Origin: Hymenobacter aranciens
GTDB taxonomy: Bacteria > Bacteroidota > Bacteroidia > Cytophagales > Hymenobacteraceae
DNA: 64,000 nt
NCBI RefSeq assembly: GCF_030580865.1
Contig: NZ_JAUQSY010000004.1
Coordinates: 124,001 to 188,000, forward strand
Direction: 5' to 3'
Shown here: positions 1 through 64,000 of the stretch, one piece after another
Position numbering within the stretch: position 1 is the first letter of the stretch
Layout: every line of letters begins with the position of its first letter
Translations under genes and position numbers: made by a program
The notes under the pieces: generated by a model
What the model saw: only the letters and a program-made list of their open reading frames with translations
What the model was told of the DNA's origin: nothing
The model's database searches: none

Positions 1-623
1 GGCGTGGAGGCCGCCATGATGCAAGTGCCGCCGGCCTTGCAAAACAGCGTGCAGCCCTCGAACCAGGCCGTAGCCGCGCCCAGGATGAAGTCGGTGGTGC
101 CTTCGATGTAGCAGTTTTTGTAGTACTGCCGGCTGCCGTAGCCGTAGGGGTACAGCGTGTCGCGGAAGCCCAGAAAGCGGCAGTTGAGGAACCGCGCCTT
201 GTCGCCGTACACCCACATGGCCGGGGCTTGCCCGGTGGTGGCGGGGTTTTGAAAGGTCAGGTTTTCGGCTGAAAAGTCGTTGCCAAATACCCGGAAAGCT
301 GAGGCTTCGGAAGTACCCAGCGGCTCAAGCGCGCCATCCGGCACCCGGCCGTTGAAGTCGTCGAAGGTGAGGATGGTTTCGAGGGCATCTTCGCCCAGCA
401 GGCGCACGAAGTTCTGTTTTTTGGCCAGGTTGAGCTTTTCCTTGTAGATGCCTTTTTTGATGAATATGGTGATGAGCGTGCGGTTGTTTTTGGGTACCGC
501 ATCGAGGGCGGCCTGCACGGTGCGGTAGGTGCCGCTGCCGTCGGGGGCCACCGTCCATTGCTGGTTTTGAGCCAGCAAGGTGGTGCTGAGCAGGAGCAGC
601 CAGCTAAGTAGGAAGTATTGCAT
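1..623 (-). CDS. Pectinesterase (CE8), C-terminus cut off by window edge
   Basis: The frame opens at the ATG at 623 and runs without a stop off the left edge (207 codons seen). A signal peptide (MQYFLLSWLLLLSTTLLAQ) is followed by the start of a right-handed beta-helix typical of CE8 (APDGSGTYRTVQAALDAVP). The motifs GFRDTLYPYG and YIEGTTDFILGAA match the two active-site segments of pectin methylesterases, which remove methyl esters from homogalacturonan in the periplasm or outside the cell. The usual Gln in the xQDTLY segment is Arg here. It is the last visible gene of the minus-strand pectin cluster, 38 bases after the GH43 gene, so probably in the same operon. Confidence 0.9.
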   Translation of the reverse strand, partial: MQYFLLSWLLLLSTTLLAQNQQWTVAPDGSGTYRTVQAALDAVPKNNRTLITIFIKKGIYKEKLNLAKKQNFVRLLGEDALETILTFDDFNGRVPDGALEPLGTSEASAFRVFGNDFSAENLTFQNPATTGQAPAMWVYGDKARFLNCRFLGFRDTLYPYGYGSRQYYKNCYIEGTTDFILGAATAWFEGCTLFCKAGGTCIMAAST

Positions 624-661
624 GGGTGGGAGTTAGGGTAAGAGGGTAGAGAAAATACAGG

Positions 662-2275
662 TCAGGGGGTCACGCGCCACCAGTCGGCGTCGAGGTGGCC
701 AGCGTCGTTGGTGCGCCCGGCGCGGGTGCAGAACAGGCCCATCTTGGCGCCAATCCACTTGCCCTCGCGGGCCTGAAATTCGGCGCCGACGGGCTGAAAC
801 GACTGGCCATTGAGGCTGTAGCTGAACTGGCATTTGGCGCCGGCGCGCACCACCACACGCAGGTACAGCGGCTGGTCGGCGGGCACGTCCAGCGGCGGGC
901 TGCTGACTTCGGCGGTTCCCTTGTCAGCATTCAGGCAGGTGCTGAGGGCCAGTTGCAGCTTGCCGGCGCGGTGGGTCAGGGAGAGGTGGGCATAGTCGAG
1001 CCCCATTATCACCAGCCCGGCCTTTTCGCCCTCGAAGCGGGGCACGAAGCGCAGCTTAGCGGTGGCAGTGAACTGTTCGGCCGGCAGCTTTTGCAGCAGC
1101 AGATTAGGCAGCTGCCAGAAGTTCTTGTAATCCGTCGGCAACGGCACCGAGTATAGCCGCAGCATGCCCTGCGGCCCCATCGGAAAAGCCCAGCCCAACT
1201 GCGGGTTGGCCGACCATTGCCAGTGCAGGCCTAGGGTGTTGCCGTTGAACTCGTCGGAGGTAGCCGGCGCGGCCGGCGGCTGGGGTTTGAGGGCCGGCTT
1301 GCGGTGCGTCAGCACGGGCTCGCCCACGCCGTCGCCGTCCGGGTCGAGGCCGATGACGGGCCAGTCGTTTTTCCAAATCATCGGCTGCAGATGCACCACC
1401 CGGCCGTAAGCGCCCTGGTCCTGGAAGTGCAGAAACCAGTCTTCCCGGCCGTCCGGCGTATCAACCCAGGCACCCTGGTGCGGGCCGTTGATGGGCGTTT
1501 TTCCCTGGGCCAGCACAATCTTATCCTCGTAAGGACCAAAAGGATTACGCGAGCGCAGCACCACCTGCCAGCCGGTGGGCACCCCGCCGCCCGGCGCGAA
1601 AATGTAGTAGTAGCCGTGGCGCTTGTAGAATTTCGGCCCCTCGATGGTGGGGTGCCGGTCGTGACCGTCGAACACCAGCACTTCATCGCCGAGCAGACGC
1701 AGGCCGTCGGGGCTCATGCGGCTCACCGCCAGCACACTTTTAAAACCGGCGCGGCTGCCGGCAAAGCCATGCACCAGGTAAGCCTGCCCGTCGTCGTCCC
1801 AGAGCGGGCAGGGGTCAATCCAGCCCCTGGCTTCCTTCACGAGGATGGGCGGCTCCCAGGGGCCGGCCGGGTGGCGCGCCCGCGTCACGAAAATGCCCAG
1901 GTCGGGGTCGGGGTAGTAGATGTAAAACTGCTTGTGGTGGTAGCGGATGGCGGGCGCCCACACGCCGTTGCCGTGCTGCGGCTGGTCGTAGCGAGCGGCG
2001 GGCTGCTGCTGGGTGAAGGCGGCACCGATTATCGTCCAGTTCACCAAGTCTTTAGAATGCAGAATCTGCAGGCCGGGCGCCGAGTTGAAGCTGGACGAGG
2101 TGAGGTAGTAGTCATCGCCGACCCGCACCACATCAGGGTCCGAGTAGTCAGCGCAAAGCACCGGGTTTTTGTAGCTGCCGTTGCCCAGGTCGGGTAGCCA
2201 CACCGGGGCCGTTTGGCCCAGGCTCAGCCAGGGCCAGCACATTCCGAGAAGCAGACAAAATCGGAAAACAGACAT
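662..2275 (-). CDS. Glycoside hydrolase family 43 (beta-xylosidase / alpha-arabinofuranosidase type)
   Basis: 537 aa with an N-terminal signal peptide (cleavage near SLGQ, residue 21). A five-bladed GH43 propeller fills roughly residues 35-330. The family's three acidic residues are visible: the base Asp46 in ADYSDPDVVRVG, the pKa-tuning Asp in GWIDPCPLWDDDG and the acid Glu in TIEGPKFYKRHGYYY. A C-terminal beta-sandwich (about 340-537, SDEFNGNTLGLHWQW) is the accessory domain usual for GH43 enzymes of the xylosidase/arabinofuranosidase subfamilies. Next to GH105 and GH28 genes, a role in trimming arabinose or xylose side chains of pectin is likely. The exact substrate cannot be read from the sequence. 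Confidence 0.9.
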   Translation of the reverse strand: MSVFRFCLLLGMCWPWLSLGQTAPVWLPDLGNGSYKNPVLCADYSDPDVVRVGDDYYLTSSSFNSAPGLQILHSKDLVNWTIIGAAFTQQQPAARYDQPQHGNGVWAPAIRYHHKQFYIYYPDPDLGIFVTRARHPAGPWEPPILVKEARGWIDPCPLWDDDGQAYLVHGFAGSRAGFKSVLAVSRMSPDGLRLLGDEVLVFDGHDRHPTIEGPKFYKRHGYYYIFAPGGGVPTGWQVVLRSRNPFGPYEDKIVLAQGKTPINGPHQGAWVDTPDGREDWFLHFQDQGAYGRVVHLQPMIWKNDWPVIGLDPDGDGVGEPVLTHRKPALKPQPPAAPATSDEFNGNTLGLHWQWSANPQLGWAFPMGPQGMLRLYSVPLPTDYKNFWQLPNLLLQKLPAEQFTATAKLRFVPRFEGEKAGLVIMGLDYAHLSLTHRAGKLQLALSTCLNADKGTAEVSSPPLDVPADQPLYLRVVVRAGAKCQFSYSLNGQSFQPVGAEFQAREGKWIGAKMGLFCTRAGRTNDAGHLDADWWRVTP

Positions 2276-2304
2276 CGGCCGAAAGCCCGGTTCAGGGGCG
2301 AAGA

Positions 2305-4230
2305 TTATTTACTCAGCAGCCACGTAGCAAGGTCTTTAGCCGCCTGAAAATTCTCGAACGAGGCTGGAATCTTGCGCCCGTCCACGTATTCGTTGTACAG
2401 CCAGGGGTCGCCGAGTAGGAACACGCGGCCTTTGCCCACGTTGGCAGTGGCCATGATGACTTTGCCGTTGTTGGTAACCAGCGGCTGGGCGGGCTGCTGC
2501 ACGCTCAGCACCGACAGCTCCTTGACGTAAGCCGTTTTAGCATTCTTAAACACCGCCTTGCCCGTCGATAAATCGACCAGACCCTGCTCGAACTGGCTGC
2601 CCTGCACCATGTTCACGCTCTGGTCGGTGAAGCGGGCGCCGAAGGTCTGGGCCAGCTCGTTGAAGTGCTTGGTTTCGCAGTTGGCGGTGTCGTTGGCCAG
2701 TAACACGAGCGTGCCGCCGGCCTTCACCCAGTCGTTGATAACCTGGCGGTCGGCGGCGCCCACGTAGTTGGGGCTAGCCGTTTCCTTGCGGGTGTCGGGG
2801 TCCACGATGATGTACACACTCAGGGGCTTGAGCGTGGCGGCGGTGGGGGCCGTGGGCACGGCTACCGTGCGGGCACCCAGCTCCCGGAACTGGTTGCCCC
2901 AGAGCCAGAAGCCGCCGTGGGTGCGCTCCTCCCAAGTGTAGTGCCACTGCTCGGGCTCGCCGGTGAGGGCGTTTTTGCGCAGCTCGTGGTTGAAGTAGTA
3001 GTCGAGGCCTACGATTTTACCCTGCCCAAGCTGGTTTTCGGCCGCAATTTCCATCTCCACGCTGGCCAGGATGAACGGCCCGACGCCCTTCAAGTCGTTC
3101 TTGCGCAGCGGCTCGCTGAGGTAGTATTCAAAGGAGCCGTCGCGGTAAGGCTTGCCGCCTAGCCCGCCCACGCTCACCGTGCCGTTGAAGGCCAGCGCGC
3201 CGCCGGACTCGGTGCTCACGAAGGATTTCAACAGGCCCGCGTAGCCTTTCTCGGCCGTTTTGGCGAAGGATTTATCGAGGTAGCCCAGTCGCACGCCCTT
3301 GGCCAGGAAGTACACGAACATGCTGCTGCCGGAGGCTTCGGCGTAGTTTCCTTTGCGGGCTTCCTGGTTCATTACCAGGCTCCAGGTGCCGGTTTTGGCG
3401 TCCTGATACCGGGCCAGCACGGGGGCCAGGTGCTGCACGCTTTTAACCAGCTGCGGCCGTTGCGGGTGGTTGGCGGGCAGGTAGTCGAGCACATCCACCA
3501 GGGCCATGGCGTACCAGCCGATGCCGCGGTCCCAGAAGTTGGGGCTCTGGCCGGTGGTTTTGTTGGCCCACTGCTGCTCGCGGCTTTCGTCGTAGCCGTG
3601 GTAGAGCAGGCCGGTTTTGGGGTCCACGAGGTGCTGCTCAACCAGGGCAAACTGCTTCGCGACATCATCAAAACCAGCGGGTTGATTGAATACCTGGCTG
3701 TATTCGGCGTAGAACGGCTCGGCCATGTACAGGCCGTCGAGCCACATCTGGTTCTGGTAGATTTTCTTGTGCCAGAAGCCGCCCGCCTTCGTACGCGGCT
3801 GCGTCGCCAGCTGCTCGCGCAGCAGAGTAGCGGCCTTGGCGTAGCGGGCCTGGTCGGGCACCGAGGTTTGGGCCAGCAGCAGCAGGGCGTGACCGGTGGT
3901 CAGGTTGTCGAGGTTGTAGTCCTCGGCCTTGTAGGTGCGGATGCTGCCATCCTTTTGCACGAACTGGTCGAGGTCTTTCTTGATGTAGGTGAAGTACTTG
4001 CCATCGCCGCTGCGCTGCCACACGCGTTCCAGCGCCTTGAGCATCAGCCCTTGCTCGTAGTCCCAGCGGGCCGTTTTGCGGCTGCCGATGACGATGGAAT
4101 CGGGGTGCCAGCTGATGAAGGCGTCGGCCATGCGCTGCGACATGGGCGGGGCAGCCGGCGGGGCCGGCTGCGCCACGGCCGCCTGCCCAAACAAGGCCAT
4201 ACCCAGCAAAGAAAGAACGATACTATTCAT
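2305..4230 (-). CDS. GH105 unsaturated rhamnogalacturonyl hydrolase with C-terminal GATase-like domain
   Basis: 641 aa, signal peptide ending near residue 20. Residues about 30-420 form the alpha/alpha-barrel of GH88/GH105 enzymes, with the family segment DRGIGWYAMALVDVLDYLP near residue 240 and TGHALLLLAQ earlier. These enzymes remove the 4,5-unsaturated galacturonic acid left by lyases on rhamnogalacturonan oligosaccharides. The last 180 residues (VYIIVDPDTRKE, VNDWVKAGGTLVLLANDTANCE) look like a DUF4350/GATase-type domain, an addition seen in other Bacteroidota GH105 proteins. The gene lies 12 bases downstream of the CE12-GH28 gene and 29 bases upstream of GH43, which supports one operon. 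Confidence 0.9.
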   Translation of the reverse strand: MNSIVLSLLGMALFGQAAVAQPAPPAAPPMSQRMADAFISWHPDSIVIGSRKTARWDYEQGLMLKALERVWQRSGDGKYFTYIKKDLDQFVQKDGSIRTYKAEDYNLDNLTTGHALLLLAQTSVPDQARYAKAATLLREQLATQPRTKAGGFWHKKIYQNQMWLDGLYMAEPFYAEYSQVFNQPAGFDDVAKQFALVEQHLVDPKTGLLYHGYDESREQQWANKTTGQSPNFWDRGIGWYAMALVDVLDYLPANHPQRPQLVKSVQHLAPVLARYQDAKTGTWSLVMNQEARKGNYAEASGSSMFVYFLAKGVRLGYLDKSFAKTAEKGYAGLLKSFVSTESGGALAFNGTVSVGGLGGKPYRDGSFEYYLSEPLRKNDLKGVGPFILASVEMEIAAENQLGQGKIVGLDYYFNHELRKNALTGEPEQWHYTWEERTHGGFWLWGNQFRELGARTVAVPTAPTAATLKPLSVYIIVDPDTRKETASPNYVGAADRQVINDWVKAGGTLVLLANDTANCETKHFNELAQTFGARFTDQSVNMVQGSQFEQGLVDLSTGKAVFKNAKTAYVKELSVLSVQQPAQPLVTNNGKVIMATANVGKGRVFLLGDPWLYNEYVDGRKIPASFENFQAAKDLATWLLSK

Positions 4231-4242
4231 ACAGTTAGCCCC

Positions 4243-6606
4243 TTAGCCTTTGGCGATGGTTACGGTTTTCTTACCCAGCTTCTGGCCCAGCTCCACGTCT
4301 TTTTTTGCCGCCTTCGTGTTGGTGTTCAGCACCCGAATGTCCTTCGACCGGTCGCCGCTGACGCGCAGCAGCAGCTCGGCATTCGGCGCGTAGCGGATGC
4401 CGTCCAGCGCAATGTTGCGGCTGTTTTGCACCTCCAGCACCGGCCTGGTTTCCGAGCTCAGCAGAGTCACGTTTTTGAGCTGAATGTTCTCGGCTTCCTG
4501 GCACACCATCCCTTTTTCGCATTGAATAACAACATCTTCAATGCGGATATCCTTGATGCTCATCTCCGGCAGCCCGCGCACCAGGATGCCGGTTTCGGCG
4601 CCTTTGCAGGTCACGTTGCGAATGCGGAAGCCCTGGAACTGCGGCGTGCCCTCGTTGAGCGGCATGGCGGCGATGACGGGCGGCTCGGTCGATTCGCCGG
4701 CCTGCGGCACGGGGTCCTTGGCGGCGTAGTACATGTCGAACAGGATGGCCTGCCCGGCGATGTCGGTCATGTCCACGCCGTCCACGAACACGTTTTCGAC
4801 TACCCCGCCCCGGCCGCGGGCGGTTTTGAAGCGCAGCCCGACATCGGTGCCGATGAAGGTGCAGTTGCTCACGAACAGGTTGCGCGCCCCGCCCGACATC
4901 TCCGAGCCGATGACGAAGCCGCCGTGGGCGTGGTACACCTTGCAGTCGCGAAAAATGAAGTTTTCGGTGGGCACGCCGCGCTTGCGGCCCTGCTCATCGC
5001 GCCCGCTTTTGATGCAGATGCCATCGTCGCCCACGTCGAAGGTGCAGCCCTCCACGAGGCCGGTGCGGCACGACTCCAGGTCGAGCGCGTCGGTGTTCTG
5101 GCCGTACCAGGGATTGCGCACGGTTACGTTACGCACCGTCACGTTGTCGCACAGCAGCGGGTGGATGGTCCAGGCCGGCGAGTTCTGGATGGTGAAGCCT
5201 TCCAGCAGCACCTGCCGGCAGCGCGTGAGGCTGAGCATATTGGGCCGCAGGAAGTCGCGCACGTCGTCGTAGGCCGTCAGGTCGAGGCCCCGGCGCAGGG
5301 GGCCGTTATGGGTTTCGAGGGTGCCCTTCAGCGAGCTGGCCGAGGGGTACCAGGTGTCTTTCTTATCGTTGGTCACGCCGCCTCTTTCCAGCAAATCCTT
5401 CCACTGGCCGGAGGTGAGCTTGCTCTTTTTCACGGGCCGCCAGGTGTCGCCGGCTCCGTCGAACACGCCCGGGCCGGTGATGGCCACGTTGGTGAGGTCG
5501 GTACCCGAAATCGGGGCCTGGTTGCGGATGGCCTCCTCCCCTTCCCAGGTGGTTTTCACCAGCGGGTACTGGGCGCGGTCGGCCGTGAACTGCACCAGCG
5601 CGCCGGCGGCCAGGTGCAGATTTACATTGCTTTTCAGCACGATGGGGCCGGTGAGCCACAGGCCCCGGGGCACCAGCACGGTGCCGCCCTGCTGGCCGGC
5701 CGCGTCGATGGCTTTGCGGAAAGCCTCGGTGTTGAGCTGCTGGCCGTCGGCCAGCGCACCATACTTCGTCAGGTCAAAGGTGTCCTTTTTGATGATAACC
5801 GGCAGTACGATGGGTAGCTCGTAAGCGTACTTGCCGTCGAAATTCGTGTGGCGCAAGTGACTGGCCAACCCGAGCTTCTGCTCCTGCACACCCTGCGCCA
5901 CCAGCTGGGCCACGCGGGTTGCGCCGTACTCCGAGAAGTGGGTGTTGTCGTTCTTGGCCGGCGGCACGGGGTTGGGCTGGTAGTAGCCGTTGATGTAGCT
6001 CCAGAACAGCGGCCGGCTACCCTCTTCACCCAATTGCGAGTAAAGTGCCCAGCTTTTTTCGTGCAGGTCAATCAGCGGCACTTTCTGGGCTTTAGCCACT
6101 TCGCGGGCCACGGCGGGGTATTGGCCGTGGTCGTCCTTGCGCTGGCCTTTGTCATCGAAGTAGCGGCGGCCCACGGGCGTGAGCAACACCGGGTTGGCGC
6201 CCTTCTGCTTCGCCTCCTGCACGAATTTGGTGAGTAGCTGGCGGTAGGTAGTCTGGGCCGGGGCCGAGCGGGTGCTGTCCTCGGTTTTCGAGTCGTTGTG
6301 CCCGAACTGAATGAACACCCAGTCGCCGGGTTTCACCTGCTCCAGCACTTTGGCCCAGCGGCCTTCGCGCAGAAAGCTCTTGGTGCTACGCCCGTTCTGG
6401 GCGTGATTCTGAATGCTGACGCCGCCATCAAAAAACTGCCCGAAGGCCATGCCCCAGCCGCGCTCCGGCTTGCTAAGGTCGGCCTTCTGCGACATCGTGG
6501 AGTCGCCCACCAGGAAAATCTGAATTTTCTGCTCGTCGGCCGGCCGGAAGGCCAGCAGCAGGAACGTTGCCAGACTCGCCAGCGACAGTGCCAAAGTTGC
6601 TTTCAT
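4243..6606 (-). CDS. Bifunctional CE12 rhamnogalacturonan acetylesterase - GH28 polygalacturonase
   Basis: 787 aa from the ATG at 6606 (an in-frame TTG at 6609 is less likely). After a signal peptide, residues about 28-255 are an SGNH hydrolase: GDSTMSQ with the nucleophile Ser near residue 35, FGHND near 103, and DNTHFSEYGA with Asp/His near 220. This matches rhamnogalacturonan acetylesterases. Residues about 275-745 are a GH28 beta-helix with all four catalytic segments: NTDALD (about 504), DDGICIKSGRD (about 527), HGGFVIGSE (about 560) and RFKTARGRGG (about 594). One secreted protein would therefore remove acetyl groups and hydrolyse the galacturonan backbone. It is first of the 1-6.6 kb pectin operon; an operator-like site lies about 130 bases upstream. 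Confidence 0.92.
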   Translation of the reverse strand: MKATLALSLASLATFLLLAFRPADEQKIQIFLVGDSTMSQKADLSKPERGWGMAFGQFFDGGVSIQNHAQNGRSTKSFLREGRWAKVLEQVKPGDWVFIQFGHNDSKTEDSTRSAPAQTTYRQLLTKFVQEAKQKGANPVLLTPVGRRYFDDKGQRKDDHGQYPAVAREVAKAQKVPLIDLHEKSWALYSQLGEEGSRPLFWSYINGYYQPNPVPPAKNDNTHFSEYGATRVAQLVAQGVQEQKLGLASHLRHTNFDGKYAYELPIVLPVIIKKDTFDLTKYGALADGQQLNTEAFRKAIDAAGQQGGTVLVPRGLWLTGPIVLKSNVNLHLAAGALVQFTADRAQYPLVKTTWEGEEAIRNQAPISGTDLTNVAITGPGVFDGAGDTWRPVKKSKLTSGQWKDLLERGGVTNDKKDTWYPSASSLKGTLETHNGPLRRGLDLTAYDDVRDFLRPNMLSLTRCRQVLLEGFTIQNSPAWTIHPLLCDNVTVRNVTVRNPWYGQNTDALDLESCRTGLVEGCTFDVGDDGICIKSGRDEQGRKRGVPTENFIFRDCKVYHAHGGFVIGSEMSGGARNLFVSNCTFIGTDVGLRFKTARGRGGVVENVFVDGVDMTDIAGQAILFDMYYAAKDPVPQAGESTEPPVIAAMPLNEGTPQFQGFRIRNVTCKGAETGILVRGLPEMSIKDIRIEDVVIQCEKGMVCQEAENIQLKNVTLLSSETRPVLEVQNSRNIALDGIRYAPNAELLLRVSGDRSKDIRVLNTNTKAAKKDVELGQKLGKKTVTIAKG

Positions 6607-6731
6607 CAACTACTACCCAAGGTCGGCCCGCCCGCTTAGCAGCCGGGAGGCACCAATTGATGCCTCTACAATATTAACCCCGCCCCCGCCGCGAATGCCT
6701 TAAAACAGGGTTAGAACGCCGATTTATTTGC

Positions 6732-6755
6732 GCAAACGATGCCGGGAACGATACC
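6732..6755. promoter_or_regulatory. Operator-like double site upstream of CE12-GH28
   Basis: Two AACGAT hexamers (6735-6740 and 6747-6752) lie 12 bases apart, separated by GCCGGG and preceded by TTTATTTGCG. The CAAACGAT core resembles LacI-family operators (AANCGNT type). The same arrangement, with AWCGWT hexamers in the opposite sense, is found at 10612-10634 in front of the next pectin unit. Function is inferred. Confidence 0.4.
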
Positions 6756-6786
6756 ACGTAATTTCAAAAACAGGCTGCCGAAAGAC

Positions 6787-6876
6787 GTAGGGGCGGGTCT
6801 TGCCCCCGCCCGGCATCACCGCGCCGGTTGCGTCATTCGTACAGTTCCGGCGGGCGGGGGCAAGCCCCGCCCCTAC
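6787..6876. repeat. Imperfect 26-base GC-rich inverted repeat
   Basis: Left arm 6787-6812 (GTAGGGGCGGG, then TTGCCCCCGCCCG) is mirrored at 6851-6876 with one mismatch, enclosing 38 bases. It has the form of a dispersed intergenic palindromic element (REP/MITE-like). It lies between two pectin transcription units, directly next to a terminator hairpin. Copies elsewhere cannot be tested within this window. Confidence 0.7.
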
Positions 6877-6879
6877 AAA

Positions 6880-6916
6880 AAAACGCCGTTTCCGCGACTC
6901 GCGGAAACGGCGTTTT
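6880..6916 (-). terminator. Intrinsic terminator after the T9SS pectinesterase gene
   Basis: A perfect 16-base stem (AAAACGCCGTTTCCGC with its complement) around a GACTC loop. It is A-rich on one side and T-rich on the other, so it could act on either strand. It starts 22 bases after the stop of the minus-strand gene ending at 6939. Confidence 0.85.
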
Positions 6917-6938
6917 GCTTTATTTGCTTACTAGTTAT

Positions 6939-9900
6939 CTAGCGCACCACCACGCGGCGGGTATCGAGCCCACCGGCCGTGGTAGCCCGCAGCACATACA
7001 CGCCCGCAGCCAAGCCAACGAGGCTAAATTGCTGCGGTGCAACTGATTCATTGGCCGTCAGCATACGAGTTAGCACCACTTGGCCTAGCGCATTGAGCAG
7101 GCTCAGCTCTGTAGCCTGACGGTAGCCAGCCAGCTCCACCGTGAGGTGCCCCTGCGCCGGATTGGGATACACGCGGAGGCTGCTGCCAGCCAGCGCGGCG
7201 CGGCGGCTGGTCACCACTATTGCCGCCGATGGAGCGGAAACGCAGCCCGCGGCGCTGGTGGTTACCACGGTGTACGACCCCAGCTGCGCGGGCGTATTCA
7301 CCACGTAAGTCTGGCTGGTAGCGCCGGGTACGGCCGTAGTGCCCAGGTACCACTGGTTGCCGCTGGTGGCGCTCGACGTGAGGGTGGTAGCACCGCCGCT
7401 GCTCTGAACAGTCACTGTGGGCTGGGCCGGGATAGGATTGATAGTGAGGCTGAACGTGGCGGCGATAGCGGCGCAGGCACCGCTGGCGGCCAGGCTGTTC
7501 GTTATCACATAGGTGCCGGGCGTGCTGCTGCCCAGGTTCACGGCGCCCGTGGTCGGGTCGATGCTCAGGCCGGTGGTCGAGGAGTAAGTGCCGGCCGTGC
7601 TGCCAGTAGCCACGGTGGGCGTAACCAGATTGCTGCTAGCGCAGTAGGCGGCATTGGCGTAGCTGAAAGTGGCGGCGGGAGCAGCCGTGATGGTCACGCT
7701 GAACGTGGCCGAAGCGGCGGCGCAGCCGCCGCTGGCCGCTACGGCGTTCGTCACGGTGTAGGTGCCGGGCGTGCTGCTGCCGGGCGTGATGGTGCCGGTA
7801 GTGGCATCGAGCGTGAGGCCGGCAACCGAGGCCGAGAAGGTGCCCGCCGTGCCGCCGGTGCCCAGTGTAACGGGCACCGTGCTGCTCTGCGAGGTGCAAT
7901 ACGTAGCGGCCGGGTAGGTGAAGGCGGCCGAAGTGGCGGCCGTTACGGTGACGGTGGCGGTGCTGGAACAGGCCACGCCCGGTGTATACGTAATTACGTA
8001 AGTACCCGGCGTGCTGGTGGCCAGGTTGATAGTGCCCGTGCTACCCTCAATGCTCAGGCCGGTGGTCGAGGTGAAGGCGCCGCCCGCCGTGCCGGTCACC
8101 GTCGGCGTCGGGTTGGTACCGCTGGCGCAGTAGGTGGCGTTAGCGTAAGAGAAGGCGGCATTGCAGGGCGCGCTCAGGGCTTCGCCTTTCACCATCACGT
8201 CGCGCAGCAGCATGTAGCGGCCGTTGCTGGTGCTGCTGGTGGTGAAGTACATGCGGATGGTCAGCGTCTGCCCGGCCGGAACGGTGACGCCCGTGGTGCC
8301 ATTCAGGGCCAAGCGGTAGGTTTGGTTGGTGCCGCTGTTCTGGTTGCGAATGGCGAAAGAGGCCGGGGCGCCGTTGGTGCCCCCGCCGGTGGTGAGCGTG
8401 CCCAGCGGCCCCACGCCGTTGGTGACGTTCACCGAGTCGGCGTTGCCCACGGCAAAACCGGTGAGCGAGTACGACACGCCCGCCAGGCCCGTAGTGTTGT
8501 AAATGGCATTCCAGAACACCAGCGAATCGATGCGCACGGCCGAAGCGGCATCAGCAGTAACGGTGAACTGCTTGTAGAAACGGCGGTTGAGCGAGCTGCC
8601 GGGGCCGCCCACGGCGGTGGTCCACTGCCCGGTGGCGGTGGGGGCAAACGCCTGCCCGTAGCGCGACGAGCGCGCCGGATAAGCCGTAACCGTAGTACCA
8701 TTCGAAGGCACCAGCTGGTTGAAGGTGGACGTGCTGGCCGTCACGGCCGCCGAGCGCACCTGGGCGCTGTCCTGGTCACTCACTTTCAGCGACCACCACT
8801 GCAACACGTTCGAAACCTGGGCGGCGGTGTTGGTTTTGGCGCCCGTCACGGCCACGTTTAGCGCAGTGGCGCCGGGGCTGCTGTGCACGATATTGCCGGC
8901 GTAGGTGCCCGCCGTGGCGGCATTCAGCCGCACGCTGATAATGGTAGCAGCCAGGGTGTTGGCCGCGGGCGTCAGCACCAGCGGGGCGACGTTGGTGGCC
9001 CAGTTCGTGCCGCCGTTGGCGGATACTTCGTAGTTGGCCGGCGGCGTAATGGTCACGTTGGCCGTCAGGTTTTCACCGCTCACGGTGTAGGTCTGCACGG
9101 CCGAGGTACCCGTCTGGTACTGCGCGAAAGTGCCGAGGGCAACGGTGTTGGCCGTGATGGTGGGCACGCTCGATACCTGCACGGTAGCCGTCTGGTGGGT
9201 AGCCAGGCCGGCCTTCGAGGCGCGCACGTAATAGTAGTAGGCCGAGCCGGCCACGGGCAGCGCGTCGGTCATCTGGAAGTTCCAGGTCGAGTCGTTAGCG
9301 GCCGTTACGGTATTGATTTGGCTGAAGGTGACGTTGTCCGACGAGCGGTACAAGTCGTAGCGGATGCCCGTCATGGCCCAGCTGATGTTCCAGTTAATGG
9401 TGGTCTGGCTGGCTCCTTTGGCGGCGCGGAAGTTGGCCACCGCAATGTCGGGCGAGAAGGTGGCGCAGACGTTGCTGGCCACGGCGCAGGGGTTCCAGCT
9501 GCCGAACACCGTGGCGCGCTGGTAAGCTGCGGTATCGGCCACCGCCAGCTGGCGCGACCACGCCGCGCGCTGGCTCACGTTCACGGCGTTGCCGTTGAAG
9601 TGGCGGGGGCGGAACTCGGCGTAGGTAATGAGGCTGGTGTTGGTGCCGGCATCCCAGGTTACCCAGCCGGCGGGCTGCAGCTGGTTGATACCCACGCGGC
9701 TTTTCAGGAATACGGTTTTGTTGTTGGTCGGCGCGGCGGCGTTGGCGGCGTCGTTCTGCCAGGGCCGGCCCAGGTAATACAGCGTGCCGCCGGTGTTCGA
9801 GGGCAGCGTGGTATTGCGGAATACGAAGCCGTACGCCTGCCCGGCCGGCGTGTTGGCCGCCGTGATGTAGGAGGCGCCATTTGAGGTGCGCGACTTGGCA

Positions 9901-10523
9901 TACACCACGCAGTTTTCGAACACCGCTACCGAGCTACCGAAGATAAAATCCACGTTGCCGTCGATGTAACAGTCGCGGAAGTAGTGCATTGGCGTGCCGC
10001 TGCCCTTCACGTACAGCGTATCCTGATTGCCCAGGAAGCGGCAGTTCTTGAACACGGCGCGGTCGGCATTCACCAACACAGCCACCGCCTGCGAACCGTC
10101 GCCGAAGGTATTTTCAAACGTAATGTTGAAGGCCGAGAAGTCGGAAGCGCTGATGCTGAAGCTGGCCGAGCCCTGCGTACCCAAGGTGTTGCCGCCCACG
10201 CTGGTGCTGGCACCATCGCTGTACGTGAGGATGGTATTGGCTACGCTCTCGCCCACCAGTTGCAGAAACGGCTTGTTAGACGGCACGCTCATTTTCTCGG
10301 CATACCGGCCGTTCTTAATGAAGATGCTGTACACAGCCGTGCGATTGGTGGGCGCCGCGTTAATGGCCGCCTGCACGGTGGTGAAGTCGCCGGTGCCGTC
10401 CTGGGCCACGGTCACATCGTAGGCATACAGCCGCGTGCTCAGCAGCAGAAGCAGCCCCAGCAGCGCCCAGACGCGGGCCAGGCCGCTGGCGCGGCGAGGG
10501 GAAAAGGTAGGAGTATTGACCAT
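6939..10523 (-). CDS. Multidomain secreted pectinesterase (CE8) with T9SS sorting domain
   Basis: 1194 aa counting from the ATG at 10523; an upstream in-frame TTG (10559) would put a charged stretch before the signal peptide and is unlikely. Order: signal peptide (about 15-36); CE8 beta-helix (about 37-340) with LGNQDTLYVKG near 165 and YIDGNVDFIFGSS near 190, the canonical catalytic segments; a fibronectin-III-like domain (about 355-455); beta-sandwich modules; three Ig/PKD-like repeats of the type AFSYANATYCASG...STTGLSI...GTYVITY; and a T9SS type A sorting domain (LRVYPNPAQGHLTVEL to the C-terminus). It should be exported by type IX secretion and remove methyl esters from pectin. It is transcribed separately from the downstream pectin genes. 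Confidence 0.92.
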   Translation of the reverse strand: MVNTPTFSPRRASGLARVWALLGLLLLLSTRLYAYDVTVAQDGTGDFTTVQAAINAAPTNRTAVYSIFIKNGRYAEKMSVPSNKPFLQLVGESVANTILTYSDGASTSVGGNTLGTQGSASFSISASDFSAFNITFENTFGDGSQAVAVLVNADRAVFKNCRFLGNQDTLYVKGSGTPMHYFRDCYIDGNVDFIFGSSVAVFENCVVYAKSRTSNGASYITAANTPAGQAYGFVFRNTTLPSNTGGTLYYLGRPWQNDAANAAAPTNNKTVFLKSRVGINQLQPAGWVTWDAGTNTSLITYAEFRPRHFNGNAVNVSQRAAWSRQLAVADTAAYQRATVFGSWNPCAVASNVCATFSPDIAVANFRAAKGASQTTINWNISWAMTGIRYDLYRSSDNVTFSQINTVTAANDSTWNFQMTDALPVAGSAYYYYVRASKAGLATHQTATVQVSSVPTITANTVALGTFAQYQTGTSAVQTYTVSGENLTANVTITPPANYEVSANGGTNWATNVAPLVLTPAANTLAATIISVRLNAATAGTYAGNIVHSSPGATALNVAVTGAKTNTAAQVSNVLQWWSLKVSDQDSAQVRSAAVTASTSTFNQLVPSNGTTVTAYPARSSRYGQAFAPTATGQWTTAVGGPGSSLNRRFYKQFTVTADAASAVRIDSLVFWNAIYNTTGLAGVSYSLTGFAVGNADSVNVTNGVGPLGTLTTGGGTNGAPASFAIRNQNSGTNQTYRLALNGTTGVTVPAGQTLTIRMYFTTSSTSNGRYMLLRDVMVKGEALSAPCNAAFSYANATYCASGTNPTPTVTGTAGGAFTSTTGLSIEGSTGTINLATSTPGTYVITYTPGVACSSTATVTVTAATSAAFTYPAATYCTSQSSTVPVTLGTGGTAGTFSASVAGLTLDATTGTITPGSSTPGTYTVTNAVAASGGCAAASATFSVTITAAPAATFSYANAAYCASSNLVTPTVATGSTAGTYSSTTGLSIDPTTGAVNLGSSTPGTYVITNSLAASGACAAIAATFSLTINPIPAQPTVTVQSSGGATTLTSSATSGNQWYLGTTAVPGATSQTYVVNTPAQLGSYTVVTTSAAGCVSAPSAAIVVTSRRAALAGSSLRVYPNPAQGHLTVELAGYRQATELSLLNALGQVVLTRMLTANESVAPQQFSLVGLAAGVYVLRATTAGGLDTRRVVVR

Positions 10524-10611
10524 AGGAATGTGGGTGAGAATTGTAGGATTAATCACCAATATTATTCCCCATCCCTGCCAAAAGGCACTCCTCCACGCCC
10601 TTTTATTTCCG

Positions 10612-10634
10612 CAATCGTTGCCGGCATCGTTGCC
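10612..10634. promoter_or_regulatory. Operator-like double site upstream of the T9SS pectinesterase
   Basis: TTTATTTCCG is followed by CAATCGTTGCC, then GGC and ATCGTTGCC, so two ATCGTT hexamers lie 12 bases apart. On the same strand the site matches 6732-6755 except where AACGAT is exchanged for its complement ATCGTT. It lies about 90 bases upstream of the ATG at 10523. A LacI-type regulator is inferred, not shown. Confidence 0.4.
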
Positions 10635-10988
10635 GAAAAGCTAGCACTGATGATGTCAACGGCGCAGCCAGCGGCACAAGCCGCATTCCAGCACGGAGCG
10701 AGGCACTACAATACCGACCAGCAGACCACAGCAAATCGCTACTCGTCTCTTGGCCGGCCTTGGCTAAGAGAGTTACGGATTTGCAGGGTAGCACCAAAAT
10801 CCGACAATTTCATCGCTGAACACCTGACATTTATGTATAAAATCTCAGTCACGATTCTGTTGCAAAAAGTCGCACCGCCTGCGCCCAGAAAAGGAAAATC
10901 TTACCATTTATTGAACAGGGTTTGCCACCAAGCAGCATTTTCACTTAGTCCATTGGCAGTACTGTCCTCCGTTGTTCTTGCCTGACAT

Positions 10989-11192
10989 TCAGCAATACAG
11001 CTGCGCCACGCGGTACGCTTCCTGCTCCAGGTTTTTGCGGCCGTACTCGCGCTCCACGAAGCAGCAGAAGAACAATGATGGTACGGCACTAACGGCCAGC
11101 GATACACGCAGTACTTTGAGCGAAACTCCTGTAGCAGGCGTCAGGCAATGCTGCGGGAAGAGACAGATGCTGAGAATTATGGCGCGAAATAG
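10989..11192 (-). pseudogene. Possible gene remnant with a membrane segment
   Basis: In the 690-base gap between the GH32-like gene and the pectinesterase, one minus-strand frame is open for 67 codons between two stops, without a convincing start. It encodes a hydrophobic stretch (VSLAVSAVPSLFFCCFV) followed by EREYGRKNLEQEAYRVAQLYC and a stop. This reads like the C-terminal end of a real membrane protein rather than random sequence, but I do not recognise a family and found no upstream continuation in frame. Apart from this and the operator-like site, I see nothing in 10524-11213. Confidence 0.2.
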
Positions 11193-11213
11193 TCACCGCC
11201 GACCATGCCACGG

Positions 11214-12848
11214 TCACGATGGCTTGGTTACCAAAATATTGCTGAATGTAGCCGTGCTGTTATCCACGAAAACACCCCAGGAGGTTTTCGGGGCTTTGTA
11301 GATGCGGGCCGTGAGAGCCGCCACGTTGTTGAGGTACACCACCACCACCGAGTTTTCCTCCACGATTTCGACCGTGTAGTTGGTGTTGGGTTGCAGCGGG
11401 AAAGGTACGTCGGCCGTGGCCACGGTGGTCGTGGTCAGATTGCTGCGGTTGGTCAGGTCGAAGCTGAAGCGGTTCTGGCCGGGCACGAAGCGCAGGCTGT
11501 AAAACTGGTTGTAGCCGTCGCAGGCGCCCAGCAGAAAGCCGAAATCCTTGGCCGCGCTGCTGTACGACACGGTGGTGCTGATTTTGAAGCGCGTCAGGTT
11601 GATAGGGTCGTAGAGCACATTGGCTACGTCGTTGTTGGCGGTGCTTATCAGGCGGTAGCTCTGGGTGCCGCCGCCGGTATTTGTCACGTTGCCCCACTGG
11701 CTGTTTTTCACAATGGCCTGGGGCTGGGCCTGCAGGTAGCTCTTCAGCGTGTGCGGAATAGTCACGGCCAAATCCTTATTGGCCAACTGGTAGAGCTTAT
11801 GCGTAATCAGGTTGCCGCCCCACTGCAGGGCGCCGGTGTCGGTGCTGCCGGCGCGGCGCGGCACCCAGGCCTGCAGGTAGCGGTCGCCGTACTGGTCGGT
11901 GATGAGCTTAGGGGCGTAGAAGCCGTTGCCGTCGAAGCGGGCGGTGCCGTTGGGCACGCTCCAGGGGCCGGCCAGCGAGGTGCTTTTGCGGTAGTAGCAG
12001 TTTTTTGAGTTAATGTCGGCAAACAGCAGGTAGTAGGTGTCGCCGATTTTGAACAGCTGCGGGCACTCCAGCATGAAGAAGTTAGTGCTGCCGCCATCGT
12101 AGAGTCGTCCCTGATATGTCCAGGTAGTCAGGTCAGTCGAGGTATATTTGGCCACGACGCCGCGCCAGGTGCCGGCCACGTTTTGCCGGGCCGCCACTAG
12201 CAGGTAGTAGGTGGCCGAGGCGTCATCGAAATACACATAAGGGTCGCGGAAATTGTCGGTTTCGTCGAAGCCCTGCCCCGTCGGCGCATACAGCGTACCG
12301 AAGCTGGTATTTTTCACAAACGGCTGGTTGAGCGCCGTGGCCGTGGCCAGCATCACGCCCTCCTTGCGGTTGGTGCAGTTGGCCGAGTTAGGGTTGAAGC
12401 CGGTGTAATAGGCGTAGTAGGCGCTGCCCTTCTTCGTCACGCTACCCGTGCCGACGGCAAAATCCTGGGCGCAGGTGGCTGAGGCACAGCTCAGCTGCTC
12501 GCCAGTTGAAAGCGCCGAGTAGCTGTAGAAATTGGTGGTTTTGAAGGCGTACCAGGGATGTCGCTGGTTAGTGGCATCGTTCCAGATGTCCTTCAGAAAA
12601 TAGGAATACGTGGTATTGGTGGCGCTATCGTAATAGGGCATCACATCGCCGATGGCCGTGCCGTCGGCGCACTGCGGGTAAATAGTGTAGCTCGTGCCTT
12701 CGGGCTGTTGGGTGCAGACCAGTCCGGCATCGGCCGCATAGGCTTGCGGCTGAGGCGCAGTAGCTTGTTCGGGCTCATTGCAGCTGGCCGTGAGCATAGC
12801 TACGCCCGCCGCCAGCCCCCGGCCGGCGGTGAAATAAGTGGTTTTCAT
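11214..12848 (-). CDS. GH32-like (clan GH-J) lipoprotein, atypical N-terminal motif, copy A
   Basis: 544 aa lipoprotein (lipobox LTASC, Cys23). The middle is a beta-fructosidase-type five-bladed propeller: NFRDPYVYF (Asp202) and MLECPQLFKIGD (Glu261) match the RDP and EC motifs of GH32. The usual WMNDPNG nucleophile motif is absent; in its place is AIGDVMPYYD, where Asp68 could align with the nucleophile. The C-terminal beta-sandwich (about 405-544, DFGFLLGACDGYNQFYSLRF) resembles the DUF4975-type domain of Bacteroidota GH32 proteins. It is a paralogue of the gene at 15648-17270. It could be an unusual fructan hydrolase or transferase, or a surface fructan-binding protein. It is the last gene of the fructan locus. 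Confidence 0.75.
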   Translation of the reverse strand: MKTTYFTAGRGLAAGVAMLTASCNEPEQATAPQPQAYAADAGLVCTQQPEGTSYTIYPQCADGTAIGDVMPYYDSATNTTYSYFLKDIWNDATNQRHPWYAFKTTNFYSYSALSTGEQLSCASATCAQDFAVGTGSVTKKGSAYYAYYTGFNPNSANCTNRKEGVMLATATALNQPFVKNTSFGTLYAPTGQGFDETDNFRDPYVYFDDASATYYLLVAARQNVAGTWRGVVAKYTSTDLTTWTYQGRLYDGGSTNFFMLECPQLFKIGDTYYLLFADINSKNCYYRKSTSLAGPWSVPNGTARFDGNGFYAPKLITDQYGDRYLQAWVPRRAGSTDTGALQWGGNLITHKLYQLANKDLAVTIPHTLKSYLQAQPQAIVKNSQWGNVTNTGGGTQSYRLISTANNDVANVLYDPINLTRFKISTTVSYSSAAKDFGFLLGACDGYNQFYSLRFVPGQNRFSFDLTNRSNLTTTTVATADVPFPLQPNTNYTVEIVEENSVVVVYLNNVAALTARIYKAPKTSWGVFVDNSTATFSNILVTKPS

Positions 12849-12892
12849 GGCGGGAATTTTAGAAAGGGTTGGAAAAGTGCGGCAACGAAAAG

Positions 12893-12938
12893 TGGCCGGC
12901 GCCGGGAGTCATTCAGTAACAACTCCCGGCACCGGCCA
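12893..12938 (-). terminator. Strong hairpin between the T9SS protein gene and the last GH32-like gene
   Basis: A 17-base stem (TGGCCGGCGCCGGGAGT with one mismatch in its partner) is followed on the minus strand by ACTTTTC. It lies about 80 bases after the stop at 13016 and 45 bases before the ATG at 12848, so it may terminate or attenuate transcription into the last gene of the locus. Confidence 0.6.
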
Positions 12939-13015
12939 TTCTTATTGGTTTCTGGTTGCTTGTTTCTGGTTATACTAACTGGCTACTAGGTAGAAACAAG
13001 CACCCTCAAAACACC

Positions 13016-14203
13016 TTACAGCAATACCACTTTGCTGACAACCACCGCATCGCCCACCTGGGCGCGCACGAGGTAGGTGCCGGCAGCTACGTCGGCCGTG
13101 TTCAGGCTCAGCGTGTGCGTGCCGGCTGTTTTAGCGCCCGCGTCGAGCACGTGCACGGTGCGGCCAGCTAGGTCAGTGAGCACGAGGCGGGTTTCGGCGG
13201 CGGCCTTCACCTGGTAGGTGATGGTGGCCTGGCCGGCGCTGGGGTTGGGATACACGCGCAGGGCCACGGCGGCGGCATCGGCGGCGCGGGTGGCCGCTAC
13301 AACCGGCACCAGCAGGCTAAACGACTGCGTGCCGGGAATGGCCGTAAAGTCGGGGCTGCGCTGCAGGTTGCCGTTGCCGGGGTCGGCGCCCGGGGCGGGG
13401 CCGGTGTTCTGCGGAATCAGGTCCGAGGAGAAGTAGTCGCCGTCGGCGTTGTTTTGCACAGCAAATACTTTGACAGTGCCGCCTGCGCTGGGAATGCCCA
13501 GGCTGGCGCGGCTCATCGAAATTTCGAGGCCCGTGGAGCCCGCCGCGCCCGTGGGCGAGCCGGAGTTGGTGCTCAACAGCGAGCTGTTTTTGAACGCGAC
13601 GACGGCGTTGTTAAACAACGCGTAAGCGCCCGATGCCTGGGCCGCGGTCACGGTTACCGGAGCGCCGGTATTCACGTTGAGGCCGGTGGCGTTGAGCGGC
13701 TTGCTCACGGCCAGGCGGTTGCCCCCAGTCATAGTGTACACCACGCCGTCAATCTGCACCTGGCCAGCTACGCCGTTGCCCTTCACGCCGATGCCAAAGT
13801 CGCCGGGCTGGTCGAGCTTGGCTTCCACGTTCAGGAACGAGGTAATGGGGGTACTGGCCGTTGGCTTCACCAGCGCCGTGCCCACCGGAATGCCGGTTAC
13901 ACCCGGCCGGGCCACATAGATTTGCAACGAGTTGCGAATCTGGTTCAGGGTGGCAGTGGCCTGGTCCGTTTCCAGCGTACCCGCCAGGAAAAAGTACACG
14001 TTGGTGGCATCAGCCGCCACGTAAAACGACAGCAGCCCGGCGTTGCCGAAGCCGTGGTTGCCAGTGTAGCGGCCTACCAGCCGGTAGCCGTTCGTGCTGA
14101 TTTCGCCGGCGTTGAGCGTGCCGTCGATGGTGATTTGGGCCTGCGATGGTAGGGCGGTGGCCGCCAGCGTGGCCGCCGCAGCGAGGGTAAGGATTTTTTT
14201 CAT
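13016..14203 (-). CDS. T9SS-secreted protein of unknown function in the fructan locus
   Basis: 395 aa, signal peptide ending ALPSQAQ (residue 22). The body (23-300) starts ITIDGTLNAGEIS and contains RYTGNHGFGNAGLLSFYVAADATNVYFFLAG, a beta-rich pattern of the kind found in extracellular carbohydrate-binding or DOMON/CBM9-like sandwiches; no catalytic motif is recognised. The end (about 315-395) is a T9SS type A sorting domain (LRVYPNPSAGQATITYQV). Its position between GH32-like genes suggests a secreted accessory or binding protein for fructans, but that is inference from context. Confidence 0.7.
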   Translation of the reverse strand: MKKILTLAAAATLAATALPSQAQITIDGTLNAGEISTNGYRLVGRYTGNHGFGNAGLLSFYVAADATNVYFFLAGTLETDQATATLNQIRNSLQIYVARPGVTGIPVGTALVKPTASTPITSFLNVEAKLDQPGDFGIGVKGNGVAGQVQIDGVVYTMTGGNRLAVSKPLNATGLNVNTGAPVTVTAAQASGAYALFNNAVVAFKNSSLLSTNSGSPTGAAGSTGLEISMSRASLGIPSAGGTVKVFAVQNNADGDYFSSDLIPQNTGPAPGADPGNGNLQRSPDFTAIPGTQSFSLLVPVVAATRAADAAAVALRVYPNPSAGQATITYQVKAAAETRLVLTDLAGRTVHVLDAGAKTAGTHTLSLNTADVAAGTYLVRAQVGDAVVVSKVVLL

Positions 14204-14244
14204 GGGGTTGAAAAAGTGAATGGGTTGAGAAAAAGAAATGCGGA

Positions 14245-15546
14245 TTAATTAACTGTTATCCAGTGCAGCCGAAACGTAGCCGTATTGCCGCTGCGGTTGG
14301 TGAAATAAAAGGTGGTGCTGGCGGTGCCGTTACTGGTGTAAGACCACTGCACGTAGTCGGCAAAGCCGCCGCCGGTCTGGTCGATACTGCCGATGACGAC
14401 CGGCGCAAAGCCCAGGCCGTGAGTCCAGGTGAAGCTGCCACCCGCGTAGGCCCCCAGCGTGATGGCGCCCCCGCTGATGCTGGTGCCGGAGCCCGCCGCC
14501 ACGGCCCCGTCGCCGGAGTCGTAGCTGCGCTGCGTCACGCGGCCGTTGGTGCGGAAGTCGCCGCTTACCAGCATGCTGCCGTAGAGCTCGGCCCCGCCCT
14601 CGGAGTAGAATTTGATGCGGCGGTTGAGGTAGGAGCCATCGGCTGCGCCGGTGATGTCGAGGGCGTCGGCGCTGAGGAAGCGGTAGCCGATTTTGCCGGC
14701 GTTGTATTCCTTGCTCAGGATGCCGGCGCCGGTTTCCACCACATTTGCATTGGTCACGTAGAGGTTGCCGTCCACGTTGGCATTGCCGCGCACGTCGAGG
14801 CGCTGGTTGGGCGCGTCGGTGCCCAGGCCCACGTCGCCGTTGCGCTTCCACACCAGGGTGTTGGGCGCGTTGTCGGAGCCGAGGGAGCCGCCGCCGTAGC
14901 CCAGCAGCTGCGGGCCGTCGTAGGTACCACTGTATTGCAGGCGGTGGTTGTAGTCGCCCAGGCCATTTAGCAGCAAGGCATTGCCCACCAGCCCCACGGC
15001 CACGCCGGTGCCGTCGGTGGTCCAGGTGAGGGCGGTTTTGCGGCCGCCGTTGCTCACGCCCAGCCGGCCACCGCCGTAGCCGAACAGCACCGGGCCGTCC
15101 ACGTTGTCGCTGCCGCCCCAGGGCTTGAAGCCCTGGTCGTAGTAGCCGTAATAGCCCAGGCCGTGGCCGGTGTCGGTGCCGCCGCGCAGCAGCAGGTCGT
15201 TGGTGGAGTTCAGCGCCAGGTTCTGGGTGGCCGAATGGTTGCCCAGGTTGTCGGCTTTCAGAAGGTTCCAGGCCATGCCGTCGTAGGCGTATAGGCCGGG
15301 CGTGTTGTCGGTCTGGTACACCACGAGGCCCGCTACAGGGCTGCCGATGGCGTCGCGCTGCGCCTGCGTGAGGCGCGGCGGCAGCAGGCCCTGCGTGGTC
15401 GAAGTCACGTCGAGCGCGGCGGCGGCATTGGGCATGATAGTGCCGATGCCCACGTTCTGCGCCTGTGCCGCCGACGCGGCCAGACCTAGCCAGCCCACCA
15501 ATACCCAAGCGGCTGATTTTCTATTTATTGAATAAAAATTTGCCAT
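14245..15546 (-). CDS. Secreted protein with tail-fibre-like repeats, unknown function
   Basis: 433 aa from the ATG at 15546 (MANFYSINRKSAAW...); the open frame extends 28 codons further but that part does not look coding. After a signal peptide (ending AAQAQ) comes NVGIGTIMPNAAAALDV and GLLPPRLTQAQRDAI...GLVVYQTDN, the N-terminal signature of a common family of secreted Bacteroidota proteins with fibre-like bodies. The middle has repeated GYGGG.LG segments. The C-terminus (GFAPVVIGSIDQTGGGFADY to HWITVN) looks like the tip domain of tail-fibre or H-type-lectin proteins. No T9SS domain is seen. A surface-attachment role is possible; function unknown. Confidence 0.65.
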   Translation of the reverse strand: MANFYSINRKSAAWVLVGWLGLAASAAQAQNVGIGTIMPNAAAALDVTSTTQGLLPPRLTQAQRDAIGSPVAGLVVYQTDNTPGLYAYDGMAWNLLKADNLGNHSATQNLALNSTNDLLLRGGTDTGHGLGYYGYYDQGFKPWGGSDNVDGPVLFGYGGGRLGVSNGGRKTALTWTTDGTGVAVGLVGNALLLNGLGDYNHRLQYSGTYDGPQLLGYGGGSLGSDNAPNTLVWKRNGDVGLGTDAPNQRLDVRGNANVDGNLYVTNANVVETGAGILSKEYNAGKIGYRFLSADALDITGAADGSYLNRRIKFYSEGGAELYGSMLVSGDFRTNGRVTQRSYDSGDGAVAAGSGTSISGGAITLGAYAGGSFTWTHGLGFAPVVIGSIDQTGGGFADYVQWSYTSNGTASTTFYFTNRSGNTATFRLHWITVN

Positions 15547-15647
15547 CTTTTCGCGAGAATTACAGGAATGAGTAGTCCCGGCTTCGCCGTTTTGGCGAAG
15601 AGCAGCGGACCCGGAAAAAAGGAAAGGCACCGGCGGCGCCGGCTAGC

Positions 15648-17270
15648 TTAAGGTCTGGTGACGGTCAGGTTTTTGAAGGTTGCCGTGCTGTTGTCGGCGA
15701 AGATGCCCCAGGAGGTGCGCGGGGCCTTGTAGATGCGCGATGACAGGGCCGCCACGCCGTTCACGTACACCACCACCACCGAGTTTTCCTCCACAATGTC
15801 AACGGTGTAGTTCGTATTGGGCTGCATGCGGAAAGGCACATCAGCCACCGGCGAAGTGCCGGCATTGAGCGAGTTGCGGTTGGTGCGGTCGAAGCTGAAG
15901 CGGTTTTGCGAGGGCACGAAGCGCAGGCTGTAGAACTGGTTGGTGGCGTCGCAGGCACCCAATGCGAAACCGAAATCCTTGGTAGCGTCGGTGTATGACA
16001 CGGTGGCGCTCAGCTTGAAGCGCGTCTGGTTGATGGGCTTGAACAATACGCTGGCGGGTCCGCCGCTGGCCGGGCCGGCCAGCACCCAGGTGTTGGAGTC
16101 GGGCCGGGCGGCGGTGGCGGTGCGGCGCACTTGCTGCAAGGGTTCCGTCTGGGTTTCGAGGTAGGTTTTCAGGCTGGGCAGCAGGCTCACAGTGAGGTCG
16201 CCGCTGGCCGTCTGGCTGAGCTTGTGGGTGACGAGGTTGCCACCCCACCACCAGCCGCCGCTGTCCTGGTTATCCTGGTAGCGGTTCACCCAGGCCATCA
16301 TGTAAGCGTCGCCGGTGGCAGTGTTTACCAACGCTTTGCCGGCGTAGAAGCCCGCGCCCTCGAAGCGGGCCGCGTCGCTGGGCTCGGCCCAGGGGCCGGT
16401 GGGCGAGTCGCTCTTGCGGTAGTACATGTTGCGGGTGGTGATGTCCGAAAATAGCAGGTAGTGCTTGCTGCCCAGCTTGAATAGCTGCGGGCACTCCAGC
16501 ATCACGAAGTTGGTGCTGCCGCCATCGTAGGCCACGCCCTGATAGGTCCAGCTCAGCAAATCGGCAGAAGTATAGCGCACCAGCACGCCCCGATTGTTAC
16601 GGCGGGCGGCCACCAGCATGTCGTACTCGCCGCTCAACTCGTTGCGGTACACGTAGGGGTCGCGGAAGTTGTCGCTTTCGTCAAAACCCTGATTGGTGGG
16701 CACGTAGATAGTCGCAAAGGCCGCGTTTTTCACGAATTTCTGCGTGGCGCTGGGCGCAGTGGCCAGCATCACGCCCTCCTTGCGGTGGCCGCAGTTGCCG
16801 GAGTTCGGGTTGTGGCCGGTGTAGAAGGCGTAGTAGGTTCCACCTTTCTCCATCACGCAGCCGGTGCCGATGGCGCGGTCCTGGGCGCAGCTACCGGCGC
16901 TGCTGGGCAGCAGTTCGCCGGCCGGCAGCTCGGTAAATTGGCGGAAATCTCTCGTTTTCAAGCCGTACCAGGGATGGCGCTGGTTGGTGCCATCGTTCCA
17001 CACGTCCTTGAGGTAGTACACCAGCATCGTGTTGGTAGCCGCGTCGAAGTAAGGCATCATGTCGCCGATGCCCGCGCCGTCGGAGCCTTTCGGGAAGATG
17101 CTGTAGTCGCTGCGCTCGGCGGCGGGCGTGCACACTAAGGTGCTGGAAGTGGGCGGCGTAACCGGCTTATCGGGTTCGGTCGAGTCCTTTTTACAGCCGG
17201 CGGCGAGGCATGTCAGGAGCACGGCAGCCGCTGCGGAGAGCGGCGCCAGGGGCGCTAAGAAAGTTTTCAC
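15648..17270 (-). CDS. GH32-like (clan GH-J) lipoprotein, atypical N-terminal motif, copy B
   Basis: 540 aa, GTG start at 17270, lipobox CLAAGC (Cys26). It is collinear with the product of 11214-12848 over its length, with the same substitutions: GIGDMMPYFDAATN (Asp70) where GH32 has WMNDPNG, DNFRDPYVYRNE for the RDP motif, and MLECPQLFKLG for the EC motif. The C-terminal beta-sandwich ends with RTSWGIFADNSTATFKNLTV. All three acidic positions of clan GH-J could thus be present, so an active but divergent fructan enzyme is plausible; a non-catalytic surface fructan binder is the alternative. It follows directly downstream of the canonical GH32 gene. Confidence 0.75.
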   Translation of the reverse strand: MKTFLAPLAPLSAAAAVLLTCLAAGCKKDSTEPDKPVTPPTSSTLVCTPAAERSDYSIFPKGSDGAGIGDMMPYFDAATNTMLVYYLKDVWNDGTNQRHPWYGLKTRDFRQFTELPAGELLPSSAGSCAQDRAIGTGCVMEKGGTYYAFYTGHNPNSGNCGHRKEGVMLATAPSATQKFVKNAAFATIYVPTNQGFDESDNFRDPYVYRNELSGEYDMLVAARRNNRGVLVRYTSADLLSWTYQGVAYDGGSTNFVMLECPQLFKLGSKHYLLFSDITTRNMYYRKSDSPTGPWAEPSDAARFEGAGFYAGKALVNTATGDAYMMAWVNRYQDNQDSGGWWWGGNLVTHKLSQTASGDLTVSLLPSLKTYLETQTEPLQQVRRTATAARPDSNTWVLAGPASGGPASVLFKPINQTRFKLSATVSYTDATKDFGFALGACDATNQFYSLRFVPSQNRFSFDRTNRNSLNAGTSPVADVPFRMQPNTNYTVDIVEENSVVVVYVNGVAALSSRIYKAPRTSWGIFADNSTATFKNLTVTRP

Positions 17271-17301
17271 AGGAAATAGCTTATCGTTGGAAACGAATCG
17301 A

Positions 17302-18825
17302 TTAGGGTTTCATTGCCGTGGGCATCGAGCTATTCAGCTTGCTGAACGTAAGCTCGTTCACCGTCAGGCCATCGGGCGCCAGCAGCTTCACGTTGGTGTA
17401 AGGCTGGCTGGGAAAGAACAATTCCGTAGCCACGCTCAGGCCGCCATCGGCGAACAGCTCCACCGATGTGGCGTCGAAATACAAGGTCACGTCGGCCGCC
17501 GGGCCGGTGGCCAGGCGCGGCGTGAGGTGCTTGCCGGCAAACTTCTCGTGGAAGGCCGTCTGGCCCGATTTGCGGCGGTCCACGAAATACTGGTTGGCCC
17601 CTTTGTCGTAGCCCAGGCGCAATTCCTCCCCGGCCGCATTGCTCAGCACCAGCGTGAAATCGTTCAGCTGCAAGGTTTTCATCCGCAGCATAAACTTGTT
17701 GTCCTTCAAACCCAGCTTCTCGGTCAGGTCGAGGGCGGGCTTCACCGTGAGGCCGGTGAGCTTGCGCGGCGCCGGCGCCAGCTTAGCTAGTTCCTTCACC
17801 GGCTGCGAGGTCAGATAGATTTCCTCCCCCACCTGCTTCAAACCCAGCTCGCGGGGCAGAGTGTTGGCGCTACGCCAGGGTGAGGTCGGAATCTGGTTGG
17901 CGTAGTCCCAGTTGCTCATCCAGCCCAGGAAGAGGCGGCGGGTGCCGGTGTTGTTCCAGGTCACGCCGGCGTATTCGTCGGGGCCGTAGTCGGCCCATTT
18001 GGTCTTGTCGTTCAGCGGGGTAAACTTCTTCCCATCGAACTGACCAACGAAATACTGCGTGGCCGAGCCGCCGTTGGGCCCGCCGGGGTTCAGGTTTACC
18101 AGCAGCACCCAGTAGGTTTTGCCGTTCAGCGTCAGCGGGAACAAGTCGGGGCATTCCCACACGCCGCCGTGCGCGCCCAGCTTTTCGCCAAACTCGCTTT
18201 CCTTGCTCCAGTCCTTGAGGTTGGGCGAGGAGTAGAACGTAATCCGGTCCTTGGTGGCCAGGGTCATTATCCACTTCTTGGCCACGTCGTTCCAGCTCAC
18301 TTTCGGGTCGCGGAAGTCCTGAATGCCGGGGTTTTTCAGCACCGGGTTCTGGGCGTACTTCGTCCAGGTTTTGCCGCCATCGAGGCTGTAGGCCAGGCTC
18401 TGGTTTTCGTGCAGCTTGGTGCCCTTCTTTTCTTCATCCATGTCGTGGTGGGTGAAGATGGCCACCATCGCATTCTTGCCAAAACCAGCCGTGTTATTCA
18501 CGTCCAGCACGGCCGAGCCGGAGAAGATGAGGCCCAGCTTATCGGGGTAGAGGGCAATGGGTTGCTCCTTCCAGGTCAGCATGTCGGGGCTGGTGGCGTG
18601 GCCCCAGTGCATCGGTCCCCAGGTCATGCCGTCGGGATAATACTGGAAAAACAGGTGGTACACGCCGCGGTCATACACCATGCCGTTGGGGTCGTTCATC
18701 CAGTGGGCGGCGGGCGCGAAGTGGTAGCCCAGCCGGTACTGCGGCGTGGCCGGCGGCACCGGTTTGTCTTGCGCCGGGCTCAGGAAAGGCAGCGCGCAGA
18801 GGATGGGCAGGAGGAGCTTTTTCAT
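17302..18825 (-). CDS. GH32 fructan beta-fructosidase (levanase/inulinase type)
   Basis: 507 aa with a signal peptide ending FLSPAQ (19). All GH32 catalytic motifs are present: HWMNDPNGMVY with nucleophile Asp45, DFRDPKVSW with the transition-state Asp, and WECPDLFPL with the acid/base Glu. FFQYYPDGMTWGPMHWGHATS is the usual substrate-pocket stretch. The C-terminal beta-sandwich is also present (DVTLYFDATSVELFADGG near 450). Its length fits exo-acting levanases/inulinases that release fructose from beta-2,6- or beta-2,1-fructans. With the fructokinase and transporter upstream it forms the catalytic core of the fructan locus. Linkage specificity cannot be decided from sequence. Confidence 0.93.
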   Translation of the reverse strand: MKKLLLPILCALPFLSPAQDKPVPPATPQYRLGYHFAPAAHWMNDPNGMVYDRGVYHLFFQYYPDGMTWGPMHWGHATSPDMLTWKEQPIALYPDKLGLIFSGSAVLDVNNTAGFGKNAMVAIFTHHDMDEEKKGTKLHENQSLAYSLDGGKTWTKYAQNPVLKNPGIQDFRDPKVSWNDVAKKWIMTLATKDRITFYSSPNLKDWSKESEFGEKLGAHGGVWECPDLFPLTLNGKTYWVLLVNLNPGGPNGGSATQYFVGQFDGKKFTPLNDKTKWADYGPDEYAGVTWNNTGTRRLFLGWMSNWDYANQIPTSPWRSANTLPRELGLKQVGEEIYLTSQPVKELAKLAPAPRKLTGLTVKPALDLTEKLGLKDNKFMLRMKTLQLNDFTLVLSNAAGEELRLGYDKGANQYFVDRRKSGQTAFHEKFAGKHLTPRLATGPAADVTLYFDATSVELFADGGLSVATELFFPSQPYTNVKLLAPDGLTVNELTFSKLNSSMPTAMKP

Positions 18826-18844
18826 GGGATATTTTTTTGATTTT

Positions 18845-18933
18845 AGTAAGACATTAGACGTTAGACTTGAGACATTAGACTTACCGTCAGAACATCAATC
18901 TAATGTCTCAAGTCTAACGTCTAATGTCTTACT
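18845..18933. repeat. TTAG-heptad hairpin 1 (GH32-fructokinase gap)
   Basis: A perfect 33-base inverted repeat: 18845-18877 pairs with 18901-18933 across a 23-base loop. Each arm is a chain of seven-base units: GACATTA, GACGTTA, GACTTGA, GACATTA. The right arm overlaps the end of the fructokinase gene and encodes its last residues (VRH). It is one of four related hairpins in consecutive gaps of this operon. Confidence 0.85.
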
Positions 18934-19826
18934 AACTCTTTAGTCATCAACGCCCGCACCGCCGCTTCCGTCAGCACCGGCGTTGCTCCCTGGTGCGTGG
19001 CCACGTAAGCCCCGGTGGCGCAGGCGAAACGCAGCGCCGCGCCGGGCTCCTCGTCCGTGAGCAGCCCTTTGAGTAAGGCGGCCAGGAAGGAGTCGCCGCT
19101 GCCGATGGTGTCCTTTACCTCCACCGGCACGCCGGGAGCACGAAACAGCTGGTTTTTAGTCCAGAGCAGGGCGCCATCGGCGCCGAGAGTCACGCACACG
19201 GTCTGCAGGTCGAAGCGGGCGGCCAGCCAGGGCAGGGCGGCTTCCAGCTCATCCTCGGCCCCAAACCAGCCCATGATTTCGGCCAGCTCGTGGTGGTTCA
19301 TCTTCACCATGTTGGCTTTACCCAGCAGGTACTTCACCACCTCGCGGGTGTAGTGCGGCGGGCGCATGTTCACGTCGAACACCTTGCACTTCGCGTTTTC
19401 GAGCAGGCGGTACAGGGTTTCGCGGCTGTTGGCCTGCCGGGCTACCAGGCTGCCGAACACGAAGGCGTCGGCGGTAGCCACGGCGGCCTCCACGTCGGCG
19501 TCGTACTGAATGTAGTCCCAGGCCACGGGCTGCACGATTTTGTAGGTCACTTCGTGGGCGTTGTCCACGTTGGCTTTCACCACGCCGGTCAGGTGGGTTT
19601 GGCCGGTCTGGATGAGGTCGGTAGCGAGGTCTTTCGACTGCACAAAATCGACCAGCTCGGTGCCCAGCTCGTCGTCGCCCACGCGGCTGATGAAACGCAC
19701 GGGCAGCCCCAGCTGGTGCAGGTGCACGGCCACGTTGAAGGGCGCGCCGCCCGGCTGCTTGCCGGTGGGGAGGATGTCCCAAAGGATTTCGCCGAAGCAG
19801 ACAACGGTGGGGAGGGTGGTGGACAT
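18921..19826 (-). CDS. Fructokinase (PfkB family)
   Basis: 301 aa cytosolic sugar kinase of the ribokinase/PfkB family. The N-terminal motif is VVCFGEILWDILPTGKQPGGAPFNVAVHL (glycine-rich sugar-binding face) and the C-terminal signature is DTIGSGDSFLAALL with the catalytic Asp of GSGD. It would phosphorylate fructose brought in by the neighbouring transporter, feeding glycolysis. Length is normal. The last codons lie inside the 33-base inverted repeat, so the terminal VRH may have been added when that element arose. Confidence 0.9.
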   Translation of the reverse strand: MSTTLPTVVCFGEILWDILPTGKQPGGAPFNVAVHLHQLGLPVRFISRVGDDELGTELVDFVQSKDLATDLIQTGQTHLTGVVKANVDNAHEVTYKIVQPVAWDYIQYDADVEAAVATADAFVFGSLVARQANSRETLYRLLENAKCKVFDVNMRPPHYTREVVKYLLGKANMVKMNHHELAEIMGWFGAEDELEAALPWLAARFDLQTVCVTLGADGALLWTKNQLFRAPGVPVEVKDTIGSGDSFLAALLKGLLTDEEPGAALRFACATGAYVATHQGATPVLTEAAVRALMTKELVRH

Positions 19827-19866
19827 GGGAAGGAAATTGATAGTGTGAGGTATGTGCCGGGGTTTC

Positions 19867-19980
19867 GGTGTTAGGTGTTAGGTGTTAGGTGTTAGGTGTT
19901 AGGTGTTAGGTGTTAGGTAATGTACGATTCCGAATAGCAAACGCCCAGCACCCAATATCTAACACCAAAACCCAACACCA
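19867..19980. repeat. TTAG-heptad element 2 (fructokinase-transporter gap)
   Basis: Seven exact tandem copies of GGTGTTA run from 19867 to 19915. After about 40 bases, degenerate copies of the same heptad follow in reverse orientation (TAACACC, CAACACC and variants, about 19945-19980), so the whole can fold as an imperfect hairpin. It fills the gap between the fructokinase start and the transporter stop. Confidence 0.85.
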
Positions 19981-20007
19981 ACTACTCTACACATAAAGAC
20001 AACTTAA

Positions 20008-21324
20008 TTAATGTAGCACCAACACCTTATCCGCCTCCTCCAGCGTCTTGCCCTTCGTTTCCGGCATCATCCGCCACACGTAGAGTAGCTGTAGCACCAT
20101 CATGCCGCAGAAAAAGGCGAAGGTGTTGCCGCCGCCCAGCTTTTCCGTCAGGGCTGGGAAGATGAACGTGATAGCCGCCGCCAGCACCCAGTGCGTGCTG
20201 GAGCCCAGCGCCTGCCCTTTAGCCCGCACCGCCGAAGGAAAAATCTCGCTGATAAACACCCAGATAACTGCGCCCTGCGAGAAGGCAAAGAAGGCGATGT
20301 AGCCAAACAGCAGCACCGGCACCAGCGCAAACTGCTGGGTGTAGAACGACCAGGCCACCAGCCCTAGCGTGACGATGAGCCCCACCGAGCCCACCAGCAT
20401 CAGCTTGCGCCGGCCGAATTTATCGATAATATTGACGGCCAGCAGCGTAAAACAGAAATTGACCAGCCCGATACCGGCGCTCGACAGCAGCGCTGCGTCC
20501 GGCCCGCGCCCGGTCATTTCGAAAATGCGCGGGGCGTAGTAGATGATGGCGTTGATGCCCGCCAGCTGGTTGAACATGGCAAACAGCACTGCCAGCAGAA
20601 CCGGCCGCCGGTACTGCGGCGCCCATAGCGACTCGCCGCTGCCTTGCTCGGCCGCGTTGGCTACGAGAATGTTGGCCACGTTCTGCTCGGTCGTGCTCGG
20701 GTCGATTTTGTCGAATACCACGCGGGCTTCGGAGGTGCGGCCCTGGCGGAGCAGCCAGCGCGGGCTTTCCGGCACCCGGAACAGCAGCAGCAGGAACGCC
20801 ACCGACGGCACCGCCTGCACGCCCAGCATCCAGCGCCAGGCGTCGGGGCCAATGCCCTGCAGCAGGTAGTTGCTCAGGTACGCCAGCAGAATGCCGAACA
20901 CCACGTTGAACTGAAACATGCCCACCATGCGCCCCCGCGAGGCCGGCGGCGATACTTCCGAGATGTAGAGCGGGGCCGTGACCGATGACGCGCCCACCCC
21001 CAGCCCGCCCAGGAAGCGGAACACCAGGAACGGCACCCAGCCCGGCGCCAGCGCCGCCCCCACGGCCGATACCAGATAGAGCACCGCAATCCAGCTCAGG
21101 GTGCCGCGCCGGCCCAGCCGGTCGCTCGGGATGCTGCCGAACACGGCGCCCAGCACCGTGCCAATCAGGGCGATGGACATGGTGAGGCCGTGCTCGTAGG
21201 CGTCGAGCTGCCACAGCTTCTGGATGGACGTTTCGGCCCCCGAAATCACGGCCGTGTCGAAGCCGAACAGCAGGCCGCCTAGCGCCACCACGACGGACCA
21301 GAAAAAGACGTTGCGATTATTCAT
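20008..21324 (-). CDS. MFS sugar transporter (sugar porter family)
   Basis: 438 aa with twelve predicted membrane helices in the inner membrane. Sugar-porter signatures are present: GRRGTLSW after helix 2 (RLGRRG), PESPRWLLRQGR before the central loop, GRRKLMLVG after helix 8 and PETKGKTLEEAD at the C-terminus. QLAGINAIIYYAPRIF matches helix 7 of the family, which binds hexoses. In this operon fructose is the expected substrate, imported by proton symport or facilitated diffusion. It corresponds in position to the monosaccharide transporter of the B. thetaiotaomicron fructan locus. Confidence 0.92.
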   Translation of the reverse strand: MNNRNVFFWSVVVALGGLLFGFDTAVISGAETSIQKLWQLDAYEHGLTMSIALIGTVLGAVFGSIPSDRLGRRGTLSWIAVLYLVSAVGAALAPGWVPFLVFRFLGGLGVGASSVTAPLYISEVSPPASRGRMVGMFQFNVVFGILLAYLSNYLLQGIGPDAWRWMLGVQAVPSVAFLLLLFRVPESPRWLLRQGRTSEARVVFDKIDPSTTEQNVANILVANAAEQGSGESLWAPQYRRPVLLAVLFAMFNQLAGINAIIYYAPRIFEMTGRGPDAALLSSAGIGLVNFCFTLLAVNIIDKFGRRKLMLVGSVGLIVTLGLVAWSFYTQQFALVPVLLFGYIAFFAFSQGAVIWVFISEIFPSAVRAKGQALGSSTHWVLAAAITFIFPALTEKLGGGNTFAFFCGMMVLQLLYVWRMMPETKGKTLEEADKVLVLH

Positions 21325-21328
21325 ATTT

Positions 21329-21446
21329 AGTTTAGCTGTTAGCTAATAGCGGCTAGCTGTTAGCTTCTTAGATGGGTAGAATAAGCAGTGAAGCATAAGT
21401 TAAGAACGACGCTAACAGCCAGCAGCTATTAGCTAACAGCTTAAAA
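21329..21446. repeat. TTAG-heptad hairpin 3 (transporter-SusD gap)
   Basis: Left arm 21336-21363 reads CTGTTAG, CTAATAG, CGGCTAG, CTGTTAG. Right arm 21412-21439 is the complement of CTGTTAG, CTAATAG, CTGCTGG, CTGTTAG. The arms pair over 28 bases with few mismatches around a 48-base loop, and further heptads (AGTTTAG) flank the left arm. It occupies nearly the whole gap. Confidence 0.85.
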
Positions 21447-21447
21447 A

Positions 21448-23175
21448 TTACCAGCCCGGATTCTGCTGATACAGCCCCTTGCTGTAGTTAATCTGGTTGA
21501 GCGGAATCGGCAGATACTCATCACGTCCGGCCGTAAACTGCGCGTCCTGCAGGTACTGGCGCTTAGTTTTCTCCACCGTGAAGTAGTTGTTCATGTAATC
21601 GGCCGCAATGCCCCAGCGCACGAGGTCGAAGAAGCGGAAGCCTTCCATGGCAAACTCCAGGCGGCGCTCAAAGCGTAGGGCCTGGCGGGCGTACTGCTGC
21701 GTCCAGTTGGCCGAGTTGTAAAGACCAATGGCGTAATTCGATACGGGCTGGCCGGCGCTGTTCACCAGCATGCCGGTGCTGTTTTGGGCGCGCTGGCGAA
21801 TCTGGTTGATGAGCGGCAGGGCTTCGGCCTGGCGGCCCAGTTCGATGAGGGCCTCCGCGCGCCACAGCAGCACGTCGGCGTAGCGGATGAGGGCGATGTT
21901 CTTGGTGCTGCTCATGAACGGCGGCTCGCGCTGGAAGCTGGCGTCGTTCGGCCCCACGTTCTCCTTGAGGCTCTGGAAGTAGCCGTAGGTGTTGGGGACC
22001 CGCACCCACGACTGCTGCATCACGAAGTTGGGGTGGTATTTCCAGGGGTGGCCGGGTACGGCCACGGTGTGGTCCACGCGCGGGTCCATGGTATTGGCCG
22101 AGAAGTCATTGGCCGTGGCAATGTCCACATCGTTGAACGAATTGAACAGCGGCAGCCCGTCGGGGTCGGTGCGGAACGAGTTCACCAGGTTCTGGCTGGG
22201 CTGGTGGAAGCCGCAGCAGCCAAACTCCGAGTTCATCGGGTAGTTCAGCTTGTTGCCCTGCGCGATACGGCCGTGGATGGTGCCGTCGTTTTTCGAAAAC
22301 TGGATGGCAAATACCGACTCGGCCCCGTTGTCGTTGCTGGACATGAAGTTGCTGCCGAAATCGGGGTACAGCGAGTAGCGGCCCCCGTTCATTACCTCGT
22401 CGGTCAGGCGCAGCACTTCCTGTAGCTTGCCCTGGTCCACACCCGTCACCTGGTGGGTTTCGTTCTGGGTGTAAGCTTGGTAGAGGCGCACTTTGGCCAG
22501 GTAGGCCTTGGCGGCCAACTGAGTGGCGCGGCCCACTTCGGGCTGGTTTACCGGCAGGTTGTCGGCCGCAAACTGGAAGTCCTCGGCAAGCTTATCCCAG
22601 AGCTGGTCGTTGGTCAAGACCACGTTCGACACGTTCACGTATTCCGCCACCGGCACGTTCTCATCGATGTAGGGCACCCGGCCAAACAAGGTTTTGAGCA
22701 TGAAGTAGAAATGGCCGCGCACGAAGCGCATCTCGCCCTGGCGCACCTTTTTGGTGGGCATGGCCTCCTCGCTGATGCCGTTGAGGCGGCGTAAGGCATC
22801 GTTCGAGCGCTGCACGCCGATGTAGAGGCGGAACCACAGCTCGTCGGTGTTGCCGATGTCGGGGCGGTTGTAGGAGAAGGTTTCGTAGAAGTGAAAGGCG
22901 TCCACGTCGGCGGTGCCGCCGCCGCCCTTGTAGGCGTCGCCGGCGCGCAGGTTGCCGTAGGGCCACAGCAGCGTGAAGGGAGCAGTGTAGTTGTCGTTGC
23001 CGAGCTGCGAGTAGGCGGCAATTACCTGCTTGTCAATATTCTCGGGGTTGTTAATCTGCTCGTCGCTGATGGCGCCGCGCGGCGGCACGTCCAGGAAGTC
23101 CTTGTCGTTGCAGGCCGTCGTCAGGCCCAGGGTGAGCAGCCAGCCGGCCAGGGCGAGGTGTTTGAAAGAAGCCAT
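21448..23175 (-). CDS. SusD/RagB family outer-membrane lipoprotein (fructan locus)
   Basis: 575 aa; lipoprotein signal with LTTAC (Cys22), followed by NDKDFLDVPPRGAISDEQ, the usual SusD beginning. TPR-like helices and the conserved C-terminal segments (ALIRYADVLLWRAEALIELGR; RFERRLEFAMEGFRFFDLVRWG; YLPIPLNQINYS) identify the family. It would sit on the outer membrane as the lid of the neighbouring SusC channel and bind fructan. The order SusC then SusD in transcription is the normal one for a polysaccharide utilization locus. Confidence 0.95.
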   Translation of the reverse strand: MASFKHLALAGWLLTLGLTTACNDKDFLDVPPRGAISDEQINNPENIDKQVIAAYSQLGNDNYTAPFTLLWPYGNLRAGDAYKGGGGTADVDAFHFYETFSYNRPDIGNTDELWFRLYIGVQRSNDALRRLNGISEEAMPTKKVRQGEMRFVRGHFYFMLKTLFGRVPYIDENVPVAEYVNVSNVVLTNDQLWDKLAEDFQFAADNLPVNQPEVGRATQLAAKAYLAKVRLYQAYTQNETHQVTGVDQGKLQEVLRLTDEVMNGGRYSLYPDFGSNFMSSNDNGAESVFAIQFSKNDGTIHGRIAQGNKLNYPMNSEFGCCGFHQPSQNLVNSFRTDPDGLPLFNSFNDVDIATANDFSANTMDPRVDHTVAVPGHPWKYHPNFVMQQSWVRVPNTYGYFQSLKENVGPNDASFQREPPFMSSTKNIALIRYADVLLWRAEALIELGRQAEALPLINQIRQRAQNSTGMLVNSAGQPVSNYAIGLYNSANWTQQYARQALRFERRLEFAMEGFRFFDLVRWGIAADYMNNYFTVEKTKRQYLQDAQFTAGRDEYLPIPLNQINYSKGLYQQNPGW

Positions 23176-23183
23176 TTTCAGAG

Positions 23184-23270
23184 CGGCTAGCTATTAGCTG
23201 CTAGCGGTTAGCTTTTATGTGGATAGCCTTGGAAGCTAACAGCTAGCCGCTGTCAGCTAACAGCTTAAAA
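23184..23270. repeat. TTAG-heptad hairpin 4 (SusD-SusC gap)
   Basis: Left arm 23184-23211 reads CGGCTAG, CTATTAG, CTGCTAG, CGGTTAG. Right arm 23236-23263 is the complement of CTGTTAG, CTGACAG, CGGCTAG, CTGTTAG. Pairing over 28 bases is imperfect and the loop is 24 bases. It shares its heptads with hairpin 3 and lies directly after the SusC stop. Confidence 0.85.
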
Positions 23271-26200
23271 TTAAAAAGTGATGTTGAGGCCCGTCGTGAA
23301 GGTCACCGGCACGGGGTAGGCCAGGGTTTGCACCTCGGGGTCGGGGGCAGTGTAGGCGCGGTCGCCCTTCTTCTGATAGAAAGCCAGCAGGTTCTGGCCC
23401 TGCACGTAGAGGCGCGCCTGTTGCATCCGCAACTTGCCTACCAGGCTGGTGGGCAGCGAATAGCCCAGCTGCACGTTGCGCAGCTTGAGGTAGGAGCCGT
23501 TTTCGAGGAAGTAGGTCGAGGTGCGGTTTTCGCGGTTGTTGTTGGTCAGCGAGAGGGCCGGGATGTTCGAGCCCGAGTTTGCCGGCGTCCAGGCGTCGAG
23601 GGTGCGGGTGCCGTAGTTCTCCCCCGAACTCAGGGAGGTGAAGTCGGTGCGGAACTTGGTGTCGTTGTACACATCCAGGCCCTGCACGCCCTGCCAGAAC
23701 AGCTGCAAATCAAAGCCTTTGTAGTTAACGCCGATATTCAGACCGTAGATAAAATCAGGTTGGCCGGTAGCAATGAAGGTCTGGTCCTTTTCATTGATGA
23801 CGCCGTCGTTGTTGAGGTCCTTGTAGCGAATGCGCCCCAGGTCTTTGCCGGTTTGCTGGGCCGAGTTGTCCACTTCGTCCTGGGTGCGGAACAGGCCGTC
23901 GGCCACGTAGCCGTAGATGGAGCCGATGGGCCGGCCCAGGATATTCTGGTCCTGGCCGTTGCCGGCGTAGCCGGTCAGGGCTTCTTTCGGCAGGTAGGTC
24001 ACCTCGTTGCGGTACGAGGAAATATTGCCGGTGATGCTGTAGCTGAAGTCGTTGCTGAGCTTATTCTGGTAGGTCAGAATGGCCTCGATGCCCTTGTTGC
24101 GAATGCTGGCCGCGTTCACGAAGCGCCCTCCGCCCTCGCCGATGACGGCCGGATAAGGCAGGTTCACTAGGATATCGTCGGTGTTTTTGATGAAGTAGTC
24201 CACCGAGCCCGAGAGCTTGTTCTCGAAGAAGCCGAAATCGAGGCCGAAGTTGGTTTGGGTGCTGGTTTCCCACTTCAGGCCGGGGTTGCCCTGCTGGAAG
24301 CGCTGGAAGCCCGAGGGCAGCGCCCCGGTTTTGTTGCCGTTGATGTCGTAGGCAGTGCCGGTGTCGGCGGTCCAGGTCGCATCCGAGCCGTAGCTGGGGC
24401 GGTAGAGGCTGTAGGCGGCATTGTAGGCAATGTCCTGGTTACCCGTCTGTCCCCAGCCGGCGCGCAGCTTCAAATCCGATACCGCAGCCACATTGTCCTT
24501 GAGGAAGCCTTCCTCGCTCAGGCGCCAGCCCACCGAGGCGGCCGGGAACCAGCCAAACTGGTTATCCGCCCCGAAGCGCGACGAGCCGTCGCGGCGCAGC
24601 GTTACCGAGGCCAGGTATTTGTCGGCCAGCGAGTAGTTGATTTTGCCGAAGTACGAAGCCAGAGCGTAGGCGCTGGAGTAGCCGCCGTTGTTCTGGAGGC
24701 CGCTGCCGGCGTCGAGGTACATGTAGTCGGGGTCCTGCACGGCGAAACCGGTGCGGGTAGCGAATACTTCTTCGTAGTTGTACTTGATGCGCTCGGTGCC
24801 GGCCAGGAAATCAATCTGGTTGCGGCCCAACGTCAGGTTGTAGTTCAGGGTGTTCTGCCACACCCAGTTGCCGTACACACGCTGGGTGTTGCTCACCCGG
24901 TTCACGTTGTCGGTGATGTAGCCGTTTTTGTAAGTTTTGTATTGCCCGCGGAAGGTAAACAGGTTGTAATCGATGCCGAAGCTGCTGCGCAGGTGCAGCC
25001 CTTTCAGCACTTCCAAATCGGCGAAGAAATTGCCAAAGGCGCGGTTGGTGTAAGCCTTGTTCTGGCGGTTATCTTCCAGAATACGAACGGGGTTGTTCCG
25101 GTCGGCAATGCCCGACACCGGGCCGCCCCAGCCCAGGCCATCCACGGTGCGGATGGGCACGATGGGCAGGCTGATAACGGCCAGGCCGCGCGCCTGCCGG
25201 TCTTCGCCGTAGGTCTGCATGTTGCGCACCAGCGTCAGGTTTTCCCCCACTTTCAGGCGGCCCTTGAAGAAGCTGTAATCGGTATTCAAACGACCGGTAA
25301 AGCGCTCGAATTCCGAGTATTTGATGACGCCCTTGTTGTCGAAATAGTTGAGCGAGAACAAGGCGCTGCCCCGCTCCCCGCCGCTGCTGAGGCTCAGATT
25401 ATACTGCTGGGCCAGCGAGTTTTGCTGCGTTTCCTTAAACCAGTTGGTATCGGCCGAGCGCTGGTTGGGGTCGTTGCCGAGCTGCTCAGGCACAATCACG
25501 CGGTCGAGCACCGGGCGGCCGTCGGGGCCCACGCTGGTTTCGTACTGGTAGAGTTGGGTCGAGGGCGTCAGGCCGTCGTTGGTGGCGGCCTGCCACAGGG
25601 CGCGGCCATACTGCTCGGTGTTTAGCAGGCTGGGCTGCTTGCCGGGCCCCTGGAAGGTGAAGAAGGTGTTGAAATCGACGCGGTTCACGTCCTTCTTGGC
25701 GCGCTTGGTGGTGATGATAATCACCCCATTACCCGCCCGCGAGCCGTAGATGCTGGCCGCCGAGGCATCCTTCAGCACTTGGATGCTCTCGATGTCGTTC
25801 TGGTTAATCTGGTTGATACCGTCCTTGGTCGGGATGCCGTCAATGACGAACAGCGGGTCGTTGTTGCCCAGCGTGCCGATGCCACGGATGCGAATCTGCA
25901 CGTTGCCGTCAGGCGCGCCGTCGGTGACGATGTTCACGCCGGGCACGCGGCCCTGCAGGTTGCGGGCCACGTTGTTGGAAGGCAGGTCTTTCACTTCGTC
26001 CACCTTCACCACGGCCACGGCCCCGGTGAGGTCGGCCTTTTTCTGGGTCTGGTAGCCGGTCACCACAATTTCGTCGAGGGCGGCGGCATCGGTAGCCAGC
26101 TGCACGACGAAATCAGTGCGGCCGTCGGCGGGCAGCTCCTGGGTTTTGAAGCCGATGGAGGAAATGACGAGCGTGGCGCCCTCGGGTACATTAAGGCTGA

Positions 26201-26432
26201 AATTACCGTCGGGGCCGGTGGTGGTGCCGATGGTGCTGCCCTTCACGAGCACGGTCACGCCGGGCAGGGCGGCGCCTTTATCGTCGGTGATACGGCCGGT
26301 CACGGGGCGGTCGGCGGCGGGGGCGAGGGTGGCAGGAGCAGCTACGGCGGGGAGCGTGGCCAGGGCTGCTGGGGTGCCGGCCAGCAGCGCCAGCATTGCC
26401 GCCCGACGGATGGGTTGTAGCGGTTTGTTCAT
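23271..26432 (-). CDS. SusC/RagA TonB-linked outer-membrane transporter (fructan locus)
   Basis: 1053 aa from the ATG at 26432 (MNKPLQPIRRAAML, then a signal peptide); the frame is open 28 codons further upstream but that part precedes the signal and overlaps an operator-like site. Order: carboxypeptidase-like domain (about 50-125, VTGRITDDKGAALPGVTVLVKG), TonB-dependent plug (about 130-270, DEIVVTGYQTQKKADLTGAV and SIQVLKDASAASIYGSRAGNGVIIITTK), then a 22-strand barrel to the C-terminal TFTTGLNITF. With SusD it imports fructo-oligosaccharides using TonB energy. A -7 box and a LacI-type site lie in its upstream region. Confidence 0.95.
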   Translation of the reverse strand: MNKPLQPIRRAAMLALLAGTPAALATLPAVAAPATLAPAADRPVTGRITDDKGAALPGVTVLVKGSTIGTTTGPDGNFSLNVPEGATLVISSIGFKTQELPADGRTDFVVQLATDAAALDEIVVTGYQTQKKADLTGAVAVVKVDEVKDLPSNNVARNLQGRVPGVNIVTDGAPDGNVQIRIRGIGTLGNNDPLFVIDGIPTKDGINQINQNDIESIQVLKDASAASIYGSRAGNGVIIITTKRAKKDVNRVDFNTFFTFQGPGKQPSLLNTEQYGRALWQAATNDGLTPSTQLYQYETSVGPDGRPVLDRVIVPEQLGNDPNQRSADTNWFKETQQNSLAQQYNLSLSSGGERGSALFSLNYFDNKGVIKYSEFERFTGRLNTDYSFFKGRLKVGENLTLVRNMQTYGEDRQARGLAVISLPIVPIRTVDGLGWGGPVSGIADRNNPVRILEDNRQNKAYTNRAFGNFFADLEVLKGLHLRSSFGIDYNLFTFRGQYKTYKNGYITDNVNRVSNTQRVYGNWVWQNTLNYNLTLGRNQIDFLAGTERIKYNYEEVFATRTGFAVQDPDYMYLDAGSGLQNNGGYSSAYALASYFGKINYSLADKYLASVTLRRDGSSRFGADNQFGWFPAASVGWRLSEEGFLKDNVAAVSDLKLRAGWGQTGNQDIAYNAAYSLYRPSYGSDATWTADTGTAYDINGNKTGALPSGFQRFQQGNPGLKWETSTQTNFGLDFGFFENKLSGSVDYFIKNTDDILVNLPYPAVIGEGGGRFVNAASIRNKGIEAILTYQNKLSNDFSYSITGNISSYRNEVTYLPKEALTGYAGNGQDQNILGRPIGSIYGYVADGLFRTQDEVDNSAQQTGKDLGRIRYKDLNNDGVINEKDQTFIATGQPDFIYGLNIGVNYKGFDLQLFWQGVQGLDVYNDTKFRTDFTSLSSGENYGTRTLDAWTPANSGSNIPALSLTNNNRENRTSTYFLENGSYLKLRNVQLGYSLPTSLVGKLRMQQARLYVQGQNLLAFYQKKGDRAYTAPDPEVQTLAYPVPVTFTTGLNITF

Positions 26433-26497
26433 GCGGGTTGAGGTGGGAAATAGGTCGGTGGGAACCGATGCCGTGACCAGCCCGTCGGCCAGCCCTG

Positions 26498-26507
26498 CAA
26501 TCGTTTG
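26498..26507. promoter_or_regulatory. LacI-type operator-like site upstream of fructan susC
   Basis: CAATCGTTTG lies between the likely -7 box (26585-26592) and the ATG (26432) of susC. The same core, in either orientation, lies upstream of the two pectin units and of the genes at 46308 and 50442. A second weaker site (GAACCGATGCCG) is at 26462-26473. The regulator is unknown. Confidence 0.35.
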
Positions 26508-26584
26508 GTGTCCCAAAATTCCGAAGTACCTGTCCTACGCCCTTGCTCAAATCACTCAAAAACGTTCACTATTCGTTCATTGCC

Positions 26585-26592
26585 CAAACATA
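26585..26592 (-). promoter_or_regulatory. Bacteroidota -7 promoter box for fructan susC
   Basis: The minus strand reads TATGTTTG, an exact TAnnTTTG match, about 150 bases upstream of the susC ATG, inside the only long gap between the regulator gene and susC. No clear -33 TTG at the usual spacing was found. Confidence 0.5.
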
Positions 26593-26718
26593 TTTTCTTA
26601 ACACTGATGTTCAGTACGTTATTTTAACATAGAGCCTCGGGAACGTTTGCAGACTTGCACTTTTGATGCAGCACTTTCAAAAATTGTTCATCTCAAAGTT
26701 CTGTTAACGCGGCCGGGG

Positions 26719-26826
26719 AAACCTCACCCCCGGCCCCTCCCCAAAAGAGAGGGGAGCCTGACGATTCACAATAGGTGCATAACAGGTGCCCCCTCTTTTT
26801 TGGAGAGGGGGTCAGGGGGTGAGGTT
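26719..26826. repeat. Long imperfect inverted repeat between the regulator and susC
   Basis: AAACCTCACCCCC and CCCCTCCCC...GAGAGGGGA (26719-26754) are mirrored by CCCCCTC...GGAGAGGGGG and GGGGGTGAGGTT (26788-26826). Nested hairpins result. It looks like a dispersed intergenic palindrome and, being just downstream of the regulator stop, could also end its transcript. The rest of the 415-base gap 26433-26847 holds the susC promoter elements described separately. Confidence 0.75.
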
Positions 26827-26847
26827 CCGCCGGGCGAGATGCCGCGC

Positions 26848-29646
26848 TCAGCCCACCGGTGTGATATGCAGCGCCCGATAGTCGGAAGGCGAGATTTGAT
26901 ACCGCCCCTTGAAACTAGTAGAAAAGTAAGAGGGCGAGGAGAAGCCCAGCTGATAGGCCACTTCCGCAATCGTCAGCGAGTCGTCGAGCAGCAGCTGCCG
27001 GGCCTTGGTGAGGCGGATGCTCTGGATAAAGTCGGTGACGCCAGTGCCGAGCACAGCCTTCACCTTGCGGTAGAGCTGCACCCGCGAGATGCCCAGACTG
27101 CGGGCCACGTCTTCCACCGAAAGGTCGGCGCGGGTGAGGTTGGCCTCCACGATGGCCGTGAGGTCGGCCAGGAATTTCTGGTCGACGCGCTGGGGCGGGG
27201 CCACGGTGGCGGTGTCCACGCTCAGCTCGCGGCGGAAATGCTCGCGCTGCCGGGCGCGGTTGGCCAGCAGGGTGCGCAGGCTTTCGAGCAGGAAGGCGGG
27301 GTTGAAGGGCTTGGTGAGGTAGAGGTCGGCGCCGGCCTGCACGCCTTCCACCTGCTGCTCGGGCGCGCCCCGGGCGGTAAGCAACACAATGGGAACGTGC
27401 GAGGTACGCCAATCGCCCTTTAGCCGCGCCACGATTTCGAGGCCGCTGAGGCCGGGCAGCATCACGTCGCACACCACCAGGTCGGGAATTAGCTCGGCGG
27501 CTAGGCGCAGGCCGGTGTCGCCATCGAGGGCCGTGCGCACCTGGAAGTGCGGGCGCAGCTTCTGGGCCAAGAAGGCGTTGACTTCGAGGTTGTCTTCGAT
27601 GATGAGGACCAGCGCGTCGCGGCCCTGGCCGGTGGCAAAGGCCGGTTCGGCCACTTCGGCCGGCTCGGGCAGCGGTCGGGGCAGCTCGTCGTCGGCCAGG
27701 GCCGCGCCGGGGGCAGCTATGGTGGCGGCCGGCGCCAGCAGGGCCTCGGGCAAGGTCAGCGGCAAAGTCACCACGAAGGTGCTACCCTCGCCGGTTTGGG
27801 TGGTGAAAGTGAGCTGGCCCTGGTGCAAGCGGGTGAGGCCCAGCGCCAGCGCCAGCCCCATGCCCGAGCCCTGCGCGCCCGGCTGCTGCCCTTGGTAAAA
27901 CCACTCGAAGATGTGCGCCCGGTCCTGCTCGCTAATGCCGCGCCCGGTGTCTTCCACGCTCACCCGCACGCTGCCCTCGGCCGGCAGCGGCTCGATGCTG
28001 ACGGTGATGATGCCCTGGTCGCGCGTGAATTTCAGGGCGTTGGACAAGAGGTTAAAAAATACCTTGTCAAGAATGTTCACGTCGAAGGACAGGTTTACGG
28101 CGGGCTCGGCGGGCAGGAAGCGCAGGCTAATGCCGCGCTGCCGGACGGGCTTCTCGAACAGGTCCATGATTTCGCGCACGAAGCTCACGAGGTTGCCGGG
28201 CGTGGCCCGCACCGGCATCTTACCCACGTCGATTTTGCGGAAGTCCATGAGCTGGTTTACCAGCTGCAGCAGGCGCTGGGCATTGCGGCGCACCAGCCCC
28301 AGGTCGTGCCGCTGCCCGGCCGAAAGGTCGCTGCCGGGGGCCAGCATCTCCTCCACCGGCCCCAGGATGAGGGTGAGCGGCGTGCGCAGCTCGTGCGAGA
28401 AGTTGGTAAAAAACCGCAACTTAGCCTCAGTTTCGACCCGCGCCTGCTCGGCAAACTCCTGAATCTGGTTGCGTTGGGAGCGGATTTCCTCGTTCTGCCC
28501 TTCCAGCACCCGCGTAATGCGGCGGTTGACGCGCAGGGCGCGCCAGGCCAGCAGCCCCAGTCCGGCCGCAATCAGCAGTGCCACAGCCAGCCCGTACAGC
28601 ACCGTTTGCTGGCTGGCGTAGGTGTCGCGCTGCTGTTGCAGCAGCCGCTGCTGCCGGCGGATATCCTGCTGCTGGTTGGCCAGCTGCTCGGTCTGCATCT
28701 TCATTGTCAGGGCGTTGGTCGAGTCAATGACCATCGTGCCCAGCACGTTCTCCTTAGCATAAAGCTGGTGCTGCAGAATTTTCATGGCCGTGCGAATGGC
28801 CTCCTCTCCACCCGGCGGATAGAGCAGGGTGGCCGTCAGCACCCCATCCTGCACGAACTGAATGCCGCCGTGCGGGCCCGGCAGCCCGTCCACCCCGACG
28901 ACGCGCACGCGGTGGTCCAGCCCCAACTGTTTGCATACCTGGTAGGCGCCCAGCGCCATCCGGTCGTTGTGAGCAAAAATCAGATTCACCTCGGGATGAG
29001 CCCTGAGCACGGCGGGCAGGTTCTGCACCACCGAGGGGCGCTTCCAGTCGCCGTGCACGGGCGTTAATTGGTGTACACCGGGGTAGCTGGCCAGCGCTTT
29101 AACGAGCCCCCGGTGACGGTCTACTGCCGGAGATGCTCCAGCCAAACCCTGAATTTCCAGCACGTTGCCGTGCCCCCGCAGCAGGCTGCCGATGTAGTGA
29201 CCCGCCGCTTCGCCTACCTCTACATTATTGCCTCCCACGTAAGCAGTGTAGAGCTTCGAGGTGGTGCGCCGGTCCAGAATCACCACTGGGATGCCCCGGT
29301 TGAAAACTTCCTCCACTACGGGCGTCACGGGCTCAGCCTCGTTGGCCGATACAATCAGCAAATCAATCCCTTCTTTCAGAAACTCCCGAATCTGCTGCTG
29401 CTGCCGGGTGCTGTTGTCGCGGGCGTCCTTAAGCCGGAAGGTGACGTTGGGATAGAAGCTCAGCTCCTTTTGCATGCCGGCCAGCATGGCCTGCCGCCAA
29501 GCGTCGCTGGTGGTGCACTGCGACAGGCCGATGGTGTAGTGCCGCTCGGGTGGAGTCGCCCATACAGAGACGGCAGAGAGGCATGCAGCTAGAATACTGC
29601 AGTAAAACCACCAGCGGACTACGCCAGCATTAGAGAACATACCCAT
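26848..29646 (-). CDS. Hybrid two-component system regulator with periplasmic sugar-binding sensor
   Basis: 932 aa (ATG at 29646; 29640 is an equally good alternative). N-terminal signal/anchor (10-30), then a LacI-type periplasmic binding protein fold (about 35-310; YTIGLSQCTTSDAWRQAMLAGMQKE, GIPVVILDRR). A coiled coil and a membrane helix (about 350-370) follow, then the histidine kinase (FFTNFSHELRTPLTLIL with the phospho-His near 415, and HATPase motifs DTGRGISEQD and GSGMGLALALGL). A receiver domain (about 680-800, DLVVCDVMLPGLSG) and a C-terminal AraC-type HTH (about 835-932) complete it. The architecture matches B. thetaiotaomicron BT1754, whose sensor binds fructose. It probably activates susC and the operon downstream. 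Confidence 0.93.
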   Translation of the reverse strand: MGMFSNAGVVRWWFYCSILAACLSAVSVWATPPERHYTIGLSQCTTSDAWRQAMLAGMQKELSFYPNVTFRLKDARDNSTRQQQQIREFLKEGIDLLIVSANEAEPVTPVVEEVFNRGIPVVILDRRTTSKLYTAYVGGNNVEVGEAAGHYIGSLLRGHGNVLEIQGLAGASPAVDRHRGLVKALASYPGVHQLTPVHGDWKRPSVVQNLPAVLRAHPEVNLIFAHNDRMALGAYQVCKQLGLDHRVRVVGVDGLPGPHGGIQFVQDGVLTATLLYPPGGEEAIRTAMKILQHQLYAKENVLGTMVIDSTNALTMKMQTEQLANQQQDIRRQQRLLQQQRDTYASQQTVLYGLAVALLIAAGLGLLAWRALRVNRRITRVLEGQNEEIRSQRNQIQEFAEQARVETEAKLRFFTNFSHELRTPLTLILGPVEEMLAPGSDLSAGQRHDLGLVRRNAQRLLQLVNQLMDFRKIDVGKMPVRATPGNLVSFVREIMDLFEKPVRQRGISLRFLPAEPAVNLSFDVNILDKVFFNLLSNALKFTRDQGIITVSIEPLPAEGSVRVSVEDTGRGISEQDRAHIFEWFYQGQQPGAQGSGMGLALALGLTRLHQGQLTFTTQTGEGSTFVVTLPLTLPEALLAPAATIAAPGAALADDELPRPLPEPAEVAEPAFATGQGRDALVLIIEDNLEVNAFLAQKLRPHFQVRTALDGDTGLRLAAELIPDLVVCDVMLPGLSGLEIVARLKGDWRTSHVPIVLLTARGAPEQQVEGVQAGADLYLTKPFNPAFLLESLRTLLANRARQREHFRRELSVDTATVAPPQRVDQKFLADLTAIVEANLTRADLSVEDVARSLGISRVQLYRKVKAVLGTGVTDFIQSIRLTKARQLLLDDSLTIAEVAYQLGFSSPSYFSTSFKGRYQISPSDYRALHITPVG

Positions 29647-29812
29647 CGAGCCAGTAATTATATCATCTGATTTTCAACAAAATAGCCACGTCTTGGTTGA
29701 AATACCTTGGTAATATCATTGGCTTACGGAGGGTAGCCTCGCGCCCAACCCACAACCTCTGGGTCGACTAAAACACCATGGGTACCGTGATAACTTGTGT
29801 AAAGTTAAAAGT

Positions 29813-29852
29813 AAAAGCCGCCACTCAAACTTTCGTCTAAGTGGCGGCTTTT
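29813..29852 (-). terminator. Terminator downstream of tRNA-Val
   Basis: A 13-base stem (AAAAGCCGCCACT and its complement) with a 14-base loop, ending in TTTT/AAAA on both sides, directly after the tRNA 3' end on the minus strand. The 29647-29812 stretch towards the regulator gene shows no gene; no good -7 box for the regulator was found there. Confidence 0.85.
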
Positions 29853-29858
29853 AAGGAG

Positions 29859-29933
29859 TGGGAGATACTGGGTTCGAACCAGTGACCCTCTGCTTGTAAG
29901 GCAGATGCTCTGAACCAGCTGAGCTAATCTCCC
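29859..29933 (-). tRNA. tRNA-Val (anticodon TAC)
   Basis: The minus strand folds as a cloverleaf: acceptor GGGAGAT/ATCTCCC, D-stem GCTC/GAGC, anticodon stem TCTGC/GCAGA around loop CTTACAA (TAC reads GTA and other valine codons), T-arm ACTGG-TTCGAAC-CCAGT, discriminator A. CCA is not encoded. Confidence 0.95.
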
Positions 29934-29966
29934 TCTTTCCCGCTTGGCTTTTGCCGTTTGGGAGTA

Positions 29967-29974
29967 CAAAGATG
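29967..29974 (-). promoter_or_regulatory. Possible -7 box for tRNA-Val
   Basis: The minus strand reads CATCTTTG, one base from TAnnTTTG, 33 bases upstream of the mature tRNA 5' end. The surrounding 29934-30188 stretch holds no gene. Confidence 0.3.
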
Positions 29975-30188
29975 GGAGGACTTTTTTTATCTGCCAAACA
30001 TTTTTTCGTTTTTCCGCCGCTGACCGGTTGGCGTGGTTGGCGAGTGAGGCAGCAACGATTTCATTTTCAAGAAATGAATTTTCACGAGCCAACTTAAAAA
30101 TTTTCTTGCTCCAAGGCGAGCAACGTATCTATCCGGGCTGCGTTGAAACAGACGAAGTTCTTTTTCCACCTAACCACGCCTTCCCTTC

Positions 30189-31028
30189 ATGGCTACGCTC
30201 CTCCAAAACTATTCCGAAGCCGAAAAAACGGCTTACCTCAGCGCCATTGCCAGCCTGGCTTCGGCCGACCGCCAGGCTTCGCCCGCCGAAGCCGAGTTTC
30301 TGCAGGCCCTGACGCAGCAAGCGGGCCTTTCCGACGGCGCCGCGCAGCAGGTGGTAGCCGCCGCCCAGGATTCGACCAACGAAACCGTGAAGCAAAATCT
30401 TGACGCCCTTAAGGGCAGCGACCTGCGCTTCTCGCTCATCACCGACCTCATCAGCTTTGCCCGCGCCGATGGCGCTTACGCCAACGATGAGGAAGCCATG
30501 GTAGGCAAAATGGCTGCCTACCTCGGCGTCAACCCCGAACAGAAGCAAGCCTTGGAAACCGTAGTGGACCAGGCCGCCCAGGTGCCTCACGATGCTGCGG
30601 ACCCCGAAAAGAAAGGCTTTTTTGATGGCATCGGCGACAAGCTGTCCAACGTGGGCATTCCTAAAAGCGCCCTGCTGGCGGGCCTGCTTGGCGTGGTGGC
30701 TCCTATGGTGATTTCGCGAGTGGCGGGCGGCGCCAACCGCAGCAGCAGCGGCATGGGCGGCCTACTGGGCAGCGGTATGGGTGGCCTGCTCGGCGGCGCG
30801 GCCCAGAGCGGCATGGGCGGGTTGCTGGGTGGCCTGCTCGGCGGCTTGGGCGGCGGGGGCGGTCAGGTTGCCCAGAATTCGCACGTCGGCGGCGGCGGGC
30901 TGGGCTCGATTATGTCGGTGCTGGGTGGGCTGGGCGGCGTAGCCGGCTCGCAGCCGCGTAGCGCGGGCGGCGGCGGGCTCTTCGGCAGCGGCATGGGCGG
31001 ACTGCTGGGCGGGCTGTTTGGGCGCTAA
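30189..31028 (+). CDS. TerB-like protein with glycine-rich C-terminal tail
   Basis: 279 aa, no signal peptide. Residues 1-130 are helical and resemble the TerB/DjlA N-terminal fold: EKTAYLSAIASLASADRQASPAEAEFLQAL and ISFARADGAYANDEEAMVGKMAAYLGV, with the acidic D/E pairs typical of that family. A hydrophobic segment follows (SALLAGLLGVVAPMVISRV, about 160-180). The tail (185-279) is almost only Gly, Leu, Met, Ser with repeated GMGGLLGG units. TerB-family domains occur in tellurite/stress systems, but no ter operon is nearby, so the role is unknown. The gene stands alone and converges on the MscS gene. Confidence 0.7.
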   Translation: MATLLQNYSEAEKTAYLSAIASLASADRQASPAEAEFLQALTQQAGLSDGAAQQVVAAAQDSTNETVKQNLDALKGSDLRFSLITDLISFARADGAYANDEEAMVGKMAAYLGVNPEQKQALETVVDQAAQVPHDAADPEKKGFFDGIGDKLSNVGIPKSALLAGLLGVVAPMVISRVAGGANRSSSGMGGLLGSGMGGLLGGAAQSGMGGLLGGLLGGLGGGGGQVAQNSHVGGGGLGSIMSVLGGLGGVAGSQPRSAGGGGLFGSGMGGLLGGLFGR

Positions 31029-31045
31029 CTGCCAATACGTTTGTA

Positions 31046-31080
31046 CCAAAAGAAGCCGCTTTAAAAGCGGCTTCTTTTGG
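31046..31080. terminator. Bidirectional terminator between converging genes
   Basis: A near-perfect 17-base stem (CCAAAAGAAGCCGCTTT and its complement) with A-tract and T-tract on the two sides. It lies 18 bases after the TerB-like stop and 17 bases after the end of the converging MscS gene. Confidence 0.9.
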
Positions 31081-31097
31081 TTTACCCATCACCGAAA

Positions 31098-32210
31098 TTA
31101 CTCCGTTGCCTTAGAAGAGGGTGCAATACTGGCGAAGTAGCCACCCTGCCGCTCCACCACTTCCACGATGCGGTAGTTGATGTCCTCCTTCACGTCCAGA
31201 TAATGGTCGTAATTAGTGGTATCGATGAAATACTGCACCGTCACTTCCTTGCCCGAGGGCGTGAGGGCGTTAAATTTCATCTGCACGTCCTGGGTTATCT
31301 GCGGGTGCTCCTTTATCAGCGCCACGGCCTCGGCGATGATGGCGTGGAGTTGGTCGCTGGTGGTACGCTGGTCGAAGAGCAGCGTGAAGCCCACGCGACG
31401 GGCGGTGCGCTGCGAGAGGTTGTCCAGCGGCTTGTCAATCATGCTTTTATTGGGCACGGTGAGGAAGCTTTTTTCGGCCGTGCGCAGGCGGGTGCTGCGG
31501 AAGCCGATTTTCTCTACCGTGCCGTTCACGTCGCCAGCCTGCACGAGGTCGCCCACGCCGAAAGGCTGGTCGAGGAAAATGGTGAAGGAGGCAATGAGGT
31601 TTTCGAGGCTTTCCTTGGCGGCAAAGGCCACGGCCAACCCGCCAATGCCGAGGCCACCTATCAGCGCCGTCACGTTCACGCCGAATACTTCACCCAGAAT
31701 TATAAGCACCACAATAATGAGGATGAATACCTTCAGTAAGTCCTTGGTGTAGGGCAGAAACTGGCTGTCGAGCCGGCTTTTATTGGCGTCGGTCTGGTGC
31801 AGAGCATTGCGGCGCAGCACCACCAGCAGCGCAAAATCGACCAGCCGCAGGGCCACCCGCCCGGCGGCGATGATGAAGGCAAAGCTCAGCAGCTTCACCA
31901 GCGCCTTCTGGTGCCAGGGAAGCACGCCCACCGGCGCATCGGGGCCGTGTGGGTAGGTAAGCACCGTGCTGGCGGCGTAAAAGGTGAGCACCAGCATGAG
32001 CGTCGAAAGCGGCTGAATCAGCACATCATGCAACTCCTGCTGGCTGACGCCGGCCGTGTAGCGCCGCGTCAGGAAGAACAGCACCCTACTGATAATGGTG
32101 GATACAACTTTGCGCAGCAGAAAACCTATAATGATGACGCCCACTGCCAGCAGGTATTCGCCGTAGGTGTTGCCGAGAAAGGTTTGGGAGAAAAAGGAAG
32201 GAAGCGTCAT
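31098..32210 (-). CDS. MscS-family mechanosensitive ion channel
   Basis: 370 aa with about four membrane helices before the conserved pore and beta domain. The signature GVNVTALIGGLGIGGLAVAFAAKESLENL is the pore helix region of MscS channels, followed by GDLVQAGDVNGTVEKIGFRSTRLRTAEKSFLTVPNKSMI, the beta domain. It would be an inner-membrane channel opening under osmotic down-shock. The N-terminal half is a little longer than E. coli MscS. It is transcribed alone; a long palindromic element lies upstream. Confidence 0.92.
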   Translation of the reverse strand: MTLPSFFSQTFLGNTYGEYLLAVGVIIIGFLLRKVVSTIISRVLFFLTRRYTAGVSQQELHDVLIQPLSTLMLVLTFYAASTVLTYPHGPDAPVGVLPWHQKALVKLLSFAFIIAAGRVALRLVDFALLVVLRRNALHQTDANKSRLDSQFLPYTKDLLKVFILIIVVLIILGEVFGVNVTALIGGLGIGGLAVAFAAKESLENLIASFTIFLDQPFGVGDLVQAGDVNGTVEKIGFRSTRLRTAEKSFLTVPNKSMIDKPLDNLSQRTARRVGFTLLFDQRTTSDQLHAIIAEAVALIKEHPQITQDVQMKFNALTPSGKEVTVQYFIDTTNYDHYLDVKEDINYRIVEVVERQGGYFASIAPSSKATE

Positions 32211-32226
32211 GCAGCGATGAGAACGA

Positions 32227-32475
32227 AAACTCCCCTCCTTTTCAAGGAGGGGATGTCAAGCAGCAGGCTTGACGGGGGTGGTTGGACGTCGGCCGGACTT
32301 TCGCGCCGTCGGGGTTCTACCAAAGTTTTTACTGAAGGAAATGAAACAAGGTTTGTGGACGCGCCCAAGCGCTTATTAATGAGGGCGTAATCCTGTTTAT
32401 TTCAAAAGTCTAGGCGGCGCGAACGGGCAAACCACCCCCGTTTTCGCTGCGCGAAAACATCCCCTCCTTTTTAAG
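32227..32475. repeat. Pair of inverted GC-rich repeats flanking about 150 bases
   Basis: The left copy (32227-32282) reads AAACTCCCCTCC, TTCAAGGAGGGGATG and ends GGGGGTGGTT. The right copy (32429-32475) is its complement from AACCACCCCCG through CATCCCCTCC to GGAGGGGAGTTT, with different sequence in the middle of each copy. Each copy is also a hairpin by itself. The sequence between them has no gene. This fills the gap between the MscS and permease genes. Confidence 0.75.
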
Positions 32476-32498
32476 GAGGGGAGTTTGTCGTTCTACCG

Positions 32499-33758
32499 TT
32501 ATTTCGCCCGAATGGCAATAACCGGGTCCAGATTCGCCGCCAGCACGGCCGGGACAATCCCGGCTAACACACCGATACCCACCGATATCAGCAGACCCAG
32601 CGCCATATTGCCCGCCGACAGGAACAGCGGCAGCGCATCCTGCGGCAGCTTGGTGAGCAGCCACACCAGGAAAATGCCAGCCGCCCCGCCAATCAGGCAC
32701 AGAAATACGGCCTCGAACAGGAACTGAAAGAGAATGAAGTAGTTCTTGGCACCCAGCGACTTTTGAATACCAATGATATTGGTCCGCTCGCTCACCGACA
32801 CGAACATGATATTGGCAATGCCAAAGCCGCCCACCAGAATGGCCAGCCCCCCGATGACGCCGCCCACCACGCCAATCACCCCAAACAGCTTGCCGATGGC
32901 GGAGGCGAACATTTCGGGCCGGTTGAGGGCAAAGTTGTCTTCCTCGCGAGGCTTGAGGCCACGAATATTGCGCATCACCCCTTGAATCTCGTATTCGAGG
33001 TCAAGCAGGCCGGGGTCGTCGTCGCGACCCTTTACGGCCAGGCTAGGCGAGGGACCACCCATACCATTGGTACTGAGGCCAAACATCTTCGTAAACATGC
33101 CGAACGGAATCAGGCAGTTGGCATCGTTGCTGGGCGTGTCGAGGATTTTCTTGCCCTCCTTCTCCATCACCCCGATAACTGTGAATTTCTGCCCGTGGGC
33201 CTTGAACTGACTCCCCAGCGCATTGCCGCCCGGAAACAGGTTTTCAGCAATCACGGCGCCGATGATGGCTACCGGCCGGGCCGCGTCCATCTCCTGGGTG
33301 GTGAAGTATCGGCCCTGCTCGATGGGCACGTTGCTCACGGCGCGGTAGTCGTAGCTTACGCCCTGTAAGGCACAATCGGACACCGAGTTGGAGCCAGACT
33401 TGAGCGTATTACCGCCGTCGGCAGCGAAGATGGCGACGCCTTTATTATTGGCGCTGAGGCGCTGCTGCAGTTCGTGAAACTCGCGCACGGTGGGCACGGG
33501 GCGGTTGAAATATTTCCACCAGGGATAATCAGGACCGAAGGTCCAGGGCCATTTGGCAACGTAAATCACCTTGTCGCCCACAAAGTCCATGCTGTGGCGC
33601 ACGCTGGATTCCAGCGAATCGACGACGGCAAAAATGGCGATGATGGCGAAGATGCCCACCGTGACGCCCAGCAGCGACAGTATCGTGCGCAGAATATTGG
33701 ATTTTAGCGCATCCCAAGCAAAGATAAAACTTTCGAAAGTCAGGCGGAGCGTTTGCAT
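32499..33758 (-). CDS. ABC transporter permease, MacB/FtsX type
   Basis: 419 aa from the ATG at 33758 (MQTLRLTFESFIFAWDALKSN); the open frame continues 24 codons upstream but without a matching family segment. A first membrane helix (about 20-45, ILSLLGVTVGIFAIIAIFAVVDSL) is followed by a MacB-type periplasmic domain (45-270) and three C-terminal helices of the FtsX domain (about 290-410; IANIMFVSVSERTNIIGIQKSLGA). Such permeases work with an ATPase in export of lipids, peptides or drugs. No ATPase gene is adjacent, so its partner lies elsewhere. Confidence 0.9.
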   Translation of the reverse strand: MQTLRLTFESFIFAWDALKSNILRTILSLLGVTVGIFAIIAIFAVVDSLESSVRHSMDFVGDKVIYVAKWPWTFGPDYPWWKYFNRPVPTVREFHELQQRLSANNKGVAIFAADGGNTLKSGSNSVSDCALQGVSYDYRAVSNVPIEQGRYFTTQEMDAARPVAIIGAVIAENLFPGGNALGSQFKAHGQKFTVIGVMEKEGKKILDTPSNDANCLIPFGMFTKMFGLSTNGMGGPSPSLAVKGRDDDPGLLDLEYEIQGVMRNIRGLKPREEDNFALNRPEMFASAIGKLFGVIGVVGGVIGGLAILVGGFGIANIMFVSVSERTNIIGIQKSLGAKNYFILFQFLFEAVFLCLIGGAAGIFLVWLLTKLPQDALPLFLSAGNMALGLLISVGIGVLAGIVPAVLAANLDPVIAIRAK

Positions 33759-33827
33759 AGCTGAAGGAGCGACGGGCGGAAGTGATGCAAAGGTCGGGGA
33801 AAGGAGCCTACCTTCATGAAAGAACAG

Positions 33828-33962
33828 CATGCTGAGCGTAGTGAACCCAAAGGTCAGCGCAGCCCAGCCTCTCGCCCGAGTAACTAATCTTACTGATAGA
33901 AGTTATTACCGCAGGAGAGGGGCTGAGCTGCGCTGACCTTTGGGTTCACTACGCTCAGCATG
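33828..33962. repeat. Perfect 35-base inverted repeat between permease and queA
   Basis: CATGCTGAGCGTAGTGAACC continues as CAAAGGTCAGCGCAG (33828-33862) and is exactly mirrored at 33928-33962. Shorter imperfect pairing extends the arms inward to 33873 and 33915. About 65 bases lie between. It appears to be a dispersed palindromic element; it carries no gene. Confidence 0.85.
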
Positions 33963-34040
33963 ACAGCTATTACGGGCCGTTCAACAGCTGTTGCTTCCTG
34001 TAAAAATCCTGCAAAATGCGAAGACTTGCGAAAAAAACCG

Positions 34041-34048
34041 TACTTTTG
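34041..34048 (+). promoter_or_regulatory. -7 promoter box for queA
   Basis: TACTTTTG matches the Bacteroidota TAnnTTTG box exactly, about 40 bases before the queA ATG. A TTG at 34026 is closer than the usual -33 spacing. Confidence 0.55.
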
Positions 34049-34088
34049 CCTCCCCAAATTTCCGTATCTTCCCCTAACTATTGTCCAT

Positions 34089-35144
34089 ATGGCCATGAAA
34101 CTGTCTGAGTTCAAGTTCGAACTCCCGCAAGAACTTATAGCTCTGCACCCGGCCAGAAACCGTGACGAAAGCCGTCTGATGGTAGTTCACCGCGCTACCG
34201 GCCAGATTGAGCACCGCAATTTCAAAGATATCCTGGATTATTTCGTGGAAGGCGACACCCTGGTAATGAACAATACCAAGGTGTTTCCGGCCCGCATGTA
34301 CGGCAACAAAGAAAAAACCGGCGCCAAAATCGAGGTTTTCCTGCTGCGTGAGCTCAACAAGGAGCTGCGCCTGTGGGACGTGCTGGTGGACCCGGCCCGC
34401 AAAATCCGCGTGGGTAACAAGCTGTATTTCGGCGAGTCGGACATGGTGGCCGAGGTGATTGACAACACTACTTCGCGTGGCCGGACTATTAAGTTTCTGT
34501 TTGACGGCACCGATGAGGAGTTCCGCAAGGCCCTCTACGACCTGGGCGAGACGCCGATTCCGAAGGAAATTCTGAACCGCGAAACCGAACCCGGCGACAG
34601 CGAGCGTTACCAGACCATCTATGCCGAGCACATCGGTGCCGTGGCCGCCCCTTCGGCCGGCCTGCACTTCACCCGCGAGGTAATGAAGCGTATGGAAATC
34701 AAAGGCATAGAAACTGCTTCCGTGACTTTGCACGTGGGCCTGGGCACCTACCGCACCGTGGATGTGGAGGACCTGACCAAGCACAAGATGGACTCGGAGA
34801 ACTTCATCGTGGAGGCTCCAGCCTGCGTGGTGGTCAACAAGGCCCTCGACGCCAAGAAGCGCGTGTGTGCCGTGGGTACCACCACTATCCGCGCCATGGA
34901 AGCCTCGGTATCGGCCAACAACCGCATGAAGCCGACGCAAGGCTGGACCGACCGATTCATCTTCCCGCCCCACGACTTCAAAATTGCCAACTGCCTGCTG
35001 ACCAACTTCCACACGCCGGAAAGCACGCTCATCATGCTGGTATCGGCCTTCGCCGGCTACGACCTGCTGATGAAAGCTTACAAAGAGGCCATCCAGGAGA
35101 AATACCGCTTCTTCAGCTACGGCGACGCGATGTTGATTTTGTAG
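34089..35144 (+). CDS. queA: S-adenosylmethionine:tRNA ribosyltransferase-isomerase
   Basis: 351 aa from the ATG at 34089 ([22 protein letters not shown]; a second ATG at 34095 is equally possible). The open frame reaches back to 33960 but that part overlaps the palindrome and promoter. QueA signatures: [99 protein letters not shown]. The enzyme transfers the ribosyl group of SAM to preQ1 in tRNA, making epoxyqueuosine at the wobble position of GUN-anticodon tRNAs. Length is normal. Confidence 0.96.
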
Positions 35145-35192
35145 TTTTTGCTGGTTGTTGGCATTGCGTAATCAATAGTCCGACTTCCGACC

Positions 35193-35230
35193 AAACGCCC
35201 GGTTGCTTTTCAGCGGCCGGGCGTTTTCTT
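35193..35230 (+). terminator. Terminator after queA
   Basis: AAACGCCCGG pairs exactly with CCGGGCGTTT (35217-35226) around a 14-base loop, followed by TCTT. It lies 50 bases after the queA stop. Confidence 0.8.
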
Positions 35231-35261
35231 TGTTTCAGCTTCCAAACAACGCCTGATTGCC

Positions 35262-35975
35262 GTGCCCGACTTCCGACAGCCGACTCCTACTAACCAGAAA
35301 CCGCCCCGCCTCGCCATTATCGTGGCGGGCGGCAGCGGCACCCGCATGGGCGCCGACCGGCCCAAGCAGTTTCTGCTGCTGCGCGGCGAGCCGGTGTTGC
35401 TGCACACGCTACGGCGCCTGGCCGCGCCGGCGCTGGGCGTGGCCGAAATTGTGGTGGTGCTGCCCGCCGAGCAGGTGAGCACCTGGCAGCAGCTGTGCCA
35501 AGAGTTTGGGGTGAGCATTCCGCACCGGCTGGTGGCGGGCGGTGCCACGCGCTGGGCCTCGGTGAAGGCCGGGCTGGCGGCGCTGAAGGGCCACGCGCAG
35601 GGGCTGGTGGCGGTACACGACGGCGTGCGCCCGCTAGTGAGCACGGCCGTGATTGAGCGCACCTACGCCGCCGCGACCGTGCACGCTGCCGCCGCCGCCG
35701 CCGTGCAGCCCAAGGATTCGGTGCGGCTGGTGTCGCCGCACGGCTCGGCGGCCCAGAACCGGCAGCGCCTGCGGCTGATGCAGACGCCGCAGACCTTTGA
35801 GATTGATTTGCTGCGCCGCGCTTACGCCATGCCCGAGCTGGCCTCCTTCACCGATGATGCGACGGTGGTGGACGATTTGTGCCGTGTGCAGCTGGTGGAC
35901 GGGGATTACCGGAACCTGAAAATCACGACACCGGAGGATTTGCTGGTGGCCGAGGCGCTGTTTGGGACGACGTAA
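35262..35975 (+). CDS. ispD: 2-C-methyl-D-erythritol 4-phosphate cytidylyltransferase
   Basis: 237 aa with a GTG start at 35262 (MPDFRQPTPTNQ...); the conserved part begins PRLAIIVAGGSGTRMGADRPKQFLLL, the nucleotide-binding loop of IspD. VAVHDGVRPLVS and QTPQTFEIDLLRRAY are further family motifs, and DDATVVDDL closes the active site. The enzyme couples CTP to methylerythritol phosphate in the MEP isoprenoid pathway in the cytosol. No promoter is evident in the 30 bases after the queA terminator. Confidence 0.95.
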   Translation: MPDFRQPTPTNQKPPRLAIIVAGGSGTRMGADRPKQFLLLRGEPVLLHTLRRLAAPALGVAEIVVVLPAEQVSTWQQLCQEFGVSIPHRLVAGGATRWASVKAGLAALKGHAQGLVAVHDGVRPLVSTAVIERTYAAATVHAAAAAAVQPKDSVRLVSPHGSAAQNRQRLRLMQTPQTFEIDLLRRAYAMPELASFTDDATVVDDLCRVQLVDGDYRNLKITTPEDLLVAEALFGTT

Positions 35976-36080
35976 TGCCGACCGGAGGTCAACGTATCTG
36001 ACCTTCGGTTCTGCGACGAGCTCAATCGGCTTCTATCGTCTGATACTCGCCGCGCTCGTCGCGGAAACGGAGTTTCGCGT

Positions 36081-36088
36081 TACTTTCG
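36081..36088 (+). promoter_or_regulatory. Possible -7 box just ahead of the enoyl-CoA hydratase gene
   Basis: TACTTTCG is one base from TAnnTTTG and ends four bases before the ATG at 36093. If real, the transcript would be leaderless or nearly so. Confidence 0.3.
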
Positions 36089-36092
36089 CCGC

Positions 36093-36878
36093 ATGTCTTA
36101 CACTTCGCTGCTCTACGACGTGCGCCCCGACGGCGTCGCCACCATCACCCTCAACCGCCCGGAGGTTTTCAATGCCTTCAACGACCCGCTGAGCTACGAG
36201 CTGCAGGATGCCCTGAAGCAAGTGGCCCGCGACGCCACGGTGCGGGCCGTGGTACTCACCGGGGCGGGCCGCGCCTTTTGCTCGGGCCAGGATTTGAAGG
36301 CCACGCAGGGGCAGGAGAAACGCTCATTCTACGATTCGCTGCACAAGCGCTACAATCCCATTATCAGAGCTATGCGTAGCTTGCCCAAACCGATTATCGG
36401 GCGGCTGAATGGCGTGGCGGCGGGCGCGGGCTGCTCACTGGCGCTGGCCTGTGATGTACTTATTGCCTCGGAGGCGGCTTCGCTGATTGAGATTTTCATC
36501 AATATCGGGCTGGTGCCTGACTCGGGCTCTTCGTACTTTTTGCCGCGCGCCGTGGGCAGCCTCAAGGCCTTTGAGCTGGCCACGCTGGGCTCGAAAGTGC
36601 CCGCCGACGAGGCCCTGCGCCTGGGGCTGGTGAACCAAGTGGTACCCGCCGAGCAGCTCGACGACGTGACCTATGCGCTGGCCGCCCGCTACGCCAGCGC
36701 CCCCACCAAAAGCATCGGCCTCATCAAGCAGATGTTGAACAAAGCCGGCACGGCTACGCTGGATGAGATGCTGGACTACGAAGCGCACTGCCAGCAGATT
36801 GCGGGCGAATCAGAAGATTATCAGGAGGGCGTGACGGCATTTCGGGAGAAGCGCAAACCGGTGTTTAAGGGCGTCTGA
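36093..36878 (+). CDS. Enoyl-CoA hydratase/isomerase family protein (PaaG-like)
   Basis: 261 aa crotonase-fold enzyme. Oxyanion-hole segments AFCSGQDLKATQGQ and GVAAGAGCSLALACDVLIAS are present, and GLVPDSGSSYFLPRAVG carries Asp where PaaG-type isomerases have their catalytic acid instead of the second Glu of true hydratases. It therefore resembles 1,2-epoxyphenylacetyl-CoA isomerase, which works in phenylacetate breakdown, but no other paa genes are near and a general fatty-acyl isomerase role is equally open. It stands as a single gene with its own terminator. Confidence 0.88.
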   Translation: MSYTSLLYDVRPDGVATITLNRPEVFNAFNDPLSYELQDALKQVARDATVRAVVLTGAGRAFCSGQDLKATQGQEKRSFYDSLHKRYNPIIRAMRSLPKPIIGRLNGVAAGAGCSLALACDVLIASEAASLIEIFINIGLVPDSGSSYFLPRAVGSLKAFELATLGSKVPADEALRLGLVNQVVPAEQLDDVTYALAARYASAPTKSIGLIKQMLNKAGTATLDEMLDYEAHCQQIAGESEDYQEGVTAFREKRKPVFKGV

Positions 36879-36938
36879 ACCACGGATTCCGCCGGATTTT
36901 TCGGATTCTGCGGATTTTGTGGACGACTGAAAATTCAA

Positions 36939-36965
36939 AGGCCACCCGGTTGGGTGGCCTTTACT
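36939..36965 (+). terminator. Terminator after the enoyl-CoA hydratase gene
   Basis: AAGGCCACCC pairs with GGGTGGCCTT around a short GGTT loop and is followed by TACTTTT; it lies about 60 bases after the stop at 36878. Confidence 0.85.
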
Positions 36966-37033
36966 TTTCCGGCTTTTCCGACTATTGAGTCCTCAAAATC
37001 CATAGAATCCAAAAACTCTGTGTCAAGCCGTGC

Positions 37034-37879
37034 TTAGCGAAGCGTGATGGTTCGGGTGCGGCCGTTGACGGTCACGGTAGCCGTTTTATCGCAGGCTTGG
37101 TTACCGCTGGGGTCATAGTTCAGGGTCATCGTTTTGCCGTTGGTATTACTCATGCTCAGGATGCCGGCCACGTAGTACTTGGGGCAGTCGCCGCGCTTGA
37201 TGAGGGGCGTCTGAATGGTGGAGCTGTAACCCACATTGCGGCGGTTGGTACCGTTGGAGTAGCCAGTTACGCTGAATACGTCATCCGAAACCTGGGGCGT
37301 GCCGTAGCCGGCGGTGCGCTGGAATTCCCAGTGGGCGGTCCAGGAGTGGGTGCCGCCGTTGTTGGCGCGGATGATGCTGGCGCTGGGCACATCGACCGAG
37401 AAGGAGCCGTTGCCGAGGTCGATGAAAATGCGGGTGGCGGTGTGCTGGTTGTCGTTCACGTAATAGTCCTGGCGGGTGACGGTGGCGCCGGCGCGGCGGC
37501 TGGGCGTGGCCGTCATGAACTGCACCAGGATTTTACCGCGGCGGTAACGGCCATCGGCGCAGAGGCAGTTGGTGGGACCAAAGTCGATGGTGAGTAGGCG
37601 GTTTTCAAAGTCGTAGGTGCGGGTTGCGCAGCTGCCGAACTTAATACGAAACTGCTCGTCGGTGGTGAGGTAGGGCGAGTTGCGGGCTTCGGGGTCGGTG
37701 GGAGCGGCGGCCTGCACAGCTTCGGTGCTGATGGCGTTTTCGATGTTGGCCTCGCTCTGGTCTTCGGCGGTGGCGATGTCGTCGGTGGGCGAGGCGTCGT
37801 CGTGCTTGTTGCAGGCGGTGAGAAACAGGCTGCCGGCCAGGGCAGTCAGGAGCAGGGAGCGGGTGGCGAGGGTGCGCAT
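37034..37879 (-). CDS. Lipoprotein of unknown function
   Basis: 281 aa from the ATG at 37879; the open frame extends 68 codons upstream, but the signal peptide MRTLATRSLLLTALAGSLFLTAC with lipobox (Cys23) marks the real start. After an acidic linker (HDDASPTDDIATAEDQSEAN) comes a domain with DFENRLLTIDFGPTNCLCADGRYRRGKI and several later beta strands (RIFIDLGNGSFSVDVPS; TAHWEFQRTAGYG). I do not recognise the family as named; similar secreted lipoproteins with the GPTNCxC motif occur in Bacteroidota. It is divergent from the DUF4142 genes. Confidence 0.7.
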   Translation of the reverse strand: MRTLATRSLLLTALAGSLFLTACNKHDDASPTDDIATAEDQSEANIENAISTEAVQAAAPTDPEARNSPYLTTDEQFRIKFGSCATRTYDFENRLLTIDFGPTNCLCADGRYRRGKILVQFMTATPSRRAGATVTRQDYYVNDNQHTATRIFIDLGNGSFSVDVPSASIIRANNGGTHSWTAHWEFQRTAGYGTPQVSDDVFSVTGYSNGTNRRNVGYSSTIQTPLIKRGDCPKYYVAGILSMSNTNGKTMTLNYDPSGNQACDKTATVTVNGRTRTITLR

Positions 37880-38095
37880 GGCGTGGGAGTGGTGAAGGAA
37901 AGTTAGCGGGAATTTTTGCGGGTTGTGGCCGTTGGAGAGCGATGCCGCGTTGGGGTTTAAGCCAAGGGGTAAAAGTTTTCGCCGAACTCGGCAATACAAC
38001 CCGCCTTCCGGCCCGGCGTATAGCCGCAACATAGCGTTTGGCCGCGCCAACGCACCATCTTTCGGGCATTCTTTCAGCCGCATACCTTTCTTCCC

Positions 38096-38686
38096 ATGAA
38101 AACTCTTTCTTTATTCCTCGCCACCGCTGGCCTGCTAGGCAGCCTCACGGCCTGCACCGACGGCAACTCCGACTCGGTCGAAAACGCCCAGAAAGTCAAC
38201 GAAGCCCGCAACGAAGCAAATTTGCCCGAAAGTGCCGAGAAAAAAGCCGATTACGACTCCGAATTCCTGACCAAAGCGGCCAGCGGCGGCATGCTGGAAG
38301 TAGAATTGGGCAAGCTGGTGCTGAAGCGCGGCACCCGGGCCGACGCCAAAGCTTTTGCCCAGCAGATGGTGACTGACCACTCGCAGGCCAACGCCGAGCT
38401 GATGGGCCTAGCCCAGCGCAAGCACATCACCCTGCCCACCATGATGGGTAACGACCAGCAGGACGTGTACAAGGACGTGGAAGAAAAAACCGCCGCCAAC
38501 TTCGACCGCGTGTACATCCGCGAGATGCGGCAGGACCACGAGGAGGACATTAAGCTTTTTTCGGAAGCGGCTACTAAAGCTGCTGACCCCGATATCCGGA
38601 CGCTGGCTCAAAAGACGGTGCCCGTGCTACAGCACCACTTGGAAATGGTGAAGAAAATTGAGGCGGATATCAAAGCCGGCAAGTAA
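38096..38686 (+). CDS. DUF4142 lipoprotein, copy 1
   Basis: 196 aa with lipoprotein signal (SLTAC, Cys19). Residues about 50-190 form the helical DUF4142 (ferritin-like) domain: DSEFLTKAASGGMLEVELGKLVLKRG, AKAFAQQMVTDHSQANAEL, HHLEMVKKIEADI. These proteins are exported and common in soil bacteria; no biochemical function is established. A second DUF4142 gene follows 77 bases downstream in the same direction, so the two may be co-transcribed. Confidence 0.85.
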   Translation: MKTLSLFLATAGLLGSLTACTDGNSDSVENAQKVNEARNEANLPESAEKKADYDSEFLTKAASGGMLEVELGKLVLKRGTRADAKAFAQQMVTDHSQANAELMGLAQRKHITLPTMMGNDQQDVYKDVEEKTAANFDRVYIREMRQDHEEDIKLFSEAATKAADPDIRTLAQKTVPVLQHHLEMVKKIEADIKAGK

Positions 38687-38763
38687 GCTCATCCATTTGC
38701 TTTTCAGAACTTTATTAGAGGAGCGACGTAAGCGCATGCCTACACCAAACTCCTTTTCAAGTA

Positions 38764-39399
38764 ATGAAACGCTTCCTCCTACCTCTCTCCGCCGCTGTGC
38801 TGGTTTCGCTGGCCAGCTGCGGCGACAACACCCGCGACACCACCACAGCCGATAATACGGCTGCTGATACCACTATGACCGCCCCGGCCGGCGACCATAC
38901 GGGCATGGATATGGCCGACTCCACCGGGGCGGCGGCCACCGGCATGGGCGACCCAAATGGCCCCACCGCTCCGCATGCCACCGACGAGGAATTCATGAAA
39001 TCGGCCGCACACAGCGACCAGAATGAAATCCAGCAAAGCAAAATGGCTCTGGCTAAAGGCGTAACCGGCATGGTGAAAGAGCACGCCGAAAAGATGATTG
39101 CCGACCACACCAAATCGACGGCCGACCTGAAGGTTATCGCCGCCAAAAAAGGTGTCGCCCTGCCCGCCGACATGGATGCCGAGCACAAGGCCATGGCTCC
39201 GGAAATGGAGAAGCTGTCGGGTAAGGCCTTCGAGGATAAGTACATGGCCCAGATGGTAACCGACCACCAGAAAACGGCCAACACCATGATGGCCCACGAG
39301 AAAATGACGCAGGACGCCGACCTGAAAGGCTTCATCGGCAAAACCCTGCCGGTGGTGCAGCAGCACTTGGCTAATTCCCAGAAACACGCTGGCATGTAG
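38764..39399 (+). CDS. DUF4142 lipoprotein, copy 2
   Basis: 211 aa; signal peptide with VSLASC lipobox (Cys19), then a low-complexity acidic/threonine linker (TTTADNTAADTTMTAPAG) and the DUF4142 domain from about residue 75 (DEEFMKSAAHSDQNEIQQSKMALAKG; VKEHAEKMIADHTKSTADL; VVQQHLANSQKH). Sequence identity to copy 1 is modest, so this is an old duplication. Function unknown. Confidence 0.85.
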   Translation: MKRFLLPLSAAVLVSLASCGDNTRDTTTADNTAADTTMTAPAGDHTGMDMADSTGAAATGMGDPNGPTAPHATDEEFMKSAAHSDQNEIQQSKMALAKGVTGMVKEHAEKMIADHTKSTADLKVIAAKKGVALPADMDAEHKAMAPEMEKLSGKAFEDKYMAQMVTDHQKTANTMMAHEKMTQDADLKGFIGKTLPVVQQHLANSQKHAGM

Positions 39400-39411
39400 G
39401 CTCTTTTCGGC

Positions 39412-39466
39412 CCCAGCAGTCACAAAAAAAGCCGCTCGATGAGCGGCTTTTTTTGTGACTGCTGGG
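39412..39466. terminator. Bidirectional terminator with 26-base perfect stem
   Basis: 39412-39437 pairs without mismatch with 39441-39466 around a three-base GAT loop; the stem holds seven As/Ts and the GC block GCCGCTC. It separates the DUF4142 gene from the converging phosphoesterase gene, whose stop lies four bases away. Confidence 0.92.
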
Positions 39467-39469
39467 CTT

Positions 39470-42400
39470 TTAGAACAGGAAGTCGAAGCCCACAAAAACC
39501 AGCTTCTCCTCCCCTACCGAATACGTGAGGTTGATAACCGCCGCGCTCAGAATATCGACGTAGATGCCGCCGCCGAAACCGGTGTGGAAAGCGTCAATGC
39601 CTTTGCGCGTATCGTTGTCGGAATACACGCGGCCGGCGTCGGCCAGGCCGAGGATGCCAAACTTGCCGGGGAAAAGGTAGGCATTGAAGCTGAAGAGCTG
39701 CAGACGGGGCTCGAAGTTGGCGTAGAGGGCGGTGCGGCCGGCGTAGCGCGTGCGGCGGTAGCCGCGCAGGTTGGTGGTGCCGCCCAGCGTGTTGGCCTGG
39801 TAGAAACGGTAATCGCCAATGTTGTGCTCTACCCCAATGCGGCCCGCGTAGGTGAGGCGGAACGGCAGGTTGGGCGTGAGGTAGGCGCGGAATTCGGAGG
39901 TGAAGCGGCCGAACTGCAGGCCTTCGTGGTTGAGCTGCCAGTTATACTGGAATTCGTTGTACCAGCGCAGACCGATGCGTGGATTTTTAGCCGATGAGCT
40001 GGCGTCGAGGTTCAGGTACACTTTGCCGCCGAGGTACTGGTTGGTCTGAAAGTCGGAAGCCCGGATGCCGAAGCGGGTGTTTTCATAAATACCATCCTGC
40101 GCCCGGATACTATCGGCGATGATTTTACCGATGGGACTGCTCGACACCCGGAACTGGTCGTACTGCGGCCCGATGCCGAAGCGCAGAAAGTCGAAAATTT
40201 TGCGCTCCAGCATGGGGGCTACCGTGAGGCGCTCGAAGCGAATGCGGTAATTGTCGTTCACGGCCCGGTTGGTGGGCACGCCGAAGATATTCTCGTCGCC
40301 TTGGGCTAAATTCTTGGTATCGTTGCCGATGCCAAAGAAGTTGTAGAGCAGCTGCGGGCCGTAGTATTGGGCAAACACGCGCAGGTCGTTGTGCCCGAAC
40401 ATGCGCACAAAGTGGCCGGTGTAGCGCAGGTTATACGCCTCGCGGGCCGGGGCGAAGTTGGCCGTCAGGCTTTGCTCGGAGGAATAGGGCTCGCGGCGGA
40501 AGCCGTAGCGCCGGTGCGTGAAGCCGCCGCCCACGAGCACGCCATCATCGATGTTGAACCCGAAGAACAGGGCCGGGCCGGTGTAATTCAGCCGATAATC
40601 CTTGAGGTCGAAGCGCTTGGGGTGGTCATAGCGGCTCACTTCGGTGCCCGATTCCAGGCGCAGGCGCACTTCCTTGCCAGCGTTGATGACGTTGCCGGTG
40701 TCGGCGTCGTAAAGCTGGGTTTTGTGGCGCAGGCCGCTGATACGACTTTGGTCGCTGATGCTGTCGCGACCGGTGCCGGCCACAAGGCGCATTTTAATAC
40801 CGTGTTTGGCCTCGCCTTTCACCTTGTACACATCGCGGCCGGCGATGCCATAGAGGCGGATTTCGTCGGTCACGCTCCGCTCGATGGTGCGGTCGTAGAG
40901 GGTTTTGGTTACTTTACCCTCTTTGTTGATTTTCTGCACTTTGATGTGGGTATTGCCATCTTTGAGGCGCTCCACGGTAAATTTTTCATTTTTGCGGCTG
41001 CCGCGCACTTCCACGATTTTCGCTACCACATCGGCGTATTTGGCGGCTACGTCGGGCAGCAGGTCGCGGCGGCTTTTCAGCTTGGCCACTATTTCGGCAC
41101 CGTGCAGGTCGTAGATGGCTTTGGGCCACTTTTCGCGGAAGGCCTTTTCGATGACGGCATCGGTGAGCTGCGCTTTCATGGCTTCGGCTTCCTTCACCCA
41201 CTGCTCGCGCGTCACGCCCGAGAGGAAGGTGCGGTCGTTGCTCAAGGCCGTTTGGTTCAGGCCCTTGTAGTCGGCGTAGTCGTAGCCGAAGTTCTGGAAG
41301 TTACGGATGGCGAACTTGCGGCTGGCCAGGTAGGGCAGCACGCCGTCGCCCTTAAAGAAGGCGATGTCACGGTCCTCGGGCACGGCGGTGAAGGTGCGGT
41401 CGCCGTCCTTGTCCTTCTTTTCGGCCCAGCGCCACTGGTCCTCGTGCCGGTCCCAGTCGCCCACCCACATATCGAACAAGCGCGAACGGGCAAAAGCTTT
41501 ATCGTTCACGTTGTTGTCGTTATCATCAATAATGCGCTCCAGCACACGTTCGGTGCTCACCAGGTTTTTGGCATTGCCCAGGCTGGCCACGTCGCTCTGG
41601 TCGTCCTTGGCATCTTCCTCGAAGCCGGCCGGCAGGTTGGCGAAGCGGGAATAGTATTGCCCCAGCAGGGGGTCTTGCGGAATGTATACCGGCACGGGGT
41701 TGGTGTGCAGGATGCCGGCAGCCGTACCCAGCGGCGGCAATACGAAGGACGCATACGGGTGCTGGGCCGAAATCTGGTCCTGCAGAATGTCCTTGGCAAT
41801 ACCGGTGCGCAGGTTTTCGGGCAGCACGGCCTCGGGGTCTTTGTCGATACCGCGCAGGGTGTAGTTGCGGCCTTCCTCATTGCGCACTTTCAGCGAAGCG
41901 GTTTGCTTGCCACCGCCCAGCTTGTAGGGCGTGATGCCACCCTTGGCCGTGCTCATGTCGAGCACTTTGAATGGCACGGGCGTGGCCCATTCCTGGCGGT
42001 AGTGTGTGCCCAACAGCCAGTTGTGAAACTTGCCGTGCTTGTTGTATTCCGGGTTCACGGCCACCGTCACGGTGCTATCGCTGAAATTGGGGCGGTTCTT
42101 GGGCACAACGGGCAAGGGGCCAGCTTTGCCGCTGTCCTCGGCCTTGTCTTTCTTGCCTTCGGGCGTTTCGGGGGCTGGCTTCGTGTAGGCAATTCCCTGG
42201 GTGTTTTTGGCGTACATGGGATAGCGGAATACCCGGCGGGCCGTTTCGCCACTGCCCTCGGGCACCCAGAACTCTACCCACACCTGGCCGTCGTCGTAGT
42301 AATTGACGCGGGCAAAGCCCTTTTCCTTGTCCGAAAACAGCGCGTTGCCGCCGTCGCCGGGCTTCACGTGCTGGGTTTTGCAGCCCGAGCCGCTTACAAT

Positions 42401-43456
42401 GTGGTGCGTGTTGTTTCTGGTGAAATACTGGATGTTGTGCTCGTGCCCGGCGGCGTACACAATATTCGGGTACTTGTCACAAATGGCTTCCAGTCCTTTC
42501 TTATACCGCTGGTAATAAGGGTGCGGAATGTCCTGACTAATCCCGCCGTACTTGCGGGCAAACGGATATACCGACCCCAGCACCGGCAGCGGCAGGAAGG
42601 CATACTTATACACAATGCTGAGGGGGAAAAGGTGGTCGCCCAGCGTGAAATACCCCCCGTGAATACCATCGGAATAGATGGGATGGTGGCCGAAAATCAT
42701 AATGTGCTTGTCCTTGTTGCGGCGCACCACATCTTCGAGCTGCTCAAAAAAATCGTCCTCATTATCCACACCGCAACCGCCATCGGAGCCGAAGGGGCGC
42801 AGGTTGGGCGCGGTCAGAAACCACTGCGTGTTCACGGCAATCAGCACGAGGTCGTCCTGCACGCGCACCTCATAGGGGCCGGGGCAGCCGTCGCGGGGCA
42901 TGAAGAAGTCACCGGTGTAGGAGAAGGCCGATGAATCCTGGGCCATGTACTCTTCCACGAAAGCCTGCTCGCGGCGCACCTGCTCCAGCCCCCCCGCCAC
43001 GCCCTGAATCCAGTCGTGGTTGCCGGGCGTCATGTACTTCTCGCCAGGGTAGTTGCGCAGCACATCGAGCTGCGTGGTGATGCGCTTCTCGCTCACCTTG
43101 CGGTCGAGGGCACCTTCGGGCGGCAGGCCCTGGTTGTAGATATTGTCGCCCAGGAAGATGGTGGTGCTTTTAGCCCCGGCTTCCATCATCTGCTTGCGCA
43201 TGAAATTGAGCGCGGGCTCGCCGCCTTTGTCGGCAAACACGGGGTTGCCCACGTCGCCAATCAGAAACACGGAATAGCGCAGACGGGTACTGTCGGGGGC
43301 TGCTTTGGCCTGCCAGGTTTCGCCGCCGTGCCGATAATTAGGCCGGGTAAGGTGCGAAGTTTGGCTGGCTTTTTTTTGGGCCAGCACGCTGAATGGCACA
43401 GCGTAAGCCGCGCTAAGTAGCAGCAGAGCGGTACGAAATCGGTACAGAAAAGACAT
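39470..43456 (-). CDS. Calcineurin-type phosphoesterase fused to a BamA-like outer-membrane barrel
   Basis: 1328 aa from the ATG at 43456 (MSFLYRFRTALLLLSAAYAVPFSVLAQ, a clear signal peptide); a longer open frame upstream is not needed. Residues about 50-400 carry all metallophosphoesterase motifs: LIGDVGNP, IFLGDNIYNQG, MTPGNHDW, IMIFGHHPIYSDG and AAGHEHNIQYF. Residues about 600-850 contain RSRLFDMWVGDWDRHEDQW and a long linker. The last 330 residues are a barrel of the surface-antigen/BamA type (GPALFFGFNIDDGVLVGGGFTHRRYGFR; TTNLRGYRRTRYAGRTALYANFEPRLQL) ending in Phe. It would expose or hold a phosphatase at the outer membrane. The substrate is unknown. Confidence 0.88.
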   Translation of the reverse strand: MSFLYRFRTALLLLSAAYAVPFSVLAQKKASQTSHLTRPNYRHGGETWQAKAAPDSTRLRYSVFLIGDVGNPVFADKGGEPALNFMRKQMMEAGAKSTTIFLGDNIYNQGLPPEGALDRKVSEKRITTQLDVLRNYPGEKYMTPGNHDWIQGVAGGLEQVRREQAFVEEYMAQDSSAFSYTGDFFMPRDGCPGPYEVRVQDDLVLIAVNTQWFLTAPNLRPFGSDGGCGVDNEDDFFEQLEDVVRRNKDKHIMIFGHHPIYSDGIHGGYFTLGDHLFPLSIVYKYAFLPLPVLGSVYPFARKYGGISQDIPHPYYQRYKKGLEAICDKYPNIVYAAGHEHNIQYFTRNNTHHIVSGSGCKTQHVKPGDGGNALFSDKEKGFARVNYYDDGQVWVEFWVPEGSGETARRVFRYPMYAKNTQGIAYTKPAPETPEGKKDKAEDSGKAGPLPVVPKNRPNFSDSTVTVAVNPEYNKHGKFHNWLLGTHYRQEWATPVPFKVLDMSTAKGGITPYKLGGGKQTASLKVRNEEGRNYTLRGIDKDPEAVLPENLRTGIAKDILQDQISAQHPYASFVLPPLGTAAGILHTNPVPVYIPQDPLLGQYYSRFANLPAGFEEDAKDDQSDVASLGNAKNLVSTERVLERIIDDNDNNVNDKAFARSRLFDMWVGDWDRHEDQWRWAEKKDKDGDRTFTAVPEDRDIAFFKGDGVLPYLASRKFAIRNFQNFGYDYADYKGLNQTALSNDRTFLSGVTREQWVKEAEAMKAQLTDAVIEKAFREKWPKAIYDLHGAEIVAKLKSRRDLLPDVAAKYADVVAKIVEVRGSRKNEKFTVERLKDGNTHIKVQKINKEGKVTKTLYDRTIERSVTDEIRLYGIAGRDVYKVKGEAKHGIKMRLVAGTGRDSISDQSRISGLRHKTQLYDADTGNVINAGKEVRLRLESGTEVSRYDHPKRFDLKDYRLNYTGPALFFGFNIDDGVLVGGGFTHRRYGFRREPYSSEQSLTANFAPAREAYNLRYTGHFVRMFGHNDLRVFAQYYGPQLLYNFFGIGNDTKNLAQGDENIFGVPTNRAVNDNYRIRFERLTVAPMLERKIFDFLRFGIGPQYDQFRVSSSPIGKIIADSIRAQDGIYENTRFGIRASDFQTNQYLGGKVYLNLDASSSAKNPRIGLRWYNEFQYNWQLNHEGLQFGRFTSEFRAYLTPNLPFRLTYAGRIGVEHNIGDYRFYQANTLGGTTNLRGYRRTRYAGRTALYANFEPRLQLFSFNAYLFPGKFGILGLADAGRVYSDNDTRKGIDAFHTGFGGGIYVDILSAAVINLTYSVGEEKLVFVGFDFLF

Positions 43457-43619
43457 GGGGAGCGGGGTAAGCGGCGGCACAAAGCCGTGCGGGGCCTTAC
43501 GCAAAGCGCGGCCGTGCGGTTAAGTATACGAGCTGGGATACGACTAAAACCAACATGCCAAGGCCGATTCGGGCTGCTGCGGTGGCCAAACGCCCGAGCC
43601 GGCCGACGAGGAGGTTTTA

Positions 43620-43653
43620 TCACATGATGATGTGAAATCACATCATCATGTGA
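43620..43653. promoter_or_regulatory. 34-base perfect palindrome, operator-like
   Basis: TCACATGATGATGTGA is followed by AA and then its exact complement TCACATCATCATGTGA. Each half is itself nearly symmetric, and the centre reads TGTGA-AA-TCACA. It lies between the diverging genes starting at 43456 and 43785, has no T-tract, and so looks more like a protein-binding site than a terminator. Confidence 0.5.
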
Positions 43654-43784
43654 TGCAGGCAACTTTCACCCTGCTTTGAGCAGTCATAGTTTTGCACAGA
43701 AAATTACAAAGCAGGTCGGGCGCAGCTAAACCCTCTTCTAGTATAGCAGCGACATACTACTCAACTCTCCCAAACCTAAAACAT

Positions 43785-44360
43785 ATGACAACTCTTATCC
43801 GCAGCTTATCCTGGTCGGCCCTGCTGGCAAGCCTGTTTCTACTGAGTGTTGCCGCGCGGGCGCAATCCAGCAGCGCCAAGCTAAACCCAACACTAGCTAT
43901 GTACACCACCGAGCAGCATTTGGGGCTATATTGGGAACAGGCCACCCCGGACAGCACCCAGACCCGCAACGACAGCACCGCCGCTGCCCGACCAATGCTG
44001 CTCGACCTGCGCATCGGCCGCCCCACCTCCTACTCAGTGGGCGTGGTGCTGTACTGGACCAGCACCGGCGAGCAGCCCGCCACCCAGTTCATCGTGGAGC
44101 GCCGCGACGAAGGCCAGGCCCACTACCGCGCGGTGGCCGTGCTGCCGGGCCAGGGCGCCGGGCAGGAGCTGCATTCTTACTCCTTCGTGGATGATGGCAA
44201 CGCCAACCCTGCTCCCAGCAGCTACCGCCTGCGGCAGGTGTGCGCCGGCGAGTGCCTTAACCAGCTGTCGGCGGCACAGGTGGTGCCCGGCGCTACCGTT
44301 GCTCCTCCCGAGCCTCAGGATGAATCCATGGTGTCTGGCCCCAGTCTGGCAGTTGACTAA
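43785..44360 (+). CDS. Small secreted protein, unknown function
   Basis: 191 aa from the ATG at 43785 (MTTLIRSLSWSALLASLFLLSVAARAQ, signal peptide). The mature part has one beta-sandwich-like stretch (SVGVVLYWTSTGEQPATQFIVERRDEGQAHYRAVAVLPGQG...YSFVDDGNANPAPSSYRLRQV) that reads like a fibronectin-III-type domain. The fold resembles those inside larger Bacteroidota secreted proteins, but there is no T9SS sorting domain. I do not recognise a specific family. Confidence 0.65.
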   Translation: MTTLIRSLSWSALLASLFLLSVAARAQSSSAKLNPTLAMYTTEQHLGLYWEQATPDSTQTRNDSTAAARPMLLDLRIGRPTSYSVGVVLYWTSTGEQPATQFIVERRDEGQAHYRAVAVLPGQGAGQELHSYSFVDDGNANPAPSSYRLRQVCAGECLNQLSAAQVVPGATVAPPEPQDESMVSGPSLAVD

Positions 44361-44400
44361 TATTTACTTTCCTTCCCCCACCCTTCTTTCTGCAAAAAGC

Positions 44401-44430
44401 AAGCCCCGGCCCTGGCCGGGGCTTATTGTT
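44401..44430 (+). terminator. Terminator after the small secreted protein gene
   Basis: AAGCCCCGGCC pairs with GGCCGGGGCTT around a three-base loop, followed by ATTGTTTT, 40 bases after the stop at 44360. Confidence 0.85.
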
Positions 44431-44523
44431 TTCGAAGAAGTAGGCGACGGGTCTTAACTTCTGTCGGATGCTTCGCGTTGAAAGCGCAAGGGTGATTTTA
44501 TATTTACTCCGCACCCTTACCGC

Positions 44524-45804
44524 ATGGAAAACCAATCTTCTGCTCCCGCCGATACCGAAAAAGCCGCTAAGAAGGACGAGCAGCCCGACAAGCCAGCCAA
44601 GGCCGCGCAGTCGGCGCTGGTGAAGCAAGCTAAAGCGTATGTCATCGAATTGTTTGAGCAAGAGCTATCCACCAAGCTCACCTACCATTCACTACGCCAC
44701 ACCGAAAACGTAGTGCGCGAGTGCCGGCTGCTGGCCGTCGATGCCAGGCTCTCGGCTGCCGATACCGAAGCGCTGCTGCTGGCCGCCTGGTTTCACGACA
44801 CTGGCTACATCGACGTTTATGACGGCCACGAATTCAGCTCGATGGAGCGGGCTGGCGCCTGGTTAAAGGAGCATGAAGTTTCTGACGACCGTATTCAGTG
44901 CGTGCAGGATACCATCAAAGCCACGCACCGCGACGAGAATCCGGAAACTGACCTGCAGGAGCTGTTGGTAGATGCCGACATGAGCAACCTAGCCCGCGAA
45001 GACTACCGCTCGAGCGCCGAGCTGCTGCGCACCGAATGGGAAATTGCATTAGGAAAAACCTACACCAACTCTGAGTGGGCCGAGCTGCAGGTAGGCTTCA
45101 TGGCAGCCCACAAGTACCACTCTGAAGCAGGCAAAGCCCGCTACCACGATGCCTTCAAAGCCAACCTGGAGGACCAGCGTGACTACCTGAAAAAGAAGGA
45201 GAAAAAAGCAAAGAAGCAAAAGCAGCAGGAAGAAGGCACGTTTGCCCAGCCCAAACGGGGCATCGAAACGATGTTCCGTACCATGTACAGCAACCATATC
45301 AAGCTGTCGGACATGGCTGATAAGAAGGCCAGCATGATGATTAGTCTCAACGCAGTACTGCTGTCGGTCATCATCACTTACCTTGGTGCTAAAACCTCAT
45401 CTATCGGCCCGACTTTCACTCGCAACCCCATTCTGGCCGTGCCGATGGGTATTCTGCTGCTCACTTCCTTGGGCTCGGTCGTGACGGCCATCCTGTCGGC
45501 CCAGCCCGACGTTACCAGCTTCAAGTGGCTCAAGCGCAGCCCCCAGATTGCCACCAACCGCCGCGTCAATCTGTTGTTTTTCGGCAACTTCACCAAGCTC
45601 AGCCTCGATAATTTCCAGAGTGGCATCCGCGAGCTGATGCGCGGCAAGGATGACCTCTACACCAACATGGTAACCGACGTGTATTATCTCGGCGAAGTGC
45701 TTTCGCGGAAATACGGCCTGCTACGTACCAGTTACACAGTGTTTATGGTGGGGCTGATTCTGACCGTGCTTTCATTTGGCATTGTGCTACTGTATAAGTC
45801 GTAA
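44524..45804 (+). CDS. HD-domain phosphohydrolase with Pycsar-effector-type membrane domain
   Basis: 426 aa. A charged N-terminus is followed by an HD domain (about 50-200): YHSLRHTENVVREC, then AAWFHDTGY with His91-Asp92, and a later LLVDADMSNL Asp. A lysine-rich coiled segment (EDQRDYLKKKEKKAKKQKQQ) leads to the C-terminal membrane module (about 255-426): NHIKLSDMADKKASMMISLNAVLLSVIITY and three further helices, which match the PycTM effector domain of Pycsar anti-phage systems. In known Pycsar systems such effectors respond to cCMP or cUMP; here no pyrimidine cyclase gene is adjacent. It may be an orphan effector or a nucleotide-clearing enzyme. Confidence 0.85.
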   Translation: MENQSSAPADTEKAAKKDEQPDKPAKAAQSALVKQAKAYVIELFEQELSTKLTYHSLRHTENVVRECRLLAVDARLSAADTEALLLAAWFHDTGYIDVYDGHEFSSMERAGAWLKEHEVSDDRIQCVQDTIKATHRDENPETDLQELLVDADMSNLAREDYRSSAELLRTEWEIALGKTYTNSEWAELQVGFMAAHKYHSEAGKARYHDAFKANLEDQRDYLKKKEKKAKKQKQQEEGTFAQPKRGIETMFRTMYSNHIKLSDMADKKASMMISLNAVLLSVIITYLGAKTSSIGPTFTRNPILAVPMGILLLTSLGSVVTAILSAQPDVTSFKWLKRSPQIATNRRVNLLFFGNFTKLSLDNFQSGIRELMRGKDDLYTNMVTDVYYLGEVLSRKYGLLRTSYTVFMVGLILTVLSFGIVLLYKS

Positions 45805-45822
45805 GAAGCCCCGTACCGTGCC

Positions 45823-45830
45823 TACCTTTG
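45823..45830 (+). promoter_or_regulatory. -7 promoter box for tRNA-Arg
   Basis: TACCTTTG matches TAnnTTTG exactly and ends six bases before the tRNA 5' end, so transcription would start at or next to the mature end. Confidence 0.6.
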
Positions 45831-45836
45831 CACTAC

Positions 45837-45908
45837 GGCTGCGTAGTTCAACGGATAGAATAGGCGTTTCCTAAACGCTTGATAGGAGTTCGATTCTCCT
45901 CGCGGCTA
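45837..45908 (+). tRNA. tRNA-Arg (anticodon CCT)
   Basis: Cloverleaf: acceptor GGCTGCG/CGCGGCT with two G-T pairs, D-stem GTTC/GAAT, anticodon stem GGCGT/ACGCT around TTCCTAA (CCT reads AGG), T-arm AGGAG-TTCGATT-CTCCT, discriminator A. CCA is not encoded. Confidence 0.92.
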
Positions 45909-45914
45909 CGTGAG

Positions 45915-45948
45915 AGGGCCGTCCGCAAATTGCGGACGGCCTTTTTTT
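45915..45948 (+). terminator. Terminator after tRNA-Arg
   Basis: GGCCGTCCGCA pairs exactly with TGCGGACGGCC and is followed by seven Ts. Confidence 0.92.
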
Positions 45949-45992
45949 ATGGCATTGCTCCGCGTTTTTTCGGGTCCACCCTCATTTTTCTG

Positions 45993-46190
45993 ATTGTTTT
46001 TTAGCGCATCCAGCCTGTTGCCAGCCCCGACAAGAAAGGGCTACATCAGCCTATTCAGCTAGCAATCCGAATGCGCTGGCGTGTGCAGCAAGCGTACAGC
46101 TAAACATTGCGTACAAACTGAAAACACTCATTACGGGCTGGAAACGGGGTTTTGAGGCTTGCGCTTGCCAAACAAAGCACAGTACATTTG
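45993..46190 (+). promoter_or_regulatory. Extended upstream region shared with the GH3 gene; includes -7 box
   Basis: Conserved blocks shared with 50236-50423: ATTGTTTTTTA (45993), GCGTGTGCAGCAAGCGTACA (46079-46098), CTTGCGCTTGCCAAACA near 46160 and the -7 box TACATTTG (46183-46190). The GCGTGTGC block starts 104 bases before the -7 box in both copies. The final 58 bases align without gaps at about 65% identity by eye. The rest of the 360-base gap 45949-46307 holds no gene. Confidence 0.6.
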
Positions 46191-46232
46191 AGAAATAAAG
46201 GGGCTTAGCCGCACGAATCCCGGCCACCGCTG

Positions 46233-46242
46233 CAAACGATTG
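46233..46242. promoter_or_regulatory. LacI-type operator-like site
   Basis: CAAACGATTG lies between the -7 box and the ATG at 46308. It is the exact complement of CAATCGTTTG in front of fructan susC. Confidence 0.35.
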
Positions 46243-46307
46243 TGTTCGCAGTGCCGCCTTGTGCCCGGCTTGAGTTCCCTCCCACCCTGTCCAACTTCAA
46301 AATTCCC

Positions 46308-47951
46308 ATGAATTCACTCTTTACTCTCTTGCGCCGGGTTTGTGTCGGGGCTGCCTTACTTACAACAGTCCAGCAAGCTGCCGCCCAGAGGCCAACCATC
46401 CAATGGAACCGTGCCTTCGGCGGCAGTGGTGAAGACCGGCTAACCGTAGTGCAGCCGACAGCCGACGGCGGCTACATCCTGGGCGGATTCTCGCCCTCAG
46501 GGATTTCGGGCAGCAAGACGCAGGCCAGCTTCGGCGGCATCGATTATTGGGTGGTGAAGCTCGACGCCACCGGTGTGAAGCAATGGGATAAGACTTTCGG
46601 TGGCAGCAACGACGACAAGCTCAGCAGCTTGCATCAAACCGCTGACGGTGGCTACATCATTGGTGGCCAATCGAATTCCGGCGCCTCCGGCAGTAAAACG
46701 CAGTCTGGCATGGGTGGCTTTGACCTGTGGGTGCTAAAGCTTGATGCCACCGGCACCAAGGTGTGGGACAAGACTTTTGGCAGCGGCGCCAATGAGCGGC
46801 TGGCGTCCGTGCACCAGACCGCCGACGGCGGCTACGCCGTAGCTGCCGAAACCGGTTCCGGCATCGAAGGTGACCGTAGCGAAGCCGGGCAGGGCGCCCT
46901 CGACTACTGGCTGCTTAAGCTCGACACCACCGGCACCAAGGTATGGGACCACAGCCTGGGCGGCAGCAATAATGACATTCTCAATGCCATGCAGCCCACC
47001 GCTGATGGTGGCTACCTGTTGGGCGGCTTTTCTTACTCGGGTGCTTCGGGCGACAAAAGCCAGGGCACGCGCGGCAATGCCGATTACGACTTCTGGGTTG
47101 TGAAAGTGGACAGCGCCGGCGCCAAGCAATGGGATGCCACACTCGGTGGCGCTGGTTTTGACAACCTTACCAGTGTAGTGCAGGCCAACGGCGGGGGCTA
47201 TCTAGTAGGCGGATTCTCAAATTCGCCGGTATCGGGCGAAAAAACGCAGGGCGTGCGCGGCGACTTCGACAACTGGATTGTCAAGCTCAGCCCCACTGGC
47301 ACCAAGGTGTGGGACAAGACCTTCGGCGGCGATGGCTACGACAGTCTCAACGGCCTGCAGCAAACCGACGACCAAGGGTATATCTTTGGTAGCCAGTCGA
47401 ACTCAGGTGTCAACGGCGAGAAAACCCAAGCTAATATGGGCCCGAACAACACGCCCGATTACTGGGTAGTAAAAGTCGATTCGATGGGTGTCAAGCAGTG
47501 GGATGGCACCTATGGTGGTGCTCAGGATGAGGTGCTAACCAGCCTGAAACAGACCGCCGACGGCGGGGTTATTCTGGGTGGCTTCTCCAGTTCGGGCGTG
47601 TCGGGCACTCGCAGTCAGGCCAGCGAAGGCAGCTTCGACTACTGGGTAGTGAAGCTAAGCGACGTCGTTATCTCGGCTACTTCCGCAACTGCAAATCATT
47701 CTAAATTAAACCTTTACCCCAACCCAGCCGCTCGTAACCTTACCGTACAGCTACCCGCCCAAGCCCCACGCGCTGGCTTGCAGTTGCAGTTGGTCGATGC
47801 CAATGGCCGAATGGTATGGCAACAAACAACTAGCAGTTTAGCGACTGGCGATATATCAATTCATTTGCCGGGCTTGAGCGCGGGCCTCTACTTGCTACGC
47901 ATCAACGGCCCAGAAGGCTATTCGCAAGCTCAACGCCTCACCCTGGAATGA
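46308..47951 (+). CDS. T9SS-secreted protein with seven WDxTFGG repeats
   Basis: 547 aa from the ATG at 46308 (MNSLFTLLRRVCVG..., signal ending AAAQ). The body has seven repeats of about 60 residues, each with W(D/N)xxFGGsxxDxLxxxxxTaDGGYilGGxSxSGxsGxKtQ and then DYWVVKLDxxG; this pattern gives a beta-propeller. The C-terminus (about 470-547; LNLYPNPAARNLTVQL) is a T9SS type A sorting domain. No catalytic motif is seen; propellers of this kind are common in exported Bacteroidota proteins of unknown role. Its upstream region resembles that of the GH3 gene, which suggests common control. Confidence 0.82.
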   Translation: MNSLFTLLRRVCVGAALLTTVQQAAAQRPTIQWNRAFGGSGEDRLTVVQPTADGGYILGGFSPSGISGSKTQASFGGIDYWVVKLDATGVKQWDKTFGGSNDDKLSSLHQTADGGYIIGGQSNSGASGSKTQSGMGGFDLWVLKLDATGTKVWDKTFGSGANERLASVHQTADGGYAVAAETGSGIEGDRSEAGQGALDYWLLKLDTTGTKVWDHSLGGSNNDILNAMQPTADGGYLLGGFSYSGASGDKSQGTRGNADYDFWVVKVDSAGAKQWDATLGGAGFDNLTSVVQANGGGYLVGGFSNSPVSGEKTQGVRGDFDNWIVKLSPTGTKVWDKTFGGDGYDSLNGLQQTDDQGYIFGSQSNSGVNGEKTQANMGPNNTPDYWVVKVDSMGVKQWDGTYGGAQDEVLTSLKQTADGGVILGGFSSSGVSGTRSQASEGSFDYWVVKLSDVVISATSATANHSKLNLYPNPAARNLTVQLPAQAPRAGLQLQLVDANGRMVWQQTTSSLATGDISIHLPGLSAGLYLLRINGPEGYSQAQRLTLE

Positions 47952-47985
47952 GCTGTAAACCCGTCGTTATGGTGAATTAAGGCTT

Positions 47986-48026
47986 CGAAGCTCCGTTTGT
48001 ATGCGCAAACGGAGCTTCGTGTTTGT
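47986..48026 (+). terminator. Terminator-like hairpin after the repeat protein
   Basis: CGAAGCTCCGTTTG pairs exactly with CAAACGGAGCTTCG (48006-48019) around a six-base loop, followed by TGTTTGT. The T-tract is weak. Confidence 0.65.
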
Positions 48027-48087
48027 GCTTACCTTGCTATAGTCTGCTCCCACCTATCCTTTTCTGAAACGTTCTCTCGCCCTTGCT

Positions 48088-50088
48088 ATGAGAATTCCTC
48101 TACTTTCTAATTCATTCTTTGTCAAAGTCCGAAATCGATTGTGGACAGCCTGTGTATTGTTGGGTCTGTTGGGGCCAACAGTCCCCGCTTGGGCCGTGCC
48201 CGAAGACACGGTGAAAGTAAGCCCGGCGCAGCAGGAGCTTTTCCTAACGGACAATTTGTACAGCGTGCTGGAAGACCCTTCGGGCCTTCTCTCTATCCGC
48301 GACATCCGCAGCCCGGAGTGCGACCGTCGGTTTAAGCAGCTCAGCTCCAGCAACCAGCCTCCGAATATCCAGCATGTAAACAGCGCCTACTGGCTACGCT
48401 TAACCCTCCGCCAGCCTCCCACTCAGGCCGAGGCCTGGTACCTGGAATTGTATGATTCGCATACCAGCCGGGCCGTTTTCTACCGCCCCAGCGCGGGTAG
48501 CACTGGGGCTTACGACAGTGTGGCTACCGGCGCGGCCGAGTCGTTCGCCACGCGGCCTCATCCCTACAAGAACTTCCTGTTTGACCTGCCGCCGCGCCCC
48601 GGCCAGACGGTCACTTATTATCTGCGCCTGCACTCCGACACGCGTACCAGCTTCCGGGCTATGCTACACAGCGGACCGGGCCTTATTCCCGAGCTTTCGC
48701 TGCAGTACTGGCTACTGGGAGTATTCTACGGCGTGCTAACCATCATGCTGGTGTACAACCTGTTTCTATTCTTTTTCATTAAAGATTGGTCGCACTTGTA
48801 CTATGTACTGTATGTATTTAGCGGCACGCTGCTGTTTCTATCAGAGGATGGCCTGGGCTTCCAGTATTTTTGGCCTAGCAGCCCGCAGCTTAATCATTTT
48901 ATCAGTGCGGCGGCGCCAGTACTGCTGCTGCTCACCTTCGCTATCTACGCCCGTAGCTTTCTGGAAACAGCCACACGGCTGCCCGGCCTCGATAGAGTAG
49001 GGCGCTGGGTAGTAGGCATTAGCACAGCGCTGCTGGTTATCGATTCGGCCCTCATACATTCGGGCTTCAGCTTCTGGCTATACCTAATACCCTACTGCTT
49101 AATCTACTACGCCGCCATGAAATCATGGCACACAGGGCTTAAGCAGGCCAGCTACATATTGCTGGCCCATGCGCTGGTAGGCGGCAGCCTGGTATTCCTC
49201 ATCTCGCGCAAACTGGGGATTGAGTTCATTAACAATGCTTACACAGTGTACAGCCTCAACGCAGCGTTTGTGCTGGAAGTAGTTATTCTGAGCTACGCAC
49301 TGAGCGAGAAAATCAAGGGAATTCTGGACACCACACTCCTTACGCAACGCCGCCTGCTTAAGCAGTTGCGCAAAAAGCACCAGGCGCAGGACCAACTAGT
49401 AGAGCAGCTGCAGGAAAACCAGACGCTGAAAGACCAGCTCAATACCGAGCTGGAAGCCCTAGTAACCCGTCGCACCGAAGAGCTTCGACAGCAAAACGAT
49501 ACTGTAGCTGCCCAGAACCGGGAGTTACTGGAGGCCAACGGCCTGTTAGCCTTACAGTCGGCCGCCATCGAAAAGCTGAACAGCGAGCTCAGCCGCGACC
49601 TGCACGCCGTAAAAGCGGCCCGGATTCAGGAGCCCACCAAAGAGGTCGATTTTGGCGAATTCAGCCAGATTTACCCGGATAAAGATGCGTGTTTAAGCTA
49701 CTTGGCTGATTTAAAGTGGGCTCACGGCTACCAGTGCCGTAAGTGTGGCCACGAGAAGAGCTGCGACGCCCGCGAGCCCTACGCCCGGCGTTGCACCCGC
49801 TGCCGCTACGTGGAATCGGCCACGGCCGGCACGTTGCTACAGAAGTGTAAGTTTTCCATCGTAAAGGCTTTATACGCAGTTTTCCTGCTCCATGCCCACA
49901 AGGGCAACTACTCCGTGTCGGAGTTGGCGCGCGTACTGGAGCTGCGGCAGGCCACCAGCTGGGCATTTGCGCAAAAGGTGCTGGCAGCTTTGCAGCGGCG
50001 GCGCCACGCGGTTAATTACCAGGATGGCGAACCCTGGACCTTCGTACTACTGGATGCGGTAGCCGAGCTGGAGGAAGCCGAATCCTGA
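48088..50088 (+). CDS. 7TMR-DISM membrane receptor with C-terminal IS1595-type zinc-ribbon/HTH
   Basis: 666 aa. A signal peptide (to about 36) is followed by an extracellular 7TMR-DISM-E2-type jelly roll (about 50-195; PNIQHVNSAYWLRLTL), then seven membrane helices (about 205-415; YWLLGVFYGVLTIMLVYNLFLFFFIKD is the DISM hallmark) and a long coiled coil (about 425-520). The C-terminus (535-645) holds CRKC (Cys550, Cys553) and CTRC (Cys569, Cys572), then ESATAGTLLQKCKFSIVKALYAVFLL and a helical part ARVLELRQATSWAFAQKVL. That part matches the zinc ribbon plus helix-turn-helix at the front of IS1595-family transposases; the DDE nuclease is absent. A membrane receptor with a transposon-derived, probably DNA-binding output is inferred. 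It lies just upstream of the glucan locus. Confidence 0.82.
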   Translation: MRIPLLSNSFFVKVRNRLWTACVLLGLLGPTVPAWAVPEDTVKVSPAQQELFLTDNLYSVLEDPSGLLSIRDIRSPECDRRFKQLSSSNQPPNIQHVNSAYWLRLTLRQPPTQAEAWYLELYDSHTSRAVFYRPSAGSTGAYDSVATGAAESFATRPHPYKNFLFDLPPRPGQTVTYYLRLHSDTRTSFRAMLHSGPGLIPELSLQYWLLGVFYGVLTIMLVYNLFLFFFIKDWSHLYYVLYVFSGTLLFLSEDGLGFQYFWPSSPQLNHFISAAAPVLLLLTFAIYARSFLETATRLPGLDRVGRWVVGISTALLVIDSALIHSGFSFWLYLIPYCLIYYAAMKSWHTGLKQASYILLAHALVGGSLVFLISRKLGIEFINNAYTVYSLNAAFVLEVVILSYALSEKIKGILDTTLLTQRRLLKQLRKKHQAQDQLVEQLQENQTLKDQLNTELEALVTRRTEELRQQNDTVAAQNRELLEANGLLALQSAAIEKLNSELSRDLHAVKAARIQEPTKEVDFGEFSQIYPDKDACLSYLADLKWAHGYQCRKCGHEKSCDAREPYARRCTRCRYVESATAGTLLQKCKFSIVKALYAVFLLHAHKGNYSVSELARVLELRQATSWAFAQKVLAALQRRRHAVNYQDGEPWTFVLLDAVAELEEAES

Positions 50089-50163
50089 ACTGGCAATCAT
50101 CATTACGGGACGTGAACGGAGCAGAGTAGGCACCTACTACACCAGCTTTTTATCAGTGAACCG

Positions 50164-50173
50164 CAAACGTTTG
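50164..50173. promoter_or_regulatory. LacI-type palindromic site upstream of the GH3 gene
   Basis: CAAACGTTTG is a perfect ten-base palindrome in the gap between the receptor and the GH3 gene, about 250 bases before the -7 box. It is related to sites at 6733, 10612, 26498 and 46233. Confidence 0.35.
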
Positions 50174-50235
50174 GGGCCCAGAATAAGATTTGTGGTCTGA
50201 TTGAAAAAAATCTTGCGGAAAACGCACTTTTTTTC

Positions 50236-50423
50236 ATTGTTTTTTAAGCCATCCGCCGTTTTCCGCAAAACGGCCATTCGAGGCTAGCCGGGCAATAAAA
50301 CGTGTTTTTTAGCGTGTGCGGCAAGCGTACAACATTTGTGCTATTAAAGCGAAAAACGGCCTTTTCAAGGCTCTAGGCGCATTTTTCACACTTGCATTTG
50401 CTAAACACAACGCTCTACTTTTG
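50236..50423 (+). promoter_or_regulatory. Extended upstream region of the glucan locus; includes -7 box
   Basis: It contains ATTGTTTTTTA (50236), a hairpin CCGTTTT-CCGC-AAAACGG (50256-50273), GCGTGTGCGGCAAGCGTACA (50312-50331), CTTGCATTTGCTAAACA near 50390 and the -7 box TACTTTTG (50416-50423). The blocks match 45993-46190 in order, with the 104-base spacing to the -7 box kept. The box places transcription start shortly before the GH3 ATG at 50442. The rest of the 353-base gap shows no gene. Confidence 0.6.
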
Positions 50424-50441
50424 GGCATTCTATTCTGCCTG

Positions 50442-52940
50442 ATGACTGCCCTCCCCTCGGTTCTTACTTCTGCTTCGGCAGCTTCCTCACGGTTTCGCCC
50501 GGCAACGTTCCCGGTGCGTTCGGCCTGGCGGGCGCTGTGGGTAGCCTTGCCCTTACTGGGCGCCTGCCAGCGCCATGCTGTGCCAATGGCTGCTACAACC
50601 AGTCAGCCTACGGCTGAGCTACCCGCTGCCAACTTTAGCCCGCGCGTAAAGCAGCTGCTGGCCCAAATGACGCTGGAGGAGAAAATCGGGCAGATGACAC
50701 AGCTCGATATATCGACCATCAACACTACCGGTGCCGCCAAGGACGTTTTCCTGGATTCCGCCAAAACTACAGCGTTGGTGCGTGATTTCCACGTCGGTTC
50801 GTTCATCAATGGTGAGGCCGTGCCGGCGGCGCAGTGGCTGCGCTATTCGATGGCATTGCAGCGCATTACTATGCGCGAGTCGCGGTTGAAAATCCCGATG
50901 ATTTACGGCATCGACCACATGCACGGCGCCAGCTACGTGTCGGGCACGGCCATTTTTCCGCACAACATCAACCTTGGTGCTACCTTCAACCCAGCATTGG
51001 CCCAGCAGGCCGCTCGCGCTACCGTGCTGGAATCGGCCGACTTGGGCCACCACTGGATTTTCGCACCGGTGCAGGACCTGGGCGTGAACGTGTACTGGCC
51101 GCGCCTGTACGAAACCTTCGGCGAAGACCCGCTGGTGGCCTCGCGCATGGGCGAGGCTTACGTCAAGGAAATTCAAGGCAATACCGAAATTGCGCCCTAC
51201 AAAGTAGCAGCTTGCGGCAAGCACTTTCTGGGCTACTCGGACCCGCGCAATGGCTGGGACCGCACCAATGCCCTCATTCCGGCCCAGCGCCTGCAGGAGT
51301 TTTTCCGGCCGCCGTTCCAGGCCATCGTGGATGCAGGCGTGAAGAGCGTGATGATAAACTCCGGCGAAATCAACGGAGAGCCGGTGCACGCTTCTAAAGC
51401 GATTCTGACCGACCTGCTGCGGCGGCAGATGGGCTTCAAGGGCGTAGCCGTGACTGACTGGGAAGACATAAACCGCTTGGTACGGGTGCAGAAAGTAGCT
51501 GAAAGCGAGAAGGAAGCCACCTTTATGGCCATCGACGCGGGTATCGACGTGGCGATGACGCCCTACAATACCAACTTCTGCCGCATCATGAAGGAACTGG
51601 TGCAGGAAGGGCGCCTGACTGAGGCCCGCGTGACGCTGTCGGCGGGCCGGATGCTGCAGATGAAGGAGGATATCGGCCTGTTTGATAATCCCATGCCGCG
51701 GGCCGACCGGCTCAGTCGCGTGGGCGACCCGGCCTTGAAAGCCCAAGCGGTGGAAGCCGCCCGGCAGTCCATCGTACTGCTGAAAAACGAGCAAAACGTA
51801 CTGCCGCTGCTGCCGTCGCGCATGAAGCGCCTGCTGGTAGTGGGGCCTTCAGCCGAGTCGCGGGCCAACCTGGCGGGCGGCTGGACGCTGGCCTGGCAGG
51901 GCCGCCCGGAGACGGGCTACTCGGCAGACATTCCGACGCTGGTGGAAGCACTGCGTAAGGAGTATCCCGGCGTCCAGATTGAAACCCTGCCCTACTACGA
52001 CAAAACTGGCAAGCTCAGCCTTGCAGGTATTGAAGCGGCGGCTAAAAAAGCTGATGCGGTAGTGCTGGCGCTGGGCGAACGGCCTTATACCGAAGGCCTG
52101 GGCAATGCCTCCGACCTGACCTTACCCGAAGACCAACAGCAGCTGGTGCGGACGGCGCAGGCCGGCGGGCGCCCCACGGTGCTGGTGATGATTGGCGGGC
52201 GGCCGAACATTATTCGTAGCGTAGCCGACAAAGCCAGCGCCATTATGTGGGCGGGGCTGCCTGGCTTCGGCGGCGGCACGGCGATAGCCGAAATCATCAG
52301 CGGCAAGGCGAATCCCAGCGGCAAGCTGCCGTTTACTTACCCGCTGTTTGCCGGGCACATCTCTAACTACCACCACGACAACAACGAAAACAGCCTCGAT
52401 TTGAGCGACTTTGGCGTAGGCTTCGAGCAGCGGGGCGTGAAATACAAGAGCACCATGCTCACCGAGTACGGTGAGGGCTTGAGTTACACCACTTACGCTT
52501 ATTCGAGCCTGAAGCTGAGCGACTCGGTGCTTACCAACCCGTCGGCGCGCCTGCGGGCTACGGTGCGGGTAGCCAATACCGGCAGCCGCGCCGGGCAGGA
52601 GGCCGTGCTGTGGTTCCTGACCGACGAGGTGGGCCGCATCACCCGGCCGGTGCGCCTGCTGAAACACTTTGAAAAGCAGGAGCTAGCCACCGGCCAGAGC
52701 CGCGAATTTACCTTCGACATCGATGTGATGCGCGACCTGAGCTACCCCAACGGTGAAGGCGTGGCGCAACTGGAAGACGGCTGGTTTACGCTCCGCGTGG
52801 GCTCACAAACGGCCCGTTTCCGCTACCAGGGCGCGGCCAGCGCCCGCAGCGCCGCCCAGCCGGGCAAGGCTACCGGTGCCGCCTCGACCGGTACTGGCAG
52901 CAATTCGGCTTCGACCAAAACGACTTCTAACGCCAAGTAA
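50442..52940 (+). CDS. GH3 beta-glucosidase lipoprotein
   Basis: 832 aa from the ATG at 50442; the frame is open from 50316 but that upstream part covers the promoter. A long signal ends in LPLLGAC (lipobox). GH3 N-domain: LAQMTLEEKIGQMTQLD, MIYGIDHMHGASYV, CGKHFLGYSDPRNGWDR, and FKGVAVTDWEDI with the nucleophile Asp. C-domain: RQSIVLLKNEQNVLPLL and PSGKLPFTYP; then a fibronectin-III-like end and a Ser/Thr/Ala-rich tail (from about 800). It would release glucose from beta-glucan oligosaccharides at the cell surface or in the periplasm. First gene of the SusCD-GH16 locus. Confidence 0.93.
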   Translation: MTALPSVLTSASAASSRFRPATFPVRSAWRALWVALPLLGACQRHAVPMAATTSQPTAELPAANFSPRVKQLLAQMTLEEKIGQMTQLDISTINTTGAAKDVFLDSAKTTALVRDFHVGSFINGEAVPAAQWLRYSMALQRITMRESRLKIPMIYGIDHMHGASYVSGTAIFPHNINLGATFNPALAQQAARATVLESADLGHHWIFAPVQDLGVNVYWPRLYETFGEDPLVASRMGEAYVKEIQGNTEIAPYKVAACGKHFLGYSDPRNGWDRTNALIPAQRLQEFFRPPFQAIVDAGVKSVMINSGEINGEPVHASKAILTDLLRRQMGFKGVAVTDWEDINRLVRVQKVAESEKEATFMAIDAGIDVAMTPYNTNFCRIMKELVQEGRLTEARVTLSAGRMLQMKEDIGLFDNPMPRADRLSRVGDPALKAQAVEAARQSIVLLKNEQNVLPLLPSRMKRLLVVGPSAESRANLAGGWTLAWQGRPETGYSADIPTLVEALRKEYPGVQIETLPYYDKTGKLSLAGIEAAAKKADAVVLALGERPYTEGLGNASDLTLPEDQQQLVRTAQAGGRPTVLVMIGGRPNIIRSVADKASAIMWAGLPGFGGGTAIAEIISGKANPSGKLPFTYPLFAGHISNYHHDNNENSLDLSDFGVGFEQRGVKYKSTMLTEYGEGLSYTTYAYSSLKLSDSVLTNPSARLRATVRVANTGSRAGQEAVLWFLTDEVGRITRPVRLLKHFEKQELATGQSREFTFDIDVMRDLSYPNGEGVAQLEDGWFTLRVGSQTARFRYQGAASARSAAQPGKATGAASTGTGSNSASTKTTSNAK

Positions 52941-52998
52941 AAACTGGCTACTACTCTCTCACCGCCATTCACTTGTTCCCACCTTTACTATTCTTTTC

Positions 52999-55900
52999 AT
53001 GAAGCGAAAGTTTTACCTCATTGCGCGGCTGTCGCGCACGGCGGTGCTGCTAGCCTGCGCTGCCCCGCTGGCTGCCGCTGCCGCCCCAGGTGTGGCTCCC
53101 CGCCTGGCCACGCTGCGCCTCACGGCCGAAGTGCCCGTGAGCGGGCGCGTGACCAGCGCCGACGGCGTGGGGCTGCCCGGCGTGACGGTGCTGGTGCGCG
53201 GCACCACCATCGGCACGGCGACGAACAGCGACGGCACTTTCTCGCTGAATGCCCCGGCAGGCAGCACGCTAACATTCAGCTTTGTGGGCTACGCCACGCA
53301 GACTGCTCCGGTGAGTGAAAATGGCAATACCTCCTTGACTATCACCCTGCAGGAAGATTTGCAGAAGCTGAATGAAGTGGTAGTGGTCGGCTACGGTACG
53401 CAGCAGCGTCAGGACGTGACCGGGGCCGTGGCCTCGGTTTCGGGCAAGGATGTGGCTTCGCAGCCAGTGTCGGACCCAACCCAGGCTATCCAGGGCCGGG
53501 CGGCTGGCGTGACTGTGACGCAGAACTCGGGCGCACCGGGCGGAGCGGGCGGCACGTCGGTGCGGGTGCGCGGCGTGACCTCGGCTGGCAACAATGCGCC
53601 GCTGTACGTGGTGGATGGCTACCCGCTGCCTTCGAACGACGAGAACCAGCTCAACGCCATCAATCCTAACGACATCGAGAGCATTGATGTACTGAAGGAT
53701 GCTTCTGCTACAGCCATCTACGGACTGCGAGCGGCCAATGGCGTGGTCATCATCACCACTAAGCGGGGCAAAACGGGCAGCAGTAGCATCAATGTGGATG
53801 CTTACCGGGGCGTTCAGACCGCGTGGCGGCAGCTTGACCTGCTGAATGCCAAGGAGTACGCCACCATCAACAACGAAAGCCGGCTGGCGCAGGGAACAAC
53901 GGCTCCCCTGGACAACCTGCGCGACCCCAGCAAGCTGGGCGAGGGCACCGACTGGCAGAAAGCCGTCTTCCGGCCTACGGCCGTGATTCAGAGCTATAAC
54001 TTGTCGGCACTGGGTGGCTCGGAGAAGATGCACTACGCCACCACGGCGGGTTATTTCCAGCAGGATGGTACCATCATTGGCTCGCGCTTCGAGCGCTTCA
54101 CGCTGCGCCTGAATGGCGACGTGCAGCTGAGCAAACGCGTGAAAATCGGCAACAGCCTGTCGCTGACTCATCTGAACGACCGGCAGGTAAACACGGGCGG
54201 CGACGAGTTTGGGGTGCTGAACAACGTGCTACAGGCCCCGCCCACCATTCCGGTGTACCGGCCCGACGGCACCTGGTATGAGCCCCGCGACGTGGACAAC
54301 TACGCCGAGCCCAACCCGGTGCTGCAATCCCTCATCACGAACGCAAACTTTACCCGTAACCGGGTATTGACCACGATGTTTGCCGAGGTGGAAGTACTAA
54401 AGGGCCTGCGTGCCCGCACCAACGTGGGAGCCGACCTGATTTTCGATTACGGCCGGGCTTTCACCCCTCAGTTGGGCGCTAATTCGCCGCGTAACGGCCC
54501 CGGCACGGCCGGCTCCAACTACTACACGAATTACAACCCTAGCTACCTCATTGAGAACACGCTGACCTATGACCACTTGTTTGCTGACAAGCATCAGTTA
54601 ACGCTGCTGGCGGGGCAGTCGGCACAGGAATTTAACTACAGCAACCTGCAGGGCGGCCGGGGCGGCTACACCAGCAACCTGCTGCAGCAGCTTAACAATG
54701 GGCCAATTAACGACCGGCTGGGTAACTCGGGCACCAGCAGCCGGCAGCGGCTGGCCAGCTATTTTGGCCGGGTAAACTATGAGTTTGCGGGCAAATACCT
54801 GCTGACGGCCACGGCCCGCTACGACGGCACGTCGGCCTTTGCGCTGGGCCGGAAGTTTGGCTTCTTCCCCGGGGCCTCGGTGGGCTGGCGTATTTCGGAA
54901 GAGAACTTCCTGCGCGGCAACACTAAAATAAGTGAGCTGAAGCTCCGGGCTGGCTACGGCAAAGTGGGCAACCCGTTGAACGCCGGACAATTTGCTTACC
55001 TGGCCACGATAAACTCGGGCATCACCTATCCCTTCGGCTCCGATGGGACCATCAACATTGGGGCGGCGCCTACCCGGGGGCAGAACCTGAACCTGCAATG
55101 GGAAGACAACGTGCAGTTTAACCTGGGTCTGGACATGGGCTTCCTGGGCGGCCGCATCAGCGCGAACGTGGATGTATATGACCGCCGCTCGCCCAACCTC
55201 ATCAGCGCGGTACCGCCGACGCTGGTGTCGGGCACCTACGAGGCACTGCCGACCAACGCCATTTCGTCGTATAACCGGGGCCTCGACCTGGCCGTGACTA
55301 CCCGCAACATCGTGGGAGCCGAGCGCGGCCTGAACTGGACGACAACGCTGGTATTCTCCACGTTTACCAACCGCATTGACGACCTCAACGGCGCTATTCC
55401 CTTCAATGGGCTGGCCAACCGCAACGGCGTGGCCATTGTACGCTTCGACGAGGGCCAGCCCTTCGGCTCGTTCTACGGCTACGTGGCCGATGGCCTGTTC
55501 CAGACGCAGGCCGACCTCGATAACCACGCCACCCAGAACGGTGCGGCGCCCGGCGACATTCGCTTTAAGGACCTCAACGGTGACAAGCAGATTACCGACC
55601 TCGACCGGACCTTTATCGGCAACCCCAACCCCGACTTCACCTACGGCCTGACCAACACCGTGAGCTGGAAGGGCTTCGACCTGAACCTGTTCCTGCAGGG
55701 CTCGCAGGGCAACGACGTGTACAACCTCAACCGGGTGTACACCGAAGGCGGCCTGTATAACAACAGCAACTCCAGCACCCGCGTGCTGGGCCGCTGGACG
55801 GGCGCCGGCACCAGCAACGACGTACCCCGCGCCATTGCCGGCGACCCCAACCAGAACCTGCGGGTGAGCAGCTACTTCCTCGAAGATGGCTCCTATATGC

Positions 55901-56112
55901 GCATCAAGCTGCTGACGCTGGGTTACGCCTTGCCCCCCAGCCTGCTCGGCTACATCAGCAGCAAGAGCCTGCGCGTGTACGTGTCGGCCCAGAACCTGCT
56001 GACGCTGACGAAATACTCCGGCTTCGACCCCGAGATTGGGGGCAGCGGCGTCGACCGCGGTATCTACCCGCAGTCGCGGGTGTTCCTGGCCGGCCTCAAC
56101 ATCGGGTTTTAA
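52999..56112 (+). CDS. SusC/RagA TonB-linked outer-membrane transporter (glucan locus)
   Basis: 1037 aa from the ATG at 52999 (MKRKFYLIARLSRTAVLLACAAPLAAAAAP); the longer open frame from 52753 overlaps the GH3 gene out of frame. Carboxypeptidase-like domain (about 45-125, VSGRVTSADGVGLPGVTVLVRG), plug (LNEVVVVGYGTQQRQDVTGAV; SIDVLKDASATAIYGLRAANGVVIITTK), barrel, and C-terminal VFLAGLNIGF. It would import beta-glucan oligosaccharides bound by SusD. It follows GH3 by 58 bases with no promoter box in between, so it is likely in the same operon. Confidence 0.95.
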   Translation: MKRKFYLIARLSRTAVLLACAAPLAAAAAPGVAPRLATLRLTAEVPVSGRVTSADGVGLPGVTVLVRGTTIGTATNSDGTFSLNAPAGSTLTFSFVGYATQTAPVSENGNTSLTITLQEDLQKLNEVVVVGYGTQQRQDVTGAVASVSGKDVASQPVSDPTQAIQGRAAGVTVTQNSGAPGGAGGTSVRVRGVTSAGNNAPLYVVDGYPLPSNDENQLNAINPNDIESIDVLKDASATAIYGLRAANGVVIITTKRGKTGSSSINVDAYRGVQTAWRQLDLLNAKEYATINNESRLAQGTTAPLDNLRDPSKLGEGTDWQKAVFRPTAVIQSYNLSALGGSEKMHYATTAGYFQQDGTIIGSRFERFTLRLNGDVQLSKRVKIGNSLSLTHLNDRQVNTGGDEFGVLNNVLQAPPTIPVYRPDGTWYEPRDVDNYAEPNPVLQSLITNANFTRNRVLTTMFAEVEVLKGLRARTNVGADLIFDYGRAFTPQLGANSPRNGPGTAGSNYYTNYNPSYLIENTLTYDHLFADKHQLTLLAGQSAQEFNYSNLQGGRGGYTSNLLQQLNNGPINDRLGNSGTSSRQRLASYFGRVNYEFAGKYLLTATARYDGTSAFALGRKFGFFPGASVGWRISEENFLRGNTKISELKLRAGYGKVGNPLNAGQFAYLATINSGITYPFGSDGTINIGAAPTRGQNLNLQWEDNVQFNLGLDMGFLGGRISANVDVYDRRSPNLISAVPPTLVSGTYEALPTNAISSYNRGLDLAVTTRNIVGAERGLNWTTTLVFSTFTNRIDDLNGAIPFNGLANRNGVAIVRFDEGQPFGSFYGYVADGLFQTQADLDNHATQNGAAPGDIRFKDLNGDKQITDLDRTFIGNPNPDFTYGLTNTVSWKGFDLNLFLQGSQGNDVYNLNRVYTEGGLYNNSNSSTRVLGRWTGAGTSNDVPRAIAGDPNQNLRVSSYFLEDGSYMRIKLLTLGYALPPSLLGYISSKSLRVYVSAQNLLTLTKYSGFDPEIGGSGVDRGIYPQSRVFLAGLNIGF

Positions 56113-56148
56113 GCTACCATCGGCCCGCTTATTCAGCTGAAAAAGACC

Positions 56149-57687
56149 ATGAAATTCTCTGCTAAAGTTATTGCCGCCTTGTCGATGAGCCTGCTCGCGG
56201 GCTGCGGCGAAAAATTCCTCGATGAGTCGCCCCGTGACCAGCTCACGACGGGCAACTTCTACCAAAACGAAACGGATGCCATTCAGGCCACCAATGCCGT
56301 CTACGCCGAGCTTAGCCGCGGCGGGCAATATAACAAGGCGCTGTGGGGCATCGGCGACATCATGTCGGATAACTCGAATACCGGCGGCGGCGGCGGCGGC
56401 GACGGCGACTACGCCGTGCAGCTCGACAACTTCACCATCCCGTCGAGCAACGACCTGATTACCCGCCTCTGGGGTGGCTGTTACGTGGGCATCGGCCGGG
56501 CCAACCTAGTGACGGACCGCGTGCCGGGCATCAGCAACATGAACCCTGCCGTTAAGCAGCGCTGCCTGGGCGAGGCGCAGTTTCTGCGCGCCAAATACTA
56601 CTTCGACCTGGTACGGGCCTACGGCGATGTGCCGCTGCTGACCAAGGCCCCCGTGGGCCCCAACGACGCCCTGATTCCGCGCACGCCGGCTGCTCAGGTG
56701 TATGCTCAGATTGAGAAAGACCTGCAGGACGCCTTCACCAACCTGCCCGACAGCTACAGCGGCGGCGACCTGGGCCGGGCCACGCGCTGGGCCGCCCGCG
56801 GCCTGCTGGCCAAAGTGTACCTCACCGAAAACAAGATGACCGAGGCAGCGGCCGCCGCCAAGAGCGTTATCGAAGACAGCCCGCATCAGCTGTGGACCAA
56901 CTACGGCGACAACTTCAAGGTGACCAACGAGAACGGCCAAGAGTCGCTGTTTGAGGTGCAGTACATTAGCGGCCGCAACGAGTTTATTTTTGACGGGCTG
57001 GGCTTCGTGGGCAACGAGTTTTTTGCGCCGCGCTTCCAGAACCTGGTGCCCCAGGGGGGCTACGGCTTCAACGTGCCCGAACCCAACTTTGTGGATGGTT
57101 ATGAAAACGGTGACCGCCGCCGCGACGTGACCATCTGGAAACCCGGCGACGCGTATCCGGCCGGCAGCAGCCCTTCGGTGCAGCCTCCGTCGCTGGCGGG
57201 CTCGCCCTACGGCTACAACTGCAAGAAGTGGTTTGTAGGCAAGGTGAATACCAACATCTGGGACTCGGAGCTGAACTTCCCGGTGCTGCGCCTGGCCGAA
57301 GTGTACCTCATTGCGGCTGAGGCCACTGGACCTACGCCCGCCGGCTTCCGCTACCTCAACATTGTGCGGCGGCGGGCCTTTGGCGAAAACTTCACCGCCA
57401 ACCCCATCTACCCCGGCCACCCCGACTCGCTGGCTGTGCGCGTGCAGCCACACGACCTCAACCCCAACAACACCTCCTCCGCCGCCTTCCCCGACGCTGT
57501 GCTGCGCGAGCGTCGCTACGAGCTGGCCTTCGAAGACGACCGCTGGTTTGACCTGAAGCGCACCAACAAGCTCATCACTAATGCTCATTTGATTTCCAAG
57601 GGAATCAAGCCGTTTCATGTGCTGTTGCCCGTTCCGCAGTCGGAACGCGACGCCAACCCCAACCTCACGCAAAACCAGGGCTACTAG
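56149..57687 (+). CDS. SusD/RagB family outer-membrane lipoprotein (glucan locus)
   Basis: 512 aa; lipoprotein signal ending LLAGC (Cys19) then GEKFLDESPRDQLTTGNFYQNETDAIQATNAVYAEL, the SusD opening. Conserved segments include RCLGEAQFLRAKYYFDLVRAYGDVPLL, FPVLRLAEVYLIAAEATG, and RERRYELAFEDDRWFDLKR with PVPQSERDANPNL at the end. It is the glycan-binding lid of the SusC channel upstream (36 bases apart). Shorter than the fructan SusD (575 aa), as expected for different subgroups. Confidence 0.95.
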   Translation: MKFSAKVIAALSMSLLAGCGEKFLDESPRDQLTTGNFYQNETDAIQATNAVYAELSRGGQYNKALWGIGDIMSDNSNTGGGGGGDGDYAVQLDNFTIPSSNDLITRLWGGCYVGIGRANLVTDRVPGISNMNPAVKQRCLGEAQFLRAKYYFDLVRAYGDVPLLTKAPVGPNDALIPRTPAAQVYAQIEKDLQDAFTNLPDSYSGGDLGRATRWAARGLLAKVYLTENKMTEAAAAAKSVIEDSPHQLWTNYGDNFKVTNENGQESLFEVQYISGRNEFIFDGLGFVGNEFFAPRFQNLVPQGGYGFNVPEPNFVDGYENGDRRRDVTIWKPGDAYPAGSSPSVQPPSLAGSPYGYNCKKWFVGKVNTNIWDSELNFPVLRLAEVYLIAAEATGPTPAGFRYLNIVRRRAFGENFTANPIYPGHPDSLAVRVQPHDLNPNNTSSAAFPDAVLRERRYELAFEDDRWFDLKRTNKLITNAHLISKGIKPFHVLLPVPQSERDANPNLTQNQGY

Positions 57688-57704
57688 CTGAGCTCATCCT
57701 TCTT

Positions 57705-58988
57705 ATGCAAGCTTCCTCCCTTTTTCGTACTTCGGCGCTGCTGCTGGCGGTGGGCACGGCCCTACTGGCTGGCTGCCGCGAAGATGAAGTAGACAGCCTC
57801 GAAGGCCCGGCACCCACGGCCGGTTTCACCGTGTCGCTCGATACCACCCAGTTTCCGGTGGTGGCCACCTTCACCAATACCAGCACTGATGGCTTTCTCT
57901 ACCAGTGGGATTTCGGCGATGGCTCGCCGCTGGTATCGGGGCAAAATGTGACCCACACCTACACCCTGCCGCGTAGCTACCAAGTGCGCCTGGTGGTGGC
58001 CGGCCGGGGCGGCACTGGCAATTCGGCGCCCAAGGAAGTTCCCATTCCTTCGCTGTGCGGCAACAACGCCTTTCAGGTGCTAACCAATTGCGGCACCGGC
58101 AACTGGACTCTGTCGGACCAGCCCGGCGCCGTGCAGACGCTGGCGGCCGACGGCACCACGGTGCTGAGCTCGTCGACCGCCCCGTTGCCCGAATGCCAGG
58201 AAGACGACCAGTTCAGCTTCAGCAGCACCTTCAGCTACACCTATGATGGGGGGCTGAGCTGCACGGCAGGTCAGAATTTCAACGGCGTGTCGGACTTTAC
58301 CTTCAGGACCGCTCCAGGCGGCCTCGGGCAGCTGACCCTGACCCGCCGCAGCAGCTTCATCGGCCTGGCCGATACCACCCGCAACCGTACCTACGACATC
58401 ATTGAGGCCACCCCGGCCAACCTGCCGGCTACCAACGCCCGCGTGCGCCTGCGCAGCACCAACGCCGACGGCACCTTCACCGTGATTACGCTGATGCCCC
58501 CCGTGCCGCCTCTGGAGCGCGTGGAGCGTCTACTCACCGGGGGCTCGTCGCGCACCTGGGTACTTGACAACACAGTGGCCGCTACCATTATTGTGGGTAC
58601 GGAGGCGGCCCCGGCCAGCTACTTTGCCGGTGGGGCGCTAGGCAGCCTGCCCGCCTGCCAGGCCGACGACGAGTACACCTTCACCTCGACGCACAACTTC
58701 GTGTACAATGCGAAGGCCGAAACTTTTGTAGCCGGCGTGTATGCTTGCCAGGCACCACGTTCGCTGACTACTACCTATACCTACGGCCCGGCTACCGGGG
58801 CGGGCCTGGCGCAGTTTGTGCTGGCGCCGCGCACGCCCAGCACCCTGCCGCAGCCCTTCATCGGAGCTACCGATGCGGCGGCCGACTTCACCTACCGCAT
58901 CCTGTCTATCAACAGCCGCGAGATGGTAATACGCGGCGGCCGCCCCTCAGCCGACCCGGTGTTCACCATCAAGCTGCGGGTGAAGTAG
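57705..58988 (+). CDS. Surface lipoprotein with PKD domain and two internal repeats (SusE position)
   Basis: 427 aa, lipobox LLAGC (Cys24). Residues about 38-115 are a PKD domain (FTNTSTDGFLYQWDFGDGSPLVSGQNVTHTYTLPRSYQVRL). The remainder is two related repeats (about 120-275 and 280-427), each with C(Q)xDDx(F/Y)xFxSTxxFxY near the start and a closing strand set (TYDIIEAT / TYRILSINSREMVIRGG). It lies 17 bases after susD, the usual place for a surface glycan-binding protein, and PKD domains are common in such proteins. Binding of beta-glucan is inferred from context. Confidence 0.8.
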   Translation: MQASSLFRTSALLLAVGTALLAGCREDEVDSLEGPAPTAGFTVSLDTTQFPVVATFTNTSTDGFLYQWDFGDGSPLVSGQNVTHTYTLPRSYQVRLVVAGRGGTGNSAPKEVPIPSLCGNNAFQVLTNCGTGNWTLSDQPGAVQTLAADGTTVLSSSTAPLPECQEDDQFSFSSTFSYTYDGGLSCTAGQNFNGVSDFTFRTAPGGLGQLTLTRRSSFIGLADTTRNRTYDIIEATPANLPATNARVRLRSTNADGTFTVITLMPPVPPLERVERLLTGGSSRTWVLDNTVAATIIVGTEAAPASYFAGGALGSLPACQADDEYTFTSTHNFVYNAKAETFVAGVYACQAPRSLTTTYTYGPATGAGLAQFVLAPRTPSTLPQPFIGATDAAADFTYRILSINSREMVIRGGRPSADPVFTIKLRVK

Positions 58989-59024
58989 GCTTTTCTCTAA
59001 CATCCCATTCACTACTTGTTTTTT

Positions 59025-59906
59025 ATGAATCAGTTCCGCAATTATTTCCCCTCCACCATGCTAAGCGCTACCACTGTGGTGTTAGGGCTGCTGGCCAGCG
59101 GCTGCACGCAGGAGCCGCCCCGCCCGGAAATCACTGCCACCGAACCGGTGAAAACCGAAGCGACGAACTCGGCCGAAAAGCCACTGGCCGACTACAACGT
59201 GCTGGAGTGGGAGGATGACTTTAACGGCAGCTCGCTCAATGCCCAGAACTGGACCCCCGAGGTGAAGGACGGCTGGTACAACAATGAAAAGCAAGCTACC
59301 ACCAGCGACCGCAGAAACCTGACGGTAACGGGCGGCAACCTTGTGATTACGGCCCTGAAGGAGAACTACAACGGCAAAGCCTACACCTCGGCCCGCATCG
59401 TTACCAAGGGCAACCAGGACTTTCGGTTTGGCCGCATCGACGTGCGGGCCAAGCTGCCCAAGGGCAAGGGCATTTGGCCCGCCATCTGGCTGCTCGGCTC
59501 GAACGACAGCCAGGTGAGCTGGCCCGCCTGCGGCGAGATTGACATCATGGAGCTGAAGGGCAGCAACCCGCAGACCAGCCTCACTGCCCTGCACTTCGGC
59601 AACAGTGTGGCCACCAAGCCGCCGGCGTTGACAAGTGCTTACAGCCTGCCCAACGGCTTGTTTTCCGACGACTTCCACGTTTTCACCCTGGTGCGCAGCC
59701 TCAACAAGATGCGCTTCTACGTGGATAACAACGAATACTTCTCGGCCACGGACAAGGATGTGTCGGTGTATCCGTTCAACAACCCGTTCTACATGATTCT
59801 GAACGTGGCCGTAGGCGGCGACTTCGACGGCGACCCCGATGCCAGCACCGTCTTCCCGCAGCAAATGCTGGTGGACTATGTGAAATACTACAAGTATGCC
59901 GAATAA
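59025..59906 (+). CDS. GH16 endo-beta-glucanase (laminarinase type), lipoprotein
   Basis: 293 aa from the ATG at 59025. Lipoprotein signal (GLLASGC, Cys25). The GH16 jelly roll covers about 60-293: VLEWEDDFNGSSLNAQNW, GRIDVRAKLPKGKGIWPAIWLLG, and the catalytic segment WPACGEIDIMELKG with nucleophile and acid/base Glu in E-I-D-I-M-E. The inserted Met gives the beta-bulge form typical of laminarinases and agarases rather than lichenases. DDFHVFTL and VAVGGDFDGDP complete the fold. It would cut beta-1,3-glucan outside the cell, producing oligosaccharides for SusCD and GH3. Confidence 0.93.
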   Translation: MNQFRNYFPSTMLSATTVVLGLLASGCTQEPPRPEITATEPVKTEATNSAEKPLADYNVLEWEDDFNGSSLNAQNWTPEVKDGWYNNEKQATTSDRRNLTVTGGNLVITALKENYNGKAYTSARIVTKGNQDFRFGRIDVRAKLPKGKGIWPAIWLLGSNDSQVSWPACGEIDIMELKGSNPQTSLTALHFGNSVATKPPALTSAYSLPNGLFSDDFHVFTLVRSLNKMRFYVDNNEYFSATDKDVSVYPFNNPFYMILNVAVGGDFDGDPDASTVFPQQMLVDYVKYYKYAE

Positions 59907-60044
59907 ACAGGCTGTGGGTAAGTGAGTTTTGGCTGCGTGAATCTGGCGGATTACTGCTTGCTCACACACCCGAAATTCGCTTATCCACAATCCTAAATTC
60001 ACTCCTCAAAAATCAGATTTTTCCTCACTTAACCCATTTGTCAA

Positions 60045-62051
60045 ATGAACACTTTTACCAAGCTGTTCCTGGCTGGCTTAGGCCTCGCGTTTGCGCAGCA
60101 GGCCAGCGCCCAGATTCTGCTCGATAACTTCGAGAACACCCGTTTGCTGCAATACCCCGCCAAGAGCGGCGTGCTGACGGAAAATGCGCCCAACCCGGGC
60201 TCGAACGCCGTGAACAGCAGCCCGACCTGCGCCAGCTACGCCCGCAATGCGGCCGAGCTGTACGACTACCTAGTGGTGAAGCCCAATGGCAGCAACAACG
60301 CCTTTGTGAACTCGGCCGACTACAAAACCGGCACCAAGCGCGTCACCCTGAAGGTTTACTCTCCCGCAGCGGGTATCCCGGTGCAGTTTGTGCTGCAAAA
60401 TGCGGCCAAGGTGCCTACGGGTTATCCGAACGGCAACTTCGGCGTATTTACCGCCACCACCACGGTAGCTAATGCCTGGGAAACGCTGACGTTTGCCTTC
60501 AATGGTGACCCCAGCACGTACGATGCAACGGTATCGGCCACTGACGTTAACCAGTTTACGATTCTCGTGAACCCGGGTCAGACCGTGGGCGGCATGTACT
60601 ACTTTGACGACGTGATGGGGCCCGACCCAACGACCGTGGGCACCCCGCCGCCCGTGACGGCGCCGGTACCCAGCGTGCTGCTCGACAACTTCGACGGCAC
60701 CCGGCACCTGAGCTACACGGGCATGAGCGGTGCCATGTCTACGGCCGCCAACCCGGCCGCTGGCACGGCCAACCCCAGCGCCAACGTGGGCCAGTACGTG
60801 CGCGCCAACGGTCAGCAGTACGACTACATGTCGATTATCCCCACGGCCGCGCCGCAGACCTTCGGCAATGTGGCCGACTTTGCCAGCGGCACGCAACGCG
60901 TGACCATGAAGTTCTACTCGCCCGCTGCTGGCATTCCGCTGGAGCTGGTGATGCAGAACAAGGTGAAAGCCGGCACCGGCTACCCCAACGGCAACTTCGG
61001 CGTGTTTAAGGCCACTACCTCAGTCGCCAACGCCTGGGAAACCCTGACCTTCACCTACACGAACGCCGGTGGCACTGTGGACCCCACCGTGGCCTCGATA
61101 GACATCGACCAGTTCACGATGCTCATCAACCCCGGCGTGGGCACCGATGGCCGCACCTACTACTTCGACGACTTTATGGGCCCGGACTACACGCGCGGCA
61201 CCACGCCGCCTGCACCGGCCGTAGCCAGCGTACTGCTCGACAACTATCAGAATGCCCGCTACCTGACCTACACCGGCATGAGCGGTGCCCTGACGCAGAA
61301 TGCCGCCAACCCGGCATCGAGCGCTGGCAACAACAGCCCCACGGTAGGCCAGTACGTGCGCGGCAACGGCCAGCAGTACGATTACATGTCGCTGGAGCCT
61401 ACCGCCGCCCCAAAACAGTTCGGTAACGTGGCCGACTTTGCCAGCGGCACGCAGCGCGTGACCATGAAGTTCTACTCGCCCGCTGCTGGCATTCCGCTGG
61501 AGCTGGTGATGCAGAACAAGGTGAAAGCCGGCACCGGCTACCCCAACGGCAACTTCGGCGTGTTTAAGGCCACTACCTCGGTCGCCAACGCCTGGGAAAC
61601 CCTGACTTTCAACTTCACCAACGCGGCAGGCACCGTAGACCCCACCGTGACTTCGATGGACGTCGACCAGTTCACGATGCTCATCAACCCCGGCGTGGGC
61701 ACCGATGGCCGCACCTACTACTTCGACGACATCACCGGCCCGGCTACCGTGGGCTACGTGCCCACGGCCGTGCGCGCCATCACGTCGGTGGATGCGGCTT
61801 TCGCTCCGGTGTACCCCAATCCGGCCCGCGACGTGGCCCACCTGCCCGTGAGCCTGGCAAAAGCCTCGACGGTGAGCTTGGCCGTGTATGACGCCATGGG
61901 CCGCCGCGTGCAGGACGTGCTGAGCGCTCAGCAGCGTCCCGCCGGCAAGTTTACGGCCGATGTGAACACCGCCGCGCTGGCCCCCGGCCTCTACACCTGC
62001 CGCCTCGTGGTGAATGGTGTGGTGCTGACCCGCCCGCTGAGCGTGCAATAA
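60045..62051 (+). CDS. T9SS-secreted protein of three jelly-roll-like repeats
   Basis: 668 aa, signal ending ASAQ (22). Three repeats of about 185 residues (about 23-205, 208-392, 395-578), each opening with (I/V)LLDNFxxxRxLxY and containing T(K/Q)RVTxKxYSPAAGIPxxxVxQN, TGYPNGNFGVFxATTxVANAWETLTF and YYFDDxxGP. The pattern resembles family-less beta-sandwich carbohydrate-binding modules. The C-terminal 80 residues are a T9SS sorting domain (VYPNPARDVAHLPVSL). Repeats 2 and 3 are almost identical at DNA level. A secreted glucan-binding or scaffold protein is plausible. The 138-base gap before it shows no clear promoter. Confidence 0.8.
   Translation: MNTFTKLFLAGLGLAFAQQASAQILLDNFENTRLLQYPAKSGVLTENAPNPGSNAVNSSPTCASYARNAAELYDYLVVKPNGSNNAFVNSADYKTGTKRVTLKVYSPAAGIPVQFVLQNAAKVPTGYPNGNFGVFTATTTVANAWETLTFAFNGDPSTYDATVSATDVNQFTILVNPGQTVGGMYYFDDVMGPDPTTVGTPPPVTAPVPSVLLDNFDGTRHLSYTGMSGAMSTAANPAAGTANPSANVGQYVRANGQQYDYMSIIPTAAPQTFGNVADFASGTQRVTMKFYSPAAGIPLELVMQNKVKAGTGYPNGNFGVFKATTSVANAWETLTFTYTNAGGTVDPTVASIDIDQFTMLINPGVGTDGRTYYFDDFMGPDYTRGTTPPAPAVASVLLDNYQNARYLTYTGMSGALTQNAANPASSAGNNSPTVGQYVRGNGQQYDYMSLEPTAAPKQFGNVADFASGTQRVTMKFYSPAAGIPLELVMQNKVKAGTGYPNGNFGVFKATTSVANAWETLTFNFTNAAGTVDPTVTSMDVDQFTMLINPGVGTDGRTYYFDDITGPATVGYVPTAVRAITSVDAAFAPVYPNPARDVAHLPVSLAKASTVSLAVYDAMGRRVQDVLSAQQRPAGKFTADVNTAALAPGLYTCRLVVNGVVLTRPLSVQ
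60870..61606 (+). repeat. Near-identical internal DNA duplication (558-base period)
   Basis: 60870-61048 and 61428-61606 differ, by eye, at two of 179 bases. A further stretch near 61108 and 61666 (GACCAGTTCACGATGCTC onwards, about 65 bases) is also identical. The period is 558 bases, exactly 186 codons. Confidence 0.88.
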
Positions 62052-62063
62052 ACTACTTGATAA

Positions 62064-62100
62064 CGAGAGGCTGGGGCGTTTGCTTCAGCCTCTCGCTTTT
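62064..62100 (+). terminator. Terminator after the three-repeat protein
   Basis: CGAGAGGCTG pairs exactly with CAGCCTCTCG (62086-62095) and is followed by CTTTT, 13 bases after the stop. Confidence 0.85.
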
Positions 62101-62204
62101 CAGGAATTCGGCAGTCGGGACCCAGGCCAGAAAGTGGGGAATTACATCTGAATGGCTTGATTTCCGGCTGCCGATTTGCGGAGCCCTGATTTACACTGTG
62201 CTAC

Positions 62205-62226
62205 AACCGCCTTCGGGGCGGTTTTG
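62205..62226 (+). terminator. Second hairpin with T-tract before the last gene
   Basis: AACCGCC pairs with GGCGGTT around a TTCGG loop and ends TTTT. It may be a backup terminator or lie in the leader of the next gene; no promoter box was found between it and 62292. Confidence 0.55.
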
Positions 62227-62291
62227 GTGGTTTAGTATGCTTGCTACTGCTTTCATTCTCACTTCTTCAACAATTCCCACCCTTCACTCTT

Positions 62292-64000
62292 ATGAAAAGA
62301 GGATTACTCACGGGCCTGCTGCTGGCTCTGGGAGTCGTTTCGGCCAAGGCCCAGACCTTGTACGACGACTTCGAAACCACACCGGGCAGCACCCGCCTGG
62401 TGACGTACCGGCCCACTACGGGTGGCACGCTGATTCAAAATCAGATGAATCCGGGCGCCAATGCCGTAAACATGAGCTCAACCGTGGCGCGCTACACCCG
62501 CGCTGCCACTGACTTCGACAACTTCGATATCGAGACGCCGCGCCCGATGGCCGATGTGACGCCGTACATTACTGGCATCAAGCATATGACGATGAAGTTC
62601 TACTCACCGGCTGCGGGCACGCAGGTGATGCTGGTGTTGCAGAATAAAGCCAAAAACCGCTCGGCCGGCTATCCGGCCGGCAAATACCTGGGCGAATTCA
62701 AGGCAACCACCAGCCTGACCAACGCCTGGCAAACCCTGACATTTACATTCAACTCGGTTGACGCCAATAACTTTGACGCCACCGTGACGGCCACCACGAT
62801 TGACGAAATCACGGTGCTGATTGCGCCGGCCACTACCGGCACCGGCACCTACCATTTCGACGACATCAACGGCCCAGAGCTGTCGTCGGGCACGGGCACG
62901 CCCACGGCCGCCCCGGCCGTCACGCAGCTCTTCGATGACTTTGATGCCACGCGCAAGCTGAGCTACCCGGGCGCGGGCGCCGTATTCACGCCGGGCCTAA
63001 CGGCCCCGGCCGGCAATAGCACCGTGGTGGGCCGCTATGTGCGCGGCGCCGACGCCTACGACCAGCTCCAGATGGCCCCGGCCAACGCCACCTTCTTCGA
63101 CGACGTGAGCGGCTTTGCCTCCGCCACGGCCACGGTGAAGCCCTCGCTCAAGTTCTATAACCCCACGGCCGCCGCCATTCCCGTCCGGCTCATCTTCGCC
63201 AACAACGCCCTGCGCGGCAACAACGCGTACTCGACCGGCAATACCGGCATCGCCGGCACCCACTCGGTGTACACGGCCACGACGAGCGCTGCCGCCGGCT
63301 GGCAAACGCTGACCTTTACCTACCAGACTGGCCCCAACGCTGGCGCCTACGACGCCAGCGTGAAAAGCACGGCTATCGACCGCGTGCTGCTGCAAATCAA
63401 CCCCGGCGCCGGCGTTGGCAACCAGTATCATATTGACGACATTACGCTGCCCGCCGCTACCATTCCCGTGGCGAAGCTCTATGAGAACTTCCGGGATGTG
63501 CGTAGCCTGAGCTACGTCGGCGGCGACGGCGTGCTGACGCAGAGCGCCGCCAACCCCAGCACCACCGGCAGCAACCCCAACCCCACTGTGGGCAAGTACG
63601 ACCGCTCGGCCAATATGTACGACGCATTCTACGTGAAGCTGCCCACGGGTGCCGTGGCCGACGACGTGACCGATTTCTTCAATGGCACGCGCAAAATGAC
63701 CATGAAGGTGTACAGCCCGCGCCCGGCCGGCGCCATCGTCACCATTTACATGCTCGACAACACGGCCACCGGCAACAACTACCCCAACGGCCGCGACGCT
63801 TATTACCAAGCCACTACCACCAAGCAAAACGAGTGGGAAACGCTGACCTTCACGCTGACTACCCGCCTGGGCGCGGGCGTGGCGCAGCAGCGCAACATCA
63901 ACGGCTTCGGCATTCAGCTCGGCGATAACAGTACCGCCACCGGCACCTGGTACTTCGACCAGTTCTACGGCCCCAACTTCACCATTGCCCCCGGCACGCT
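62292..64000 (+). CDS. Secreted jelly-roll repeat protein, C-terminus cut off by window edge
   Basis: Open from the ATG at 62292 to the right edge (569 codons, no stop). A signal peptide (MKRGLLTGLLLALGVVSAKAQ) is followed by three repeats of the same kind as in the preceding protein: TLYDDFETTPGSTRLVTY, LFDDFDATRKLSYPG and LYENFRDVRSLSYVGG mark their beginnings, and KHMTMKFYSPAAG, TNAWQTLTFTF and YHFDDI their middles and ends. Identity to the neighbour is moderate, so the genes are paralogues. Export and sorting type cannot be judged without the C-terminus. Confidence 0.82.
   Translation, partial: MKRGLLTGLLLALGVVSAKAQTLYDDFETTPGSTRLVTYRPTTGGTLIQNQMNPGANAVNMSSTVARYTRAATDFDNFDIETPRPMADVTPYITGIKHMTMKFYSPAAGTQVMLVLQNKAKNRSAGYPAGKYLGEFKATTSLTNAWQTLTFTFNSVDANNFDATVTATTIDEITVLIAPATTGTGTYHFDDINGPELSSGTGTPTAAPAVTQLFDDFDATRKLSYPGAGAVFTPGLTAPAGNSTVVGRYVRGADAYDQLQMAPANATFFDDVSGFASATATVKPSLKFYNPTAAAIPVRLIFANNALRGNNAYSTGNTGIAGTHSVYTATTSAAAGWQTLTFTYQTGPNAGAYDASVKSTAIDRVLLQINPGAGVGNQYHIDDITLPAATIPVAKLYENFRDVRSLSYVGGDGVLTQSAANPSTTGSNPNPTVGKYDRSANMYDAFYVKLPTGAVADDVTDFFNGTRKMTMKVYSPRPAGAIVTIYMLDNTATGNNYPNGRDAYYQATTTKQNEWETLTFTLTTRLGAGVAQQRNINGFGIQLGDNSTATGTWYFDQFYGPNFTIAPGT

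Follow-up and report, generated by a model that had tools for sequence, protein, structure and literature searches.

A 7TMR-DISM receptor with an IS1595-type zinc-ribbon tail, a candidate membrane-bound one-component regulator of beta-glucan use in Hymenobacter

Beside a glycan-use locus of Hymenobacter aranciens lies a gene for a membrane receptor that ends not in a kinase but in a zinc ribbon and helix-turn-helix (HTH) of transposase type, which raises the question of how such a receptor would act and which genes it would control. The window analysed here is a whole stretch of 64,000 nucleotides (contig NZ_JAUQSY010000004.1, positions 124,001 to 188,000), and coordinates count from its first letter. 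The receptor gene and its parts are as follows.

48088-50088, + strand: receptor gene, 666 amino acids, 7TMR-DISM sensor with IS1595-type zinc-ribbon/HTH output
48262-48666, + strand: periplasmic jelly-roll sensor domain 7TMR-DISMED2 (residues 59-193; Pfam, strands in the AlphaFold2 model)
48706-49308, + strand: seven-transmembrane domain 7TMR-DISM_7TM (residues 207-407; Pfam, helices in the AlphaFold2 model)
49309-49629, + strand: long cytoplasmic signalling helix or coiled coil (about residues 408-514; AlphaFold2 model)
49678-49809, + strand: Cys4 zinc ribbon of IS1595 type, PF12760 (residues 531-574; Pfam, alignment, model)
49858-50004, + strand: helix-turn-helix (residues 591-639; NF033547 match, models)

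Pfam assigned 7TMR-DISMED2 (PF07696, E 6.7e-27) and 7TMR-DISM_7TM (PF07695, E 1.2e-37) far above their cut-offs. The first-pass annotation of this DNA had read the output as an IS1595-type zinc ribbon with HTH in place of a kinase and proposed a search against Zn_ribbon_IS1595 (PF12760). That search returned 27.9 bits (E 2.3e-6), above the curated cut-off of 25.4, and the NCBIfam profile of IS1595 transposases (NF033547) and the Cys4 alignment agree with the reading. NF033547 matched residues 587-640 with its positions 2-56 of 215; the score of 28.1 bits is far under the cut-off of 75 bits, as expected if the receptor has the front of the profile only, and other NCBIfam matches of the receptor were far under their own cut-offs. 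Cysteines C550, C553, C569 and C572 of the ribbon were invariant in all 16 aligned sequences, window receptor included, and so were many HTH residues; one of the sequences, at 32% identity, is from another genus. The annotation had also stated that the DDE part is missing and that the gene ends after the HTH. Both points held, as the tail, when aligned with IS1595 transposases, has a gap opposite the first catalytic motif VDVDE, the profile match stops at position 56, and the stop codon lies at 50086-50088. Beyond the 7TM part, Pfam searches up to E 1 found PF12760 alone and none of the catalytic outputs of 7TMR-DISM receptors (HK, GGDEF, EAL, PP2C), and no HisKA, HATPase, receiver or AraC HTH domain was found by Pfam in the receptor.

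In the AlphaFold2 model, helix 384-480 continues the last transmembrane helix into the cytoplasm and is followed by helix 488-514. Modelled alone, the tail reached a mean pLDDT of 90.5, with two short ribbon strands and three helices in HTH order (residues 591-603, 610-617 and 621-639). Structural matches of the tail were weak: Foldseek found no solved structure under E 1e-3, sequence comparison with solved structures gave weak rows only (E >= 0.03), and the best VIA-align matches, to homeodomain and Lrp-type chains, were middling (Z 4.4-5.5 over 46-57 residues), with four rows at Z >= 5, all homeodomains. In sequence and model, sensor, transmembrane part and a domain of DNA-binding type are thus found in a single polypeptide, the build of a membrane-bound one-component regulator. 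Between long helix and tail the model has a low-confidence break (residues 476-507, pLDDT < 50), at which signal-triggered proteolysis might free the tail to act in soluble form, as happens with membrane-tethered transcription factors. However, these residues are conserved in sequence among the aligned orthologues, and we regard release of the tail by cleavage as quite improbable.

The tail-bearing receptor was present in 103 of 120 Hymenobacter genomes; this count derives from 105 matching genomes after removal of a weak paralogue match (G064) and of a match that stops at residue 502 (G092), and it includes one genome (G090) with the receptor split over two contigs. When 81 loci from the window and the named collection were re-read, 80 had the Cys4 tail, the exception (L212) stopping at a contig end. 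An order-wide search gave matches in 242 of 390 genomes, a tally that includes receptors with other outputs; among the matches listed, most extend from the jelly roll into the tail. All ten diverse members carried the three domains, five of them with PF12760 above cut-off, as did the receptors of Dyadobacter, Chitinophaga japonensis and Mucilaginibacter aquaedulcis, one of the three above cut-off (altogether 6 of 13 tested relatives). A class-wide sample added full-length matches in three more families (f33, f56, f61). Other 7TMR-DISM proteins with the same tail, which the first-pass annotation had suggested looking for, thus occur across Cytophagales and beyond, a wider spread than it had supposed. 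Judged by these comparisons, the fused receptor is an old, conserved protein, common in related bacteria.

The origin of the tail was addressed with a midpoint-rooted tree of 98 tails and transposase N-termini, from which 12 receptor loci were omitted and in which near-identical rows were merged. A single branch (support 100/99; all 200 bootstrap trees) parted 79 fused or truncated tails from 19 IS1595 transposases. The placement of the fused tails inside transposases of the same order rests on the midpoint root. To a transposase of the same family (L035) the tail showed 48% identity over 112 residues. Furthermore, four long proteins have this tail at their end, after Reg_prop and Y_Y_Y repeats, two of them with PF12760 above cut-off, and a SusC-SusD pair follows one such sensor (L298). 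The simplest reading of these sequence relationships would be that the tail was domesticated once and afterwards redeployed as an output module.

The same genome holds two tandem IS1595 transposase genes on another contig. Recent capture of the tail from these copies was considered and rejected, as they are distant from it in the tree. Their existence could also favour the view that the tail is an inert relic or, as the first-pass annotation had allowed, an artefact of fusion with an insertion sequence that lies nearby and is present in one strain only. Apart from the other contig and the distance in the tree, the occurrence of the fused form in 103 of 120 congeneric genomes and order-wide, with invariant Cys and HTH residues, speaks against this view, and the fixed neighbourhood of the receptor gene in relatives speaks against mobility. 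Since the tail is conserved in genus and order, the fusion artefact is refuted, and we give next to no credence to a tail that is either relic or artefact.

The GH3, SusC and SusD genes downstream of the receptor are likely targets. The SusCD/GH3/GH16 neighbourhood noted in the first reading is present in the window:

50442-52940, + strand: GH3 gene, likely target (domain scan; start by inspection)
52999-56112, + strand: SusC-type TonB-dependent transporter, likely target (start inferred from a signal-like N-terminus)
56149-57687, + strand: SusD, likely target (domain scan)
57705-58988, + strand: PKD-domain protein of the locus (domain scan)
59016-59906, + strand: GH16 of the locus (PF00722, E 1.1e-19)

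With a SusC-SusD pair and glycoside hydrolases the locus is a polysaccharide utilization locus (PUL) by definition. The GH3 reading frame as listed begins at GTG 50316 and would overlap its own promoter, ATG 50442 being the more likely start; the SusC frame as listed begins at 52753. Eight window proteins scanned around the locus had no regulator domain. The ninth scanned window protein is the hybrid two-component system (HTCS) of another PUL (26848-29646), in which HisKA, HATPase, receiver and AraC HTH are all present.

Linkage to such a locus is conserved among relatives. Within 5 kb downstream, a co-directional SusC-SusD pair was found for 38 of 57 fused receptors from seven families and for none of 20 other 7TMR-DISM loci, the latter all from the Hymenobacter family; seven of these controls had a lone SusC-like protein about 4 kb off on the opposite strand. 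Between 11 and 20 kb were read per locus. Four loci (L043-L046) were counted as positive on the basis of orthologous SusC and SusD downstream, in a region of overlapping reading frames, and two stand outside the 57, one at a contig edge with the tail not recognised (L094) and one that has lost the tail (L037). By family, the pair was present in 16/17 loci of the Hymenobacter family, 4/4 of f11, 15/18 of f19 and 3/6 of f18, and in 0/12 of families f9, f15 and f20. Another 66 loci from Hymenobacter and its near kin were examined; 62 likewise had SusC downstream of the receptor, and three of the remaining four run off the contig within 1 kb. In Persicobacter, TonB receptor, SusD, PKD protein, GH3, GH16 and the receptor form a single run. 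The 19 fused receptors that had no SusCD downstream often had sugar-related neighbours, namely divergent GH9 and GH3, downstream GH18 or PfkB sugar kinase, and sulfatase, but VWA, OEP, acyl ligase and HipA genes, which are not known to be connected with sugar use, adjoined such receptors as well (the test covered one partner receptor and, from nine loci, ten neighbours); neighbours of a Flammeovirga receptor were rbsK and a sugar transporter.

Receptor, SusD gene and the DNA element described below go missing together among the 120 Hymenobacter genomes. A SusD orthologue was found in 103 of 103 tail-bearing genomes and was missing from 15 of the 17 others (Fisher 2.9e-17, uncorrected for kinship). 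The two receptor-less genomes that have a match (G093, G094) show 56-57% identity, a class to which second SusD copies elsewhere often belong. The best SusD matches of three tail-bearing genomes (G063, G108, G017) are equally low (52-57%), so that identity alone cannot settle the matches of the former two. On a queA tree of 29 genomes (13 chosen tail-bearing and 16 of the 17 others, G097 giving no match), receptor presence or absence changed at least six times, gains and losses being counted alike. In G092 both tail and SusD are gone, and by eye the reading frame enters apparent GH16 remains.

A candidate operator lies between receptor and GH3 gene. The stretch 50236-50423, proposed in the first-pass annotation for DNA binding, contains two candidate half-sites, 77 bp apart, and a promoter box:

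50238-50250, + strand: candidate operator half-site 1, TGT-N4-TA type (motif conservation)
50315-50327, + strand: candidate operator half-site 2, direct repeat of TGT-N4-NAAGYG type, in a wider conserved stretch (50314-50329)
50416-50423, + strand: Bacteroidota-type -7 promoter box, 102 bp after the start of the second element

For the -7 box we assumed the consensus TAnnTTTG. Motif discovery in ten Hymenobacter-type loci yielded the element AAAAAACA. Half-site 1, TGTTTTTTA, was present in 60 of the 65 loci from Hymenobacter and its near kin (1.5 expected from dinucleotide shuffles), and the second element, GTGY-N2-6-AAGYGTA, in 51 of 65 (0.1 expected from shuffles). In the 43 loci with both elements and the -7 box the spacing was rigid, with a median of 75 bp from first to second element and of 102 bp from second element to box. 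Halves that fit a strict pattern form direct repeats of TGT-N4-TA type, and among 23 close pairs of this kind the distance is 76 bp in 15 and either 75 or 77 bp in the others. Ten further strict pairs in Hymenobacter stand 101-102 bp apart. Among 66 regions upstream of the receptor neither element was found on the forward strand, and the first occurred on the reverse strand in two. RNA structure was rejected as the conserved signal in 50089-50320 (z-score -0.46).

Motif discovery confined to 22 loci outside Hymenobacter yielded a weak, AT-rich motif. The half-site 1 profile, learned in Hymenobacter-type loci only, scored 7.2 in 23 non-Hymenobacter receptor loci with SusCD against 2.4 in shuffles (p 3e-5, uncorrected for kinship), with forward-strand matches in 17 of the 23, and 0.5 against 1.3 in 18 non-Hymenobacter loci without SusCD (p 0.75). 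This enrichment argues that the receptor family, and not one genus only, goes with the sequence. Of 28 loci outside Hymenobacter, nine had their best pair at a distance of 60-80 bp, which is not clearly above the 21% obtained with shuffles; the spacing of the direct repeats is therefore firm in Hymenobacter only, though four loci (L114, L110, L111, L118) do have repeats 65-68 bp apart.

An operator derived from the terminal inverted repeats (TIRs) of IS1595 elements was likewise rejected. A 16 bp profile built from eight ends of five related elements was no better than shuffles in 30 of the 65 Hymenobacter-type intergenic regions (mean 4.6 against 5.2) and in 41 others (5.4 against 5.8). TIRs of related elements are therefore not enriched downstream of the receptor gene, which suggests that the ancestral DNA target is not recognised.

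A genome-wide search with the bipartite pattern found 147 sites in 89 genomes, all of them tail-bearing (89/103, as against 0/17 without the tail); 14 tail-bearing genomes had no exact copy, and a reversed-pattern control matched in 0 of 120 genomes. Of these sites 79 lie directly downstream of the receptor and 68 elsewhere. Sites of the second kind occurred in 44 of the 103 genomes with the tail and in none of the 17 without it (Fisher 2.5e-4, with no correction for kinship). Sixty of the 68 non-adjacent sites were read, 20 and then 40, the remaining eight being left out; one of these eight, on contig 172 of G107, is probably the site that belongs to the receptor itself, separated from it by a contig break. 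The first 20 were taken in list order with three passed over, which were read among the later 40, and one from further down. The downstream gene was defined as the longest same-strand reading frame starting within 700 bp and was classed by Pfam for the first 20 sites and by BLAST against these for the later 40. It encoded GH16 at 32 sites, a sugar-isomerase-like TIM barrel at 17, GH5 at seven, GH30 at three and another protein at one, counts in which orthologous genes of related genomes recur. The single other is a PKD/Ig protein after the second site of the window's own genome. At all 17 sites with the xylose-isomerase-like TIM barrel an oxidoreductase-like N-terminal motif, YDAIVIGSGISGG, was nearby. 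GH16, GH30 and GH3 are the enzymes expected for laminarin-type beta-1,3/1,6-glucan.

The main rival to direct binding by the receptor is a soluble regulator, encoded outside the scanned proteins, that reads the element. A LacI or AraC type protein, for instance, might bind the bipartite element, with the receptor acting indirectly and its tail serving as a protein-protein module, as zinc ribbons bind protein as well as DNA. The intergenic region that holds the element does carry a LacI/cre-like palindrome in 11 of 65 loci (0.0 expected), and visual inspection found one in the window too, but this is a minority of loci, and the scan of eight surrounding window proteins revealed no regulator domain. 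Moreover, the element is missing in all 17 genomes without the tail, although receptor-less genomes may have lost the targets too, so that this absence is no proof of direct contact. The HTH part derives from the DNA-binding terminus of a transposase, and the half-site recurs beside relatives outside the genus. We therefore consider a separate soluble regulator unlikely.

Weighing these data, we think it probable that the receptor is a membrane-bound one-component regulator of a beta-glucan regulon whose output is a domesticated IS1595 DNA-binding module. Counting against it are the 19 fused receptors with no SusCD downstream, the 14 tail-bearing genomes that have no exact bipartite copy, the paired spacing not clearly above shuffles outside Hymenobacter, the lack of TIR enrichment and the weak structural matches of the tail. 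In this mechanism the periplasmic jelly roll would sense a product of beta-glucan breakdown, and the 7TM bundle and long helix of the model would carry the signal across the membrane to the cytoplasmic zinc-ribbon and HTH tail, which sequence, tree and model show to be domesticated from an IS1595 transposase. The tail would bind two TGT-N4-TAAGYG direct-repeat half-sites about 76 bp apart upstream of the promoter, where a receptor dimer held by the long helix may bridge both sites on one DNA face. Bound receptor is predicted to activate the GH3-SusCD-GH16 operon and, in many relatives, distal GH16, GH5, GH30 and sugar-isomerase-like genes as well. No kinase, receiver or second protein would be required.

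With somewhat less assurance, we also favour a broader proposal, that the receptor belongs to an undescribed class of direct-acting membrane regulators in which a portable IS1595-derived output sits on two or more unrelated sensors and governs genes for glycan use both in Cytophagales and in orders close to it, the beta-glucan regulon of Hymenobacter being controlled via paired direct repeats about seven helical turns apart that a membrane receptor dimer would bridge. If true, this would add a widespread direct-acting regulator class to PUL control in Bacteroidota, name a likely regulator of beta-glucan use for Hymenobacter and many Cyclobacteriaceae-type PULs, and illustrate cleanly how the DNA-binding module of a bacterial transposase can become a signalling output. 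With its predicted operator and regulon, the proposal lends itself to immediate testing.

The first-pass annotation knew of no described regulator of this build, and our literature searches found no account of one among the papers listed; the paper that defined the 7TMR-DISM family, reportedly by Anantharaman and Aravind in 2003, may contain an early mention. Receptors of this family include RetS, LadS, SagS and RgsP, and their known outputs are kinases, GGDEF/EAL domains, cyclases and phosphatases. By Pfam the window receptor shares their DISMED2 jelly roll and 7TM core but has an IS1595 zinc ribbon and HTH where they have catalytic outputs. IS1595-family transposases share the zinc ribbon and following HTH with the receptor tail; unlike them, the receptor has no DDE domain and a fixed neighbourhood, and the tails form their own branch. 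Regulators of CadC/ToxR type, with an N-terminal OmpR-type winged helix and one transmembrane helix, are likewise single chains that comprise a sensor, a membrane part and a DNA-binding domain, whereas in the window receptor the DNA-binding-type part is C-terminal, contains zinc and lies behind seven transmembrane helices. PUL regulation is also told in terms of ECF-sigma/anti-sigma pairs and a few other regulators.

In Bacteroidota, a published account describes PUL regulation as usually exerted by HTCS among other regulators, that is by glycan-responsive membrane regulators encoded with carbohydrate-use genes (PMC10766802), and the window receptor would be alike in this respect. The Reg_prop/Y_Y_Y sensor type of HTCS is common to the four relatives bearing the tail of the window receptor; in place of HisKA, HATPase, receiver and AraC HTH, the window receptor has a single zinc-ribbon/HTH tail. 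A further passage, on proteobacterial genomes, mentions 7TMR-DISM joined to a ChiS-family DNA-binding domain (PMC8092284). As both parts lie in one chain there, the general plan of the window receptor has precedent, with a different DNA-binding domain for which that passage mentions no transposase origin (PMC8092284). Membrane-bound one-component regulators are already known, and the new part is the transposase-derived output common to two sensor types.

Among 60 copies of the beta-glucan element that lie away from the receptor and were read for their downstream gene, 17 stood at a sugar-isomerase-like gene in whose vicinity an oxidoreductase-like gene is located (L324-L326, L329, L331, L333, L336 and ten of the loci L372-L406). 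This suggests that handling of oxidised glucosides is part of the beta-glucan regulon. In the window, a LacI/cre-like palindrome of the GCAAACGNTTGC type is located 5' of half-site 1 (50238), the first repeat of the element. Palindromes of this type were found upstream of half-site 1 in 11/65 Hymenobacter-type loci and may represent a second, catabolite-type input.

Hymenobacter negativus encodes a second full-length receptor with 50% identity (L042 / L213), and SusCD was not found near this copy. The receptor of L037, from the Hymenobacter-genus genome G092, has lost its tail, its frame continuing into apparent GH16 remains, and SusD is absent from this genome; L037 is a decayed receptor locus. 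In Flavobacteriales and Bacteroidetes MAGs (L218, L219, L221) a protein of 1670-1800 aa is encoded immediately 5' of the receptor on the same strand, and is a recurring receptor partner distinct from SusCD.

Upstream of the locus the window encodes a possible anti-phage effector:

44524-45804, + strand: HD-domain protein that carries a PycTM (Pycsar effector) domain at its C-terminus

The genome itself (L001, contig C23) carries two IS1595-type transposase genes of different subgroups in tandem.

The IS1595 zinc-ribbon tail was also detected on Reg_prop/Y_Y_Y sensors of relatives, the first of which is followed by SusC-SusD:

L298:6506-9709, Reg_prop/Y_Y_Y sensor with this tail
L299:3769-6906, Reg_prop/Y_Y_Y sensor with this tail
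L300:8329-11385, Reg_prop/Y_Y_Y sensor with this tail
L301:5891-8893, Reg_prop/Y_Y_Y sensor with this tail

A 307-aa protein (L317:687-1607) combines hydrophobic segments and a coiled coil with the same type of tail, is devoid of 7TMR-DISM domains and, unless truncated, possibly constitutes a third architecture. The periplasmic part of the L298-L301 sensors resembles that of HTCS, whereas the zinc-ribbon tail replaces the HTCS kinase, receiver and AraC domains.
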